Shown here: one piece after another, positions 1-64,000 of the stretch
Layout of the letters: the number at the start of each line of letters is the position of its first letter
Numbering within the stretch: the first letter of the stretch is position 1
Assembly (NCBI GenBank): GCA_019192545.1
Contig: JAHCMI010000003.1
Location: forward strand, 62,001-126,000
Length of the DNA: 64,000 nt
Source of the DNA: Rivularia sp. MS3
Lineage (GTDB): Bacteria > Cyanobacteriota > Cyanobacteriia > Cyanobacteriales > Nostocaceae
Direction of reading: 5' to 3'
The notes under the pieces: model-generated
What the model was told of the DNA's origin: nothing
The model's database searches: none
What the model saw: only the letters and a program-made list of their open reading frames with translations
Made by a program: the position numbers and the translations under genes

Positions 1-237
1 ACCCTTTACCTTATCTGCATCTCGCATACCGGCAACTAAAGAAGTAAGACCGGAGCTATCAATAAAGTTTACTTGTCCTAGATTCACAACTACATGAGGA
101 CTAAGTTTAGAGATACATTCTTGTAACTTTAAACGAAACTGCCACGCCGTAGTAATGTCTAAACGACCGGTGGGTGACAAAACGATAACAGTATTTCCGT
201 CCTGAGTTGTAAAACTTTTCTGTTCTATATGAATCAC
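1..237 (-). CDS. STAS-domain anti-sigma factor antagonist (partial)
   Basis: The last 79 codons of this reading frame lie in the window and the 3' end runs off the left edge. The protein starts at a GTG preceded by AGGGGA and reads into a STAS fold. The phosphorylatable-serine motif FIDSSGL lies at about residues 59-65, as in SpoIIAA/RsbV-type antagonists. Family members bind anti-sigma or switch kinases and are controlled by phosphorylation of that serine. The partner is not visible here. It could also be a general STAS protein of cyanobacterial signalling. Confidence 0.8.
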   Translation of the reverse strand, partial: MIHIEQKSFTTQDGNTVIVLSPTGRLDITTAWQFRLKLQECISKLSPHVVVNLGQVNFIDSSGLTSLVAGMRDADKVKG

Positions 238-464
238 GAGTTTTCCCCTAGCACTCTTCAAACTAACTGATTAGATACGGCTATTTCTGCAAAATATTGG
301 TGTCAATAAGACAAATCTATATTTACTGTAAGATTTACTTATATATGTAATTAAGAAACCCTCCAGTAACAAAAATTGTTAATGCCGTAGCTAGAGAATA
401 ACAAGCTACAGCCTTAAATGTCACCTAGCACAAACGGTATCTTTAGTAGTTTAACTCACATCAT

Positions 465-1505
465 TTAGGTCTGTCTCTGATTCCAATTCACCCAATCCTG
501 GGGCTTGAGGAAGGTTTCGTACAGTTGAGCTTCCGGAGAATTTGGTTCTGGCTTATACCCATATTGCCAGCGTACTAATGGTGGTAAGGACATCAAAATG
601 GACTCAGTACGTCCATTTGTTTGTAAACCAAAAATGGTACCCCGGTCGTATACCAAATTAAATTCTACATACCTGCCCCGACGGTATAGCTGAAAATCTC
701 GTTGGCGATCGCCATATTCCATGCCATGTCTTTTTTTCACAATTGGTAAATAAGCGGGTAAAAATGCCTTACCACATTCTTGAACAAAGGCAAATATTTC
801 TTGCCAATTTCTAGAAGGTAATTCACCAATTTCATTACTGTATTTAGCTGCATCCTTGTCGGCATGGGGACCGCGATACAAACTACCCGTTCCATCTTGG
901 TAATCGAAGAATAAACCACCAACACCCCGAGTTTCTTGACGATGCTTGAGGTAAAAATATTCATCACACCAGCGTTTGAACACTGGGTAATACTCTTGGT
1001 GATGATTATCGCAAGCCTGCTTAAAAGTTTGATGAAAATGAGTTGCATCTTCAGCAAAAGGATAGTAAGGGGTCATATCAGCACCGCCACCGAACCACCA
1101 AACCGGGCCAGCTTCAAAGTAGCGATAATTTAAATGAACCGTAGGAACGTAAGGATTGCGGGGATGCAACACCATAGAAGTACCGGTGGCATAAAACTTA
1201 TGTCCTGCGGCTTCCGGACGGTTAGCTAAAATCGAAGGCGGTAAATTGGAACCCCAAACTTCCGAAAAATTTACGCCACCTTGTTCAAATATTGCACCTT
1301 CACGTAAAACTCGCGAACGTCCTCCACCGCCTTCGGGGCGTTCCCAACTGTCTTCTTGAAAATTTCCCATGCCATCAAGTTCAGCTAAAGCTTGAGAAAT
1401 TTCATCTTGCAGCTGCTTCATAAACTTGCTAACTAAGGCTTTAGCATCGGATGGCGGCAGAGATTGAGAAGAGGGCGATTTGGGTGAGGTTGGCGATGTC
1501 AACAT
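465..1505 (-). CDS. hemF: Oxygen-dependent coproporphyrinogen-III oxidase HemF
   Basis: This 346-aa protein converts coproporphyrinogen III to protoporphyrinogen IX with O2, in heme and chlorophyll synthesis. The HemF signatures are clear: NFSEVWG at about 79-85, VHLNYRYFE at 123-131 and [14 protein letters not shown] at 136-149. The family is usually 300-350 aa, so it is full length. The first 25 residues are a Ser/Pro-rich leader of low complexity. It starts at an ATG and stands alone, with no co-directional neighbour nearby. Confidence 0.97.
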
Positions 1506-1964
1506 AAATTTCTACACCTTTTAGGACGATTTTTACTTATATTATTTTGAACTGTTCGGCTTGTGAAATCCCGCAGTCAGTTTTACCTGGATGTAAAAAC
1601 TTAGGGAATATAAATAATCCACGTAATTTTCCGGTAACGTGAATAAAGTTATTCTCCCTCAAATAGGTATAGGCTCATAACGAGGTTAACTTTTTGCAAC
1701 TTTTTGATGTGAGTACCCTAATATTGAGACTGAATTCTGTAACAATATGCTGTAAGCGACTGCACAAGTGAAGGGAAGTAAACCTAAGATGAGGCGAAAG
1801 TCTCATTTATGGCATTCGCCTACGACTACAGAAGCCCCACTGTAACCTTAAACGGTCAGTGTAGGTAGTTCAGGAAAGCTCTATTCATATTCATGAACTA
1901 GAAACAGTTAAAGTTACCCAATTGACCGGACTCAGCAAAGTGTGTAGCCAGGAGGATTAAGAGA
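1506..1964. other. Intergenic region with possible structured leader
   Basis: No gene is seen in these 459 bases between the hemF start and the next plus-strand gene. The 3' half (about 1785-1865) can form several small hairpins in a row: ATGAG/CTCAT around 1789-1806, GGC-ATTC-GCC at 1811-1820, and CACTG/CAGTG at 1838-1861. Together these look like a structured 5' leader or small RNA. A strong Shine-Dalgarno, AGGAGG, lies at about 1951-1956. No known riboswitch was recognised. Confidence 0.3.
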
Positions 1965-2492
1965 ATGCAAGGTTGGTTCTCAAAATTTATCAACCGCAAG
2001 CGTCGTCGAGTTTGCGTTTCTCTAGTACGAAGTTATCGCGAAATTAGTTCTGCTTCTGTAGATGAAATATGGCATAAAGTGGTTGATTTGGCAGACGTTT
2101 CCTGGCACCCGTTATTTAAAAGTACTAACGTACCTTATGGACTAGTACCAAAACCAGGATTAATTTACAAAGCAGTAACCCGTCTTTCGCCAATTCCAAT
2201 CCGCATTTTTGTCGAACATGTCAATCCAAGGGAACTGTTAAGCGTGCGAATTCTAGCAATTCCGGGTGTAGAAGAACGAATTAGTTACAAAATCGAGTCC
2301 ACAGTTTGTGGTAGTTGTTTGTCTTATTCGGTTACTTTACGCGGTTGGCTTTCTCCCTTAGTTTGGTCTTTTTCTCGTCCTTATGCTGACAGAGTCGCAC
2401 GGGCTTTAATCGAAGCTGTCGAAGAAGCCGCAATTAAAGCAGTATCTGGAAAAAGAAAATCAACTTTACAATCTGAATTATTTGAATTTTAA
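1965..2492 (+). CDS. SRPBCC family protein
   Basis: The protein is 175 aa and begins at an ATG behind a strong AGGAGG. It has a basic N terminus (residues 9-16 rich in Lys and Arg), then a sequence of the START/polyketide-cyclase (SRPBCC) type: SSASVDEIWHKVVDLADVSWH, an alternating beta-strand middle, and a long C-terminal helix (about 140-165). SRPBCC folds bind hydrophobic ligands in a helix-grip pocket. The ligand here cannot be told from sequence. There is no signal peptide. The family call is moderately secure and the function is unknown. Confidence 0.65.
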   Translation: MQGWFSKFINRKRRRVCVSLVRSYREISSASVDEIWHKVVDLADVSWHPLFKSTNVPYGLVPKPGLIYKAVTRLSPIPIRIFVEHVNPRELLSVRILAIPGVEERISYKIESTVCGSCLSYSVTLRGWLSPLVWSFSRPYADRVARALIEAVEEAAIKAVSGKRKSTLQSELFEF

Positions 2493-2736
2493 AAAATTGG
2501 GAATTAGGAATTGAGTATGGGACATTAGGGATTGGTAATTGGTAATTGTAGATTTTTTACTGCGGAAAACAAAACATCAAAGAAACTGTTCTGCTTCTAT
2601 TCGCAAAACCAATGGAAACTATTACAAATGCTAACTCTTGACTCTCCACATGCCCGATGCCCTATCCCCAATGCCCCAATTAATTAGATAATATTTTTCT
2701 GTTAAAAATTGTTTCAGTATTAAGGGTGAAAATGCT

Positions 2737-3807
2737 ATGCAAAATGTTCTTAGCGAAAGTTCGGTTTTAGATGTATTGCGACCGGTACAAGACCCCGAGC
2801 TTCGTAAAAGTTTAGTAGAACTAAATATGATTCGCAACGTCAAAATCGAAGATGGGGAAGTTAGCTTCACTTTGGTTTTGACTACACCTGCTTGTCCTTT
2901 ACGAGAATTTATTGTTGAAGATTGTCAAAAAGCTGTGAGACAGCTTCCGGGAGTTACGGATGTATCAGTAGAAGTTACGGCAGAAACACCGCACTCAAAA
3001 AGCTTACCCGACCGTAATGGGGTACCTGGGATAAAAAATATTATTGCCGTTTCTAGCGGTAAAGGCGGTGTTGGTAAAAGCACTGTAGCCGTAAATATTG
3101 CTGTCGCATTAGCTCAAACCGGAGCGAAAGTAGGTTTGCTAGATGCCGATATTTACGGGCCTAACGACCCCACAATGTTAGGACTTGAGACCGCACAAAT
3201 TAACGTCCGTCAAGGCGAAAAAGGTGAAATATTAGAACCTGCTTTCAATCATGGTGTCAAATTAGTTTCGATGGGTTTTTTAATCGACCGCGATCAACCC
3301 GTAATTTGGCGCGGACCAATGCTTAATGGAGTCATTCGTCAATTTTTATATCAAGTGGAATGGGGTGAATTAGACTACTTAATTGTAGATATGCCTCCAG
3401 GTACGGGTGATGCCCAGTTGACATTAACACAAGCTGTACCTATTGCTGGTGCGGTAATAGTAACTACCCCGCAGAACGTAGCTTTGTTAGATTCTCGTAA
3501 AGGTTTGCGAATGTTTCAGCAAATGAAAGTACCAGTTCTGGGAATTATTGAAAATATGAGTTATTTTATACCTCCAGATATGCCAGAAAAACAGTATGAT
3601 ATTTTCGGTTCTGGTGGTGGTCTAAAAACAGCTACCGAATTAGGAATACCTCTACTCGGGTGCGTACCGTTGGAAATATCTACGAGAGTTGGTGGAGATA
3701 AGGGAATTCCGATAGTTATAGCCGACTCAGAATCAGCATCAGCAATTGCCTTAAAAGAAATTTCTTTAGCGATCGCAGGAAAAGTATCAGTGGCTGCCCT
3801 GACATAA
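2737..3807 (+). CDS. mrp: Mrp/ApbC-type iron-sulfur carrier P-loop ATPase
   Basis: This is a 356-aa Mrp/NBP35-family protein. An N-terminal MIP18/DUF59 domain (about 5-80) is followed by a deviant Walker A, SGKGGVGKS, at 107-115, and a later MPPGTGDAQL switch motif. Such proteins bind and hand over Fe-S clusters in the cytoplasm. It starts at an ATG about 245 bases after the SRPBCC gene and lies 115 bases before rodA on the same strand. Confidence 0.95.
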   Translation: MQNVLSESSVLDVLRPVQDPELRKSLVELNMIRNVKIEDGEVSFTLVLTTPACPLREFIVEDCQKAVRQLPGVTDVSVEVTAETPHSKSLPDRNGVPGIKNIIAVSSGKGGVGKSTVAVNIAVALAQTGAKVGLLDADIYGPNDPTMLGLETAQINVRQGEKGEILEPAFNHGVKLVSMGFLIDRDQPVIWRGPMLNGVIRQFLYQVEWGELDYLIVDMPPGTGDAQLTLTQAVPIAGAVIVTTPQNVALLDSRKGLRMFQQMKVPVLGIIENMSYFIPPDMPEKQYDIFGSGGGLKTATELGIPLLGCVPLEISTRVGGDKGIPIVIADSESASAIALKEISLAIAGKVSVAALT

Positions 3808-3922
3808 AAATTCGATATGTTTCTGTCTGGGTAGCGGGCAAAATACTGAGAATAACGATAATAAGACACAGTGTTTCACTTTTACCAAACATTTAAAATC
3901 TCAGGTATCAAAACAAAACCCG

Positions 3923-5242
3923 ATGTTACTTAAAAAGTCACGCTACTCACGAAACAGAAATCGCTGGCAGTCATTGTTTAAACCCTGGCATCAAGTAGAT
4001 TTACTACTTTTTTTACTGCCAATAGCCGTCAGTATGTTTGGTGGCTTTATGATTCTTAGTACAGAATTAAACCAGGGACAAGGTAAGTGGATATCCCATT
4101 TGTCAGTGGCGAGTGTAGGCTTGTTACTGGCATTGCTGATAGCCCGTACTCGTTACGAAAATCTCCGACAGTGGCACTGGATTACTTTTGCATTGACTAA
4201 TGCCAGTTTGATCGCAGTAATGGCAATAGGGGTTAGCGCAAAAGGGGCGCAGCGGTGGATTAGTATTGGTAGTTTCAATGTCCAACCGTCAGAATTTGCC
4301 AAGATAGGAGCGATTATTACTTTAGCTGCACTTTTAAACAAGCGCACGGCTTCGACTCTTCCTAACTTTTTCAGAGCTTTGGCAGTAACGGCAGTTCCTT
4401 GGGGATTAGTATTTTTACAGCCAGATTTAGCAACGTCACTGGTATTTGGGGCGATTGTATTAGCAATGCTGTATTGGGCTAATGCTAATCCAGGTTGGTT
4501 AATACTATTAGTTTCTCCAGTAGTCGCAGCGATTTTATTTAGCGTACCTTGGCCTTGGGCTGAACCACTAGTGCTTGCTAAAGGGATATTTCTTACACCC
4601 CTGGGGTTAATTTGGTCTTTTACTATGGCATTGATAGGTTGGGGTACTCTACCTGGGAAAAAATTCGGCTTCGGAGGTATTGGAGCGCTTTTTTTAAATC
4701 TATTAGGTGGAGAATTAGGAGTCTTTGCCTGGAACAACCTACTTAGAGAATATCAAAAAGGTAGAATCACTTCATTTCTAAATCCAGAACAAGATCCCCT
4801 TGGTACCGGCTATCACTTAATTCAGTCTCGTATCGCCATTGGTGCGGGTAAATGGTTTGGTTGGGGTCCTTTCAACGGTCCGATGACTCAGCTGAATTTC
4901 GTGCCCGAACAGCATACTGACTTTATTTTCTCAGCAGTTGGCGAAGAATTTGGTTTTATCGGTTGTTTGTTCTTGTTGCTGGTATTTTGCTTAATTTGTC
5001 AAAGATTGTTGCATGTTGCCCTGACAGCTAAAGATAATTTCGGCTCATTAATAGCAGTTGGCGTTTTGGCAATGATTGTGTTCCAGATGGCTGTTAATAT
5101 TGGAATGACCATAGGGTTAGCGCCAGTAGCAGGAATACCTTTACCATTTATGAGTTACGGTAATTCGGCAATGTTATCCAACTTTATCGCCATCGGATTA
5201 GTTGAATCAGTCGCGAACTTTCGCAATCTCAAAAAGTATTAA
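3923..5242 (+). CDS. rodA: Rod shape-determining protein RodA (SEDS family)
   Basis: The protein is 439 aa with about ten hydrophobic segments and typical SEDS signatures: GAQRWISIG and QPSEFAKI in the first third, QPDLATSL in the middle, and PLPFMSYGNSAM near the C terminus. SEDS proteins polymerise peptidoglycan glycan strands together with a class B PBP. It is called RodA rather than FtsW from overall resemblance and length, and FtsW is the alternative. It follows mrp on the same strand. A TGTCAG/CTGACA inverted repeat lies just after the stop, at 5257-5274. Confidence 0.92.
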   Translation: MLLKKSRYSRNRNRWQSLFKPWHQVDLLLFLLPIAVSMFGGFMILSTELNQGQGKWISHLSVASVGLLLALLIARTRYENLRQWHWITFALTNASLIAVMAIGVSAKGAQRWISIGSFNVQPSEFAKIGAIITLAALLNKRTASTLPNFFRALAVTAVPWGLVFLQPDLATSLVFGAIVLAMLYWANANPGWLILLVSPVVAAILFSVPWPWAEPLVLAKGIFLTPLGLIWSFTMALIGWGTLPGKKFGFGGIGALFLNLLGGELGVFAWNNLLREYQKGRITSFLNPEQDPLGTGYHLIQSRIAIGAGKWFGWGPFNGPMTQLNFVPEQHTDFIFSAVGEEFGFIGCLFLLLVFCLICQRLLHVALTAKDNFGSLIAVGVLAMIVFQMAVNIGMTIGLAPVAGIPLPFMSYGNSAMLSNFIAIGLVESVANFRNLKKY

Positions 5243-5481
5243 CGAAAAATCAACAATGTCAGCGAAACCTGACACAGTCGCGTCATCCAATAACAAGGTA
5301 TGAGCGCGATTGTCATGGATTAAGTTCTAACTCAAAGAATTTAGATGTCTGTATCTGATGAATCAAAATTGTTTGTTATCCACACCTTAGAGAAGATAAT
5401 TGATAATTCGCATACGGCGAGTCAAAATTGATAATTAATAACTGATAATTGATAATTGATAACCCAATCATAGCGAAAATC

Positions 5482-5679
5482 ATGATTTTGCCTGGAGCAA
5501 CCGTTCGTGTAAAAAACCCCGCAGATACTTATTACCGTATGAGCGGACTTGTGCAACGAGTAAGCAGCGGTAAAGTAGCTGTACTATTTGAAGGTGGTAA
5601 TTGGGATAAATTAATTACCTTCAGACTAAATGAATTAGAGCCTGTAGATCCCACAGCAGGACGGAAAAAAGCCAAGTAA
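5482..5679 (+). CDS. ndhS: NAD(P)H-quinone oxidoreductase subunit NdhS
   Basis: This is a 65-aa protein with a small SH3-like beta barrel ([13 protein letters not shown], then [18 protein letters not shown]). NdhS is the ferredoxin-docking subunit of cyanobacterial NDH-1, the thylakoid complex of cyclic electron flow and CO2 uptake. The frame can be extended 11 codons upstream to a TTG, but that part runs into the TGATAAT repeats, so the ATG at 5482 is preferred. The C terminus is basic (GRKKAK). Confidence 0.9.
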
Positions 5680-5788
5680 ATTAGTTACAAGTCAAGAGTT
5701 AAGAGTTTTGTATTATTTGTTATCATCTTTTAACTGATAATTCATAACTCCTAACTTATACCTTGTAGTTAATAAAGATTATTTATTT

Positions 5789-6430
5789 ATGCGCCTTCCT
5801 TTACCGCAGTTTAGTAACACCAATCGTGACCCCAATCATTTTGCAGAAGTGATTGAAACTGCTACCTGTGATTTTTTAGCACAGTGTTTAGACCCGGAAG
5901 ATTTGAGTTTTCCAGCAATGCCTCCTTTCGGAAGCTGGGTTTGTTCGGTAGATGAAGAGTCCGGGAATAAAGTTTTTGCAGTTGTATTTCATGCAACTAC
6001 AATGCCTATAGATTCCGTACATCGACCTGTGGCTTTAGGTTTATCCTTACAAGATTTGCGTGAGGAACAACCCCAGATATTTGCCATGCTCAAAACGGAA
6101 TTTCGGGCAGCCATTGTTGGATTTGAACAAGGGCAGAATAATAAAATATATCAGTATTTGCCACCTCGTCCGCCGCAGATTCATCAAGCGGTTCATCGAT
6201 GCGATTCCGAGTCGGTATTAACATTTACCGAAGAATTTGATTTTTTACAAACGCTGCTTTCAGTTAATGCGGCCCCAGTGGAAGCTTTGAGTGCAGCAGC
6301 AATTCGCGATGTATACAAGCTGCGTAAAGCCGACCGACAATGGTTAGTAGAAGCAGGGCGGTACTTAAGCGTATTGCTTAAAGATGATTACGACCGGTTG
6401 CGATTTATTTTGAATCAAATACATCCATAG
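5789..6430 (+). CDS. HAS-barrel domain-containing cyanobacterial protein
   Basis: The 213-aa soluble protein begins MRLPLPQF and ends LRFILNQIHP. It matches from memory the conserved cyanobacterial family annotated as HAS-barrel, a small beta barrel first noted in HerA/ATP-synthase-like proteins. The conserved parts include MPPFGSWV (about 44-51), RPPQIHQAV, and a C-terminal helix with DRQWLVEAGR. There is no ATPase motif, so this is a lone barrel. It lies 109 bases after ndhS and its function is unknown. Confidence 0.7.
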   Translation: MRLPLPQFSNTNRDPNHFAEVIETATCDFLAQCLDPEDLSFPAMPPFGSWVCSVDEESGNKVFAVVFHATTMPIDSVHRPVALGLSLQDLREEQPQIFAMLKTEFRAAIVGFEQGQNNKIYQYLPPRPPQIHQAVHRCDSESVLTFTEEFDFLQTLLSVNAAPVEALSAAAIRDVYKLRKADRQWLVEAGRYLSVLLKDDYDRLRFILNQIHP

Positions 6431-6603
6431 GTAGTTAATTTACAAACAGCTTTTAAGGTATTCTAAGTATAATTTTTGTTTTTTTGCGTTATTCGCACTT
6501 GCCTATTTTTGTTTAAAAAAGGTAGTTCAAAAAATTCTGTCAACCATAACTGCGATCGCTTTCTCAAGCAGCACGTTTTTGCTTTGTCCGCAATAAAAAA
6601 AAT

Positions 6604-8745
6604 ATGGTACTTTTAGAGCGAATTGCAGTCTTACCATACAGCGAACTTATCGAAAAGGAACCAATCATTCCCTTCGTTATTTTATTGGTAGTTATTTTAG
6701 TCGTACCTATTATATTTGAACGACTGCGATTACCTGGACTAATTGGTTTAATTTTATCAGGAATATTAATAGGTTCGTCTGGTTGGGATTTATTTGAGAT
6801 AGATAGTTCTATTTGGGATTTATTGTCAACCATTGGCTTAGCTTATTTATTATTTGTAGCGGGTTTAGAAGTTGATTTAGAACAATTAAGTAGAAAAAGA
6901 AATCGCGCTTTAGGTTTTGGTAGCTTTGCGTTTAGCATTCCTTTAGTGCTGGGAACTTTGCTAGGAAAAATTTTTGGATTTGATTGGTTAAGTTCAGTTT
7001 TAATCGGCTGTTTAATATCTTCTTATACTCTGTTGGCTTATCCGATTATTAATCGTTTGGGATTAGTCAATAATGAAGCTGTAAGTGTAACAATTGGAGC
7101 CAGCATTTTTACAGATATTGCCACATTATTAATCTTAGCTATATGCGTTTCTATACATTTACAGCAATTAAATATTTGGCAGACCATTGCGTTGTTAGGT
7201 TGGCTGGCTGTCTACTCGGTGGTAGTGTTAGTAGGTCTTAACAGGATTGGTAAGGAATTTCTCAGAAGAACCGGAGAAGATGAAGCAAACCAGTTTTTAT
7301 TTGTAATTGCAGCAGTTTTTTTAGCTGCTGGCATGGCTGAGTTAATTGGTATAGAAGCAATTATTGCAGCCTTTTTCGCTGGATTAGCTGTCAATGAGGT
7401 GATTGGAGATGGAATTGTTAAACAAAAGATTGTTTTTGTCGGTAGCGTACTATTTATTCCGATTTTCTTCGTTGACCTTGGTTTGAAGCTTGATTTACCA
7501 GCTTTTTTGCAAGATATAAACTTGATTTGGTTGACTCTACTTCTGCTGCTGATTTTGACTGCGAGTAAATTAATTGCAGCATTATTCGCAAAACTAATTT
7601 ACCGCTACAATTGGCGTGAAGCGATCGCGATGTGGTCTATAAGCCTACCCCAAGTAGGAGTGACTTCTTGCGTAACCTTTATTGGATATCAAGCTGAATT
7701 ATTTAACGTAGATATTTTCAATAGCGTCATAGTTTTAATTCTGGTAACTTCTGGAATTGGGCCAATAATTACCAGTCGGGCAGCACGAGGCTTGAATTCC
7801 TCATTATTGAAACAGCAACAAACAGCGACATATGTTGCTGTTTCAGATAAAAGAGACAACCCTTTTAGCATCATAGTACCGATTTACAATCCTCAAACTC
7901 AGCAACATTTAATGGAAATGGCTGCATTACTTGCTCATCAAGCTCGTGGCAGAATTATGCCCCTAGCAATAGCCACTGCAACAGCGAGTATGGATGCACC
8001 CCAATTAGAAAAATCGCTACAAAGAAGCGAAAGACTCTTGAGTAAAGCCACAGTATTAAGTCGTATATTAGATGTAGAAGCAGAACCATTATTACGAATA
8101 GATGATGCTTTTGCCCAAGGAATTAGTAGAACTGCTAGAGAAAAAAAGGCAGACTTGATTGTTATGGGCTGGGGTAAACGTACCGGACTCAAAGCGCGTT
8201 TGTTCGGTAATGTAATTGATGGTGTTTTATGGGCATCTCACTGTCCCGTAGCCGTGACTCGTCTCGTAGAATCACCCTCTAAAATACAGCGTATCTTAGT
8301 ACCCGTAGAAAATTTGACAGCACCTATATTGCAGCCAGTGCAGTTTGCCGCAATGTTGGGAGAATCCAATCAAGCCCAAGTTACCGTACTCAACGTATGC
8401 GATCGCCGTACTAGTTCGAGCAAAATATCTCATCGGCGATCGCAACTTTCACTATTAGTATCTAAACTCGGTTTATCTAATCCACCTGAAGTTCAAATAA
8501 TTGCTCACGAGAATGTAGCTCAGGCAATATTACAGGCAGCACGATTGTACGATTTAGTAGTGCTACCTTTTACTCGCAATCGCACCATTCCGGGAGGATT
8601 AGCTATTAGTGATGTCACAACTCAGTTAGCTAGTCAATTAACTTGTTCGATTATCATGCTTGGAGAACCACCACAGCGTACTAATAGCGCCACTGTTAAA
8701 GCTGGTTTTTCCAGTACTCAGCAACCAGTTACTAGTTTTCAGTAA
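6604..8745 (+). CDS. CPA2-type cation:proton antiporter with C-terminal USP domains
   Basis: This 713-aa membrane protein has about 12 transmembrane segments in residues 15-395, with the Kef/NapA-like LPGLIGLILSGILIG and AGLEVDLEQL motifs and an inner-half GIEAIIAAFFAGLAVN. The C-terminal 300 residues are soluble and hold two universal-stress-protein-like halves (about 420-550 and 560-690). In the first, ADLIVMGWGKRTG with a following GNVIDGVLWASHCPV resembles the USP nucleotide loop. Members exchange Na+ or K+ for H+. It starts at an ATG close behind a HIP1 site. Confidence 0.9.
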   Translation: MVLLERIAVLPYSELIEKEPIIPFVILLVVILVVPIIFERLRLPGLIGLILSGILIGSSGWDLFEIDSSIWDLLSTIGLAYLLFVAGLEVDLEQLSRKRNRALGFGSFAFSIPLVLGTLLGKIFGFDWLSSVLIGCLISSYTLLAYPIINRLGLVNNEAVSVTIGASIFTDIATLLILAICVSIHLQQLNIWQTIALLGWLAVYSVVVLVGLNRIGKEFLRRTGEDEANQFLFVIAAVFLAAGMAELIGIEAIIAAFFAGLAVNEVIGDGIVKQKIVFVGSVLFIPIFFVDLGLKLDLPAFLQDINLIWLTLLLLLILTASKLIAALFAKLIYRYNWREAIAMWSISLPQVGVTSCVTFIGYQAELFNVDIFNSVIVLILVTSGIGPIITSRAARGLNSSLLKQQQTATYVAVSDKRDNPFSIIVPIYNPQTQQHLMEMAALLAHQARGRIMPLAIATATASMDAPQLEKSLQRSERLLSKATVLSRILDVEAEPLLRIDDAFAQGISRTAREKKADLIVMGWGKRTGLKARLFGNVIDGVLWASHCPVAVTRLVESPSKIQRILVPVENLTAPILQPVQFAAMLGESNQAQVTVLNVCDRRTSSSKISHRRSQLSLLVSKLGLSNPPEVQIIAHENVAQAILQAARLYDLVVLPFTRNRTIPGGLAISDVTTQLASQLTCSIIMLGEPPQRTNSATVKAGFSSTQQPVTSFQ

Positions 8746-9154
8746 GCTGTTTTGAGCGAGCAGTTTTCAACTAACCGTTAAAACGAAGCAAGAAAGTCCG
8801 AATGCGAAGGGGGCTGTTACTCTAACCCAATTCTTTAACAGATGACACGAACCTCTACAGTTTCCTAAATCTTCAAGATAAATGTACTCCCCTACAATAA
8901 CTTTAACTTATTAAATTTTTGATAAATTTTATAAGTATACTTCACAGTCACTACACAATCTTTGTTATTTTTCTTATGGAATTGTTAAGCAAGCGATTTC
9001 AATCTAAGGGGAAGATTGCATCGAATAGAAAAATAACTGGGTTCAAGAAATTTTTGAACTATCCGTAGTTCAACTCTATTTTTCTTGTCAAGCTGGGTAT
9101 CCTAGAGACAAGCACAATCGAATAACGTAAATATTTGTAATTAATTGGTCAACT
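8746..9154. other. Intergenic region upstream of uxs
   Basis: No gene is seen in these 409 bases. The sequence is AT-rich and holds a short inverted repeat, GTTCAA/TTGAAC, near 9042-9060. It presumably carries the promoter of the uxs-ugd pair, but no clear -35/-10 pair was fixed. Confidence 0.4.
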
Positions 9155-10117
9155 ATGAGAATATTGGTGACGGGCGGAGCTGGATTTATTGGTTCCCATC
9201 TAATCGATAGATTAATGAATGATGGGCATGAAGTTATTTGTTTAGATAATTTTTATACAGGACATAAGCGGAATATCCTTAAATGGATGAATCATCCGTA
9301 TTTTGAACTGATTCGCCACGATATCACCGAACCAATTAGGTTAGAAGTAGCGCAAATTTATCATTTAGCTTGTCCTGCTTCACCAGTACACTATCAATAT
9401 AATCCCGTAAAAACAGTTAAAACCAATGTAATGGGTACGCTGAATATGCTGGGGTTGGCAAAACGTGTTAAAGCAAGAATCTTACTAGCTTCTACTAGTG
9501 AAGTTTATGGCGATCCAGAAGTTCATCCCCAACAGGAAGAATACAGAGGTAACGTAAATCCTATCGGACTTCGTTCTTGCTATGACGAAGGTAAGCGAAT
9601 TGCCGAAACGCTAATGTTCGATTATCACAGGCAAAATGATGTTGATATTCGCGTTGCTCGTATTTTCAATACCTACGGCCCTCGGATGTTAGAAAATGAC
9701 GGACGGGTAGTTAGCAATTTTGTAGTTCAAGCTTTACAGGGTATACCTTTAACCGTCTATGGAGATGGCTCGCAAACCCGTAGTTTTTGCTATGTGGACA
9801 ACTTGGTAGATGGATTGATGCGTTTAATGAATGGAGACCATATTGGTCCGATTAATTTAGGTAATCCAGACGAATACACCATTCTACAGTTGGCAGAAAC
9901 CGTGCAAAACATGGTAAATCCAGACGTAAAAATTAAATTTGAGCCACTACCTTCTGATGACCCCCGTCGCCGTCGTCCCGATATTACTAAAGCCAAGAGC
10001 TTGTTAAATTGGGAACCTACCATTCCTCTTCAAGAAGGGTTAAAACAGACTATAGAAGATTTCCGAGAGCGAGTACAAAGTAAGGAGAAGTTAGTTGTCA
10101 ATAGTAGTGCTAAGTAA
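9155..10117 (+). CDS. uxs: UDP-glucuronate decarboxylase (UDP-xylose synthase), extended SDR
   Basis: The protein is 320 aa. The Rossmann NAD motif GGAGFIGSH is at 7-15, the catalytic Y143-x-x-x-K147 lies in RSCYDEGKR, and [11 protein letters not shown] at 111-121 holds the active-site Ser/Thr. The sequence follows UXS rather than UDP-glucose 4-epimerase (the [18 protein letters not shown] stretch is UXS-like). It makes UDP-xylose from UDP-glucuronate with bound NAD+. It is followed after 108 bases by ugd, which makes its substrate. This supports an extracellular-polysaccharide sugar pathway. Confidence 0.92.
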
Positions 10118-10225
10118 AAATAAGTACTTCTTGCTCAAAACTTTTGGCTCTAGAATATAGACTCTTGGGATATTGACTACTAAAAATTTGTTAGACAACT
10201 CCAAAAAAGTGAGGAATTAAATAAA

Positions 10226-11611
10226 ATGCGAGTTTGCGTAATTGGTACAGGTTATGTTGGTTTAGTAACTGGTGCTTGCTTGGCTCATGTTGGACATGAT
10301 GTAATTTGTATAGATAATAACGAAGAAAAAGTTAAATTGATGAAGTCCGGGCAATCGCCAATTTTTGAGCCAGGGCTTTCAGAAATTATGCAAAATGCCA
10401 TAAAAAATGGAAAAATTCAGTTTTCCAGCGATTTGGCAGCAGGAGTTGCTCATGGAGAAATTCTATTTATTGCTGTAGGAACTCCACCTTTGCCAACAGG
10501 TGAAAGCGATACCCGTTATGTCGAAGCAGTTGCCAAAGGTATCGGTAGTCATTTGAATGGCGGTTATAAGGTAATCGTGAATAAGTCTACAGTACCTATT
10601 GGTTCTGGAGATTGGGTAAGAATGATTGTTCTCGATGGAATTGCCGAACGTCAAAAAGAATTGGTACCCGCAGGTGCAGCTTCGGGTGATGACAAATTAC
10701 CGACTGGAGATTTTGATGTAGTTAGCAACCCCGAGTTTTTACGCGAGGGTTCGGCAATTTACGATACTTTCAATCCCGACCGGATTGTTTTGGGAGGCAA
10801 TTCTCAGAAAGCTCTTTCGATGATGAAAGAACTGTATACTCCAATTGTAGAGCGTCAGTATGCTGAAGATAAATCCTTACCTCCGGTACCGGTACTAACA
10901 ACAGATTTATCATCTGCTGAAATGGTTAAATATGCCGCAAACGCTTTCTTGGCAACTAAAATTAGCTTCATTAACGAAGTTGCTAACATTTGCGATCGCG
11001 TTGGTGCCGATGTAACTCAAGTTGCTAAGGGTATCGGTTTAGATTCCCGTATCGGCAACAAGTTCTTGAATGCCGGAATTGGTTGGGGTGGTTCCTGTTT
11101 TCCCAAAGATGTATCAGCATTGGTTCACACTGCTGACGACTACGGCTACGAAGCACAGCTACTCAAAGCTACAATTAGCGTCAACGAACGTCAGCGCTTG
11201 ATTGCAATGGAAAAACTTCAGCAAGCGTTAAAAATTCTTAAAGGTAAGACTGTAGGCTTACTTGGTTTAACCTTCAAGCCAGATACTGACGATATGCGCG
11301 ATGCTCCAGCTTTGAATTTAATCGAGCAGTTGAATCGATTGGGAGCAAAAGTCAAAGCATACGACCCAATTATTTCACAATCAGGTATGCGTCACGGGCT
11401 TTCTGGCGTACAAGTTGAAACTGATGCAGAAAGATTGGCTGACGGTTGCGATGCTTTAGTAGTTGTTACCGAATGGCAACAGTTCAACAGTCTCGATTAC
11501 GCAAAAATGGCGCAATTGATGAACAATCCAGTTATCATTGATGGTCGTAATTTCCTCGATCCTGAAACAACTATTAGGGCTGGATTCCAATATATTGGTG
11601 TTGGTCGCTAA
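10226..11611 (+). CDS. ugd: UDP-glucose 6-dehydrogenase
   Basis: The 461-aa enzyme oxidises UDP-glucose to UDP-glucuronate with two NAD+. It shows GTGYVGL at 7-13, the catalytic cysteine C291 in GWGGSCFPKD, and the C-terminal GLTFKPDTDDMRDAP that closes the UDP-binding domain. It is full length. An AGTGAGGAA Shine-Dalgarno precedes the ATG. It is paired with uxs upstream, and a strong terminator follows at 11805-11840. Confidence 0.96.
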   Translation: MRVCVIGTGYVGLVTGACLAHVGHDVICIDNNEEKVKLMKSGQSPIFEPGLSEIMQNAIKNGKIQFSSDLAAGVAHGEILFIAVGTPPLPTGESDTRYVEAVAKGIGSHLNGGYKVIVNKSTVPIGSGDWVRMIVLDGIAERQKELVPAGAASGDDKLPTGDFDVVSNPEFLREGSAIYDTFNPDRIVLGGNSQKALSMMKELYTPIVERQYAEDKSLPPVPVLTTDLSSAEMVKYAANAFLATKISFINEVANICDRVGADVTQVAKGIGLDSRIGNKFLNAGIGWGGSCFPKDVSALVHTADDYGYEAQLLKATISVNERQRLIAMEKLQQALKILKGKTVGLLGLTFKPDTDDMRDAPALNLIEQLNRLGAKVKAYDPIISQSGMRHGLSGVQVETDAERLADGCDALVVVTEWQQFNSLDYAKMAQLMNNPVIIDGRNFLDPETTIRAGFQYIGVGR

Positions 11612-11804
11612 ATAAGTTTGTATAGCACTAATTATTAGGTTAAAGGTTAAAGGTTAAAGCTTAAAGAATTGTAGGTTTCAGGCTTAATTAATTTCTTAAT
11701 CTAATGAGTTAGTGCTATAGATTCTAGATTAATTTGAAAATTCATTTTGGAAATTCAATTTGAAAATTCAATTCTAAAATTTAGTTTGCGAATCATACCA
11801 TTTA

Positions 11805-11840
11805 TAGAGACGTAGCATTGCTACGTCTCTACATTTTTTT
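11805..11840 (+). terminator. Palindromic terminator between ugd and permease
   Basis: A perfect 12-bp stem with a 3-base loop (TAGAGACGTAGC-ATT-GCTACGTCTCTA, 11805-11831) is followed by CATTTTTTT on the plus strand. The stop codon of the converging permease lies within it. GTAGAGACG palindromes are a common cyanobacterial repeat, so this copy seems to have been adopted as the end signal. Confidence 0.75.
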
Positions 11841-13121
11841 CAGTTTTGCGACAGCGTGCCAAATTAATCCAGCAATAATCAGTGCTAAACCAACTTGCCA
11901 AATGAAAGGTTCAACCCAAAAAGCTAAAAATACACAAGCTGATAAACCAAGCAATGACACCCATTTCGGATAAAGTCTGCCCTCTGATGGTAAAGAAAAA
12001 GCAGCTAAGTTAGTCACAGAATAATATATTAAAACTGTAAAAGCACTGAAAGACCAAGTGGTTTTGACATTACCAATCAAAACCAAAACAGAAATTATCG
12101 CGCACACAGCAATTACAGCAGGTGTTGGAGTCGTACCCGAATCGTTCAATCTTGCGAAAATACGGGGGGCATCTCGTCTTCTTCCCATTGCTAACAATAC
12201 CCGAGATAAACCCAAAATCAAATTCAGCAATACTCCCAACATTGCAAATATTGCGCCAATCGCTAATATTTGCGCTCCTCCCGGAATACCAAAGTTGCGT
12301 ATAGCAACTTCTAAAGGCGCAGCTTGTCCGCTTAAAGCCGATTCACCAAGACTTTCTGCTCCTACCCCCGCTACAGCAATCGTCGCTACTCCTACGTAAA
12401 TCAGCATTGTAATTATCATCGTCACGATAATAGCTTGAGGAATAGTTTTGCGCGGTTCCTTTGCTTCCTCTCCCAAAGTCGCAATTCTACCGTAACCTGT
12501 ATAAGCTACAAACATTAAAGCGCTAGCTTGAAGCACGTCAGCGAAAGAATTTTGAAAAAAAGGTGTGAGATTTTTATTACCTACTGTTATTACTGTAGGA
12601 ATTCCCCCCAGGATAAAGAAAAGTAGACTAAAAATCGAAACAGATACAATTGCAATATTTACTCGATTAGAGCGACGAATACCATTCAAAACAATAACCG
12701 TAATTATAAACACCGCTGCTAAAGCCAAAGGTACAAGTAAGCCTTTTCCTGATAAACCCGTGGCATTCAAAAAATAACTTGCAAAACCCAAAGCAGCAGT
12801 AGCCGCAGATGCAGATTTTGCTAATAAAAACATCCATCCAGCGGTAAATCCCAGCCAAGAATTTAAATATTTATATCCATATTCGTAAGAACCACCACTT
12901 ACAGGGTGATTCGCAGCTAGTTGGGCGCTATTAAGTCCGTTACAAGTGGCAACCAATGCGCCAATCATTACAGCCAAAATCACCGCATTACCCGCAATCC
13001 CAGCAGCAATACCAATACTTACAAAAACACCGGTACCGATAATGGAACCAAGCCCCATCACTGTTGCGCCTAAAACCCCTAATTCCCGTAGCAGTTGCGG
13101 TGATGATGTTTTGAGCGACAC
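11829..13121 (-). CDS. APC-family amino-acid permease
   Basis: The 430-aa membrane protein has about 12 transmembrane helices. The first carries the APC substrate-binding stretch VMGLGSIIGTGVFVSIG. It probably takes up amino acids across the plasma membrane, with the specific substrate unknown. A GTG at 13121 is chosen as start because AAAAGGGGAAAG lies just upstream. The frame extends 15 more codons to a TTG, but that part is not permease-like. It converges on ugd. Confidence 0.9.
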   Translation of the reverse strand: MSLKTSSPQLLRELGVLGATVMGLGSIIGTGVFVSIGIAAGIAGNAVILAVMIGALVATCNGLNSAQLAANHPVSGGSYEYGYKYLNSWLGFTAGWMFLLAKSASAATAALGFASYFLNATGLSGKGLLVPLALAAVFIITVIVLNGIRRSNRVNIAIVSVSIFSLLFFILGGIPTVITVGNKNLTPFFQNSFADVLQASALMFVAYTGYGRIATLGEEAKEPRKTIPQAIIVTMIITMLIYVGVATIAVAGVGAESLGESALSGQAAPLEVAIRNFGIPGGAQILAIGAIFAMLGVLLNLILGLSRVLLAMGRRRDAPRIFARLNDSGTTPTPAVIAVCAIISVLVLIGNVKTTWSFSAFTVLIYYSVTNLAAFSLPSEGRLYPKWVSLLGLSACVFLAFWVEPFIWQVGLALIIAGLIWHAVAKLKKM

Positions 13122-13308
13122 AATACTTTCCCCTTTTACACACCTGCGGTTGATTGTACAATTCAAGGCTTAATTTACATAGGTTGTTAATTACTAAATG
13201 GGGGATTGGGAATTCGGCATTGGTAATTGATAATTGGGCATTGGCAATTGGTAGGTATAACATTTGACCTTTAACCTTTAACCTTTCCCCACTTTCTCCA
13301 ACATAAAC

Positions 13309-13351
13309 ACCCCCCTGCAATCCTCCAGAAGACTGGTAACTACAGGGGGGT
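13309..13351. repeat. Two-level palindrome downstream of DUF2993 gene
   Basis: The outer arms ACCCCCCTG/CAGGGGGGT (9 bp) enclose an inner CCAG-AAGA-CTGG hairpin. It lies between two minus-strand genes, about 95 bases after the DUF2993 stop. It could be a terminator or a repeat copy, though no T-run of note follows on either strand. The bases just to the left (13200-13290) are the usual heptamer-type filler. Confidence 0.5.
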
Positions 13352-13445
13352 ATTAACTCTGGTGACATTATTTTTAAACTTTCCTAGAAGCTAAGATGAG
13401 GAACAATTATCAAATTTAAGTTGATAACTGTTCGTTGACTAATTC

Positions 13446-14237
13446 CTAAGTGCGTGGTATGCGCTCAATTTCAGCATATCCGCTAAAAATTAACTTTTGA
13501 CCTTCTGTTTCTAAGCGATTAAGGCGCATTTTTACTCCGTCTAGGTCAAAACGGTCTAAATCGACCATATTATCTAAAATTTCAGCTAATGCAGTACATA
13601 AAGTTTCCGAAGTTTCTCTTTGCTCTTCTGGTACCGACTCCAGATCAATTTCAGGATTTTTGAACGAAACTCGTCGTCGTCGTTCAATACCTACTTTTAC
13701 AGTCATATACAACGGCACTAATTCGCCATTACTTAAATCAGCTTTGGCGAAAATCTTTAACCGATTATCGGGGAGCAATTCCACCTCAACATCAGTAAAA
13801 GAAACGGGTTTGCCATCAGACAAGGCTGTCAATGTTGGTTCGTCAAGGTTCACCAAACGCTTTTTCACTAGTTCAGCTTTAAAAGCCTGGTTTATGCCTT
13901 CTTGAGTCAACACGACTTGAGCGATCGCTTGAGTAGGTTGTTTTAATCGCAATTTCCCGCTCAGTACCGAACTGAAGTCAATGGACACTGCGTCGGTTTC
14001 AAACGACATCTCTTCAACGAAGAAATCTTTGCGAATTACTAAACCACGACCACCCATTTTGAAGCTGTCAATACTGCCCTGTAAAAGCTTACTGGAGGGA
14101 TAGCAGCGGACAAAGACTTCTACCGACTCGCTTTTTGTAAACAAGTGGCGAATCGTTTGGCTCGCAACAGTATTAAGCATCTGCTCGCCCCAGTCGCTGC
14201 CTTTAGAATCTTTAAAACCAGTAAGTCCGCCAAACAT
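13446..14237 (-). CDS. DUF2993 (LmeA-like) domain protein
   Basis: The protein is 263 aa and starts MFGGLTGF. The middle (about 55-200) shows the DUF2993 pattern: ESVEVFVRCYPSSKLLQG, a GKLRLKQPTQAIAQVVLT segment, and repeated beta strands. The fold is a lipid-binding-like tubular domain; the actinobacterial relative LmeA acts in lipomannan synthesis. No signal peptide is seen, so it is probably cytoplasmic or thylakoid-associated here. The role in cyanobacteria is unknown. Confidence 0.8.
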   Translation of the reverse strand: MFGGLTGFKDSKGSDWGEQMLNTVASQTIRHLFTKSESVEVFVRCYPSSKLLQGSIDSFKMGGRGLVIRKDFFVEEMSFETDAVSIDFSSVLSGKLRLKQPTQAIAQVVLTQEGINQAFKAELVKKRLVNLDEPTLTALSDGKPVSFTDVEVELLPDNRLKIFAKADLSNGELVPLYMTVKVGIERRRRVSFKNPEIDLESVPEEQRETSETLCTALAEILDNMVDLDRFDLDGVKMRLNRLETEGQKLIFSGYAEIERIPRT

Positions 14238-15286
14238 TTTGAGTACAGGTTACTAGAAGTTCTTTGTATTTTTGTAACAAATTGTGAACTTGTCAGCAAC
14301 CTTCTAAAGATTAATTATGCCGATAGTGAAACACAAAATGTTTAATAAAGGCTAATACAGATTAGCGTAAAAACCTTATATAGACTGGATTTGAGGTAAT
14401 TTATCTCATAAATAAAAATTATTCCAAGAATAAGAAATGTTATTGCGAGCTTACAAAGCTATTTTTAGCGAAAATCCAGAAAAAGCTAAATTGTTTGCAA
14501 TTTTTTGTTTAAAACATGGGTCTATATAGAATGTACTATGAATATTCTCCTTGACTCTACAGTAATGAGAAAAATTATCCTTAAAAGGTTTCTCCTTATC
14601 ACTTTAGATAGATGGCATATTTTAAGTTGTTTATTTAAGTTATTTCTTTAAGCTATATATTTATACATTGATTTCAATCTATTTGGATTAGTCTTATGTA
14701 TAAAATTCATCAAATAACTTATTCAAATCAGCTTGGATTTACCATTCAAACTATTAATTTGTAAATGCCCATTGGGCATTATGCGTTATTAATTCAGGTT
14801 TAGTTGTCTTATATATTTCCTAGGTATTTGATAGTGGAGTAGCATTGCTGCCGCAGAGTACTTAATCAGTATAACTCTGATTTGTAACCATTTGAATCTA
14901 TTTCTGTTTGACTTATATTTATGCAATATTTAGATTCTTTTTGGGGTTTTTGTGGGAATAGGTCGAAAATTCACTTTCTACAGGAAAAGTATCAAAATAT
15001 TCTAGTTTGTTTTCAACAGACTATTTGCGAGCAAATAAATATTGATAAGGCACTAATAAGTACCGAAAGTAACAGCATTTTTAATTGATATTACAGCTTG
15101 AAAAATTATCATGATAATCTTCAATAAACACCGTTTCTCGTCCAGATCCCGTAGTGATGAATTCATGAATTAAGTTCGCTGTTAAGCTCGATTATAAAAC
15201 AAAACGGCAATAGTTTTAATCAGTTACAAATCAAATTAATTTTCCTGTCTAACCCAACCTACCAATTACCAATTACCAATTAGCAA
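14238..15286. other. Large AT-rich intergenic region
   Basis: This holds 1,049 bases without a convincing gene. A short hairpin, AATGCCC-ATT-GGGCATT, lies at 14764-14780. A 55-codon open frame at 14921-15088 has no recognisable content and no Shine-Dalgarno. The right end (15255-15290) is AATTACC-type filler abutting cinA. I see no RNA gene. Confidence 0.4.
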
Positions 15287-16537
15287 TTACCCTCGTTGCA
15301 ACAACTTCCGTCGCAAACTATCCAAAGCATTACAAGCGCTGAAGTGACGAATCAAACTTCTACCCCGCACGGGATTAAATCGGAATTCAAAACTTTCAAC
15401 TCCTGAAACTCCTGCTAAACCCACGTATACCAATCCCACTGGTTTCGTTTCTGTACCTCCGCCAGGACCAGCAATTCCGGTTATACTCAATCCCCAAGTT
15501 GTACCAAGCTGCTTTCTGACTCCAGCAGCCATTTGTTCCGCAACTGTGGAACTTACAGCACCGTATTTTTCTAAATCTTCTTTATTAACTCCCAACATTC
15601 CAGCTTTTACCGAATTATCATAGGAAATTACACCACCCCAAAAATAATCGGAACTTCCTGCAATATCGGTTAACATTCCTCCCAAAGTTCCACCAGTGCA
15701 GGATTCTGCCACCGAAAGCGTTTCTCCGGACTTCCGCAATAAGTCACCAACTACTGAAGCTAGAGTATCGTCATCAGATCCAAAATAATCTAAACCAGCA
15801 ATTTCTTGAATTTGCTTTGCTACAGGTTCAATTAAACTTTCTGCTTCGGCTTCCGAACTTGCTTTAGCAGAAACTCGTAATTTCACCTGTCCTTTACTCG
15901 CATATGGAGCCACTGTAGGATTAGGTAAATTGAGTAAAGCCGAAACCTTTTCAGCCATAGCAGATTCGGGAACGTTCCAAAATCGCAGCATTCGACTGTA
16001 AATAATTTGTTTTCCCCAACCTTGACTCTTTAGGTAGGGAACGGCGGTTTCCTCCCACATGCGATGCATTTCTGAAGGTACACCGGGGAAAGTAAAAATT
16101 GTTAAATTAGGGCGTGGCTGCCAAATTATACCGGGAGCCGTACCCGTAGGGTTGGGTAATATTTCTGCTCCTTCGGGTATTAAAGCTTGCTTGCGATTGC
16201 TTGCGCTCATGACCCGATTTCTGGCTTTATACTTTTTGGTAATATCTTCGATAACTTCAGGACGCTCTATTAAACGAGAACCAAAAAAATCGGCGATTGT
16301 TTCACAAGTTAAATCATCGGGAGTTGGCCCCAAACCCCCAGTAAAAATAAGAATTTCTGCTCTATTGCTAGCAATTTCAATAACTTCTTTTATCCTATCA
16401 ACATTATCACCGACAACAGTTTGATAGAAATGAGGGATACCCAACTGAGCTAACTGTAGCGCTAAGTATTGAGCATTGCTATTGAGAATATCTCCCAGCA
16501 GCATTTCCGTACCGACACAAATAATTTCTGCACTCAT
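15287..16537 (-). CDS. cinA: CinA family protein (MoCF domain plus CinA C-terminal domain)
   Basis: This 416-aa protein has the two usual CinA domains. The molybdopterin-binding-like N-terminal part (about 1-170) contains ICVGTEMLLGDILNSNAQYLA and TGGLGPTPDDLT. The C-terminal amidase-like domain (about 255-410) contains SVAESCTGGTLGGMLT and SITGIAGPGGGTETKPVG. Relatives hydrolyse ADP-ribose or deamidate NMN in pyridine-nucleotide salvage, so the name 'competence/damage-inducible' says little. It is full length with an ATG start, and mutL lies upstream on the same strand. Confidence 0.93.
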   Translation of the reverse strand: MSAEIICVGTEMLLGDILNSNAQYLALQLAQLGIPHFYQTVVGDNVDRIKEVIEIASNRAEILIFTGGLGPTPDDLTCETIADFFGSRLIERPEVIEDITKKYKARNRVMSASNRKQALIPEGAEILPNPTGTAPGIIWQPRPNLTIFTFPGVPSEMHRMWEETAVPYLKSQGWGKQIIYSRMLRFWNVPESAMAEKVSALLNLPNPTVAPYASKGQVKLRVSAKASSEAEAESLIEPVAKQIQEIAGLDYFGSDDDTLASVVGDLLRKSGETLSVAESCTGGTLGGMLTDIAGSSDYFWGGVISYDNSVKAGMLGVNKEDLEKYGAVSSTVAEQMAAGVRKQLGTTWGLSITGIAGPGGGTETKPVGLVYVGLAGVSGVESFEFRFNPVRGRSLIRHFSACNALDSLRRKLLQRG

Positions 16538-16721
16538 AGAATTTGGAGAGGGGGAGAGGGGGATGGGGAGACAAGGAGATGGGGAGACAAAGAAAAATAA
16601 CTATTTCGTTACTTGCTACTTGCTATTTTCAACTCCTAACTCTTCAATTATTATCCCATCCTCCATGTCCGATACCCAAAACTCTTTAACTGTTGACTGC
16701 TCACTGTTAACTGCTCACTGT

Positions 16722-18479
16722 TTAAATTCCGTGAGATTTACCTATTACCCAATTACGACGAAAGAAGCGAGCTAGGGCTGATTCTTCTAAGGATAAATAA
16801 ATTGGTCTTCCGTGGGGGCAGGTGCGGGGGTTGCGGGTGCGCTGCCATTGGTCTATTAACTGCTGCATTTGCGGTAGGCTCAAGGTTGTACCGTTGCGAA
16901 TTGCACTGCGACAAGCTACGGCTACTTGGGCAGTTTTTAAGTCTCCTCCTTTACTAAGTTCTAATATGGCTTCGGCGCAGTCTTCGCGCTGCTGTAATAG
17001 TGCGGGTACTTGGCGAATTGCCCATAGTTGTTCGCCAAAAGGTTCTATTTCTAAATTAATTCGCTGTAACTGTTCTATTTGTGCGGGGGATAGTTGGTAA
17101 AGAATTATTGGTGGTTCGCATTTTACTAATTGCCAATGTTGGCAAATTTGTTCGTACAAAACCCGTTCGTGAGCGATGTGTTGTTCTATCAACCACATTC
17201 CCCCTGGATGTTCGGCTACGATGTAGGTTTTATTGATTTGAGCAACTGCTTTTAAAGGAATGGAAGTTGAAAGAGGGGAATTTTGCGTTTGCGTTAAAGT
17301 TTGCGGTTTAAATTGAGTATCAGTTTGATTAAAATTACCATTTTCTTCAAAAGTGTTTTCTAAAGAATTTCTTCGATTGAAGTTATAACCGCTTTTAGCT
17401 TCTGCGGCTTTGATCAGTTTACTGACTCGCGCTACTTGTAAAGATTCCTTGATACCCGAACAATTAATGCTGAATGCTTTTTCAATCGATTGAGCAATTT
17501 GTTCTTGCCAATAATCAAGTTGATTGAGATAGATTTCTGTTTTTGCGGGGTTGCGATTCCAGTTTATCTGATTTGGGCAAACGGATAAGTGTAGAAAACA
17601 CACTGGATAGCGATCGCGTGGTAACGTCTTGTGAAATGATGCGAGGACTGTTTGTTCTAGTTCCGAACATTTAACCATGCGTCCGTTTACCGCTACTCTT
17701 ACCCAATCGGGACGATGACGATGACATCTATCTGGTAATCCGATGACTAATGATAAAGAAGAATTCGCACCATCTAATTCAACTTTCAAGTCTTGCAAAT
17801 CCGATGGATGGACTCTTCGCAGAAATTGAGACAGAGTTTCCTTGATATTGCCAGTAGGATAAATAGCAAACCATTCGCGTTCATTTTGCCAAACTTGCCA
17901 GGTTACCTGGGGATGACACAAAGCAGTTTGTTGAATTACTGCTTGCACTGCTTTCATTTGTACGGAAATTGAAGGTAAACCCTGACGGCGATTATGACAA
18001 TTACCAAACAAGTTAGAAATTACAGCTACGGTTCCCGGCGCGATCGCGGCTGCTTCCATAACTAAAGGTTCTCCCTTATCGCCGTATACAATCCGCCAAC
18101 CGTTAGAGCCTATTTTTCCTTCGCGATGATTCGATCCACGACTGATAATTTCTAAATCAGCTAAGGTTGTCAAACTGTGCAAAGCTTCACCGCGAAAACC
18201 CAAACTATTAATTTTCCACAAATCTTTAGTCAAGCGAATTTTACTGGTGCTGTGGGCGCTTGCTGCCTGCTGCAAGTCTTCTAAACTCATTCCACAACCG
18301 TTATCCGCTACACGTACCCGCCACTGTTGGGGGTACACAGAAACTACAATTCTTGTCGCACCTGCATCTAAGGAATTTTCGATCAGTTCCCGTACCACCG
18401 AAGCAAAAGAATCAATTACCTCTCCGGCTGCAATCAGATGTACGACTTCTGAAGGTAGAGCTTGGATAGTAGATGCCAT
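16722..18479 (-). CDS. mutL: DNA mismatch repair protein MutL
   Basis: The 585-aa protein is an N-terminal GHKL ATPase plus a C-terminal dimerisation domain. Visible motifs are ELIENSLDAGATRI, DNGCGM and GFRGEAL, and late ACRSAI and CPHGRP zinc-site motifs. The endonuclease motif usually written DQHAxxExxxxE reads EQHIAHERVLYE here, so the first Asp is Glu and the Ala is Ile. The ATG at 18479 (MASTIQAL) is preferred over the GTG three codons upstream. It couples MutS recognition to repair. Confidence 0.95.
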   Translation of the reverse strand: MASTIQALPSEVVHLIAAGEVIDSFASVVRELIENSLDAGATRIVVSVYPQQWRVRVADNGCGMSLEDLQQAASAHSTSKIRLTKDLWKINSLGFRGEALHSLTTLADLEIISRGSNHREGKIGSNGWRIVYGDKGEPLVMEAAAIAPGTVAVISNLFGNCHNRRQGLPSISVQMKAVQAVIQQTALCHPQVTWQVWQNEREWFAIYPTGNIKETLSQFLRRVHPSDLQDLKVELDGANSSLSLVIGLPDRCHRHRPDWVRVAVNGRMVKCSELEQTVLASFHKTLPRDRYPVCFLHLSVCPNQINWNRNPAKTEIYLNQLDYWQEQIAQSIEKAFSINCSGIKESLQVARVSKLIKAAEAKSGYNFNRRNSLENTFEENGNFNQTDTQFKPQTLTQTQNSPLSTSIPLKAVAQINKTYIVAEHPGGMWLIEQHIAHERVLYEQICQHWQLVKCEPPIILYQLSPAQIEQLQRINLEIEPFGEQLWAIRQVPALLQQREDCAEAILELSKGGDLKTAQVAVACRSAIRNGTTLSLPQMQQLIDQWQRTRNPRTCPHGRPIYLSLEESALARFFRRNWVIGKSHGI

Positions 18480-18863
18480 AACGTACACTGTTGGCGAGGA
18501 TACAAATTACTCTACCGCACAACCGTGTTTTATTGTAGTTATTAATAGAAATTCATGATTCTAAATGGTTTGTAATGAGTTTATTTATACTGAGAGTAAA
18601 ATATTAATCATGTTTCCAATTTAACCATTATTTGTACATTTATCTATTATTTTCGGCAAATAAAAAGGGTTTTATCTCAACAAAGTAATTACAAACTACT
18701 TTTTTGGCTAGTGTTTTTACATAGTCATAATGTATTTTATTTTAAATAATTAGCATTACAAGTAAAAGTCGGGTTTCCTTGATTCACTCTTGACTAAAAA
18801 ATAAAAATTCACTGGCTGCAACAAAAATCACTTTTTAGCTAATCAGCTACTAGTAGTCGCTAA
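18480..18863. other. Intergenic region upstream of mutL
   Basis: I see no gene here. It is AT-rich, with a run of short A/T tracts, and should contain the mutL promoter (minus strand) and the 3' end of the adenosine-deaminase-like gene. Confidence 0.4.
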
Positions 18864-19907
18864 TCATCTATTAGCCATTACAGCTTTTTGCGATTGAGGA
18901 TGGAGTAAACCATTTAACAACTGCGCCGGACGTTCGCCTCCGTATGGCCAAGCAAATGCATGACGGAAAGCTGCATCCTGACAAGCTTGTAGCATTTCAA
19001 AACCGATAATGTCGTTGGTTAAAAGATTTTCGTACTCAAATGGTAAACGCACGTTATGCAACCCGGCATTATCAGTACAGATAGCGATATCAACTCCTGC
19101 ATCAAAACAACGCTCAAATACCAACTTTAATTGTCGGATATCTTGCAAGGTGCCTGTCTTAATATAAGTTGTCGGACAGACTTCCAAACATTGCCCTCTT
19201 CTTGCCACATCTTTAAGTAACTCTGGATGTTGCAGCGGAATCTGGATACCGTGTCCAATCCGCATTAAATAGGGTAATAAATCCCGATGACACCCATCTT
19301 TGGTTTCATAAACATGCCCGGTAGTATTCAAACCAACAGATAAAGCATATTCGTAAAGGCTTGTCCATTCATCCATACGTTCGGCATAAGCGCTGTCTCC
19401 TCCTGCTACGTCTACAGCACATACATACTGTCTATTTCGAGCAGCTAAATCTACAATCGCTTTATTGACTTCATATGGAAGACGCGAGTGCATACACAAA
19501 ATTTGACTGGCAACAATCGGATATTCAGTAACATTGCTAGCTTTACCTACTACGTTGACAATTTCTGCCATCTTGTCAATTCTCTGTGATTGACTAAGAT
19601 TTTCTGGAGTTCGCAGGTAAGGAGTGTAGCGCAGTTCTAAGTAAGCTAAATTTTCAAAAATGTATGCACCGCGTACCAAACGATAAATAAAATAGGGCAA
19701 AGTTTCTACAGTTTGCACGCTTTCAACTAAAGTATGCAACTCTAGATACTCTTCTAAGGTATTGCGAGGCTTGGTATAAAACTCTTCAAATTCTTGATAG
19801 TTCCTAAAGCCTTTGACTAGATCATTGGAATGACGCTCGAAATATCCCCATAAAATCCGGGGTACAACCGAACCGCCCAAATGTCTATGCAATTCAGCGT
19901 ATAAAGC
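18864..19907 (-). CDS. Adenosine deaminase-like metal-dependent hydrolase
   Basis: The protein is about 348 aa and starts MALYAELHRHLGGS, the HxHLxG zinc-binding signature of the adenosine/AMP deaminase family (His8, His10). A TGHVYE motif lies in the middle and CTDNAGLHN replaces the usual SLNTDDP near residue 277. The metal site looks complete, but the substrate pocket differs from classical adenosine deaminase. The substrate is therefore uncertain (adenosine, adenine or another aminopurine). No neighbour hints at the pathway. Confidence 0.82.
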   Translation of the reverse strand, partial: ALYAELHRHLGGSVVPRILWGYFERHSNDLVKGFRNYQEFEEFYTKPRNTLEEYLELHTLVESVQTVETLPYFIYRLVRGAYIFENLAYLELRYTPYLRTPENLSQSQRIDKMAEIVNVVGKASNVTEYPIVASQILCMHSRLPYEVNKAIVDLAARNRQYVCAVDVAGGDSAYAERMDEWTSLYEYALSVGLNTTGHVYETKDGCHRDLLPYLMRIGHGIQIPLQHPELLKDVARRGQCLEVCPTTYIKTGTLQDIRQLKLVFERCFDAGVDIAICTDNAGLHNVRLPFEYENLLTNDIIGFEMLQACQDAAFRHAFAWPYGGERPAQLLNGLLHPQSQKAVMANR

Positions 19908-19997
19908 CATAATTGATATTTCATACTAAAAATTTTATTAATATTAACAAAAACAAACGGGAAAAAAATATATACTCAATAAAATTTTTTGTAAAGT

Positions 19998-22508
19998 CTA
20001 TCTAAATTCCCTGCTAACCTTGGCGATAGTATGTAACAAATCCTTGCCGGTACAGGGTTTCGGCATAAATGCTTTGACATTAAGATTTAATTGAGAATCT
20101 GTATTGTAATTCATTACTAAGCCACTAATGGCAACAATTTTTACCTGAGCGTTGATTTTTTTTAACATTCGGATAGTAGTTTCACCATCCATTTCAGGCA
20201 TCATCATATCCAGTAAAATTAAATCTATATTTTGTTGATATTTAGCATAAATTTCTATAGCCTCGATTCCATTCGATGCTGTTAGTACGCGGTAATGATA
20301 TGCTTCCAGAGATGATTTAGTAATTTTACGAATAGCTGGTTCATCATCAACTACTAAAATTAATTCACCATTACCATTCAAGTCTTCTGATTCATCGCAA
20401 CAGGAAAGGTTTGTTTCGTTGCTCGATTGAACTGGTAAATAAATTTTAACGATAGTACCTTTATTTAATTCGCTGTAAACATTTACAAAGCCACCATGAT
20501 TTTTAACAATACCTAAAGCAGTAGAAAGACCTAATCCAGTACCTTTTCCTACTTCTTTGGTAGTAAAAAATGGTTCAAAAATACGTTCTTGAATTTCTGG
20601 ATGCATACCCACTCCCGTATCGGCTACGGTAATGACAATATAAGCACCAATTTTGGCATAGATATTGGTTTGGGCATAATATTCATCAATCAAGATATTC
20701 GCAGCAGAAATTTCTAATTTACCTCCATTTGGCATGGCATCGCGGGCATTAACCACTAAATTCATTAGTACCTGATGTAGTTGAGTGGTATCTCCACAAA
20801 CGTAATTCAAGTTTGAAGGTATATTTAAATTTAATTGAATTGATTTTGGAAAAGTTTCTCGAATAATTTGCTCTATTTCTGTAATTAGATACTGTATTTG
20901 AATCAGAGTGCGTTTGCCTTCAATTCCTCTAGCAAATGACAATAACTGTTTAATTAAATTAGCACCGCGTTGTGTATTAGTTTCTAAAGTCTTAAGCAAT
21001 CGTAAATGCTGAGGATCGTGTAATTTTCTTTCTAATAACTGCACTGACATTAATATAGGGGCTAATACATTATTAAGATCGTGAGCAATACCACCAGCTA
21101 AAGTGCCGATACTTTCTAAACGCTGGCTTCTTAGAAGTTGAGTTTCGAGTTGTTTCTTTTTGGTAATTTCTGTATTTTCTGCCAAAATCGATTTTGGTTG
21201 TCCTTTGTCATCTCGCAACAAAGTCCAGCGACTTTGGACGATAATGTCTTTACCTTCTTTGGTTACTTGATATAACTCTCCCTGCCATTGTCCATGATTA
21301 ATTACGCTTAATAATGCATCATCCTGCACTGAAGAATGTTCTTTGTGTAGCAATTGCGATGATTTTCTACCATAAACTTCAGATGCCTGCCAACCGTAAA
21401 TATTTTCAGCACCTTTATTCCAATATAAAATTCTATTTTGAATGTCTTTGACTAAAATTGCGTTTGAAACTACATCTAATAAGGCTGCTTGTTGTTGAAG
21501 TTTTTGTTCTGAAGCTTTACGTTGGGTAATATCGCGAGTGATTGCTAAATGTAAAAAAATATTGTTATTTTCAGTTGGTAATGGTACTGCATGAGTTTCC
21601 ATCCAGCGACGATTACCTTTAAAACTAATAGTTTCAAATTCTAAAGTTTCTTTATTACCTTGGCAAACACTTTCATGCATTAATCTATAGGATTTTTGAT
21701 ACTCAGGCGTAACTGTTGTATATACTGATTTACCAATGAGGATATCAGCATCTTCAACTTCCATCATTTTGATTCCAGAAGCGTTGATTTCTAAAAGAGT
21801 ACCGTCTTTATGTATCAGCTTTATAGATTCCGGCTCTGCATCTATTATTGCTCGCAAGCGATTTTCGCTTTGCCGTAAAGCAATTTCTGTTTTTTTTAGT
21901 TTGACTATGTAATCTTTGAGCAGATAGTAAAATTGTGTTATCAATCCTAGATTGATTAAACCAGCGATAAAAAATGCCGCGAGTGCTTTGCGAAAGTTAA
22001 ACTGTAATATGAGTTTTCGTTCCAACAACAGTTCTTTTTCTCTGTCTTCAATAGTTTGAATCTGCTTATATATATCATTTTCTAAAGCAACTTTGTCTGC
22101 CTCATTTACCGGTATATCGCGATTTAAGTCTATTTCTATTCCAAATATATTTAGTTGATTACGAATATTTTGATCTAAAGATAGTATTTGGTTTTGTTGT
22201 TGATTATCTAAAGCAGTTAATTTTTTTAAAATTTTGATATTTTCATCAATTTGTTTTTGCCACAAAAGGTAAGTTTTTAAATAATCTGTATTAGTGGATT
22301 TTAAATAGTTATAACGTGCCGACTGGGCATTTTTATATTTAAAAAGCGTTTTTTCAAGCCGAATCATGATTTCATTTGAATTACTTACGCTTTGTTGGCT
22401 TGAATATAGTTTATGAATATTGCTATATGAAATCACCATATTTGTAAACAATACAAAAACTGCCAAGAAAAATAATATTTTGAATTTTTTAAGGCTAAAT
22501 GACTTCAT
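19998..22508 (-). CDS. Membrane-bound hybrid histidine kinase (PAS-PAS-HisKA-HATPase-REC)
   Basis: This 836-aa kinase has transmembrane segments at about 10-28 and 174-197 flanking a helical periplasmic region (30-170) of CHASE3 type. Two PAS domains follow (about 215-335 and 340-455). The phospho-acceptor lies in GTLAGGIAHDLNNVLAPI. The ATPase has TGVGMHPEIQERIFEPF and GTGLGLSTALGIVKNHGG. A C-terminal receiver has VVDDEP and LILLDMMMPEMDG, with the Asp to be phosphorylated. The signal and output partner are unknown. Confidence 0.93.
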   Translation of the reverse strand: MKSFSLKKFKILFFLAVFVLFTNMVISYSNIHKLYSSQQSVSNSNEIMIRLEKTLFKYKNAQSARYNYLKSTNTDYLKTYLLWQKQIDENIKILKKLTALDNQQQNQILSLDQNIRNQLNIFGIEIDLNRDIPVNEADKVALENDIYKQIQTIEDREKELLLERKLILQFNFRKALAAFFIAGLINLGLITQFYYLLKDYIVKLKKTEIALRQSENRLRAIIDAEPESIKLIHKDGTLLEINASGIKMMEVEDADILIGKSVYTTVTPEYQKSYRLMHESVCQGNKETLEFETISFKGNRRWMETHAVPLPTENNNIFLHLAITRDITQRKASEQKLQQQAALLDVVSNAILVKDIQNRILYWNKGAENIYGWQASEVYGRKSSQLLHKEHSSVQDDALLSVINHGQWQGELYQVTKEGKDIIVQSRWTLLRDDKGQPKSILAENTEITKKKQLETQLLRSQRLESIGTLAGGIAHDLNNVLAPILMSVQLLERKLHDPQHLRLLKTLETNTQRGANLIKQLLSFARGIEGKRTLIQIQYLITEIEQIIRETFPKSIQLNLNIPSNLNYVCGDTTQLHQVLMNLVVNARDAMPNGGKLEISAANILIDEYYAQTNIYAKIGAYIVITVADTGVGMHPEIQERIFEPFFTTKEVGKGTGLGLSTALGIVKNHGGFVNVYSELNKGTIVKIYLPVQSSNETNLSCCDESEDLNGNGELILVVDDEPAIRKITKSSLEAYHYRVLTASNGIEAIEIYAKYQQNIDLILLDMMMPEMDGETTIRMLKKINAQVKIVAISGLVMNYNTDSQLNLNVKAFMPKPCTGKDLLHTIAKVSREFR

Positions 22509-24517
<2,009 letters not shown>

Positions 24518-24615
24518 GGTACAATGTTTTCTTTGTCTGTATATTTTAAAGGTGCAGTTTCAAACACTGCCCAGCTTCAACTGTAAACTGACCCGTAATT
24601 AATTAAAACAAAACT

Positions 24616-25233
24616 ATGGAAATGACGGTCGAATGCAAAAAGCGGCCAGAAGGAAGCAAAACAAAGGCTTTGCGACGTTCTGGAGAAATTCCTGCCAATT
24701 TATATGGTCATAAAGGCACGGAATCTATTTCTTTGGTAGTTGAGACTAAAACAGTCGAACGCTTACTCAGAAAAGCTTCGGTTAACAATACCTTGATTGA
24801 TTTGAAAGTTGCCGATATCCCTTGGGAGGGACAAACCTTATTACGAGAAGTTCAAGCCCATCCAGCTACAGGTAAACCTTATCATCTCAGCTTTTTTGCT
24901 GTCGCAGGTCACGGTAAAATGACCGTAGAAGTACCTTTCAATTTTATTGGCGATTCAGTTGGTGTAAAACAGGAAGGCGGTATATTAGATACTGTCATTA
25001 CTCAAATGCAGCTAAACTGCCTGCCGGAGAATATTCCTTCTGCAATTGATATTGATGTTAGTAACTTGAGTGTTGGAGACAGCTTACACGTTAATCAAAT
25101 TGTTTTACCCAAAGGCGTAACATTAACAGCGGAATCAGAAGAAGTTGTTGTTAGCGTTTTACCTCCTCAAGTCAGTGCAACCACAGAAGAGGAAGATGAA
25201 ACTGAAGCAGAAGTCGAGCCTGCGGAGACTTAA
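24616..25233 (+). CDS. rplY: 50S ribosomal protein L25 (CTC form)
   Basis: The 205-aa protein is the long form of bL25. The N-terminal 5S rRNA-binding domain (about 1-90) starts with [21 protein letters not shown] and contains [11 protein letters not shown] beta-rich TL5/CTC C-terminal domain follows (about 95-185), and the tail is acidic ([12 protein letters not shown]). It starts at an ATG, sits behind purA, and ends at a clear terminator. Confidence 0.94.
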
Positions 25234-25257
25234 ACTATACTTTATAAAATTAAAATG

Positions 25258-25283
25258 CCAGGGGTTGAACTCCTGGTTTTTTT
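25258..25283 (+). terminator. Intrinsic terminator after rplY
   Basis: CCAGGGGT/ACTCCTGG forms a 7-8-bp stem (25258-25276) followed by seven T residues. It ends the purA-rplY direction. Confidence 0.85.
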
Positions 25284-25324
25284 GTATCTATAAATAAGTT
25301 AAAGTTGTATCCCAAGTAAAAAAA

Positions 25325-26863
25325 ATGAGTAGGGTTGCTATTGGGGCAGTAATTGAGCAGATGATGCAGCCAGGGTTTTATCCTCATGCAGTCTCTGAAC
25401 CAATACAGTTGATTCAAACTCACTGTTCTTACGTAGTATTAACAGGTGATTACGTTTATAAACTGAAGAAACCGGTAAATTTAGATTTTTTGGATTATTC
25501 GACGTTAGAGAAACGCCAGCATTTTTGTCAAGAAGAATTAAGGTTAAATAAAAAGGCAGCAGACGAAATTTATCTAGAAGTTGTTGCGATTATCTTTTCG
25601 GATAATAAGTATCAGTTGGGGGGAACGGGTGAAGCTGTAGAGTATGCATTAAAAATGCGCCAATTTCCTCAAGAAACGCTGTTTAGTGAAATGTTTGAGC
25701 GCGGGAAACTTGAAGAACAACATATAGCACGATTAGCAAAAGTAGTAGCTCAATATCATCAAGGCGCTGCAACCAACGATTACATCAGTTCTTTTGGAGA
25801 AGTAACCCAGGTGCAAGCCGCATTTGATGAAAATTACCAACAAACTAAAAAATATATCGGTGTAGCTCAAACTCAACAGCAGCTTAATCAAACAAAATAT
25901 TATACGGACAAATTTTTTAGCGATCGCGCACAATTGTTTAAAAGTCGGATTGCGAACAAATCAATACGAGAATGTCACGGTGATTTGCATTTGAGAAATA
26001 TTTGCTTGTGGCATTCGCAAGTCATGCTATTTGACTGTATTGAATTCAACGAAGCATTTCGTTATGTCGATGTTATTTATGACGTAGCATTCGTAATCAT
26101 GGATTTAGAAGCGCGAAATCGCAAAGATTTAAGCAATATTTTTTTAAATAATTATATAGAACAAACTGGAGACTATGAAGGCGTGCAATTATTGCCTTTA
26201 TACGCTAGCCGACAAGCTTATGTAAGAGCAAAGGTAACGTCATTTTTACTTGACGATCCAGATGTACCCCAAATAGCAAAACAACAAGCAACTTCAACTG
26301 CTGCGAGTTACTACAGGCAAGCTTGGGAATATACCAAACCAACTCAAGGACAATTAATGTTAATGTCTGGTTTATCGGGTTCTGGTAAAAGTACTACAGC
26401 CCGGTACTTAGCTCAAAAAATCGGAGCCGTTCATTTGCGTTCGGATGCAGTTCGCAAGCATTTAGCAGGAATTCCCTTGTTGCAAAGAGGAGGTGATGAA
26501 TTATATACAGCACAAATGACTCAAAAAACTTATTCCAGACTGATGGAATTAGGAATTATGTTAGCTCGTTTGGGTTTTTCGGTGATTTTAGATGCAAAAT
26601 ACGATAAACAGCAATTTAGAGGTAAGGTAATTGAAAAAGCAAATCAAAACCAAATACCCTTAAAAATTGTTTACTGTACTGCACCGCTGTCTGTATTGCA
26701 GCAACGTATTGTCAAGCGTAACGATGACGTAGCAGATTCTACTGCCGATTTGCTACCATCACAAATGAAAGCAGCGGAACCATTTACCGACAAAGAAAAG
26801 TTATATCTTAAAATCTTAGATACAACTCAATCGCGAGATGCACAATTAAAAGAGATTTATTAG
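25325..26863 (+). CDS. Bifunctional aminoglycoside phosphotransferase-like / P-loop kinase
   Basis: This 512-aa protein fuses two domains. The first (about 25-330) is an APH/choline-kinase-like fold with HGDLHLRN at 218-225 and a following FDCIEFNEAFRYVDVIYD metal-binding stretch. The second is a zeta-toxin/AAA-type kinase with Walker A GLSGSGKST at 349-357. COG2187 plus COG0645-like fusions are widespread in cyanobacteria and their substrate is unknown. There is nothing to link it to drug resistance. Confidence 0.85.
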   Translation: MSRVAIGAVIEQMMQPGFYPHAVSEPIQLIQTHCSYVVLTGDYVYKLKKPVNLDFLDYSTLEKRQHFCQEELRLNKKAADEIYLEVVAIIFSDNKYQLGGTGEAVEYALKMRQFPQETLFSEMFERGKLEEQHIARLAKVVAQYHQGAATNDYISSFGEVTQVQAAFDENYQQTKKYIGVAQTQQQLNQTKYYTDKFFSDRAQLFKSRIANKSIRECHGDLHLRNICLWHSQVMLFDCIEFNEAFRYVDVIYDVAFVIMDLEARNRKDLSNIFLNNYIEQTGDYEGVQLLPLYASRQAYVRAKVTSFLLDDPDVPQIAKQQATSTAASYYRQAWEYTKPTQGQLMLMSGLSGSGKSTTARYLAQKIGAVHLRSDAVRKHLAGIPLLQRGGDELYTAQMTQKTYSRLMELGIMLARLGFSVILDAKYDKQQFRGKVIEKANQNQIPLKIVYCTAPLSVLQQRIVKRNDDVADSTADLLPSQMKAAEPFTDKEKLYLKILDTTQSRDAQLKEIY

Positions 26864-26877
26864 CCAATAGCCGAATT

Positions 26878-27393
26878 ATGGCAAAAAAAAGTTCTGGTAA
26901 TTTTTTACCTCTCTCCCAAGGATTTATCTCTCAACTAATATTCGGAATATTTTTGGCATTTATATTCTTCCTTTCTTCTGGAAGAGTGGAACTAAGTGTC
27001 TTTCTAGGAGTATTAGGTGGGTTAGGGTTAGGTTTATTTACAACATCTACAAGAAGCGGCCCCCATCCCGAAACTGTAGCATCTTCCGATGGTGTAGATG
27101 CTGGGCTTAAATACTGGTTATTTTTCTTACTCAGCTTTTTACTTTTAGGCTACGATCCACCCATAAGCATTTTGCTTGGTGGATTAGCTGGTTTAAGCGG
27201 AGGCTTTATTTTTGCTTGGTGGGGAAGCAAGGAACCAACTGTTACTAAAGTATCAAATCGGATTCAACGAGATACAGATACCGAAGACGAATTCGTTTCT
27301 CCGTCTCAGAGAATTAATTCGCAGCGAACTAGAAGACCTACCCGTCGTTACCGTCGCAATCGTGGAATCAATATTAAGTTTTGGGAAAAGTAA
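26878..27393 (+). CDS. Hypothetical membrane protein
   Basis: The 171-aa protein starts 15 bases after the APH/P-loop gene, so the two are probably co-transcribed. It has hydrophobic helices at about 14-35, 38-58 and 79-122, and a basic Arg-rich tail (TRRPTRRYRRNRG). I do not recognise a family. It is probably an inner-membrane or thylakoid protein with a cytoplasmic tail that could bind nucleic acid or lipid. Confidence 0.6.
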   Translation: MAKKSSGNFLPLSQGFISQLIFGIFLAFIFFLSSGRVELSVFLGVLGGLGLGLFTTSTRSGPHPETVASSDGVDAGLKYWLFFLLSFLLLGYDPPISILLGGLAGLSGGFIFAWWGSKEPTVTKVSNRIQRDTDTEDEFVSPSQRINSQRTRRPTRRYRRNRGINIKFWEK

Positions 27394-27679
27394 CCGCAAG
27401 GCGGGTTGTTAAAAGTTAAGAGTTAGAAGTTAATCGTTGAGAGGTAAAAGCAGTATTGCGAGCAGTTATTCACTCAAAACTTGTATCTTGCTCTGCTTGT
27501 CAAAAACTGTTTGTTTGTAAAAGCTAAGTTATAAATTCAAAATTGACGTTGTCATCGAACAATTTAGGCGTTTTTTTGTATCAAATGCCAACAAGCAATT
27601 TATAGTTATTATTTCTTGATTTTTAACTTCTAAATCCTAACTTTTAACTCCTAACTAACTACTCATAACTTACAGATTC

Positions 27680-28471
27680 ATGTTTTTATATCTTTCTAAA
27701 CTATTACCTTTATTTTTCTATCCTCTTGGGTTTGCTTGTATTTGTAGTTTTTTAGCGTTTTTATTCATTTGGAAACGACCGCGTATAGCCGCATCTTTCA
27801 TCGCACTAGCATTATTTGTATTGCTGATTAGCTCTAATGCTTGGGTTTCTCGGTTTTTAATACGTTCTTTGGAATGGCAAAATATTCCATTAACAGAAAT
27901 TCCCACAGCAGAAGCAATTGTAGTTTTGGGTGGTGCTACTAAATCTGCTTACGAACCCCGAACCAACGTAGACTTGAGCGAAGCTGGCGATCGCGTTCTC
28001 TATGCGGCTCAACTTTACCGCGAAGAAAAAGCACCTTTAATTATTGTTAGTGGTGGCCGTATTGATTGGCGGGGTGGCGGTACACCAGAATCAGAAGATA
28101 TTGCAAAATTACTTGTATTTATGGGAGTTAAACAGCAAGATATTCTACAAGACCCCGATTCGCTCAATACTTATCAAAACGCTGTAAATGTAAAAAAGAT
28201 TCTTCAAGAACGCAATATAGACCGCATACTGTTAGTTACTTCAGCGATGCACATGCCGCGTTCGCTGGCAATTTTCAAACATCAAGAGATTGAAGCTATT
28301 CCTGCACCTACCGATTTTTTAGTCACTGAAGGTGAAATTCAAGAACTAGCTAGCACTCCTAAAGGAGCAATTTTAAATATTTTGCCAGACAGTAAAAATC
28401 TTGATAATTTTACTATTGCTTTAAAAGAGTATATTGGTATGGTTATATATCGTTTGCGGGGTTGGGTTTGA
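27680..28471 (+). CDS. YdcF/SanA-type DUF218 protein
   Basis: The protein is 263 aa. Two N-terminal transmembrane helices lie at about 7-25 and 35-52. They are followed by a DUF218 domain with EAIVVLGGATKS, PLIIVSGGR and the signature SLNTYQNAVNVKKIL. ElyC and SanA relatives act in envelope biogenesis and vancomycin sensitivity. The conserved residues suggest a Rossmann-like active site facing the periplasm, with unknown substrate. Confidence 0.85.
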   Translation: MFLYLSKLLPLFFYPLGFACICSFLAFLFIWKRPRIAASFIALALFVLLISSNAWVSRFLIRSLEWQNIPLTEIPTAEAIVVLGGATKSAYEPRTNVDLSEAGDRVLYAAQLYREEKAPLIIVSGGRIDWRGGGTPESEDIAKLLVFMGVKQQDILQDPDSLNTYQNAVNVKKILQERNIDRILLVTSAMHMPRSLAIFKHQEIEAIPAPTDFLVTEGEIQELASTPKGAILNILPDSKNLDNFTIALKEYIGMVIYRLRGWV

Positions 28472-28976
28472 TACAGTGAACAATTATCAGTTATCAGTTA
28501 TCAGTGGGTAAATAGTAACCATTTAGCAGCGAGTATTTACAACATTACGTAATTGGTTTAAGACATTAATGAATACCCAAATCTATGATTCTTTAACCTT
28601 TGACCTTTGACCTTTCACCTTATAGCATAACGTAATTAGGGTCTGCTGAATTAATTTAAAACACTTATATTGCAAGCTTTTGGGGCTATTTAGACTGGAA
28701 AAAGTGCAAGAAAATAGGGATATAAGCCTTAAAAACCTTGCATCTCGCATTTTTTGGACTCCAAAAATTAGAGGTAAAACTGTTCCCTGTTCCCTTTTCC
28801 CTATTCCCTACCCTGATTAAAAGACTTTTTCAACAAACCCTAATTAGGTTAGGACATTAATGAATACCCAACAGTATGATTATTCTTATACCTTTGACCT
28901 TTTACCTTTGACCTTTTACCTCTAACCTTCTTTTAGCGCTATATCTAACAACTAAAACTTAAAACATTTGATTAAT
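28472..28976. other. Intergenic region with repeats and a MITE-like element
   Basis: No gene is seen in these 505 bases. They hold heptamer filler (TTTGACC-type at 28595-28622 and 28890-28926), a duplicated block GACATTAATGAATACCCAA (28563-28581 and 28853-28871), and the TIR-bounded element between the two copies. Confidence 0.55.
28634..28845. mobile_element. MITE-like element with terminal inverted repeats
   Basis: The termini are AATTAGGGTCTGCTGAA (28634-28650) and TTCAACAAACCCTAATT (28829-28845), which are inverse copies with two mismatches. The inside is non-coding. The element lies in a T-A context (TAATTAGGG at the left, CCCTAATTA at the right), in keeping with a TA target of IS630/Tc1-type elements. 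A copy of GACATTAATGAATACCCAA lies on each side. Confidence 0.6.
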
Positions 28977-29201
28977 ATGTCTCAAGAATTACAAAGAATA
29001 GTTCCATCTGGCTCATCTCAAATAGAAGAAGCTATTGCTGTTAATGAAACTACACATAAATTTTACCGAGAAGTTGAAGTGCGCTCGGAATTTAGTCGTT
29101 ATTGTCAATGGTATTATGATACGGCTAAAAGCAATCGGGAAGAACTAAAAAAAATGCGCGGCGAACTGAATATATTTCATTGGTTTCGCCGCAGAAGCTA
29201 A
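28977..29201 (+). CDS. Small conserved hypothetical protein
   Basis: The 74-aa protein begins at an ATG (MSQELQRIVP). It is soluble and helix-rich in the middle, with a basic C terminus that reads NIFHWFRRRS. I do not recognise a domain. It lies alone, nose to nose with ftrV on the minus strand (8-base gap). It may be a small cyanobacterial protein, and the coding call rests on codon use and a clean start. Confidence 0.5.
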   Translation: MSQELQRIVPSGSSQIEEAIAVNETTHKFYREVEVRSEFSRYCQWYYDTAKSNREELKKMRGELNIFHWFRRRS

Positions 29202-29209
29202 AGAAGGAG

Positions 29210-29479
29210 TTATGAGATTTGCTCTATTTCTGTAGTACGTAAGTGAGCTTTAAACCTTTTAGAAAATTTTACTTGAATAGGTAGATTAGCACTAACAGGT
29301 CTTCCTTGCCATTCGGTAGCAATATTAAATACTTCCCCTTCTAAGTCTTTGATGTCAAAAGCCTCACCGCGATGTTCGGGGTGATGATAAATTATTACAG
29401 ATTTAACTACACGGACGCGATCGCCAACTTTCATATCACTATTTACGTCTAACTTTTGGTTGTCCACAACAGTCGTCAC
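29210..29479 (-). CDS. ftrV: Ferredoxin-thioredoxin reductase variable subunit FtrV
   Basis: The 89-aa protein matches the variable chain of ferredoxin:thioredoxin reductase, an SH3-like barrel: DMKVGDRVRVVKSVI, YHHPEHRGEAFDIKDLEG and EWQGRPVSANLPIQV. It partners with the Fe-S catalytic subunit FtrC (not in this window) in light-dependent thioredoxin reduction. The GTG at 29479 is chosen because AGGGGG sits seven bases upstream. An ATG 15 codons later (29434) is the alternative. Confidence 0.9.
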   Translation of the reverse strand: MTTVVDNQKLDVNSDMKVGDRVRVVKSVIIYHHPEHRGEAFDIKDLEGEVFNIATEWQGRPVSANLPIQVKFSKRFKAHLRTTEIEQIS

Positions 29480-29670
29480 GGCTATCCCCCTTCGGAATTT
29501 GTTTTTTATCAAAAAATAGACTGCTTGCCACTTTAAATTTTGTTTTAACCTTATAAATGCGGTATAGAAGCCCAATGCAAAACTCTTCCCACATGAAAGC
29601 AAGAGTTTCCATCTCTATATCTTCACTCCAAAAGTTTACTTTGGTCAACTAGTCGAAAATAAAAGGTTAA

Positions 29671-29703
29671 GAGTTAGGAGTTAGGAGTTAGGAGTTAGGA
29701 GTT
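29671..29703. repeat. Short tandem repeat (GTTAGGA)n
   Basis: Four copies of the heptamer GTTAGGA sit between ftrV and the phosphatase gene. This is the STRR class known from heterocystous cyanobacteria. Shorter runs of the reverse form TAACTCC lie at 33620-33643, and related units lie at 34480-34530. Confidence 0.8.
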
Positions 29704-29769
29704 TAAAATGCATATTGCCCCTTGTCTCCTTGTCTCCTCCTTTGTCTCTCTATTCCCATCTCCCCATTC

Positions 29770-31704
29770 TTAATAGGGAGGACAAATTCCCCTCACTTCT
29801 TGGGGAAGTTGTTTGCAGGTGGCATTAAACGATTTGGGATTAGCCAGCCACCATACAAGCAATCCTAATGCCGTACCGACTAACAGGAACAGCAGCAATC
29901 CGCCAATTAATGCTAAGGGATGTCGCGATTGTTTTTTCTTCGCAGGGGGTACTCCTGTACTTGTAACGGGTTCGTCCTCGGGAAGTCGTAAGTCTAGCAG
30001 CGCTTGGGAACTTTCAGCTAATTCTTGTTCTGGCTGTGCTGCTTCCTCTTCCAACACTTCTATATCAGAGGCTTTAGGGCTTACTATTGCTAAATAATCT
30101 GGAATAACGCGACAGTGGGTAATTACTACCGAAATATTGTCATGTCCGTTTTTTTGATTTGCTAATTTAATCCAGGAATCAGCAGCTTCTTGAGGAGAGA
30201 CTTCACCCGTTAATACTGGTAAAGCATAATCGCGCCAATAATGTTCGATCAAATTGTTATCGCTTAATCCGTCGGAGCATAATAGCAATATTCCATCTTC
30301 TTCTAAAATAAATCGTTTGAGAAAGGGGTGAAGAAATTCGCCTTCTTTAGTGCCTAATGCTTGAGTCAGGGCTGTAGCATCGGGACGCTGTAATGCTTTA
30401 CGATAAAGACTGCGTTTGTGAAGTACTTCTCGTTTCGCAACATCATCATCAACCGTAAGTAACTGACAATAGTTGCGAGTAATCCAGTAAGCCCGACTAT
30501 CTCCAACGCTTGCTAAATAAAGTTCGCAGGCATTTTCCGAACGCCAATTAGCCGTAGTAGTTACGCTTTGCGGTATCTGTACCGACATTACCAGCGTTGT
30601 CGCCATCCGCTCCCTTTTTTCGCGTTTTTGCTGGTTGTTAGCGTTACAGATTAAGTTGTTTACAACTCGCAAACTAGCTTCAATTTGCTGTTTTAATAAA
30701 TGTGGGGATACGATTTCCGATTGCTGTGCAACTTCAGCAAGTAAAGCCTTGATTTGCAATTTTACTGACTGTACGGCTAACGCAGAAGCAACTTCACCGC
30801 CTTCGTGCCCGCCGATACCATCGCATACAACGGATACTTTGGGTAATAAAGAGTCTTCTTTAGAATCTTTAGCTGTTGGAAAACAATTATCTTCATTTCT
30901 GTTTAATTGCTCTCCCTTATCTGTAATTCCAAATGTTCTTAAAGTTAGGGGTAATTCTGCTGCTGCTGATAGCAATATTTGATTGAGTCTGGCTTCAATA
31001 GCTTCAAAATCAACTACACCGCTACACATTTGTTTAACCAGTTTTTTTAAAGGACTGTTAACTTTTGTGTGAGAAATAGCTACAATCGGTCGCCAGCATT
31101 CTCCCAACTGCTGTAAAGATGATGGTACGGTGGGATTTTCGATCAGTTCGACTAAACGCACGCACCAACCCTGTACCCGCAGATTTTCTGGAACTAATAA
31201 GCTACCCCCAACTCCTAATTCAGATAAAGGTTTCCATAATTCTAGAATTTGCCACAACCAGTAAACTTGTCTGACAGCAGTTGAATGTTCCCATACATCT
31301 GTAATTGCCGGATAGAGGCTGCCTTTATCGTTAATAGGTGCATTTTCTAGCAACAGGATATTATCTTCACTATCTTGACGCAATTGTGTAAAACCGTAGA
31401 CATGAGGTACGTGCAATTGATATTGATGTAAGCGTAGATAGGGAAGAACGTCTGCCGGTAATTTTTCTGGTGTTTGGGGTATAACTATTGGTTGAGTATC
31501 CAGCCAAATTTGAGGTGAAATCACTTCATAGCGAGAAGCAATTTTGTCTCCCGGCTCTAAATTATATTTTTTAGAATCTACCGCCCAAACATATCTGTAA
31601 ACCAAAGGTGTAAAGCAATTGGCGCAAAGGCGATTGCCTACAGTATTAATAGGATCGGTACAGTGGGGATTCGTGCAATAAACTATTCTTTGAGTAGAAA
31701 TCAT
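29770..31704 (-). CDS. PP2C-type Ser/Thr phosphatase with N-terminal zinc-ribbon-like segment
   Basis: The protein is 644 aa. The N terminus holds four paired cysteines (YCTNPHCTD, then RLCANCF), a zinc-ribbon-like knuckle. A protein-kinase-like region without obvious catalytic loop follows (about 60-260). The PP2C domain (about 270-550) has CDGIGGHEGGEVAS, VGDSRAY, LLCSDGLSD and GHDNISVVI. A single transmembrane helix (about 600-622) is near the C terminus. It is an Mn/Mg-dependent phosphatase, probably membrane anchored. Confidence 0.88.
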   Translation of the reverse strand: MISTQRIVYCTNPHCTDPINTVGNRLCANCFTPLVYRYVWAVDSKKYNLEPGDKIASRYEVISPQIWLDTQPIVIPQTPEKLPADVLPYLRLHQYQLHVPHVYGFTQLRQDSEDNILLLENAPINDKGSLYPAITDVWEHSTAVRQVYWLWQILELWKPLSELGVGGSLLVPENLRVQGWCVRLVELIENPTVPSSLQQLGECWRPIVAISHTKVNSPLKKLVKQMCSGVVDFEAIEARLNQILLSAAAELPLTLRTFGITDKGEQLNRNEDNCFPTAKDSKEDSLLPKVSVVCDGIGGHEGGEVASALAVQSVKLQIKALLAEVAQQSEIVSPHLLKQQIEASLRVVNNLICNANNQQKREKRERMATTLVMSVQIPQSVTTTANWRSENACELYLASVGDSRAYWITRNYCQLLTVDDDVAKREVLHKRSLYRKALQRPDATALTQALGTKEGEFLHPFLKRFILEEDGILLLCSDGLSDNNLIEHYWRDYALPVLTGEVSPQEAADSWIKLANQKNGHDNISVVITHCRVIPDYLAIVSPKASDIEVLEEEAAQPEQELAESSQALLDLRLPEDEPVTSTGVPPAKKKQSRHPLALIGGLLLFLLVGTALGLLVWWLANPKSFNATCKQLPQEVRGICPPY

Positions 31705-32059
31705 TAGGTATAAATTCCATCAATTAGAATTAACACGTAAATTTAAGTGACATTTAGCAGTCAAAGAATTTTAGCTTCGACTAGACTAAGTGAGTATACT
31801 TTTTACTAAAAGTTTTTTATTAGAAGTAATCAAAATTTACCGTAAAAAGAGCAACTTTAAATTTTTTAGCTTTCAGAAAATTTTATTCACGCAAGTGTAT
31901 CTAAATTTATTACCGCCAAGCTTAATCAAATCTTGGCTTTTGAAGTAGTTAAGAAGCTTGTAGTTCAAAACAATGACCTTTCATACTTGATACTTGAGCC
32001 TTCTTTGTACACATCATCTGCGAATCAATTTATCCTGAATGTAGATTTTAGGATGTTAT

Positions 32060-32494
32060 ATGCCCTTTACGACTTTAATTTGGCTGATAGCGGGAGCCTG
32101 TTTGTGTTTGTCGGAATTATTTATTCCTACAGCTTTTGTCGCTTTCATGATGGGTATTAGCGCTTTTATAGTCGCGCTATTGTCTTTTACATTAGGAATA
32201 CCTTTATGGCTGCAAGCATTTTGTTGGTTGCTGCTTTCGACATCATTAATATTGCTTACCCGTAAATATATTTCACCACCACAACGCAAATCAAAAATTC
32301 GAGATGCAGTTTTAGCCGAAACTATCACCGAAATACCGGCAGGTAAAACAGGAAGAGTTTTGTACGAAGGTAATTCTTGGCGGGCGCGATGTGATGACGA
32401 ACAGGCTTTTATTGCCCCCTATCAAAGAGTTTATGTAGTTAGACGCGAAGGTACAACCTTGATTGTGATGCCCGAAAACATTTTGCATTCTTAG
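32060..32494 (+). CDS. nfeD: NfeD family membrane protein (short form)
   Basis: The 144-aa protein has transmembrane helices at about 6-24, 27-47 and 50-68, then an OB-fold domain (about 80-142: GKTGRVLYEGNSWRARCDD). It is the short NfeD class without the ClpP-like protease part. NfeD partners with stomatin/paraslipin proteins, and the next gene is one. The start is an ATG. Confidence 0.88.
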   Translation: MPFTTLIWLIAGACLCLSELFIPTAFVAFMMGISAFIVALLSFTLGIPLWLQAFCWLLLSTSLILLTRKYISPPQRKSKIRDAVLAETITEIPAGKTGRVLYEGNSWRARCDDEQAFIAPYQRVYVVRREGTTLIVMPENILHS

Positions 32495-32606
32495 TTCTCG
32501 TATTTTATTTTCATGTTTGGCTGTTGTGTTCGATGTTTATTTTCGATTTTCATGCTTGAGTTTAGTTTGTGATTTTTATGTTTGAAAAATATCTTAGGAG
32601 AAAAAA

Positions 32607-33572
32607 ATGGATTTAATATTTGTAATGCTATCCCTCGTTTTTGGTGGTTCTGCTTTAGCTTCTGTAAAAATTATTAACCAAGGAAACGAAGCGCTAGTAG
32701 AAAGATTGGGAAGCTACAACAAAAAGTTAGAACCAGGACTCAACTTGGTGCTTCCTGTCTTAGATAGAGTGGTTTTCCGCGAAACGAATCGAGAAAAAGT
32801 TATCGATATTCCTCCGCAAAAGTGTATTACCCGCGACAACGTAGCCATTGAAGTTGATGCTGTAGTATATTGGCGCATTGTTGATATGGAGAAAGCTTAC
32901 TACAAAGTTGAAAATCTGCAAGCAGCTATGGTGAATTTGGTATTGACTCAAATTCGTTCGGAAATGGGACAATTAGAACTCGATCAAACTTTTACTGCTC
33001 GTACCGAAGTTAATGAAATTTTATTGCGGGATTTGGACATTGCAACAGACCCTTGGGGAGTAAAAGTTACTCGTGTAGAACTGCGAGATATTATTCCATC
33101 TAAAGCAGTACAAGACTCAATGGAATTACAGATGTCCGCAGAAAGACGCAAGCGGGCAGCAATTTTGACATCTGAAGGGGAAAGAGAATCAGCGGTTAAC
33201 AGTTCTAGAGGTAGAGCAGAAGCCCAAGTTTTGGAAGCAGAAGCCAATCAAAAAGCCGTAATTTTACGCGCTCAAGCAGAAAAAGAAGCTACCGTACTTA
33301 AAGCCCAAGCAGAACGCGAGCAACAAATACTCAAAGCTCACGCGATCGCTCAATCATCAGACATTCTCGCTCAAAAAATGAAAGAGAATCCTAAAGCCCA
33401 GCAAGCATTAGAAGTACTCTTAGCTTTAGGTTACTTAGACATGGGTTCGGCTATCGGACAAAGCGAAAGCTCCAAAGTCATGTTTATGGACCCCCGAACA
33501 ATTCCTGGAAGCATCGAAGGTATACGTTCTATCGTCTCTGAAGCTCAAGTTGATAAGCATGGTAATGGGTAA
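32607..33572 (+). CDS. SPFH/Band 7 paraslipin (stomatin-like)
   Basis: The 321-aa protein has one N-terminal hydrophobic segment (about 3-20), an SPFH domain (about 20-195) with [18 protein letters not shown] and [22 protein letters not shown], and a coiled-coil C terminus rich in EAQVLEAEA and KAQAERE repeats (about 200-260). Such proteins oligomerise on membranes and work with NfeD in membrane quality control. A clear AGGAG Shine-Dalgarno lies upstream. The pair with nfeD is the standard arrangement. Confidence 0.92.
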
Positions 33573-33639
33573 TGGGGAGAAAAGGGGACAAGGAGATAAG
33601 GAGGCAAGGGGATAATTATTAACTCCTAACTCCTAACTC

Positions 33640-34032
33640 CTAACAAGCTTGCTTGGCATGACATTTATCGCATAAGCCGAAGAATTCTAAGGTGTGATAA
33701 AAGATTTTAAAATTTTGGTTGGTTTCTAGTTCAGTTTCTAGTTGATGAACCGGACATTGTTCAATAGGAATCGATCTACCGCACTGCAAGCAAGTTAAAT
33801 GATGTTTGTCTTGCTGAACTAAGCTATAGTGCGCTTCACCATTAGTTAAAGTTCTTACCTGAACTAATCCTTCAAGTTTTAAAGCTTCCAACGAACGATA
33901 AACTGTTGCTAAACCCATACTTTGATTGCGATTACGCAATTCTATGTATAGATTTTGGGCGGAAATACCTTGTTTGATGGATTTGAGTAAGTTTAAAATC
34001 CGCTCTTGGCTGCGGGTACGTATGGGTTTCAT
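33640..34032 (-). CDS. Fur-family metalloregulator, probably Zur (FurB)
   Basis: The 130-aa protein has a winged helix (about 1-80: TRSQERILNLLKSIKQGIS, GLATVYRSLEAL) and a dimerisation domain with the structural zinc cysteines CLQCG and CDKCHAKQAC. The short N terminus and spacing resemble cyanobacterial FurB/Zur. The PerR-like FurC or FurA are alternatives. It represses metal-uptake genes when loaded with metal. The divergent neighbour is purS. Confidence 0.8.
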   Translation of the reverse strand: MKPIRTRSQERILNLLKSIKQGISAQNLYIELRNRNQSMGLATVYRSLEALKLEGLVQVRTLTNGEAHYSLVQQDKHHLTCLQCGRSIPIEQCPVHQLETELETNQNFKIFYHTLEFFGLCDKCHAKQAC

Positions 34033-34180
34033 AAAATATAACTATTTAAAGTAACAGCAACGCCGTCCATTTTATTACTACGTCTACTTTTAATTTACTT
34101 GAAGCAGAAGAAGAATATCATTTCCCTTTAGTGACCTCAGAAGGATATAGTATACCCAGAGCAGCTAGTGGTGATATTAA

Positions 34181-34459
34181 GTGCCGATTAAGTACAAAGC
34201 TAAAATTTTTGTAACTCTTCGTCCTTCTGTTTTAGATCCTGCTGGTGTAGCAGTAGAATCCGGACTAAAGCAGATGGAATACAACAACGTTGAACAAGTA
34301 CGAATTGGTAAATACATAGAATTAACCATTACTTCTGATTCGGAAGATTCAGCCCGTCAAGATTTAGACAGAATATGCGACCAAATGTTAGCAAATCCCG
34401 TGATTGAAAACTATCGCTTCGATTTAACTGAAGTGGAATCCGTGATTGGAGCAGTTTGA
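34181..34459 (+). CDS. purS: FGAM synthase subunit PurS
   Basis: The protein is 92 aa and begins at a GTG with a poor Shine-Dalgarno. The sequence MPIKYKAKIFVTLRPSVLDP, then VEQVRIGKYIELT and a C-terminal CDQMLANPVIENYRFD are typical PurS. It dimerises and bridges PurL and PurQ in the ATP-dependent conversion of FGAR to FGAM. purQ follows after 164 bases of repeat filler. Confidence 0.95.
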   Translation: MPIKYKAKIFVTLRPSVLDPAGVAVESGLKQMEYNNVEQVRIGKYIELTITSDSEDSARQDLDRICDQMLANPVIENYRFDLTEVESVIGAV

Positions 34460-34623
34460 ACAGTTAGCAGTGAGCAGTGAACAGTGAACAGTTAGGAGTT
34501 AGGAGTTAGCAGTTAGGAGTTAGCAGTTAAGAATTAAAAGTTATTTTTATTCTTCCCCCTCTACCCCCTCTTCCCCATCTTCCTCCTCTTCCATACCTTT
34601 AACCTTTAACCTTTGACCTGATA
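34460..34623. repeat. Heptamer-type filler between purS and purQ
   Basis: The spacer holds repeated GAACAGT / TTAGGAG / TTAGCAG units and then a CTTCCCC-type pyrimidine run. It contains no gene. It is of the same class as the GTTAGGA tract at 29671-29703. Confidence 0.6.
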
Positions 34624-35298
34624 ATGAAATTCGGCGTTGTTGTTTTCCCCGGTTCTAATTGCGATCGCGATGTTGCTTACGTGACGCGAGACATTCTTGA
34701 GCAACCAAGTCGTATGGTTTGGCATCAAGATACGGATATTTCTGATATTGATGTGGTAATTCTCCCCGGTGGCTTCAGCTATGGAGATTATCTCCGCTGT
34801 GGTGCTATTGCTAGATTTTCCCCGGTAATGTCCTCTGTCGTAGAACATGCACGGCAAGGTAAATTTGTCTTGGGTATCTGCAATGGTTTTCAGGTATTAA
34901 CTGAGTCGGGACTGCTACCTGGTGCATTGATTAGAAATCGAGATTTGCATTTTATCTGCGACAGAGTACCGCTAAAGGTTGAGCGAAACGATTTACCTTG
35001 GACGCAAGGTTATCAAAGTTGCGAACAAATAATTTTACCTGTAGCTCATGGTGAAGGGAAGTTTTACGCTGATGAAAAAACTTTAAAAGAGTTGGAAGAT
35101 AATAATCAAATTGTATTTCGCTACGAAGGTGAAAATCCCAACGGTTCGTTAAGAGATATTGCAGGTATTTGTAATAAAGACGGTAATGTGCTGGGAATGA
35201 TGCCCCATCCAGAGAGGGCTTCCGATGCGATGTTGGGAAATACCGATGGGTTGAAGTTGTTTAGTGGGTTGTTAGAGAGTGTTTTGGTGGGGGTTTAG
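34624..35298 (+). CDS. purQ: FGAM synthase glutaminase subunit PurQ
   Basis: The 224-aa class-I glutamine amidotransferase supplies ammonia for FGAM synthesis. It shows [16 protein letters not shown], the catalytic cysteine in [12 protein letters not shown], and the C-terminal MPHPER with the His and Glu of the triad. It is full length and partners with purS. Confidence 0.96.
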
Positions 35299-35390
35299 GA
35301 TTTTTATTTTTCCGTTTGATTTCTAAATTTTGGGAGACGTAGCACTGCTACTTCTCTACCGGAACCGCGCACAGTGCCCCTAATTTCTAC

Positions 35391-35507
35391 GCCACTTGCT
35401 ACAACGGTCGTGTTCCTCCGCAACGCAGTGGCTTAATTATGGGGGTGTAGTGCGCCACGGGAACGCCACTTGCTACAACCGCTTTGTACCCCGGCAACGC
35501 AGTGGCT
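35391..35507. repeat. Two direct copies of a GCCACTTGCTACAAC repeat
   Basis: Two near-identical units of about 43 bases (35391-35433 and 35465-35507) begin GCCACTTGCTACAAC and end CAACGCAGTGGC. Their ends are inverse copies (GCCACT/AGTGGC). They lie just upstream of the transposase remnant. They are probably a REP-like cyanobacterial repeat. Confidence 0.75.
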
Positions 35508-35588
35508 CATTTATTCCCCGTGATACCTAGAAATCACCGGACGATTTGTAAATAATAGAGTATACTATAAGTAGGAGGTGATAACAGC

Positions 35589-36720
35589 GTGTTTAATCTG
35601 ACTTACGAATTCAAGTTAAAGCCAACAAAAAATCAAATAGATATTTTTGAAGAATGGTTAGAGACTCATCGTAGAGTTTACAACTATGCTTTAGCAGAAC
35701 GTAAGGACTGGTATAAATCCCGGTCATGTAAGATTAAAGCTTGTAGTCTTCATGGCTGTTACATTATTCCTGCCGACGCACCACGCCCAACTTATGCAAG
35801 TCAATGTAAATCTTTAACTGCTGCACGTAAAAGTAACGAGTATTTAGGTAAAATCAATGCTCAATCCTTGCAGCAAACATTGAGAAGACTAGAAAAAGCT
35901 TTTGTTTTTAAAACAAGCGCGTGTAGTTAAACGTGTTTCTGGTTGGTATGTAACGCTGACCGTGCAGTGGGATGTAAATCCACCGCAAACGATGCCACAT
36001 GGAGAAGGAATAGGGATTGATGTAGGGCTTACATCAATGGTTGCGACAAGTAGCGGTCTTTTAATTAAGCGTCCGAGGTTTTTTGCTGACGCAGAACGCA
36101 AGCTTAAATTGCTGCAACAACGTGTTAGTAGAAAACGCTTTGGCTCGAATAATTGGTTAAAAGCAGTACGGAAAGTTGCGAGATTGCATGAATATGTTGC
36201 TAATTGTCGTAAAGACTGGCATAGAAAGTTATCACATCAATTGTGCGATAACGTAGGAGACGAAACCTTAAAAAATGGGCAGGCTTCCAATACCAGTAAC
36301 TTGTCACAACCCGGAATCTCTCAAACCAAGCCTGCCCATTTTTTTGCGGAAAATTCAGTAGGAATGATATTTGTAGAAGATTTGAACCATAAAGGTTTAT
36401 CTAAAGGAATGTTAGGAAAGCATTGCTTGGATGCAGGTTTCGGTCAATTCTTTAATATCCTTGAGCAAACTTGTTTTAAACGTGGTGTTTATTTTCAAAA
36501 AGTAGATGCTAAGAATACTTCTCAAATATGTCCTAATTGCCAGCATGAAACGGGTAAGAAGACTTTAGCTGAACGTGTTCATAAATGTGATAATTGCGGC
36601 TATACGACTGATAGAGATATCGCAGCCGCTCAAGTAGTTCTAATTAGAGGACTTGCAGCCGTGGGGCACACGGTCAAGATGCTTAGTGAGGGTAAATTCG
36701 TCGGAATCCCTGTGAACTAA
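35589..36720 (+). pseudogene. tnpB: TnpB-type RNA-guided nuclease, frameshifted and internally deleted
   Basis: A GTG start with AGGAGGTG upstream opens a frame (35589-35930) matching the TnpB N terminus (MFNLTYEFKLKPTKNQ, then CKSLTAARK). It then shifts frame and the rest reads in 35902-36720. Some 60-75 residues between LRRLEKAF and KQARVVKRVSGWYV are missing compared with intact TnpB. RuvC residues survive: Asp in GIDVG, Glu in VEDLN, Asp in TDRD, with zinc cysteines CPNC and CDNC. A 35-residue insertion (see the repeat at 36259-36363) lies before VEDLN. Confidence 0.9.
36259..36363. repeat. 105-bp palindromic insertion inside tnpB, in frame
   Basis: A perfect 17-bp inverted repeat (36270-36286 and 36328-36344; AAAAAATGGGCAGGCTT and its complement) encloses 41 bases. 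The insert is flanked by GTAGGA at 36253-36258 and 36358-36363. Insert plus one flank is exactly 105 bases, or 35 codons, with no stop. The text on both sides joins into a normal TnpB CDNVG-MIFVEDLN. Confidence 0.75.
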
Positions 36721-36750
36721 GAATCCCCTTCAATTTATTGATGGGGAGTG

Positions 36751-36975
36751 TCAAATTATTGTTGTTAAATCAAATAGGAATCCGGGTAAAATATCTTCAC
36801 CGGATAATGTTGTAGGGTTTTCTAATATTTCTACATCCTTACCTTGGCGATAAATTTCTACTTGTTTTGCTTCAACATTAATTAACCAACCTAAGCGAGC
36901 GCCATTTTCCATATATTCCTGCATCTTCAATTGTTCGTCGGTTAAGTCGATTGTTAACTGTAGGGTGGAGTTGGG
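36751..36975 (-). pseudogene. Uma2-family endonuclease C-terminal remnant
   Basis: Reading the minus strand gives KMQEYMENGARLGWLIN, VEIYRQGKDVEILENPTTLSGE and DILPGFLFDL, the C-terminal part of Uma2/DUF820 proteins. The N-terminal two thirds are absent. Its stop TGA is formed by the right end of the IS element (complement of TCAA). It is presumably a gene cut by the IS. An intact Uma2 gene lies at 41519-42202. Confidence 0.75.
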
Positions 36976-37014
36976 ATTAATTAATGAAGTGTTGATGTTA
37001 AAAAGCGAATTTTT

Positions 37015-37659
37015 TTAACTTATCTTGGAAAAATTGTTGCCCTGATAAATTTGTTTTGAAGCTTTAGGAATATAAATCCAGCCAAGACTTTGTAAGCGGT
37101 TTGTTAAGTTAGAAATTGTTACTCCTAATTCATCTGCGACAGCATACAAATGTCGCCATTTAGTAAAATCGCGTCCTCTTCGTGCTTCTTCTAATTTATA
37201 TAAAGGCATAAGTAAACAACTAGCCAAATATTGAGCTTGCCATTCAATTCCTTTTTTAGCAGTAACGCTACGACATAAAAATGGTTCTACAGTCATTATC
37301 AATTCAGAACTCATTCTTTCTTTAAATACATCGAGAGCATGATGCTCTATGTGAAGTAACCAGTGTCCTATTTCGTGACCTATAGTAGATTGTCCAAAAC
37401 CACCCTCTAATGCTGGAATTTGGTCGTTAATAATAATTTTTCTTTGAATTGGTAAAATCATTGCTGCTATATATCCCTCACGATCGGGAACTATAGTTTC
37501 CCAAACAATACCTATATCCAGATAATCAGCAACAGCTTCAGCAACACAATTTCCTTTTAAAGGACGTTTTCGGTTTGCTTGTACCCTATTCAAAATATCT
37601 AATGCCACTTGCTCTATTTCTTGCTTAGACATAAAGCGATATGGCTTAATAACATTCAA
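37015..37659 (-). CDS. ImmA/IrrE-type metallo-endopeptidase
   Basis: The 214-aa protein has the zinc protease motif IGHEIGHW (His95, Glu96, His99), and a downstream IEWQAQYLASCLLMP carries the third metal ligand, Glu139. Such proteins cleave a partner XRE repressor on DNA damage or another signal, as ImmA does in ICEBs1. The start may be the TTG at 37659, which follows AGGAG by eight bases, or the ATG ten codons in (37632). The stop of the XRE gene ends two bases upstream, so the two are translationally coupled. Confidence 0.85.
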   Translation of the reverse strand: MNVIKPYRFMSKQEIEQVALDILNRVQANRKRPLKGNCVAEAVADYLDIGIVWETIVPDREGYIAAMILPIQRKIIINDQIPALEGGFGQSTIGHEIGHWLLHIEHHALDVFKERMSSELIMTVEPFLCRSVTAKKGIEWQAQYLASCLLMPLYKLEEARRGRDFTKWRHLYAVADELGVTISNLTNRLQSLGWIYIPKASKQIYQGNNFSKIS

Positions 37660-37661
37660 CT

Positions 37662-38024
37662 CTATTTCTCCTCTTCATCTGGAGTTGTTTCTTTCAATAA
37701 TTCCTGTGCAAATTTGGGTTCATCTCGCATCCTCCGAAGTAAAGCAGGCATTTGTTTATACTTTCTTACAAGCTCTTCAAATACTTCGGCATCTTCTGGA
37801 GTTATTCTTCCTGCAAGTCGTCTTAGCTCATCTTTTTTTTCTATCAAATCTAGTTTTTCGGCTAACAAGTCAATAACTTCTTCACTAGGAGGATAGCCAG
37901 CGTGGTCATTCTCTAACTTTGACAGGTAGGTATAGTTAACTCCTACCAATTTAGCTAGCTCGCGCTGACTATACTCCTTCTGTTTGCGAGCTTGGCGAAT
38001 GAGTTTACCAAAGGTTTCTTTCAC
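37662..38024 (-). CDS. XRE-family transcriptional repressor
   Basis: The 120-aa protein has an N-terminal Cro/CI helix-turn-helix (about 4-62: FGKLIRQARKQKEYSQREL, then NYTYLSKLEND). A helical, acidic C-terminal arm follows (about 75-118). It is transcribed with the ImmA-type protease and diverges from the small protein-nuclease-Argonaute operon, 144 bases away. The likely role is repression of that operon or its own pair, relieved when ImmA cleaves it. Confidence 0.88.
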   Translation of the reverse strand: MKETFGKLIRQARKQKEYSQRELAKLVGVNYTYLSKLENDHAGYPPSEEVIDLLAEKLDLIEKKDELRRLAGRITPEDAEVFEELVRKYKQMPALLRRMRDEPKFAQELLKETTPDEEEK

Positions 38025-38168
38025 GGTTCTCTTCCTTTAAGCCTAAGAATCATACTCTACCTTTTCTCAATGGTTCATATCTGTAAAATTTTTAATCTAT
38101 GTTGACTATATTGGTCAAGTTGTGCAATAACTACACTATAGTACTTTTGCTCGTTTATCTCTAGTCAA
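38025..38168. promoter_or_regulatory. Divergent control region with possible operator
   Basis: This is 144 bases between the XRE gene and the small-protein gene. A TTGAC/GTCAA inverted repeat (38102-38118, 7-base spacer) overlaps a possible -35 TTGACT, and a second palindrome ACTATAGT lies at about 38134-38141. These are candidate repressor sites, although no -10 could be fixed. Confidence 0.35.
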
Positions 38169-38393
38169 ATGAATAAAAATCAACAATCTAATCCAAATCA
38201 GCTATGTTTTTCTATCGGTAGACCTTTAACAGTCCTTTTAGAAGAGGTTCAGACTTCAAGTAGCGATACAAACTTGAAACAAGCTGCGGAGCAGATGTTA
38301 GAAGCCTTACAGACTTTTGAAATTGCTAATAAACCAGGTGTATCCAAATCTGCTATAACCAGTCAAGCGATTTACGAAATCCTTACAAAATGA
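38169..38393 (+). CDS. Small hypothetical protein heading the Argonaute operon
   Basis: The 74-aa soluble protein begins at an ATG (MNKNQQSNPNQLCF) and ends ITSQAIYEILTK. The middle (about 22-55) is helical. I recognise no domain. It lies 19 bases before the nuclease gene and reads in the same direction, so it is likely the first gene of the operon. It might be a regulatory subunit or adaptor. Confidence 0.55.
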   Translation: MNKNQQSNPNQLCFSIGRPLTVLLEEVQTSSSDTNLKQAAEQMLEALQTFEIANKPGVSKSAITSQAIYEILTK

Positions 38394-38412
38394 ATAAAAT
38401 TAAGAGTTTTTT

Positions 38413-39228
38413 ATGAAAAAAGTTTGGAATTTTGCTAGTTACAATCTGCTGTCTTTGTTTTCTCCAGCGGTAGGACTCGAACATCTTCATTGCGATATGA
38501 AAAGAGGTTTTGCTAAAGCGAGAAAAAAGGAACCAGAAGTAGCAGCACTTTTAGAAAAAGATAATACGGCTCAGACTATAGGATTGTTGGCACAAAAAGC
38601 GGTTTACGAGATTCATCAAGATTCTTCAACTTTTTCACAAGAAGATACACTGAATCGAATAATTAGCATTTTGCAGTTAAGTAAAGAATCCGATTTAGTT
38701 CAACAAAGAGTAACTCAAGTAATTAAAAATTATCTTGAAAATCCGATTCTACTAGGTAAAAAAGTAATTAAACTTAGTCGAGGTGATGAAGGTTTTCCCG
38801 AACCAATTTTAATTCAGCAGGGTAGTTATTTATTCAATTTATATGCAGCAATCGACTGTATTTTTTTAGAAGAAGACAATACCCTACATATTTTAGATTT
38901 CAAAACTGGTAAATCCAATTTTGACCGCAGACAAGCTTACATTTATCTGTTAGCAGCTAGCTATATTTACCCAGAACATAAAGCAGTTGCTTCGTTTTAT
39001 AACTTAGAAACCTGCAAGCAATCAAAGGCAATTACAGCTACACCTGAAACGTTAGAATCTTTCCAAATTACGATGTCTAGGATAGCAAAACAGCATCAAA
39101 CAGATTTACGACGTTACCGCCAAAAAACTGATGATTTTCGAGATATATTTCCCCAAAATGCTGGTGTAAGCTGTCGATTTTGTCCTTTTAGTTCTATTTG
39201 TGAATTCGCTATTGAGGGTGCTATATGA
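38413..39228 (+). CDS. Cas4-like PD-(D/E)XK nuclease
   Basis: The 271-aa protein has the RecB/Cas4 nuclease core: Asp148 in AAIDCIF, Asp162 and Lys164 in [10 protein letters not shown], and a QxxxY-type stretch [14 protein letters not shown] after it. The C-terminal cysteines C254, C257 and C263 ([10 protein letters not shown]) plus an upstream cysteine such as C27 would make the four ligands of a Fe-S cluster. It overlaps the Argonaute start by four bases (ATGA), so the two are coupled. Cas4-like nucleases have been reported next to Argonaute genes. Confidence 0.8.
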
Positions 39229-41474
39229 ATAGTGTTATGGTTCAACCACGTCCGCAATCAGCTTTAGAAACAAAGTTTTTAAGCGAAATATTACCTTTAA
39301 TAATTTTAAAAGATACAAAACCAAATTTTATCTGCTTTCGGCTTTCTCCGGAAGTAGAGCGAGAAATTGGCAACCGTTTAAGTTGGCGTTTTTGTCACAA
39401 GTTTCCAGATGTTATTGTAATTTGGGATAAAAAGTTTTTTTGGGCTTTAGCTAAACCAAATCAAGTTATGCCAAGCCAAAAATAATGGCGAGAAGCATTA
39501 ACAGAAATATGTGAAGAATTGAGAAAAGATATCGGCGATTGTGATTATTCGATTCAATGGGTACGTCAACCGCAGTTAACAGCTTCTACCTTATCTCAGT
39601 TAGCAGTTAGGATTTTAAAAATTACTCGTCCTTTTTCATCAGAAACAGCTTTATCGGAAAAACAGATAGAAGTAAAGCGAGAAGCAAATTTTTGGGCAGA
39701 GACTATAGAAATAAACAATCAGTTATTCTCAGCTTTAACAATAACTGTTAAAAGTAATTTTAGCTGTAAAAGCAATTTAGCAGAATTTTTTGAAAATCAT
39801 CCTTTTAGACAAGATCCAAATAAGCTTTTAATTGGTTTAAAAGTTCGGGATATCGAACATAATAGCTTTGCTACAATCACCGGAATTATTGGTAATATTG
39901 CCGAACACAGAGAAAGGTTAATAGAAGATGCAACTGGTGCAATTAGCAAGCAAGCATTGGAAGAAGCACCCGACGAGCAACCAGTAGTTACCGTGCAATT
40001 TGGTAAGAATAAGACACAATTTCGTTACGCAATGGCAGCTTTACGTCCATGTGTAACTGCTGAAACTGTTAATAAATTTGAAGTAGATTATGGAAAGCTA
40101 CTTAAAGCAACAAAAGTAGCTTGTAGAGAAAGAAAAGAACTTTTAGAAGTTTACAAAAAAGAAGCAAATATAGTTTTAGCTAATTATGGATTAAAATTAG
40201 GACGAAGTATAAATAGTTCTAGTTACTCACAATTATTTTGGCAGCCATCATTAAAGCTTTCAGAAACCAAACTTTTATTTGGTAATAATGTTATTGGTCT
40301 TCAACAACGTATACTCACAGGACTTTCTCAAGGTGGAGTTTATTTCCGTCATGAAGATTACCAAGATCCATCAGATAAAATTAACATAGCTGCTTTAAAA
40401 ATTGGTAATTTTCAGGTTGCATTTTCTCTTTTAAATGAAGTTGAAAAACGTTTAAATAAATATGGTTTTGGAAGTATAAGAGCTAAAGAAAATATTAAAT
40501 CAATACCGTTAGAAAATTATACTAATATCAAAGATAGAATCAAAATTGAGGAAGCTATAGATGATTTAATGGAAAAACATCCCGATATAGTTTTAGTGTT
40601 TTTACCTACTAGCGATAGAAGTACTGACGATACTGGTGATAGTCTTTATTCTTTGGTTTACTCACGGTTATTAAGAAGAGGAATTGCGAGCCAAGTAATT
40701 TATGAAGATACCTTGAAAAAAGTCCAAGTTAGTAATATTCTTAATCAAGTCATTCCAGGAATATTAGCTAAGTTAGGTAACTTACCGTATGTGTTAGCTG
40801 AACCATTAAAAATAGCAGATTATTTTGTAGGTTTAGATATTTCTAGAGGTTCCAAAAAGAAAACTGCTGGAACTATGAATGCTTGTGCTAGTTTAAGACT
40901 TTATGGACAAAAAGGGGAATTTAACGGCTATAAATTGGAAGATGCTTTGATTGAAGGTGAAGAGATTCCGCGAAGAGTTTTAGAAAAATTTCTTCCAAGA
41001 GCAAAACTAAAAGGAAAGACTGTTTTAATTTATCGAGACGGACGTTTTTGCGGTAAAGAAGCTATACATTTAAAAGAATGGGCAGAAGTTATAAACTCTA
41101 AATTCATTTTAGTTGAATGTTATAAATCAGGAATACCTAGACTTTATAACTGGAATGGAAAAGTTATTAAAGCACCTACAAAAGGTTTGGCGTTACGTCT
41201 ATCATCTCGTGAAGTGATTTTGGTAACGACTGAATTGAAAAATGAAAATATGGGTTTACCTCTCCCATTGCGTTTAAAAATTCACGAAGCAGGACATTTA
41301 GTATCAATTGAAGATTTAGTAGATACCACGCTCAAACTTACATTACTTCACTATGGCTCTCTGAGAGAACCACGTTTACCAGTACCGCTTTACGGCTCCG
41401 ATATTATGGCTTACCGACGCTTACAAGGAATTTATCCCGGTGCGTTAGATGGCGATCGCCAATTCTGGCTTTAA
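39225..41474 (+). pseudogene. Long prokaryotic Argonaute interrupted by one in-frame TAA
   Basis: The frame 39225-41474 is one Argonaute reading frame of 750 codons, broken by TAA at 39483-39485. The text on both sides runs on without a shift (MPSQK, stop, WREALTEICEELR). The N-terminal 86 codons hold the start of the N domain. The remainder holds the rest of N, the linker, a PAZ-like region, MID (GIASQVIYEDTL, ILAKLGNLPYVL) and PIWI (YFVGLDISRG, then YRDGR). The ATG overlaps the nuclease stop. Choices are a recent nonsense change (for example from CAA), readthrough, or expression as two chains. Confidence 0.85.
39519..41474 (+). CDS. MID-PIWI part of the interrupted Argonaute
   Basis: This is the largest open part of the Argonaute, 651 codons from a TTG that has no good Shine-Dalgarno; the next in-frame ATG is codon 172. 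The PIWI tetrad is present: Asp440 (GLDIS), Glu481 or Glu482 (GEEIP), Asp507 (YRDG) and a candidate Asp628 (YGSDIMAYR). This suggests a slicing-competent PIWI domain if the protein is made. The MID pocket around 390-425 has the Gln and Lys positions expected for guide 5'-end binding. Confidence 0.6.
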   Translation: MRKDIGDCDYSIQWVRQPQLTASTLSQLAVRILKITRPFSSETALSEKQIEVKREANFWAETIEINNQLFSALTITVKSNFSCKSNLAEFFENHPFRQDPNKLLIGLKVRDIEHNSFATITGIIGNIAEHRERLIEDATGAISKQALEEAPDEQPVVTVQFGKNKTQFRYAMAALRPCVTAETVNKFEVDYGKLLKATKVACRERKELLEVYKKEANIVLANYGLKLGRSINSSSYSQLFWQPSLKLSETKLLFGNNVIGLQQRILTGLSQGGVYFRHEDYQDPSDKINIAALKIGNFQVAFSLLNEVEKRLNKYGFGSIRAKENIKSIPLENYTNIKDRIKIEEAIDDLMEKHPDIVLVFLPTSDRSTDDTGDSLYSLVYSRLLRRGIASQVIYEDTLKKVQVSNILNQVIPGILAKLGNLPYVLAEPLKIADYFVGLDISRGSKKKTAGTMNACASLRLYGQKGEFNGYKLEDALIEGEEIPRRVLEKFLPRAKLKGKTVLIYRDGRFCGKEAIHLKEWAEVINSKFILVECYKSGIPRLYNWNGKVIKAPTKGLALRLSSREVILVTTELKNENMGLPLPLRLKIHEAGHLVSIEDLVDTTLKLTLLHYGSLREPRLPVPLYGSDIMAYRRLQGIYPGALDGDRQFWL

Positions 41475-41518
41475 CACCCTAACCGCTAAACTAAAACAAA
41501 ACTGTTATATCTCCTCCC

Positions 41519-42202
41519 ATGCTCTCCACCGCTCCCAACTACCAAATCACCTGGGAAAAACTCCCCGAAAACTATGTTTTAGATAACGTTACTAACGATA
41601 TAAATCAACCATTACTTGCTGCTGCATTAACCGAAAGTTTAGAAGTTGCAAATAAATTACCAGATAATTCACTCACTTCTACCAACTACGGAATCTGCAC
41701 TAATGTCAATCAAAAAGTGGTAGTAAAAGCCCCAGATTGGGCTTACATCCCAAAAATAACCGTATCCCGACAGGAAGTTAAAAGCAGCTACACCCCGCAA
41801 CTTCAAGGCGATATTCCCGTTATCGTCATGGAATTTCTTTCCGATACTGAAGGTGGAGAATATTCAATTAAACCAACTTATCCTCCGGGAAAGTGGTTTT
41901 TTTACGAGCAGGTTTTAGAAGTTCCTAACTATATAATTTTTGAGCCAGATAGCGGCGAAATTGAAGTTTATCAATTGGATGATTCAAAACGCTATCATCT
42001 GCAAAAATCCGATGCTAATAATCGTTTCTGGATTGCTCAAATGCAATTATTTTTAGGAGTATGGCAAGGAAGTAGAGAAAATCGCAGTGGTTATTGGCTG
42101 CGATGGTGGGATGAAAACGGCAACCTCTTATTGTGGGGTTCGGAAAAAGCCGAAAGATTAGCAGCACAACTCAGAGCAGCAGGAATTGAAGCAGAAATTT
42201 AA
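41519..42202 (+). CDS. Uma2 family putative restriction endonuclease
   Basis: The 227-aa protein is Uma2/DUF820, a PD-(D/E)XK-like family much expanded in cyanobacteria. Features are VVKAPDWAYIPKITV, PVIVMEFLSD (an expected metal-binding Asp/Glu area) and KWFFYEQVLEVPNYIIFEP, which aligns with the remnant's LGWLI region. It starts at an ATG 44 bases after the Argonaute stop, so it could be co-transcribed. Its C-terminal coil (KAERLAAQLRAAGIEAE) is typical. Confidence 0.85.
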   Translation: MLSTAPNYQITWEKLPENYVLDNVTNDINQPLLAAALTESLEVANKLPDNSLTSTNYGICTNVNQKVVVKAPDWAYIPKITVSRQEVKSSYTPQLQGDIPVIVMEFLSDTEGGEYSIKPTYPPGKWFFYEQVLEVPNYIIFEPDSGEIEVYQLDDSKRYHLQKSDANNRFWIAQMQLFLGVWQGSRENRSGYWLRWWDENGNLLLWGSEKAERLAAQLRAAGIEAEI

Positions 42203-42350
42203 AAGATAAAATATAGCGGTTTTCACTTGGATGCAATACAGACGCTCTGATTGCACCTTCCCTTCTCCTTTATAAGGAGAGGGGTGCCCGCAGGGCGGGG
42301 TGAGGTGTAGCGTGTATTCTACTCAACTGAAATTCGCTATATGTACCTAA

Positions 42351-42412
42351 TTTAGCCAACGCAGGTTGGCTTTGTATTGCTAGCTCCACTCTTCTAAACT
42401 GAAAGCTATTAC
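42351..42412. repeat. Hairpin repeat, copy 1 (TTTAGCC... family)
   Basis: A 62-base unit with a first hairpin GCCAAC-GCAG-GTTGGC and a second weaker one, in the spacer before the amidotransferase-like gene. A second copy lies at 59672-59733 with matching changes in the stem. Confidence 0.6.
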
Positions 42413-42504
42413 GCCAATTTTTATATCAGTAATAAATTTTCTCGTCGTTTAAGGTGAAGTCTTCCATCTTAATATGATGAGGTTGGTAAAAATCAATAGT
42501 ATTT

Positions 42505-43890
42505 ATGACTTCATCGCAGAAAAAAGATACTTTTCATAAGTGGCGTTTAACACCTGGTTATCTCAGAGAAAAAGGCTCGGATTTACAGTCAATGTTGATT
42601 TTATTCGGACGTTTTCTCACAGATAGAAGTTCGGAAGATCCTTTACCAGAAAAATCCTTGTTTTCTGAAGATGGAAAGTTTGAATGGGGAGATACATCAC
42701 CTTTAGAAAAAGTTATTAATTCTCCACAAGATTGGAAATTTTTACTTCAGCATCCCCAAATATCTCGCAACTGTATTTTTATTGTTGAACCTTGGCAGCA
42801 TGTCGGCATTAACAGTTTAGATGAAGAAGTCAGAGCATCTAAAAATGTCGCTTTTATTGCTCAAAAATTAGCTGATTGCGATTCAATTTTATTCCCAGCT
42901 TGGGATGTGGGAACTCTCGATTTAAATTCAGTAGTTCCTATTCTTTCTTCTAGCATGGGAGTGATTTTAGAAGGTGGTAACGCTTCGGCTCACGATTCCT
43001 CTCAATGGACTTCTTCTAACATTTCCAGAGAAGGTATGTTGGATTTGGTTGAGAAACTTCTCTTATCCCGCTCTCCTCAAAGCGCTCCTGTGATTATGAT
43101 TTGTGTGAGTCATCAACTAGCAGCAGAATGTCACGTTCGTTTACTAAAACGCGCTGTCCAAGAAATACTGAATACAGATACTTTACTCCACGATGCTCAA
43201 GGGGAAGCAATAATATCTTTGAAGTCAGTTGCAGAAAAAATTCAGTCGCTCGGAGAAAACCTTAAAATCGAAAAGCGAGATGGTAGAATTGTGGCTCAAG
43301 GCTGGGATGATGCTAATTTTGCAGTAGTTCTTAATGAAGACAAAGAAATAGGCGATCGCCACTTACTGCCTTACAAAACCCCAAATGCTAAAAACTCAAT
43401 AATTCCTATCGAACTGCTCGAAGCTCATAAAATTATGGCTTACGAACATGAAGGAGTAATTGACAAGATGATTTTAGAACATGGACGAGATGTTGCAATT
43501 TCCATGTTCCACTACGACGAAGTTAACGAAGAAGCGATTTTGTTCGCTAATTGGGCGTATATTTCCCTTCACAACGCCATTGTTCCTCATCGACATATCA
43601 TAGCTGGCAGCAGTCTTTCTTGGCTGTTGCAATTACCTTACTCGGTAGAAATTTTAGCTTCCACAGAAGCAGAGGGAAAAATATTAACTGAATGTTCTTG
43701 CACCTGCATCAACTATAAAGACTTTGAAACCAAAAAAAAGCGTCGTTCTTTTACCTGTCAGTTTCATCCAGAACTTTTAAGCGATTTGCGGGAAATTGGT
43801 AAACGTCCCGAACCATCTTACACAGAACTCAAGCAAAGTGACGGAACTCGATTACTAGTACAATTACTTTACGAATCAATACAAGAATAA
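42505..43890 (+). CDS. Class-I glutamine amidotransferase-like protein of unknown role
   Basis: The 461-aa soluble protein has a possible GATase nucleophile region, MICVSHQLAAE with Cys200, and a late QFHPE with His421 and Glu423. Cys and His-x-Glu lie about 220 residues apart, far more than the roughly 95 of normal GATases, so a large insertion sits between them. The N-terminal part (about 1-130) is unrecognised. It begins at an ATG after a 300-base spacer. It is a conserved-looking protein, and any link with the Argonaute island is unproven. Confidence 0.55.
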   Translation: MTSSQKKDTFHKWRLTPGYLREKGSDLQSMLILFGRFLTDRSSEDPLPEKSLFSEDGKFEWGDTSPLEKVINSPQDWKFLLQHPQISRNCIFIVEPWQHVGINSLDEEVRASKNVAFIAQKLADCDSILFPAWDVGTLDLNSVVPILSSSMGVILEGGNASAHDSSQWTSSNISREGMLDLVEKLLLSRSPQSAPVIMICVSHQLAAECHVRLLKRAVQEILNTDTLLHDAQGEAIISLKSVAEKIQSLGENLKIEKRDGRIVAQGWDDANFAVVLNEDKEIGDRHLLPYKTPNAKNSIIPIELLEAHKIMAYEHEGVIDKMILEHGRDVAISMFHYDEVNEEAILFANWAYISLHNAIVPHRHIIAGSSLSWLLQLPYSVEILASTEAEGKILTECSCTCINYKDFETKKKRRSFTCQFHPELLSDLREIGKRPEPSYTELKQSDGTRLLVQLLYESIQE

Positions 43891-44107
43891 ACGGTTAACA
43901 GCGAACAGTTGTTCACCCGGAGGGTGTGGATCATCAGTAAACAGTAACCAGTAACCAGTTATCATTTATCGGTTAAACATAAGAATACAGGGAAAGACAT
44001 ACAGTTTAAAAGCCCCAACCGACAATCTATTCCCCATATTTTTTAGTTCAATTCCCGAAAAACGGATTAACTGTTAACTGTTCACTGTTCACTGCTAACT
44101 GATTCAA

Positions 44108-44536
44108 CTACGGATTAGGAGCGTCAAAAGGTTTTACGCCACTAAACTTAAGCTTTGCAGCACTGGGATTATCGCCGATTTTACGAGCATTGAAACGCAC
44201 TTTTTCGCGGCCTTCGTTAACCTTCTCGGGGAAGACACCATCAGCCGGATGTAAGTACTGAGTTTCGCCGCTAGGATAAATCCGGTACACTTTGTAATCA
44301 GTGATTTTCATTTTCCGGAATTGAGCGCCCAAAGCGATGCCGTACTCTTTACGAGCAATTTCCAGCATGTTTTCGCCTTCAAGCATTGTTGCAGCGCCAC
44401 CAGTAGGCATTTCAAAAACCTGTTGTTTGGGGCTAGTCCAAGTAATCGCGTACTTCTCTTCTTCCACTGCTTTCTTGAGCAAGCCGCCGGTGCTACCACC
44501 AAATAACGGAGTTTGTCCAGAGAGTGTTTCTGCCAT
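44108..44536 (-). CDS. psaD: Photosystem I reaction-centre subunit II (PsaD)
   Basis: The 142-aa PsaD sits on the stromal side of PSI and helps dock ferredoxin. The sequence [18 protein letters not shown], then [20 protein letters not shown] and [16 protein letters not shown] are typical. The ATG at 44536 is chosen (upstream GAGAGAA). A longer frame back to 44587 adds residues foreign to PsaD. It is full length. Confidence 0.97.
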
Positions 44537-44735
44537 AAATATTCTCTCAACGTTTTTACGGCATCCTAACACTGCAAGCGGGGTCATATTACGATTGCGT
44601 TAGGAACTTTAACAAAAGTTGAGCATGGGGAATTGGGCATTGGGCATGGGGCATTGGGGATAGTTAGGAATTAGTACTTAACAGTTATAGTAATCAAGTC
44701 ATTTAATAATTCGCCTCAATTGCATTTAGTGCGAG

Positions 44736-44767
44736 CATCCTGCTTGCTTATAGTAGTAAGCAGGATG
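44736..44767. repeat. Inverted repeat CATCCTGCTT/AAGCAGGATG
   Basis: Ten-base arms with a 12-base loop lie between psaD and the DICT kinase gene, with GCATTGGGG-type filler on the left. It is a cyanobacterial intergenic palindrome. It could serve as a terminator for the kinase gene upstream on the minus strand, but no T-run follows. Confidence 0.5.
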
Positions 44768-44879
44768 TATGTGCTTCGCCCACGCTAGGAAGCACTACTA
44801 ATCTACGAGCTAAAAATTCATTTTTCACGTGCCTTTACAATGCCCAATCCCCAATGCCCAACGCCCTATTCCTAATCTC

Positions 44880-46889
44880 CTATTTCCTCACAGCTGCAAA
44901 CAATCTTTCCTCCTGACTTCCTTCAACACTCGGTACTGTAAAGTGAAATTTAGAACCTTTATCTTTACCAGATGATTCTGCCCAGATTTGTCCTCCCCAA
45001 CCTATAACTATCTGACGACAAATTGCTAAGCCTAAACCAGTTCCTCCAGTGGTGCGCCTTAAAGCTCCTTCTTCTTGATAGAAACGGTCAAAAACAATTT
45101 CTAAACGATTAGGCTCTATTCCTCGTCCGGTGTCGGCTACTGTAACTTCAACCATTTGATTTTGGTTACGAGTCGCTTTGATAGTAATTTCTCCCTCCGG
45201 TGGCGTAAATTTGCAAGCGTTATCTATTAGTTTGGCTAACACTTCTACTAACCAATCACCATCTGCTCTAATTAAAGGTAAATTTTCTGATATTTCTGCC
45301 GATACTTTAGGCAAGCTTTCTATACTGGTACGAGCGTTGGTTCTACTGATTGCTAAATCTACACATTCTTGTAAAGTCAAAGTCTCTGGATGCCATTCGA
45401 TTCGACCGCTTTCCAAATTGGAAAGAGTGAGAAAATCTTGAATTAACTTCCGCATTCTTTCTGAATCAGAAAGTGCCGTACTTAACATCACCTCGCGCAA
45501 TTCCAAAGGCATATCTGGTTCGGTAGCAAGACTTTCTAAGCACACCTGAATTGTTGAGAGCGGAGTACGCAGTTCGTGCCCGGTAATAGCTATCAAATTG
45601 CTGCGAGTACGGTCTAATGCTTCTAATTGTTGGTTAAAATCTTCTAAATTAGCGTAGGCTTCAGCTTGAATCAAAGCGGCTCCTACAGAGATAGCTATTG
45701 CTTTGACCAAATCTTGTTCCCCTGCCTGCCATTCATGGGGTTTATCGCCACAATACTGCAATTCTATAATCCCTAACATTCGCCCTTGGAACCATACAGG
45801 TTCCATTAACCAAGAACGAATCGAAAAATTTTTGACAAAATCAGCTACTTCTACAGAATTAGCTACGCGAGAGTCTTCAAGAGTATCGGTAACACAAACA
45901 CCTTCACCGGTTTCTACTACTTGCTGAAATATAGGATTTTTTTGTAACTCTCTGGTTTGTCCCAAAAGCGATAAAACTTCGGAACTGCGGAATTCGTGTT
46001 CGATAACGGCATTAGTATCTGCCTTTTGAGCGCGATAAATTAAACATCGGCTAGCTGCCAAATTTTGTCCTAACTCCTGTACGGCAACTTCTAATACTTC
46101 TTGCGGATTTAGCGATCGCCGAATTGCAGTACTAATTGAGTTGACTAAACGTTCTTTTCGTGCCTGTGCGGCAATCGAGCGATAGGCTTTATGTAATTTA
46201 TATTGGCTTGCTTGTAAATAGGTAACTAAGCGTTGCACGAAGGGATTGGTGTCGATATCGCAAGCATATTCGCTCTTTTCATCAACTATTTTCTGACTAT
46301 AATTGTCTCCAATACCAAAGCGTTGGCGTGCCTGCTCAATTTTCTCGGCTAATTCCGGACGATAAATAAGTATTTTATCCAATAACAAATCGGCAGCTTT
46401 CAAGCTTACACCTCTTTCAGCCGTCCAAATTCCTTCAAATCTCCTTGCCGTGTCCATATCAAGACTCGGGGTGAACTCTGGAGACATTTCTCTTCTACGT
46501 ATAGAAGCAGGATATTCTCTGCAAACCAAGCAAGTAGCATAATTAAAAGCAATCACTACCAAATGCCATTCTTGAGAAAGAGCATCTTGTGGCTCAAAAG
46601 CTACTTTTTCATAATATTCTGAACTGCTACTAAAACCAGTTTCTGGTGCAGATAAAACGTATACTTGATTGCTGATTTGCGCCAGTCGTTGATAGCGATG
46701 AGCTTCTTGACGGTAAAACCTTTCTCTCTGAAAATTGGCAATTACTAACGGCTGCTCCATTGTGGCAGCCAAAACCTGGTCTTCCATCGCGTGGGAGAGC
46801 GCAGTTAATGAAGCTTTAAAGTATATTTGGGGCCGCAGGTACGTTAGTGCCTGTAGCAAATCACTCAGCACGGAAGTCGAAATGCTCAT
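44880..46889 (-). CDS. DICT-GAF sensor histidine kinase
   Basis: The protein is 669 aa from the ATG at 46889. The N-terminal DICT domain (about 1-130: SISTSVLSDLLQALTYLRPQ) is a sensory module of cyanobacterial signalling. A GAF domain follows (about 270-410), then HisKA with ITGHELRTPLSTIQ and HATPase with ADTGRGIEPNRLEIVFDRF and GTGLGLAICRQIV. There are no transmembrane segments. A GTG at 46928 is an alternative start. The cognate regulator is not adjacent. Confidence 0.9.
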   Translation of the reverse strand: MSISTSVLSDLLQALTYLRPQIYFKASLTALSHAMEDQVLAATMEQPLVIANFQRERFYRQEAHRYQRLAQISNQVYVLSAPETGFSSSSEYYEKVAFEPQDALSQEWHLVVIAFNYATCLVCREYPASIRRREMSPEFTPSLDMDTARRFEGIWTAERGVSLKAADLLLDKILIYRPELAEKIEQARQRFGIGDNYSQKIVDEKSEYACDIDTNPFVQRLVTYLQASQYKLHKAYRSIAAQARKERLVNSISTAIRRSLNPQEVLEVAVQELGQNLAASRCLIYRAQKADTNAVIEHEFRSSEVLSLLGQTRELQKNPIFQQVVETGEGVCVTDTLEDSRVANSVEVADFVKNFSIRSWLMEPVWFQGRMLGIIELQYCGDKPHEWQAGEQDLVKAIAISVGAALIQAEAYANLEDFNQQLEALDRTRSNLIAITGHELRTPLSTIQVCLESLATEPDMPLELREVMLSTALSDSERMRKLIQDFLTLSNLESGRIEWHPETLTLQECVDLAISRTNARTSIESLPKVSAEISENLPLIRADGDWLVEVLAKLIDNACKFTPPEGEITIKATRNQNQMVEVTVADTGRGIEPNRLEIVFDRFYQEEGALRRTTGGTGLGLAICRQIVIGWGGQIWAESSGKDKGSKFHFTVPSVEGSQEERLFAAVRK

Positions 46890-48481
46890 GAATGTCGTAA
46901 TGTCGCCACAATCTGGATTTAAATCCACGTCACAGCTGCATTGTACAAACTACAACGGAGTATCAGATTGAGCATAAAGTTGCAATTTGTAAACAAAATT
47001 AAATAAGTTAAAAGAGCCGTGTAAATAATCACGGTTCTGAAGTCGCAGCTAACCGCAGCCTTTAGACAACCTTCTCAGATTGCTAATGAGAATATTCTAC
47101 CTTGCTGTTTGCGGATATTTCGATAAAACAAGTTGCTTTATTGCCTAAAAATTTTGTTTATCTGAAATATGTCAGCAAAAAAAATGCCTCTGAAGCAAAG
47201 CTAGCTAAGTGCAAAGTAAAGCATTTATCCAAAGGGCGTATTCGATCGCCAAAGTTTTATTGCTTAATATTTTGTTACATAATTCGGTTTCTTTCTGTCT
47301 CGCAACTTAATTTTTAAACTGCTGCAAATGTTTTAAGTCGGCTGACAAAATGCTTTATATATAAATCAACTCTATCTACAAATATCAGCATCATAAATAG
47401 CAAAGCTGATTCGTTTATTTTGATTCAGATATTTGATTCAGATATATTATCTTCGTCTTTTGCATTCACCTATACTTTTTTACTTTTTACTTATATTTTT
47501 ATATTACTTTTGTTAGTTTCAAACAGTGTATTGCTTAACTATTTTGGTTACTAAAAGAATTCATCTGAATGTCTATTAAGATAACCATAACTGCAATAAG
47601 AATGTTTTTTAGCTACATCTTATATATGCATTCAGTTATACTAATTTTAAGTTGAAAACAAATTAAATATTAACACAACATGTCTGTATAATTAATTACT
47701 AACAATTATAGCAATAATTATTAGTAAACTTATATTTTTTAATTACTATATTTGCTTTCATTAAAAGATATTTGCTGCTTGTTAAACTTCATATATTATA
47801 AGAAAGCTTGTGTGAATATATCCGAATTTTTCAATCGCTATCTTGATTGTAAATATTGAGTATATTGTCAATCTTGCAGTTTATTGCGGCTAGTTATAAA
47901 AAACGCTATTGCCAATATCGGCTGATTAACTATCTAGCTGTCTTCAGTGATTATTGTATAATTTATTATGTATGTGATATTCAAGCTATAAAGTTATATG
48001 GCATTATTTTAGCTTGTATACGGTTAATAGAAACCATGTTTAAGTAGCATTTAATTATAAAAATACATAAATTGATTAAGTATATTGCATCATATTGATG
48101 TTTAATGTAATATTACTTTGTCTGTATTTCAAGATTATTCAAGCACTGCCGAACAATCTTGAAGTAATACTCAAAGTTTATGGTCATTTCATTGTCAATT
48201 AAATAAAGAGTACAATCTTCTTATGAAGTAATTGCTATCGTGAAATATTCGGCAATATTGACAACTAATAATTCAATATTGAAAAGTGTTTGATTATTAT
48301 TGTTGTTTGAATTTACAGTTAGACTCCAACCTTGTTCGTGAAATAGATGCAGCCGTTATTTAAGCTAGGCAAGGGACAGGATACTTATTCAGTCTGAATA
48401 AAGTTATTGTTTTCTATAATTTTGAAAACAATAATCCGGCTTGAGTCTAATATGCTTTATTTCCCACTCAGTAGGTGAAAC
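46890..48481. other. Large AT-rich intergenic region
   Basis: No convincing gene is seen in nearly 1.6 kb. An inverted repeat AGAGCCGTG/CACGGTTCT lies at 47014-47038. Open frames at 47102-47317 and 47856-48047 have ordinary composition, no Shine-Dalgarno and no recognised content. The rest is low-complexity A/T. It holds the promoters of divergent genes. Confidence 0.4.
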
Positions 48482-49516
48482 ATGAGAATTGCTCAAATTT
48501 CTCCTTTATGGGAGCGCGTTCCTCCCTTCCGTTATGGCGGAATAGAACTGATTGTTAAACTTCTTACTGAAGAATTAGTTCGGCGCAATCATGAAGTAAC
48601 TTTGTTCGCTTCTGGAGACTCAATTATTTCTTCAAAGTTACACTCAGTTCACGATCGCGCCTTACGTCTTGACTCTTCGATTCAAGAGCCAGATATTTAT
48701 CATCAAATGATTCTTGCTGATGTATATCAAAAAGCATATGCCGATTTTGATATTATTCATTCACACATTGGTTATGCATCTCTGCCCTACAGCAGTTTCG
48801 TAAAAACGCCTACCGTGCATACGCTTCACGGAGCATTTTGTTCCGATACAATCAAAATACATCGGCGTTTTCGCGAACAGCCTTTAATTAGTATTTCAGA
48901 AGCGCAGCGAGAACCTTGTCTGGATTTGAATTATGTTCGTACTGTTTACAACGGTATTGATACATCTGTATATCCCTTCTACAGCACACCCGCACAACCT
49001 GCTTATTTAGCCTTTATAGGTAGAATTTCCCCCCAAAAAGGAGCAGTTGAAGCCATACAAATTGCTCGTGCTAATAATTTACCTTTGAAAATGGCTGGAA
49101 AAGTTGATTTAGTGGACGCTGATTACTATCGGGAACAAGTTGAACCACTGATTGATGGCGAACAAATCCAATATCTTGGAGAAATTTCCCACGAAGATAA
49201 AGTAAAGCTCTTAGGTGAAGCAATAGCAACTTTGTTCCCGATAGCGTGGAGAGAACCTTTTGGTTTAGTCATGATTGAGTCTATGGCTACTGGTACCCCT
49301 GTTATTGCAATGAATTTAGGTTCCGTACCAGAAGTTGTTGCAGATGGAAAAACGGGTTTTGTTTGCGACGATACAGACACAATGACTCAGATGGTGCCCA
49401 AAGCAACAAAATTAGACCGCCAAACTTGCCGCGAATACATCGTTAGTCGATTCAGCGTTGAATCTATGACTGATGAGTATGAAAGAGCTTATTCTATGGT
49501 TTTGAATTCTAAGTAA
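48482..49516 (+). CDS. GT4 glycosyltransferase
   Basis: The 344-aa GT-B enzyme has MRIAQISPLWERVPPFRYGG, HSHIG and HTLHGAF in the N-terminal lobe. The C-terminal lobe has PAYLAFIGRISPQKG, then the GT4 signature PFGLVMIESMATGTPVIAM with its acidic Glu. It uses a nucleotide sugar, with donor and acceptor unknown. It starts at an ATG and ends 100 bases before a terminator. Confidence 0.92.
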   Translation: MRIAQISPLWERVPPFRYGGIELIVKLLTEELVRRNHEVTLFASGDSIISSKLHSVHDRALRLDSSIQEPDIYHQMILADVYQKAYADFDIIHSHIGYASLPYSSFVKTPTVHTLHGAFCSDTIKIHRRFREQPLISISEAQREPCLDLNYVRTVYNGIDTSVYPFYSTPAQPAYLAFIGRISPQKGAVEAIQIARANNLPLKMAGKVDLVDADYYREQVEPLIDGEQIQYLGEISHEDKVKLLGEAIATLFPIAWREPFGLVMIESMATGTPVIAMNLGSVPEVVADGKTGFVCDDTDTMTQMVPKATKLDRQTCREYIVSRFSVESMTDEYERAYSMVLNSK

Positions 49517-50437
49517 TCGGCTTAACCTAGCTATTTTGGAGATTTTAGTTTTAATTTTGTCTACTTTGCGTCCGTGTCAATTTTGAGCATATTCAGTGTT
49601 ACATGATATTACTATTGTAGTCTGCCTAAAGGTAGACTTTTTTATTGTAAAATATCTAACTCACCTTCTGAGATTACTAAGTGTAAAGGACTTACTTAAT
49701 ATTTGAAAGTTTTTTCTAATTTTAGTAAATAGATTAATCAAAACATCAAAGTGTAAAAAGTTTTGAGGTTAATTGAGTAGTAAAGTTTTGTTGGTATATT
49801 TTATTTTTTATAACTTCCTTTTATTGTACTACCGGGCAAAGTATTAAATAAGCTGATAACTTAAGTAATATTAATTTGCATACTTTTAGTTAAATATTCC
49901 ATTACTTTGAAAATCAGTTATTAAGAATTTGAAATTAAGTTAACATTTTGTGGTATAAGTAAAAAAATGTATTGTTTTTTCTTTGTCCAAGATAAAAACA
50001 ATGTTTATACCTATGTTTATATTCGCTTTCCGTATATCTCAATAAATATAGATAAGAATTATATAATGTGTTTAAATAATTTACGGTAATAGTTAATAGA
50101 TAAAAATGATAAAAGCTGTTCCTGCGACTACAGGCGTAGGTAATAGTCGATATAGCGAGCGTATAAGACTCTTAGGCAAAAACTCTTAAAAAACTAGGTG
50201 CAAATAAATTACAAATTTTAGTTAGTTTTATTCAATAGAGGATTGCTATTTAGGATACTTTTTTAAAGATACATATTCATAAAGATTTAATATATTAGTC
50301 TTTTTGTGTCCCCTAACTTGTCTGAATGCGATTAATGCTTTTGCTTGATGGCTCAAATCAGTTTTGAACAGCGTCTTTTTTCCTGCTGACGCATTATTAA
50401 CGAAGAAAATATACACCTGTACACGGAATTTTTGCTA
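49517..50437. other. Intergenic region downstream of glycosyltransferase
   Basis: This is 921 bases, AT-rich, with the terminator at 49619-49643. I see no gene elsewhere in it. The right end carries the promoter of the glucosidase-like gene. Confidence 0.4.
49619..49643 (+). terminator. Intrinsic terminator after glycosyltransferase
   Basis: AGTCTGCC-TAAA-GGTAGACT forms an 8-bp stem with one G:T pair, followed by TTTTT. It lies about 100 bases past the stop codon. Confidence 0.8.
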
Positions 50438-52720
50438 ATGACACCGGATACCCTAATGACACCGGAAAAAATTACACTAGACGGAAAAACTTTTGTTCCT
50501 GCCGACCAAATTCCCATACCAGAGTGGCCTTGTGTTTTAAGTGAAAGGCCGCAAGCATCTTTAACTATAAAAGATGACGATTTGTTTTTGGTAACAGATA
50601 CTTTGGGTAATATTGCTGGTTGCTCGCTCAACGATATCAACCCTAGTATGGGTTTATTTTGCTGCGATACGCGATTTCTCAGCCGATTAGATTTCCAAAT
50701 TGAAGGGCGATCGCCAATTTTGCTGAGCAGTACTGCGGATAAAGGGTTCTCACTTTCGGTGTTATGCACGAATCCTAGAATTGAAGATCGGCTGCAAGCA
50801 GATACTGTCGGAATTCGTAGGGAATTAGTACTTAACGGTGCCTTATTTGAAGAGATAGAAATATCTAACTATAGTACGACTACCGTCAGTTTTGAAATCA
50901 GTATTAGTTACGATGCAGATTATGTCGATTTATTTGAAGTCCGTGGTTTTAGTCGGGATGAACGCGGTAGACTTCTGCGTTTAGTAGAGCCAAAATCGGA
51001 AGAAGCTCTCAATAGCGAGACAGCATTAGCAAGAAATGAAGATTCCGAAGCTAAAGAAGAAGCTCTAACCCTTGCTTATCAAGGTTTAGACAATACGATC
51101 ATGGAATCGCGCATCCATTTTCAGCATCGCCAACCGGATTTTTTTAAAGGTTATACAGCTGTTTGGCAGTTGGAGCTAGGCAGCCACGAAACCCAAAAGC
51201 TGGGTTATCGGATTAATATGTTTACCAATAATAAGCCTACTTCTACCGTTAGCGCTCCTGTAACTTTAGTTCAGGCAAGATCCGCCGAGATGATGGAGGA
51301 GCAAAATTGGGTACAAAAGATTACTCAAATTCGTTCGGATAAAGGAACTTTTAATCGAGTTATCGAGCGCGGGGAACAAGATATGTATTTGTTGCGCCAG
51401 TCTTTCGGTAAATCGATGACTGTTTCGGCTGGCGTACCTTGGTTTTCGACTTTGTTTGGCAGGGATTCGTTAATTACTGCTTACCAAACATTAATGCTAA
51501 ATCCAGAAATAGCTAAAGAGACTTTAACTCTACTTGCTCGCTATCAAGGCAAAGTCGAAGATGATTGGCGCGAAGAAGAGCCGGGAAAAATTCTTCATGA
51601 ATTGCGCTTTGGAGAATTAGCTCGTACTAAAGAAATTCCCCATACGCCTTACTACGGTACGGTTGATGCAACTCCTCTATGGTTAATGCTGTATGCCGAG
51701 TACTATGCTTGGACTCATGATGGTGAAACCTTAGAGCAACTTTGGCCAAATGCCTTAGCCGCAATGGATTGGATAGATCGTAACTTAGAAGAAACTGGCT
51801 ACCTCAGCTACATTCGTAAATCTAAGCGCGGTTTGCTTAACCAAGGTTGGAAGGATTCTGGTGACTGTATTGTAGATCGTAAAGGCGAATTAGCAAGCGG
51901 CCCGATTACCCTTTGTGAAGTACAAGGTTATGTTTATTCTGCTAAAATGCGCCTTGCAGAAATCGCTCGCATGAAAAAGCGACTCGATTTAGCAGATCGT
52001 TGGCATGAAGATGCTAAAAATTTAAAAACTCGTTTTAATAGAGATTTTTGGATTGAAGACCAAGATTTTTGTGCTTTGTCTTTGGATGGTGAAGGTAGGC
52101 AAGTAGACAGCATTACCTCTAACCCAGGCCACTGCTTGCAGTTAGGTATTTTTACTCCTGAAAATGCTTATAGCGTTGCCGAAAGATTGCGGGCACCAGA
52201 TATGTTTAATGGTTGGGGTATTCGTACTTTAAGCAGTTTGTCTCCAGCTTATAATCCGATGGGTTACCACGTGGGTTCGGTATGGCCTCACGATAATGCA
52301 ATTATCGCAATGGGATTGCGCTCTCTTGGTTTAGTCGATCAAGCTTTGGAAATTTTCCAAGGTTTATTTGATATGACTTCCATGCAGCCTTATCAACGCC
52401 CACCAGAATTATTCTGCGGTTACGAACGTAATGGTGATGAAGCTCCCGTAAGATATCCTGTTGCTTGTACTCCTCAAGCTTGGGCAACTGGTTCTATTTT
52501 CCAGCTGCTGCAAATGATGGTTAATTTAGTTCCCGACGCACCTAATAATTGCCTAAGAATTATCGATCCGGCACTACCAGAATCTATCAATAGTCTTTCT
52601 CTTCATAATTTACGAGTTGGCCCAACAATTCTTGATTTAGAATTTGAGCGTTCTGGCAGTACCACTGCTTGTCGCGTTGCCAAAAAACGCGGAAACCTCC
52701 GCGTTGTTATTGAAGCATAA
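50438..52720 (+). CDS. Amylo-alpha-1,6-glucosidase-like glycoside hydrolase
   Basis: The 760-aa protein has the N-terminal GDE-type domain (about 45-270: SLTIKDDDLFLVTDTLGN, then FCCDTRFLSRLDF) and a C-terminal (alpha/alpha)6 barrel with FSTLFGRDSLIT, FNGWGIRTLSS and VGSVWPHDNAI, typical of debranching-type enzymes. It is likely to cleave alpha-1,6 branches of glycogen or a related glucan. The start may be the ATG at 50438 or the one at 50456, because the tandem CTAATGACACCGGA gives two. Confidence 0.88.
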   Translation: MTPDTLMTPEKITLDGKTFVPADQIPIPEWPCVLSERPQASLTIKDDDLFLVTDTLGNIAGCSLNDINPSMGLFCCDTRFLSRLDFQIEGRSPILLSSTADKGFSLSVLCTNPRIEDRLQADTVGIRRELVLNGALFEEIEISNYSTTTVSFEISISYDADYVDLFEVRGFSRDERGRLLRLVEPKSEEALNSETALARNEDSEAKEEALTLAYQGLDNTIMESRIHFQHRQPDFFKGYTAVWQLELGSHETQKLGYRINMFTNNKPTSTVSAPVTLVQARSAEMMEEQNWVQKITQIRSDKGTFNRVIERGEQDMYLLRQSFGKSMTVSAGVPWFSTLFGRDSLITAYQTLMLNPEIAKETLTLLARYQGKVEDDWREEEPGKILHELRFGELARTKEIPHTPYYGTVDATPLWLMLYAEYYAWTHDGETLEQLWPNALAAMDWIDRNLEETGYLSYIRKSKRGLLNQGWKDSGDCIVDRKGELASGPITLCEVQGYVYSAKMRLAEIARMKKRLDLADRWHEDAKNLKTRFNRDFWIEDQDFCALSLDGEGRQVDSITSNPGHCLQLGIFTPENAYSVAERLRAPDMFNGWGIRTLSSLSPAYNPMGYHVGSVWPHDNAIIAMGLRSLGLVDQALEIFQGLFDMTSMQPYQRPPELFCGYERNGDEAPVRYPVACTPQAWATGSIFQLLQMMVNLVPDAPNNCLRIIDPALPESINSLSLHNLRVGPTILDLEFERSGSTTACRVAKKRGNLRVVIEA

Positions 52721-52762
52721 ATCTATGGCGAGGAATTGCTGAATTCAGCTATCAATTGGAAA

Positions 52763-52829
52763 TGTAGAGACGCTATTTCATATTCACGTGCTTGTTTGAT
52801 GCACGGTAATAACTCAAAGCGTCTCTACA
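52763..52829. repeat. Inverted repeat TGTAGAGACGCT/AGCGTCTCTACA
   Basis: Twelve-base perfect arms (52763-52774 and 52818-52829) are spaced by 43 bases just after the glucosidase stop. It is the same GTAGAGACG class of repeat as at 11805-11831. Confidence 0.7.
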
Positions 52830-52863
52830 CAGTTTCCGATTTACCACTAATAAATTACTACTT

Positions 52864-53208
52864 TTAAATTTCCTCTGAATCTGCTTTACTTCCAGGGGAT
52901 GATTCATAAAGAGCATCAAGCTGTTGGCGAGCATCCTCAACATTAATCGAACGCATTACCAATAAAGGTTCCTTAACAATATTGCCGGAATTATCTAATA
53001 ATTCAGGATGAGGTACCAAATTTCTTCTTGAAGACAGCGAATAATTGCCTTGATTTCCTCTAGCGCTGACTCGATCCAATCTCCCAAATCTAGCTGGGTA
53101 GTTTCCTTGTCTATCAAAGCTAAACATGATTAAATTTCGGATCAGATTCGCAACAGCAATAAAAGCAAGAATAGTAAAAGCGAGAATGTAAAGTAGTTGT
53201 AATAGCAT
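52864..53208 (-). CDS. DUF2973 membrane protein
   Basis: The 114-aa protein starts MLLQLLYILAFTILAF at an ATG with AAAGGA upstream. One transmembrane helix (about 2-28) is followed by an IRNLIMFSFD segment and a soluble tail. DUF2973 is a cyanobacterial family of unknown role. A further ATG 12 codons upstream is less likely. Confidence 0.85.
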   Translation of the reverse strand: MLLQLLYILAFTILAFIAVANLIRNLIMFSFDRQGNYPARFGRLDRVSARGNQGNYSLSSRRNLVPHPELLDNSGNIVKEPLLVMRSINVEDARQQLDALYESSPGSKADSEEI

Positions 53209-54049
53209 TTTCTTTTCCTTTAGGAGCAGCAAGTTTTTAAACATTCATTTCAATTATTCGGAGCAAGCATTTTTCGCCAATGGCTTAACTACATAGATTG
53301 CTCCCACCCATCAATACGCCCATAGTCAATCGAGCAAAGCAGACTATACAAAATCAAATTTTCTGTAGCATTAATTACATTCTCTCTCAAAGTTCGTTAA
53401 TTTTAAAGAACTTTAGAAAAAAAATCTATTATTTTATAATTTCCTTGCTGACCCAAAACATCTTATTTAGAGTGGAATCGCATTGTAACATTACAATATA
53501 ACAGCAACCGATATAAAATTCCCACCTGGTATAAAAGCAACTCTAAACAATATGTTGTCTGCTTTCACTTCATCCGCAGCAAACTAATTAGGTCAACAAA
53601 TAAGATCGCTGTTGCTTATCCGAAGACAACCGCGATTTTTTCTAACGAGATTTGTAAAGAACCTTTACCAATACTCGAAGTTTTTCAACAATCGCTGCAA
53701 GATTGTTTCAGATAACTTTGTCTCCAGCAAATTCGAGTCTCGCATAAATGAGAAGAAAAATCCGAATTTTATTACTAATATTAACGTTCTTTAATATTCT
53801 TAACATTTATAGGAGTATATTTTTCCAGTTAGAACCTTAAAAAAATCTGTAATTCTGATTACACTTTGATTATATATATTGACTTTGTAATTTGTACATA
53901 TCCAAAAGAGGGAATATGTAGATACAGTTTGTTAATAGAGAAGACTATGTAAATTGTATTGACGACATCTTAAGGAAGAGTTATGCAGTCTACCTCCAGG
54001 TCGTTAATATAGATGCAGTTCCATAATATATAGAGTAAACAGTTCGCTA
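53209..54049. other. Intergenic region upstream of thrS
   Basis: It holds 841 bases of AT-rich DNA and no gene I can support. Short open frames at 53298-53501 and 53612-53794 look like noise. The thrS promoter lies here. Confidence 0.4.
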
Positions 54050-55897
54050 ATGGTTAAACAGCCGATATCGCCTCCGGAATCTCATAATCAGTCGCAAGAA
54101 CCCGAAAAAATTAATTTACCGCGTACCAGCGAATCTGAGGATTTAAAAAAAATTCGCCATACGACTTCTCACATCATGGCAATGGCGGTACAAAAGCTGT
54201 TTCCCGAAGCGCAAGTCACCATTGGTCCGTGGATTGAAAACGGTTTTTACTACGATTTTGAAAATTCAGAACCTTTTACCGAGAAAGATTTAAAAGCCAT
54301 CTACAAGCAGATGGTGAAAATAATTAATCGTAAATTACCCGTTATCAGAGAAGAAGTTAGTCGCGAGGAAGCAGAGCGTAGAATCAAAGAAATTAACGAA
54401 CCTTATAAGTTAGAAATTCTAGAAGATATTAAAGAAGAACCAATTACTATTTACCATTTAGGAGATGAATGGTGGGATTTATGTGCTGGTCCTCATTTAG
54501 AAAATACTGGAGAATTAAAGCCCAAAGCGATTGAATTAGAAAGTGTTGCCGGTGCTTATTGGCGTGGAGATGAAAATAAGGCACAATTGCAGCGTATTTA
54601 TGGTACAGCTTGGGAAAATCCCGAGCAGCTAGCAGAGTACAAGCGACGTAAAGAAGAAGCAATGCGTCGCGACCATCGTAAATTGGGTAAAGAGCTAGGA
54701 TTATTTGTATTTTCCGATTTAGTTGGGCCTGGTTTACCGTTGTGGACTCCCAAAGGTACTTTATTAAGAACTTTATTAGAAGATTTTCTTAAACAAGAGC
54801 AGTTAAAGCGGGGTTATTTACCTGTAGTAACTCCTCATATTGCCAAAGTTGATTTATTTAAAACTTCAGGACATTGGCAGAAATACAAGGAAGATATGTT
54901 TCCCTTGATGGCGGAAAATTCTGAAGCTGCAAAATTAGAAAACGGTTTTGTGATGAAGCCGATGAACTGTCCGTTTCACATTCAAATATACGATAACGAA
55001 CTACGTTCCTATCGAGAATTACCAATACGTTTAGCAGAATTCGGTACAGTTTACCGCTACGAACAATCCGGTGAATTAGGTGGTTTAACCCGAGTTAGAG
55101 GTTTTACAGTCGATGATTCTCACCTATTTGTAACACCCGAACAACTAGACGAAGAATTTCTCAATGTTGTGGATTTGATTTTATCGGTTTTTAATAAATT
55201 ACAACTAAAGAATTTTAAAGCCAGATTGAGTTTCCGCGATCCAGAAAACAAAGAAAAATATATCGGTTCCGATGAAGCATGGCAAAAAGCTCAAGGTGCT
55301 ATTCGTAGTGCTGTTGATAAGTTAGGAATGGAGCATTTTGAAGGCATAGGTGAAGCTGCTTTCTACGGCCCTAAATTAGACTTTATCTTTCAAGATGCAC
55401 TAGAAAGAGAATGGCAGTTAGGAACAGTACAAGTTGACTATAATTTACCCGAACGCTTCAAACTAGAATACGTTGCCGAAGATGGTTCTCGTCAACGTCC
55501 AATCATGATTCATCGTGCGCCCTTCGGTTCTTTAGAAAGATTAATTGGTATTTTAATTGAAGAATATGCAGGTGATTTTCCTTTATGGTTAGCGCCAGTA
55601 CAAGCAAGATTATTACCAGTTACAGAAGCGCAATTAGATTTCGCTAAAGAAGTCGCAGCCAAAATGATTTCATTAGGTATTCGTGCGGAAGTTGATACTA
55701 GTGGCGACAGACTTGGTAAACTAATACGTAATGCCGAAAAACAGAAAATTCCCGTAATGGCTGTAGTCGGACAAAAAGAAGTAGAATCCAATTCTTTAAG
55801 TATTCGTACCCGTGCTTCCGGAGATTTAGGAACCATGTCCGTATCCGAAGTACTCGACAATATGAAGAATGCTATTACCAATTACAGCAACTTTTAG
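54050..55897 (+). CDS. thrS: Threonyl-tRNA synthetase
   Basis: The 615-aa enzyme charges tRNA-Thr. The editing N2 domain begins near residue 35 with HTTSH (His37, His41) and a later CAGPHL. Class-II catalytic motifs include MNCPFHIQIY, VDDSHLF and MIHRAPFGSLER, whose Cys and His residues bind zinc. The usual N-terminal TGS (N1) domain is absent, with only about 30 residues before N2. The start ATG is clear. Confidence 0.96.
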   Translation: MVKQPISPPESHNQSQEPEKINLPRTSESEDLKKIRHTTSHIMAMAVQKLFPEAQVTIGPWIENGFYYDFENSEPFTEKDLKAIYKQMVKIINRKLPVIREEVSREEAERRIKEINEPYKLEILEDIKEEPITIYHLGDEWWDLCAGPHLENTGELKPKAIELESVAGAYWRGDENKAQLQRIYGTAWENPEQLAEYKRRKEEAMRRDHRKLGKELGLFVFSDLVGPGLPLWTPKGTLLRTLLEDFLKQEQLKRGYLPVVTPHIAKVDLFKTSGHWQKYKEDMFPLMAENSEAAKLENGFVMKPMNCPFHIQIYDNELRSYRELPIRLAEFGTVYRYEQSGELGGLTRVRGFTVDDSHLFVTPEQLDEEFLNVVDLILSVFNKLQLKNFKARLSFRDPENKEKYIGSDEAWQKAQGAIRSAVDKLGMEHFEGIGEAAFYGPKLDFIFQDALEREWQLGTVQVDYNLPERFKLEYVAEDGSRQRPIMIHRAPFGSLERLIGILIEEYAGDFPLWLAPVQARLLPVTEAQLDFAKEVAAKMISLGIRAEVDTSGDRLGKLIRNAEKQKIPVMAVVGQKEVESNSLSIRTRASGDLGTMSVSEVLDNMKNAITNYSNF

Positions 55898-55967
55898 GAG
55901 ACAATAGAAGTGGGCACTAGCCCGCTTACTATTACCAAATTTATATAAATACCCAAAAAATAACCTT

Positions 55968-56156
55968 ATGAGTACTCCAAAAGAAAGCATCCAATCTATT
56001 TTGAAACAGTTACCGGATGATTGTTCAGTTGAAGATATTCAATATCATTTGTATGTCAGTGAAAAAGTGCGACGTAGCATAGAAGTAGCCGATACTAGAG
56101 GAACAAGGACACATAATGAGGCCAAAGAACGTTTAAGCAAATGGCTTATCAAGTAG
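55968..56156 (+). CDS. RelB/ParD-like antitoxin
   Basis: The 62-aa protein (MSTPKESIQSILKQLPDDCS) ends RLSKWLIK. It overlaps the next gene by 16 bases. Size, order and overlap fit a type II antitoxin. The DNA-binding part is not distinct. Confidence 0.7.
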   Translation: MSTPKESIQSILKQLPDDCSVEDIQYHLYVSEKVRRSIEVADTRGTRTHNEAKERLSKWLIK

Positions 56157-56440
56157 TATGGTCACCTAAAGCTTTAGATGATGTAGAAGCGATCGCCGTA
56201 TATATCTCTCGTGATTCAGCTTCCTATGCTGCTGCGGTAGTTAAAAAGATACTTGATGTAACTCGCAGTTTGGACCATTGTCCTACTTCTGGTGAAATCG
56301 TCCCCGAATTCGATGACGATAGTGTCAGACAACAGTTTGCCTACATGTATCGAATTATTTACCGCATCAAAGATGATAAAGTCACTATTGCCACAGTAAC
56401 TTACAAAAAGAAGCTACTAGAGGAATTTGGCGAAGGCTAA
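56141..56440 (+). CDS. ParE/RelE-family toxin
   Basis: The 99-aa protein begins MAYQVVWSPKALDDVEAIAVYI, then has RSLDHCPTSG and FAYMYRIIYRIKDDKVTI, typical of the RelE/ParE superfamily toxin. It pairs with the preceding antitoxin and ends at a strong terminator. ParE would target gyrase and RelE mRNA on the ribosome; these cannot be told apart here. Confidence 0.82.
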   Translation: MAYQVVWSPKALDDVEAIAVYISRDSASYAAAVVKKILDVTRSLDHCPTSGEIVPEFDDDSVRQQFAYMYRIIYRIKDDKVTIATVTYKKKLLEEFGEG

Positions 56441-56475
56441 TACATCAGTTCTAAAGCATTAAATTGATTAAAGTA

Positions 56476-56508
56476 AAAACTCGGCTTATTTCTACAGCCG
56501 AGTTTTTT
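56476..56508 (+). terminator. Intrinsic terminator after ParE toxin
   Basis: AAAACTCGGCT/AGCCGAGTTTT forms an 11-bp stem around a 9-base loop, followed by T residues. It ends the toxin-antitoxin operon. Confidence 0.88.
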
Positions 56509-56556
56509 CTATGAAAGGGATAGTGGTTAGTTGTTAGTTGCTAATTGTTAGTTTCT

Positions 56557-56628
56557 TGTAGGGTGTGTGACGCGGCTAATAAACTATCTACGAAGTAACA
56601 AATTATCAGGAGCGCGTCACGCACCATC
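56557..56628. repeat. GTGTGACGCG palindromic repeat, copy 1
   Basis: The unit begins TTGTAGGGTGTGTGACGCG and ends CGCGTCACGCACCATC, so the ends are inverse copies of each other. An inverted second copy lies at 59562-59634 on the far side of the CHAT gene. Confidence 0.75.
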
Positions 56629-57232
56629 CGATATTTAAATAAATAATTGTACGGTATGTAACGTTCTAACCATTTTCTAATGGTAGGTTGGGTTGAGGAA
56701 CGAAGCCCAACTATCTACTCCCGCGATAAATAAGATAAGCGCCTCACCACCATCCGACTATGTTCATACCCGCCAGGGGTTGCAAACCCCTGTCTAATAG
56801 CGAAAGTCCTATAAATAGGACTGAGTAAGTCTTTTAGTTAACTTGAGTAGACTTTGTTTTGTGCAAAGCCCCCCTTCTTAAGGGGGGTTGGGGGGATCTT
56901 AAAGTTGGGGAATGCCTACTTTTTGGTTGCGGTAGTGTAAGTTCTGTAATTCAATTAGTAATATTTTTTAACATTTATTTTTCCAAGGTATTTATACTTA
57001 AATAAATACATATCAAATGCGTAAAGCTTTAACAATTATTTCTACGTGAATTAAATCTTTTTTAAATAATATTCCTTTATCTCCTCTACATCTCTATCCT
57101 CTGCGCTCTCAGCGTCTCTGTGGTTTTATAGAATCAATAACTTTTCAGTTTTAGGAATTGCATAATTCGGAAAACCCTAGAAAGATATAAATATAGCAGT
57201 AGCAAAAATTACTTAAATTCAAATAATAAGAC

Positions 57233-59101
57233 ATGAGCAAAAAACATCACCATGTCCGAGTTTTAATACATCGCGCCTTTGCTGTATTTTTAACCGTATT
57301 TTTGATTTCCGATATGGGGAGAGTATATGCTTCTAGGAATTTAGAAATAATTGCTCAACAGAAAGGAAGTTCGCAACTCGAAGCAATCGGCGCTGAAGCA
57401 GAAAAGTTAACACAAGAAGCAATACAGTTATTTGAGCAAGGAAGCAAGGAATCACTGCTAGCAGCCAAAAAGAAAATCGAAAGCGCGATCGCCATTATCG
57501 AACAACTACGCACTACCTACACCAACCAAGACTTAAAAACCACCTACTTCTCCACAGTCCAAGATTATTACAAATTATACATAGCCTTATTGATGGAACA
57601 ACACAAGAAAAACCCATCAAAAGGATACGATACTATAGCGCTACACATTTCCGAACGTTCCCGCGCTCGTGGTTTGATCGAATTATTAGCTCAAGCTAAC
57701 GCTAAACTCAGCAAAAATGTTAATCCCAAATTCATTGCAGAAGAAAAAGAATTACAGCTAAAACGTCAAGCTCAAGAAAAAATCCTCGTTAAATTAATTA
57801 ATCAAAAGCAACCATCTAAAGACACAATTAAACAAACCGAAGCGGAAATTCAAAATATTATCAATCAACAAAAACAACTGAAAGCCAAAATCCGCGCTCA
57901 AAATCCAGAAAGGGATAAATTAACTAACCCAGAGCCGTTAAAATTACCCCAAATTCAACAGCAATTAGATAAGGATACCGTTTTACTGCAATATTCCTTG
58001 GGTAAAGAGCGTAGTTATTTATGGTTAGTTACTCCTAATTCCCTCGATAGTTACGAATTAGCTTCAGGTGAAGAAATTGAAAAAGTTGCCAAAGAATTCT
58101 ACAGTGAATTAGCAACAAATAATTTACCGATTGATTCAGCACAAAAACTTAGCAAAATTATTCTTAAACCCGTACAAGGTAAGTTAGCTAGTAAAAGATT
58201 GGTTATCGTTGCTGATGGTGTGTTGCAACAGATTCCTTTTGCAGCTTTAGCCAATCTAGATAATACAAATTATCAACCGTTGATGCTCAATCATGAAATT
58301 GTGAATTTACCTTCAGCATCAACTATTGCTATCCAACGAGAAAAAACAGCTAAACGTAAAATAGCACCGAAAAAAATCGCTATTCTTGCAGATCCAGTAT
58401 ATAGTTCCAACGACGAAAGAATTACGGGTAAATCAACAAGTTACGACCTTGATATTGATATTAATACTCAAATAGAACGTTCTGCTCTAAAACGTTCCGC
58501 AAAAAGTCTTAACCGTAATGGTTGGACAAGATTACCTTATACAGCAAATGAAGCACAAGCTATATTAAAACTCGTTTCTTCTCAATCAAGTTTACCAGTA
58601 TTTAACTTTGACGCTAACTATAATTGGGCAACAAGTAAAAATCTCAATCAATTCCAAATTCTACACTTTGCAACTCACGGTTTTGTCAATCCAGAACAAC
58701 CCGAATTGTCGGGAATTGTTTTATCTTTAGTTAATAAAAATGGTAAACAAATCCCCGGTTATTTACGGTTAGCAGATTTATTTGAACAAGATTATCCAGC
58801 AGAATTAATTGTATTAAGTGCTTGCCAAACTGGAATTGGTAAAAACGTCAGCGGTGAAGGTATTGTTGGCTTGACAAGAGGCTTGATGTATGCGGGTGCT
58901 TCACGAGTTGCCTTGTCGTTGTGGAATGTGAGCGATAAAGGTACATCGGTATTGATGCAAGAGTTTTATAAACAGATGTTGCAGGAAGGTAAAAATCCGA
59001 CTCAAGCGTTAAGGGCTGCACAGCGGAAGTTATGGGCTAATCCACAATGGCGGAATCCTTATTATTGGGCTGCGTTTACTCTACAAGGTGACTGGAAATA
59101 G
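57233..59101 (+). CDS. CHAT-domain protein with N-terminal signal/membrane segment
   Basis: The 622-aa protein has a hydrophobic N-terminal segment (about 9-30: VLIHRAFAVFLTVFLISDM) after a basic start, a helical middle (about 40-245) and a CHAT protease domain (about 300-622). The catalytic His lies in LHFATHGF and the Cys in VLSACQTG. CHAT proteins are caspase-like peptidases. There is no TPR array of the usual kind. The start is an ATG. Confidence 0.88.
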   Translation: MSKKHHHVRVLIHRAFAVFLTVFLISDMGRVYASRNLEIIAQQKGSSQLEAIGAEAEKLTQEAIQLFEQGSKESLLAAKKKIESAIAIIEQLRTTYTNQDLKTTYFSTVQDYYKLYIALLMEQHKKNPSKGYDTIALHISERSRARGLIELLAQANAKLSKNVNPKFIAEEKELQLKRQAQEKILVKLINQKQPSKDTIKQTEAEIQNIINQQKQLKAKIRAQNPERDKLTNPEPLKLPQIQQQLDKDTVLLQYSLGKERSYLWLVTPNSLDSYELASGEEIEKVAKEFYSELATNNLPIDSAQKLSKIILKPVQGKLASKRLVIVADGVLQQIPFAALANLDNTNYQPLMLNHEIVNLPSASTIAIQREKTAKRKIAPKKIAILADPVYSSNDERITGKSTSYDLDIDINTQIERSALKRSAKSLNRNGWTRLPYTANEAQAILKLVSSQSSLPVFNFDANYNWATSKNLNQFQILHFATHGFVNPEQPELSGIVLSLVNKNGKQIPGYLRLADLFEQDYPAELIVLSACQTGIGKNVSGEGIVGLTRGLMYAGASRVALSLWNVSDKGTSVLMQEFYKQMLQEGKNPTQALRAAQRKLWANPQWRNPYYWAAFTLQGDWK

Positions 59102-59158
59102 GTTCGTAGTTGCGCTTTAGCGCATCCGATAAGAGGCGCTAAAGCGCAACTACGAACC
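59101..59158. repeat. 23-bp perfect inverted repeat at CHAT stop
   Basis: The two 23-base arms (59101-59123 and 59136-59158) are spaced by 12 bases. The first base is also the last base of the CHAT stop codon. It is probably a REP-like unit that acts as an end structure, although no T-run follows. Confidence 0.75.
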
Positions 59159-59167
59159 GTAAGAAAA

Positions 59168-59308
59168 ATGCCAGCCATTGTAAAACTACAACTGACTTTA
59201 GAAACTTTAGTAGAAGCTATTTCTTCCTTAGATTTAGAAGAGAAATGTCAACTTCAAAAAATAATTGAACAACAAATTTTTAAGAGGATTTTTGAAAAGT
59301 CTAATTAA
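59168..59308 (+). pseudogene. Small antitoxin-like protein, cut by a foldback element
   Basis: The 46-codon frame begins MPAIVKLQLTLETLVEAISS and runs to QQIFKRIFEKSN before a stop inside the inserted element. On the far side (about 59447-59530) coding text resumes as EAEEVVYEDNLETEKEIQAV, as in cyanobacterial small antitoxin-like proteins. The insertion at 59283-59446 separates the halves. Confidence 0.6.
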
Positions 59309-59446
59309 ATACTCGAACTGGCGGTTGAAACCGCGTCTACACAAACAAAACCCGTCTGCACGGGTTTAGAATCAACCAGTCCACGGAGGTGGACTTTGCC
59401 TGTGTAGTAGCGGTTTTAACCGCCGGATACTTTTCAAACATCCTCT
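59283..59446. mobile_element. 164-bp foldback (MITE-like) element
   Basis: The ends AGAGGATTTTTGAAAAGT (59283-59300) and ACTTTTCAAACATCCTCT are inverse copies with one mismatch. An inner pair GGCGGTTGAAACCGC/GCGGTTTTAACCGCC adds further pairing. The middle has smaller palindromes (CCCGTCTGCACGGG and AGTCCACGGAGGTGGACT). It contains no gene and it splits a small gene. Confidence 0.65.
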
Positions 59447-59561
59447 GAAGCTGAAGAAGTGGTTTACGAAGATAATTTAGAAACAGAAAAAGAAATTCAA
59501 GCTGTTCGTAATGAGTATACAGATGATGAGTCTATGCTCAAATCAAGCATCATGAGCGACA

Positions 59562-59634
59562 GATGGTGCGTGACGCGATTCATTAATTTGTAACTAATAT
59601 AGATAATTCATCGAGCGCGTCACACACCCTACAA
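59562..59634. repeat. GTGTGACGCG palindromic repeat, copy 2 (inverted)
   Basis: This begins GATGGTGCGTGACGCG and ends CGCGTCACACACCCTACAA, the reverse complement of copy 1 (56557-56628) with a diverged middle. The two copies bracket the CHAT gene and the split small gene. Confidence 0.75.
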
Positions 59635-59671
59635 GATATTATTCATAGCATTTCTTTATAAAGATTGGCCG

Positions 59672-59733
59672 AATTTAGCCCATGCAGATGGGCTTTGTTC
59701 CTGTAGCCCTAGCCTTCTAGGCTGCGGGTGATT
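59672..59733. repeat. Hairpin repeat, copy 2 (TTTAGCC... family)
   Basis: This copy has a first hairpin GCCCAT-GCAG-ATGGGC where copy 1 (42351-42412) has GCCAAC-GCAG-GTTGGC. The loop is constant and the stem bases change in pairs. Confidence 0.6.
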
Positions 59734-59770
59734 TAGAAAATTAACAACTAACAACTAACAAAAATTAATG

Positions 59771-59793
59771 GGGGTGATGCATCATCACCCCCA
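59771..59793. terminator. GGGGGTGATG/CATCACCCCC hairpin downstream of ndhD
   Basis: The 10-bp stem with 3-base loop lies 66 bases past the ndhD stop. A/T tracts follow on both sides, but no tight T-run. It is probably the ndhD terminator. Confidence 0.5.
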
Positions 59794-59858
59794 CCAAATA
59801 TTTTTACAACGATTTAATAGCACCAGCCCGGAATTTCGTACTTAACTACTTGGTAATA

Positions 59859-61454
59859 TCAACCCGCGCCAGCAATATTTGAATCTGCTAATGTTGGTGC
59901 GGAAATAACTTTAGAATACAAACTTGATGGTTGTTCGGATGCAATTACTGGCAGCGCTTCTCTTGCATGAGCCGCTATTTGCTGCGTCTTCACATCATAA
60001 GTTTGTGTTGCCAATTTCGGATACAAGCCGATACCAATGATTGGAAGTAATAAAGAAGCGGCGATAAAAAGTTCGCGAGGTTTTACATCGGGTACTACTT
60101 CATCCAAATGTAATTCTTCATTTTGCTTGCCGTAGAATACTTGCTTCAACAAGGATAGTAAATAAATCGGAGTCAAGATTACGCCTACAGCACTTAGCAA
60201 CACAACTACAACTTTAAAGTTGGAACTGTACACATCACTGCTAGAAATACCGAGGAATACCATCAATTCTCCAACAAAACCACTCATTCCAGGTAGCGCT
60301 AAGGAAGCCATTGCACCAGCGGTATACAAAGCAAATGTTCTTGGCATTACTTTCGCCATACCACCCATTTTATCCATCGCTAAGGTGTGGCTGCGTTCGT
60401 AAGTTACGCCGGAGAGGAAGAATAATGCTGCTGCAATCAAACCGTGGGAAATCATTTGTAACATCGCACCGCTCATACCAATTTCAGTGTAGGAAGCGAT
60501 TCCGATTAACACGATACCCATGTGAGCAATTGAAGAATAAGCCAAACGACGCTTCAAGTTGGTTTGTGCAAAGGCACAGCAAGCACCGTAAATGATGTTA
60601 ACTACACCCAAAATAATTAATACGGGAGCAAAAGCAACGTGAGCGTTGGGCAGCATTTCCATGTTGATGCGGATTAATGCATAACCACCCATCTTTAACA
60701 ATACGCCAGCCAAAATCATTGAACCCGGTGCTGAAGCTTCACCGTGAGCATCGGGCAACCAAGTGTGAAGCGGAAAGATTGGCAATTTTACGCCGAAGGC
60801 AATCAAGAAACCAGCATAAGCAAGCATTTCTAGAGTTTTGGGATATTGCTTCATTCCCAAAGCTGCCATATCGAAAGTTACGGTATCGCCAGAGAATGCC
60901 ATTGCAAACCCTGCTACCAAAATAAATATAGATGCTGCGGCTGTATAAAGAATAAATTTAGTTGCCGCATAGCGACGTTTTGGTCCTCCCCAGATGGAAA
61001 TTAGTAAGTATACGGGAACCAACTCAATTTCCCACATCAAGAAGAACATTAATAAATCTTGAGCGACGAATACACCAACCTGAGCGGCGTACATCACCAT
61101 CATCAAACTATAAAATAAACGTGGCTTATTCGTGACTCTCCAAGCCGCAAAAATCGCCAAAGTATTAATTAAACCTGTTAATAAAATCAAAGGCATTGAC
61201 AAACCGTCAGCTGCCACAGACCAGTTTAAGCCTAACTGGGGTACCCAAGCGTATTTTTCAACTAGCTGGAATGATGCATCTTGAAAATCATAGTTCTGCC
61301 AAAAGGCACAAATCATTAGTGCAAAGTCGGCGATCGCCACTCCCAAACCGAACCAACGAACGGTTTTACCTTCTTTATCGGGAAGTGCGGGAATGGCCAA
61401 TGCTGCCAAAGCGGGCAACAAGATTATAGAAGTTAGCCAAGGAAATTCGCTCAT
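59859..61454 (-). CDS. ndhD: NAD(P)H-quinone oxidoreductase chain 4 NdhD
   Basis: The 531-aa NdhD has about 14 transmembrane helices and is part of the proton-pumping membrane arm of NDH-1. It starts [19 protein letters not shown], with [36 protein letters not shown] and [16 protein letters not shown]. The last includes the conserved Lys/His area of the antiporter-like fold. The ATG at 61454 is preferred over a TTG three codons upstream. Which NdhD paralogue it is (D1/D2 respiratory or D3/D4 CO2 type) is not certain; the D1/D2 look is favoured. Confidence 0.94.
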
Positions 61455-61847
61455 TACTGACAATCGTTTTACAATTTCTCTTAATGTTTACATTATATTA
61501 AGCATTTTATAGTTTTGTAAACAGAATTTACCCCTATAAAACGAAAAAAATGGGGTTTTTTAGTAATAAATACTTATAAAAATGGTGTTATTTATGTTAA
61601 ACATAAATTTTTGTTAACAAAGCGAACAGCATTGACTTCAGTCACCGTAGTAATTTGTTACATAAACTCGCTCTTATAGGAGTTGAAAATTAGTAAAGTT
61701 TTTAAATGGTTAGCCAAAAATATAGAAATGTATGCTGGAAGCGAAAAGCAATTTCTATAAATAAAGAAAATTTGCTAGCAGAAGTATTCTTAACTGTTCC
61801 CTACTGCTTACTCCCTATTCCCCGTTCCCTATTCCCTACTCCCTAAT
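61455..61847. other. Intergenic region upstream of ndhD
   Basis: I see no gene in these 393 bases. A CCCTATT-type repeat run lies at about 61798-61850. The ndhD promoter is expected here. Confidence 0.4.
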
Positions 61848-62360
61848 TCAAACAACCCGATTAACAATCGTCCAAACATCTCCATCAGAACGAACGTAGG
61901 GAACGGAGATAGTTTTAAAGCCCGTGATGAATGGTTTGTAATATACCTGCCAATAAAGTGGAGTTAGATTATCGGCGCAAGTTTTGAGACTGTTGACTTC
62001 TGTTGCGAGTTCTGAAGCTAGCTGATTTATCCGTTCTGCATGAGCTTTAGCCTGAGTTTTAGCTTCTTCCAATTGTTCTATCTGCTCGGAAAGGCGGGTT
62101 ATATATCCACTGCGAGATTTTTTGATGATTGTTTCTTTTTCTGCTAGCTGAAATTCTAAAGCAGCGATCGCCTCATCTATAGCTTTAAGCTCGGCAAACA
62201 ATTGAGGATTTTCTCTTGCCTGACGACGATAAGCTTCTGCTATCTCTTGGGGTGAATCATTCTCTGAAGGTGTGATGTTCACAGCAAGAGAAGCACCTTC
62301 TCGGCGCAGTCGATTAATTTGAGAACGAATCACCTCAATTTCTGCCCGAACATCTTGCAT
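61848..62360 (-). CDS. Coiled-coil hypothetical protein
   Basis: The 170-aa soluble protein is mostly helix, with two coiled-coil stretches (about 2-25 and 65-125) rich in Glu, Ala and Arg, and a C-terminal beta-like end (YKPFITGFKTISVPYVRSDG). I do not recognise a family. It starts at an ATG nine bases after thrB (minus strand), so it is likely the second gene of a thrB operon. Confidence 0.65.
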   Translation of the reverse strand: MQDVRAEIEVIRSQINRLRREGASLAVNITPSENDSPQEIAEAYRRQARENPQLFAELKAIDEAIAALEFQLAEKETIIKKSRSGYITRLSEQIEQLEEAKTQAKAHAERINQLASELATEVNSLKTCADNLTPLYWQVYYKPFITGFKTISVPYVRSDGDVWTIVNRVV

Positions 62361-62369
62361 AATTGCCTT

Positions 62370-63302
62370 TTATCCTTGAACGACGCTTGTTGCTCCTTGG
62401 TTATCAATTTGGAGCGTTTGTACTTGTGCTTTAATGCCTTTATTTTGCCATTCGTAAGCCATAGCTGCTGCTACTGCTTGAGAATTATCGGTATTAGTTA
62501 ATGCAAGCAATGTTGGTCCAGCGCCGCTGATTACCATACCATAAGCACCGGCGGATAAGGCTGCGGCGTTTATTTCATCGTAATTATTAATTAATTTTTT
62601 CCTGTAGGGCTGATGTAACTTATCTTGCAAAGCAGCCCGCAACCAGTTTTGATTGCCAGTTTCTAATCCACGCAATAACAATCCCAAATGTGCCGTATTA
62701 AAAATCGCATCTTGACGGCTAACTTGAGCCGGTAATACTTGTCGTGCTTCGCTTGTCGAAAGTTCAAAATCTGGAATTGCCACTACTGGTACGACATCTT
62801 GACACCAGGGAATATCGCAAATTGCCCATCCCCTATCGCTTGTTGCTGCCAAACGACATCCACCTAAAAGTGCTGGAACTACGTTATCCGGGTGTCCTTC
62901 CATCGCAATGGCTAATTCCATCACCTCAGATAAAGTTAAAACTTCACCTGCTAATACATTTGCACCGATTAATCCACCAACAATAGCCGTTGCGGAACTA
63001 CCCAAACCTCGCGCTAATGGAACTCCCAATTTAATTTCAATTTTTGCTGGAGGTGCTGTTTGTTGTACATGTTGAAAAAATTTAATAAATGCCTGATATA
63101 CAAGATTGCTTTCATCGGTTGCGACTTTTGTTGCTTCACTTCCGGTAACTGTAATAACCAAGTTTTTGTTTGGATTAATTTCTTCTCGAATAAACTTCAA
63201 TTCGTTATAAAGCGTTAAAGCCGCACCAATACAGTCAAAACCAGGGCCTAAATTCGCAGTTGTTGCGGGAACGGTTACGCAGACAGAAGAAACAACAGAC
63301 AT
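62370..63302 (-). CDS. thrB: Homoserine kinase ThrB
   Basis: The 310-aa GHMP kinase phosphorylates homoserine in threonine synthesis. It shows VTVPATTANLGPGFDCIG near the start, the GHMP ATP loop PLARGLGSSATAIVGG and a late ISGAGPTLLAL. The ATG at 63302 is chosen; an ATG 11 codons upstream is unlikely because those codons encode an unrelated hydrophobic stretch. The coiled-coil gene follows. Confidence 0.95.
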   Translation of the reverse strand: MSVVSSVCVTVPATTANLGPGFDCIGAALTLYNELKFIREEINPNKNLVITVTGSEATKVATDESNLVYQAFIKFFQHVQQTAPPAKIEIKLGVPLARGLGSSATAIVGGLIGANVLAGEVLTLSEVMELAIAMEGHPDNVVPALLGGCRLAATSDRGWAICDIPWCQDVVPVVAIPDFELSTSEARQVLPAQVSRQDAIFNTAHLGLLLRGLETGNQNWLRAALQDKLHQPYRKKLINNYDEINAAALSAGAYGMVISGAGPTLLALTNTDNSQAVAAAMAYEWQNKGIKAQVQTLQIDNQGATSVVQG

Positions 63303-63518
63303 CAAATATATATACGTTAAGTAACAGAGCAGCATTTAATTAATCAGCATCTCATATAAATCAGCACTTAGGCAAAAAAATAGTTGACTCTCCCCTTACA
63401 GGAGATTGTTTACTGTGAAAAGTTACATCAACGAAATAATTATTTATGAAACTAAAAGCACTAACTATTTAGTTCCGAGCATATCGAAATCATTTATTGA
63501 TTAAGCCGAAGAAAGAAA

Positions 63519-64000
63519 ATGCTTAAAATCGGTGACTTTTCCAAACTTAGCCAGGTGACTGTGAAAGCACTCCGACTTTATGACCAATTAGGATTGCTCA
63601 AACCGGCTGATATAGACGAATTTACAGGATATCGCTACTACTCTGTACAGCAATTACCGCGACTCAATCGCATTTTAGCTTTTAAAGATTTAGGCTTTTC
63701 CTTAGAACAAATTGCCAAGTTATTGGATGACAATTTACCACCCGTAGAAATACGCGGGATGTTGCGACTTAAGCAAGCAGAACTTCACAAATTACTAGAA
63801 GAAGAACAAGCGCGGCTTTTGCGAGTGGAAACAAGACTTAAACAAATAGAGAGAGAAGACAAAATGCCAAATTATGAAGTTGTAATCAAAAAAATTGAAC
63901 CAATTAAAGTTGCAGGAATACGAGATATCGTGCCCAATTACGGTGCGATGTCGCAACTTTACGAAGAGTTATTTGGTTATTTTCAACAACATGGAATCAA
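63519..64000 (+). CDS. MerR-family transcriptional regulator (partial)
   Basis: The frame begins MLKIGDFSKLSQVTVKALRL with the MerR winged helix (about 2-70) and a coiled-coil linker (about 80-115). At about 120 a GyrI-like effector domain begins (YEVVIKKIEPIKVAGIRDI). It is truncated by the right edge. Such BmrR-like proteins respond to drugs or other small molecules. Confidence 0.88.
   Translation, partial: MLKIGDFSKLSQVTVKALRLYDQLGLLKPADIDEFTGYRYYSVQQLPRLNRILAFKDLGFSLEQIAKLLDDNLPPVEIRGMLRLKQAELHKLLEEEQARLLRVETRLKQIEREDKMPNYEVVIKKIEPIKVAGIRDIVPNYGAMSQLYEELFGYFQQHGI

Follow-up and report, generated by a model that had tools for sequence, protein, structure and literature searches.

Within the 64,000-nucleotide stretch of Rivularia sp. 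MS3 DNA analysed here (the window), an Argonaute frame that keeps a full catalytic tetrad is interrupted by one in-frame stop codon, raising the question of whether the defence operon to which it belongs was freshly inactivated, as an earlier note on this DNA proposed, or makes its Argonaute by some other route. The comparisons below make it quite probable that this is a cyanobacterial DNA-defence operon of a long Argonaute and a Cas4-family nuclease, in which the Argonaute was very recently lost by a single nonsense mutation. The operon and its neighbours are arranged as follows.

37015-37659, minus strand: M78 (ImmA/IrrE-type) metalloprotease gene, CapP-like, with a HEIGH zinc motif (Pfam, PADLOC)
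37662-38024, minus strand: XRE-type helix-turn-helix repressor gene, CapH-like, divergent from the operon (Pfam, PADLOC)
38101-38119, no strand assigned: putative operator palindrome GTTGACTATATTGGTCAAG, located within the divergent promoter region and matching 11/12 consensus positions
38169-38393, plus strand: small-protein gene, 74 amino acids, conserved; the first gene of the operon here
38413-39228, plus strand: Cas4-like PD-(D/E)XK nuclease gene, 271 amino acids, intact (PADLOC Aga_Cas4-like_Nuc and 9iab matches)
39225-39482, plus strand: Argonaute codons 1-86 (PADLOC pAgo_II, E=2.5e-26; 91% identity with the same-genus orthologue), the protein start, presumably part of the N domain
39483-39485, plus strand: in-frame TAA, codon 87 of 749 of the Argonaute, read from the sequence
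39486-41474, plus strand: remaining Argonaute frame, 662 codons, with the Piwi domain (Pfam Piwi, E=3.8e-12; PADLOC pAgo_II, E=0)
40836-40838, 40959-40961, 41037-41039 and 41400-41402, plus strand: codons of the DEDD tetrad, placed by homologue alignment columns

Direct reading of the sequence bears out the tandem order of small open reading frame, nuclease and Argonaute frame described in the earlier note, together with the ATGA overlap (39225-39228) in which the Argonaute ATG at 39225 meets the nuclease TGA. A first scan of genome contigs with the single Argonaute as query gave no matches, while an alignment as query gave 79 named loci. Of 77 loci, 68 have the nuclease immediately upstream of the Argonaute, so that the association passes the test the earlier note had set for it, absence of the nuclease beside homologues in relatives, and a chance neighbourhood of the two genes is ruled out.

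The pairing of a Cas4-like nuclease with an Argonaute, which the earlier note gave as known in some prokaryotes, is borne out, and the system is better known than that note implied. Both proteins match the PADLOC Class II pair, an Aga_Cas4-like_Nuc nuclease beside a pAgo_II Argonaute, over almost their whole length (E=2.6e-138 and 0), with the difference that the Rivularia sp. MS3 Argonaute carries a stop. Close relatives also have solved structures: 9iab covers nuclease residues 3-268 (E=9.3e-118), and the alignment to 9iad takes in every one of the 662 residues that follow the stop (E=7.9e-303). Together with 9iac, these entries are reported to stem from 2025 work on Argonautes of cyanobacteria that have a Cas4-family partner. 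The reading of the locus as a nuclease-Argonaute defence operon is therefore borne out by PADLOC and by relatives in the PDB, and the pair itself is already known.

The nuclease matches Pfam PDDEXK_1 (E=6.8e-11) in addition to the PADLOC family Aga_Cas4-like_Nuc (E=2.6e-138). Residues D148, D162, K164, Q174 and Y178 are each present in 68/68 homologues, as are C27, C254, C257 and C263, the Cas4-like cysteines that the earlier note had noticed. We take these residues to be the PD-(D/E)XK active site, the QxxxY motif and the Cas4 cysteines, and in its sequence the nuclease thus has all three marks of the Cas4 family. The CRISPR Cas4 profile TIGR00372 scores the protein at 18.2 bits (E=0.0017), below the curated cut-off of 65 bits, and by these profile comparisons the enzyme is classed as Cas4-like, not as CRISPR Cas4.

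The Argonaute frame reopens at 39486 and runs to a stop at 41474, and the TAA at 39483-39485 is, as first described, its single in-frame stop. Since the 86-residue and 662-residue pieces match adjoining parts of the one pAgo_II profile (positions 5-77 and 80-737), there is no frameshift and no missing segment. Sixty-one intact homologues, selected because their frame is open, continue past the codon-87 point. The full PIWI tetrad of the earlier note is also upheld, as DEDD at D538, E579, D605 and D726; in each of the first three columns 61/61 intact homologues share the residue, and at position 726 D occurs in 54 of the 61 and H in the other 7. In sequence, then, the protein has the DEDX tetrad of catalytic long-A prokaryotic Argonautes, and the continuous N-PAZ-MID-PIWI chain of that class is broken by the TAA at codon 87. 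Because this stop precedes most of the protein, including the PIWI domain, no functional Argonaute is expected in Rivularia sp. MS3.

Several observations indicate how recent the lesion is. The orthologous operon in a genome of the same genus (G390) encodes an Argonaute that is 91% identical and open throughout. Relative to this orthologue, dN/dS is 0.223 for the first 86 Argonaute codons and 0.140 for the rest, compared with 0.179 for the intact nuclease. At 187 conserved columns, each kept in at least 90% of the 61 intact homologues, the Rivularia sp. MS3 protein departs from the consensus at three, all of them common to G390, leaving no private change; private substitutions number eight in each of the two lineages. 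If the gene had been neutral over the whole branch, about 65-69 changes would be expected at these columns, and the absence of any private change therefore suggests that the unconstrained period makes up under about 5% of the branch. The proposal that the operon was freshly inactivated fits these data well, and the loss looks very recent and attributable to one nonsense mutation. A gene still functional via read-through or restart would also fit.

A restart would yield a two-piece Argonaute, in which an 86-residue N fragment cooperates with a second fragment begun at codon 99. The second piece would contain the whole PIWI domain, its constraint is intact, and split Argonautes do exist: AfAgo pairs with an upstream-encoded N-L1-L2 protein, AfAgo-N, and the DSM4304 upstream gene has a premature stop where a related strain has a longer copy (PMC10954474). 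However, AfAgo, as described there, is naturally split after N-L1-L2, has an inactive PIWI domain, and the stop in the upstream gene follows a 2-bp deletion (PMC10954474), whereas the break in Rivularia sp. MS3 falls at codon 87, without a frameshift, in an Argonaute with a full tetrad. The sole nearby in-frame start is a TTG at 39519 (codon 99), preceded at best by GTGA as a Shine-Dalgarno sequence and unchanged in the intact same-genus relative. Later in-frame starts are TTG at codon 245 and GTG at codon 257, and the next ATG is codon 270. Among the relatives examined, no locus is split at the codon-87 point; in one (L058) an insertion breaks the gene near codon 70. With no good restart site after the TAA, with the stops of relatives at scattered codons and with no ochre suppressor tRNA found, the earlier suggestion of an Argonaute made in two pieces is not sustained, and we regard it as very improbable.

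Read-through of the TAA, by a suppressor tRNA or by programmed recoding, would give a low level of full-length protein. In-frame stops without a frameshift do recur in the family, in five further loci (at codons 252; 470 and 632; 580; 614; and 698, each TAA or TGA). However, across six broken relatives there are seven in-frame stops, every one at a different codon; with scattered positions and differing stop types there is no fixed recoding site, and programmed recoding is ruled out. As for suppression, no UUA was found among the 64 readable anticodons of 65 tRNA places in the whole genome, of which 61 were read by ARAGORN and three by eye from model alignments; the remaining tRNA has a six-base anticodon loop and an unreadable anticodon. 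Read-through is accordingly judged to have scarcely any likelihood.

The conservation after the stop resembles that of a living gene, and the Rivularia sp. MS3 assembly is at draft stage, in 174 contigs; both would suit a sequencing or assembly error in a strain with a working Argonaute. Against this, the Argonaute frame is otherwise undisturbed, the remaining operon genes have open frames, and modern assemblies generally contain few consensus errors that, like this one would be, affect a single base. Furthermore, genuine losses are frequent in the family, though they too are known from assemblies: 111 distinct homologous loci comprise 88 intact, 19 broken and four limited by contig ends, so that the Argonaute locus is broken in 19 of 107 assessable relatives. 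An error is therefore considered unlikely, and a recent nonsense mutation remains the preferred reading.

Argonaute loss thus recurs in the family. A comparable loss has been selected in the laboratory in Synechococcus elongatus, whose SeAgo is likewise a cyanobacterial long-A Argonaute, a likeness drawn here from its description: ago was mutated in 8/8 strains under selection for retaining an RSF1010 plasmid, with a stop codon among the mutations, and a Cas4-like nuclease contributed to the same plasmid phenotype (PMC10653904). The stop in Rivularia sp. MS3 could be linked to plasmid acquisition by analogy only.

By sequence, nuclease, small protein and both regulators appear undamaged, and the operon nuclease might now act without the Argonaute, for example like the stand-alone paralogue of the genus. 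A stand-alone nuclease, 52-54% identical and located away from any Argonaute, is present in 8/8 genomes of the genus, and the operon nuclease is intact in Rivularia sp. MS3 and in nine of the 19 other loci with a broken Argonaute. Nevertheless, four stand-alone copies from the genus cluster in a separate clade (support 100/100), and the idea that the nuclease outlives the Argonaute gained no clear support: 10 Argonaute-only lesions (the nine and Rivularia sp. MS3) stand against at most one nuclease-only lesion, possibly that of L196 with one stop in the nuclease frame within the match, and this excess (10/11) is explicable by gene length alone (P=0.17). Independent action of the operon nuclease is hence viewed as doubtful.

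The 74-residue protein encoded by the first gene has a dN/dS of 0.196 against the same-genus orthologue and a mean column identity of 75% across nine sequences. Of 76 homologous loci, 13 gave a tblastn match to it on the upstream side of the nuclease. The protein matched no PADLOC or Pfam family, and its NCBIfam matches and the Pfam matches of one homologue were weak and far under the cut-offs. A weak structure model (pLDDT 73.9, pTM 0.51) is helical.

Upstream, on the opposite strand, lie a repressor gene and an M78 protease gene that the earlier note omitted, along with the putative operator. The protease matches Pfam Peptidase_M78 at the cut-off (E=1.5e-4; 22 bits against 22), has capP as its best PADLOC match (E=4.8e-15) and keeps its HExxH motif in 52 of 53 homologues. 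The repressor matches Pfam HTH_3 (E=2.4e-12) and, in PADLOC, HTH_VI best (E=4.9e-11) and capH second (E=4.4e-10), so that the two regulators are CapH/CapP-like by profile only, the top PADLOC family of the repressor being a different one. At least one gene of the opposite-strand pair is present in 55 of 77 loci and both in 54. By profiles and conserved neighbourhood, then, a helix-turn-helix repressor and an HExxH protease stand beside a defence operon, as do CapH and CapP in CBASS and other immune operons. The targets described for CapH/CapP, in the portions of the sources available, are BREX, Pycsar, CBASS, DISARM and Bub, whereas in Rivularia sp. MS3 the target would be an Argonaute-nuclease operon. 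Helix-turn-helix (PF01381) proteins are common near Argonautes, according to the available part of one survey (PMC6299218); a targeted literature search returned, among the matches listed, no published link of an Argonaute to a CapH/CapP- or IrrE/ImmA-type regulator.

Between this gene pair and the operon, the palindrome GTTGAC-N7-GTCAAC occurs at 10/12 positions or better in 44 of 54 loci with a repressor and in 0 of 17 without, counts in which the pattern was derived from the same set used to test it and 10 of the 44 positive loci are near-copies from one genus (g88). Shuffled sequences gave a mean of 0.4 and at most three. At a looser threshold of 9/12, the palindrome also appears in four of the 17 loci without a repressor, and a second set of loci gave a weaker contrast, 9 of 19 with a repressor and 1 of 13 without. 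Across the whole Rivularia sp. MS3 genome there are nine matches to the operator pattern, two of which are both strands of one site, compared with two for the reversed pattern. The divergent gene pair probably controls the operon, with the palindrome as its putative operator.

In this arrangement, the XRE repressor would keep expression of the operon low by binding GTTGAC-N7-GTCAAC, and the M78 protease would cleave the repressor once DNA is damaged or the cell invaded. By inference from related systems, a working Argonaute would take short DNA guides from plasmids or phages and use them to locate and cut DNA that matches, with the Cas4-like nuclease assisting in DNA degradation and perhaps in guide production. 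In Rivularia sp. MS3, translation would end at codon 87, ahead of most of the protein and the PIWI domain. By analogy with CapH/CapP, the Argonautes of such operons may be inducible. A broader reading, to which we give an even chance, is that in many cyanobacteria the Argonaute-nuclease operon is stress-inducible, not constitutive: when single-stranded DNA builds up, the M78 protease would destroy an XRE repressor that occupies one or two GTTGAC-N7-GTCAAC operators, so that nuclease and Argonaute would be released only while the cell is invaded or damaged, and the subset with a DEDH tetrad would have lost, or never had, this switch.

If the preferred reading of a recent loss holds, the nonsense allele would be a natural counterpart of the Argonaute shedding seen in the laboratory when cyanobacteria are forced to keep a plasmid under attack, against which the intact operon of G390 can be cleanly compared. 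Since repressor, protease and palindrome are conserved, the timing of prokaryotic Argonaute switch-on becomes testable in dozens of cyanobacteria. If these operons are indeed inducible, plasmid-interference assays conducted without induced damage may miss part of their activity.

Re-reading the sequence recovered the three open reading frames and the in-frame TAA of the earlier note at the same coordinates, in a draft genome of 9.19 Mb and 174 contigs:

38169-38393, + strand, small ORF of 74 aa (ORF reading)
38413-39228, + strand, Cas4-like nuclease (ORF reading)
from 39225, + strand, Argonaute frame, interrupted by TAA at 39483-39485 and reopened through 41474 (ORF reading)

The Argonaute pieces on either side of the TAA align to one PADLOC model, at positions 5-77 and 80-737. 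In profile searches, the nuclease matches Aga_Cas4-like_Nuc of PADLOC (E=2.6e-138) and the Argonaute matches pAgo_II, and solved structures exist for close relatives of the Argonaute (9iad) and of the nuclease type (9iab, 9iac). Because PADLOC names both partners and close relatives have solved structures, the nuclease-Argonaute pair is an already described system. The Cas4-like cysteines and active-site residues of the nuclease are kept in 68 of 68 homologues, and the nuclease scores 18.2 bits against the curated CRISPR Cas4 model, far below its 65-bit cut-off.

An Argonaute match at E<=0.001 is present in 100 of 388 genomes of the order, its own genome counted. Among 80 fetched stretches, 76 contain an Argonaute match (73 loci drawn from 71 of the other 99 genomes with a match, and three from a genus search) and the other four stand-alone nucleases, the locus set leaving out 28 matching genomes with weaker or shorter Argonaute matches. 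The association proposed previously, to be ascribed to chance if homologues had no neighbouring nuclease, is upheld, as the nuclease lies immediately upstream of Argonaute in 68 of 77 loci (the 76 and the window). The exceptions are an insertion between the two genes (L058), Argonaute loci with no nuclease (L096, L110), a nuclease downstream of Argonaute (L116, L117), a remnant (L118), a deletion (L121) and contig ends (L120, L122). The presence of the nuclease alone means little, because all eight genomes of the genus carry a copy away from Argonaute (52-54% identical) and Argonaute matches occur in four of the eight, one of these being a remnant of 36 residues where its contig ends.

In the same-genus genome G390, the gene order is that of the window (purS, purQ, protease, repressor, small ORF, nuclease, Argonaute, Uma2), and the Argonaute frame is open over 752 codons. 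Between window and G390, dN/dS of the Argonaute is 0.223 at codons 1-86 and 0.140 over the rest; the nuclease stands at 0.179, the repressor at 0.065 and the protease at 0.223, and four flanking genes range over 0.060-0.109. At the 187 Argonaute columns that are at least 90% conserved in 61 intact homologues, the window departs at three, all common to G390. Polarisation by eight outgroups assigns eight private substitutions to each Argonaute, 49 of the 65 differences being unpolarised or third-state. Together, the open orthologue, the low dN/dS past the stop and the shared departures fit the suggestion of fresh inactivation well. A wholly unconstrained branch should have gathered about 65-69 nonsynonymous changes in these columns, a rough figure obtained by halving pairwise dS, so the Argonaute would have been free of constraint for less than about 5% of the branch. 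A wrong base call at the TAA would give the same picture of conservation as a recent loss.

In the union of both locus sets (111 distinct loci, window excluded), the Argonaute is intact in 88, broken in 19, a slight undercount as L111 is binned as contig-end-limited despite its stop, and limited by contig ends in four. Of the 88 loci with an intact Argonaute, 85 also have an intact nuclease, as do 9 of the 19 with a broken one. Nine loci were examined for stops: five have in-frame stops with no frameshift, at codons 252 (L082), 470 and 632 (L076), 580 (L083), 614 (L111) and 698 (L098), and the frame-broken L114 has one at codon 482. Among these nine, no stop position is common to the window or to any two relatives. 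Insertions break other Argonautes, with long ORFs inside those of L058 and L104 and several ORFs in L118; the remainder have frame changes or deletions. The earlier alternative of a protein made in two pieces is not supported, with no convincing restart site found downstream of the TAA in the window. The genome has 65 tRNA places; the anticodon is readable in 64 and is UUA in none of these, and the remaining place (L256:318-389) has a six-base loop with an unreadable anticodon. From the scattered stops, the varied breaks and the lack of a convincing restart site or readable UUA anticodon, the simplest reading is therefore an ordinary loss, many times repeated in relatives. In Synechococcus elongatus, ago was mutated in all eight strains that had been selected for retention of an RSF1010 plasmid, with a stop among the mutations (PMC10653904). 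By analogy, selection for plasmid retention is the favoured origin of such broken alleles, and may have acted in the present strain.

Two observations stand apart. The locus L254 (G000:C160:27800-30800, in the window's own genome) holds 21 tRNA genes in about 2.1 kb by ARAGORN and two more by a tRNA model, seemingly a second partial tRNA set. Among the 79 named loci of an alignment-based scan (L145-L223), 64 encode an intact Argonaute with a DEDD or DEDH tetrad, including those of Calothrix sp. PCC 7103 and Chlorogloeopsis fritschii PCC 6912, both filamentous. PMC10653904 gives only two metagenomic sequences as predicted active Argonautes in filamentous cyanobacteria, perhaps because a conserved PAZ domain is also required there; the 64 of 79 counts frame and tetrad only.

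The earlier account of the operon holds for its three ORFs, but it overlooked a divergent gene pair and a palindrome. Upstream, the opposite strand (37015-38168, including the shared promoter region) encodes an XRE repressor together with an M78 protease. The best PADLOC match is capP for the protease and HTH_VI for the repressor, with capH second, and in these profile matches the two resemble CapH/CapP, a pair that regulates CBASS and other immune operons. Of the 77 loci, 55 have one or both of these genes divergent from the operon, and 54 have both. Among the named loci, the repressor is missing from all eight intact DEDH copies and accompanies 46 of the 56 intact DEDD ones; the type of tetrad seems linked to regulation, perhaps only through lineage. 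Beyond the pair, an IS605-type TnpB gene (35589-36720) is read in two overlapping frames, 35589-35930 and 35902-36720, and is apparently frameshifted.

Between repressor and operon lies a 19-base palindrome, GTTGAC-N7-GTCAAC (window copy 38101-38119), often doubled with copies about 40 bases apart. Of 54 repressor loci, window counted and L076 excluded for its long interval, 44 match it at 10 or more of 12 positions; the shuffled control of this first set gave a mean of 0.4 and a maximum of 3. The palindrome is found in 0 of 17 loci with nuclease and Argonaute and no repressor (400 bases scanned), although the Fisher P of 8e-10 is too small, because the motif was derived from the tested set and a single genus of near-copies (g88) contributes ten of the 44. 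At a threshold of 9/12, the counts are 46/54 and 4/17. A second set added 37 named loci, and its usable members (19 with the repressor, 13 lacking it) gave a weaker result (9/19 versus 1/13; P=0.024). In three of its ten misses (L171, L178, L180), inspection by eye reveals a related palindrome whose spacer is 6. When the two sets are combined, 53 of 73 regions carry the palindrome (shuffled arms: mean 0.6, maximum 3), with a strong preference for a spacer of 7 (53 regions, compared with 15 for 6 and at most 5 for the others tried). In 28 of the 73, a raw count taken with no control, the TTGA(C/T) of a promoter-like pair facing the operon falls within a palindrome, an overlap that would suit a repressor. 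Elsewhere in the window's genome, the putative operator pattern has eight further matches, two being both strands of one site; these could be other repressor targets or chance.

The 74-aa ORF encodes a conserved protein (dN/dS 0.196; mean column identity 75% over nine sequences), whose predicted structure is helical, in a weak model. In nine loci, an MMADHC-like gene (PF10229, E=3.6e-11, one member searched) replaces the 74-aa ORF, or stands where other loci have nothing:

L052, L055, L059, L063, L072, L073, L078, L080, L081, upstream of nuclease, MMADHC-like gene

The window's operon sits between purQ and the Uma2 gene, an interval that holds no Argonaute-nuclease operon in the same-genus genomes G388 and G389. 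In G388 (L131:8900-15340), it encodes a large protein with matches to the defence candidates PDC-S37 and Hhe, next to a gene that matches a further candidate, PDC-M60C; in G389 (L132:1700-8930), two large genes gave no PADLOC match. The interval looks like a site of alternating defence cassettes and a possible defence hot spot.

As a whole, this is a known kind of system in which the observation is confirmed and the knock-out is probably recent. The premature stop itself holds modest interest, and the conserved putative switch next to these Argonautes offers the better lead.
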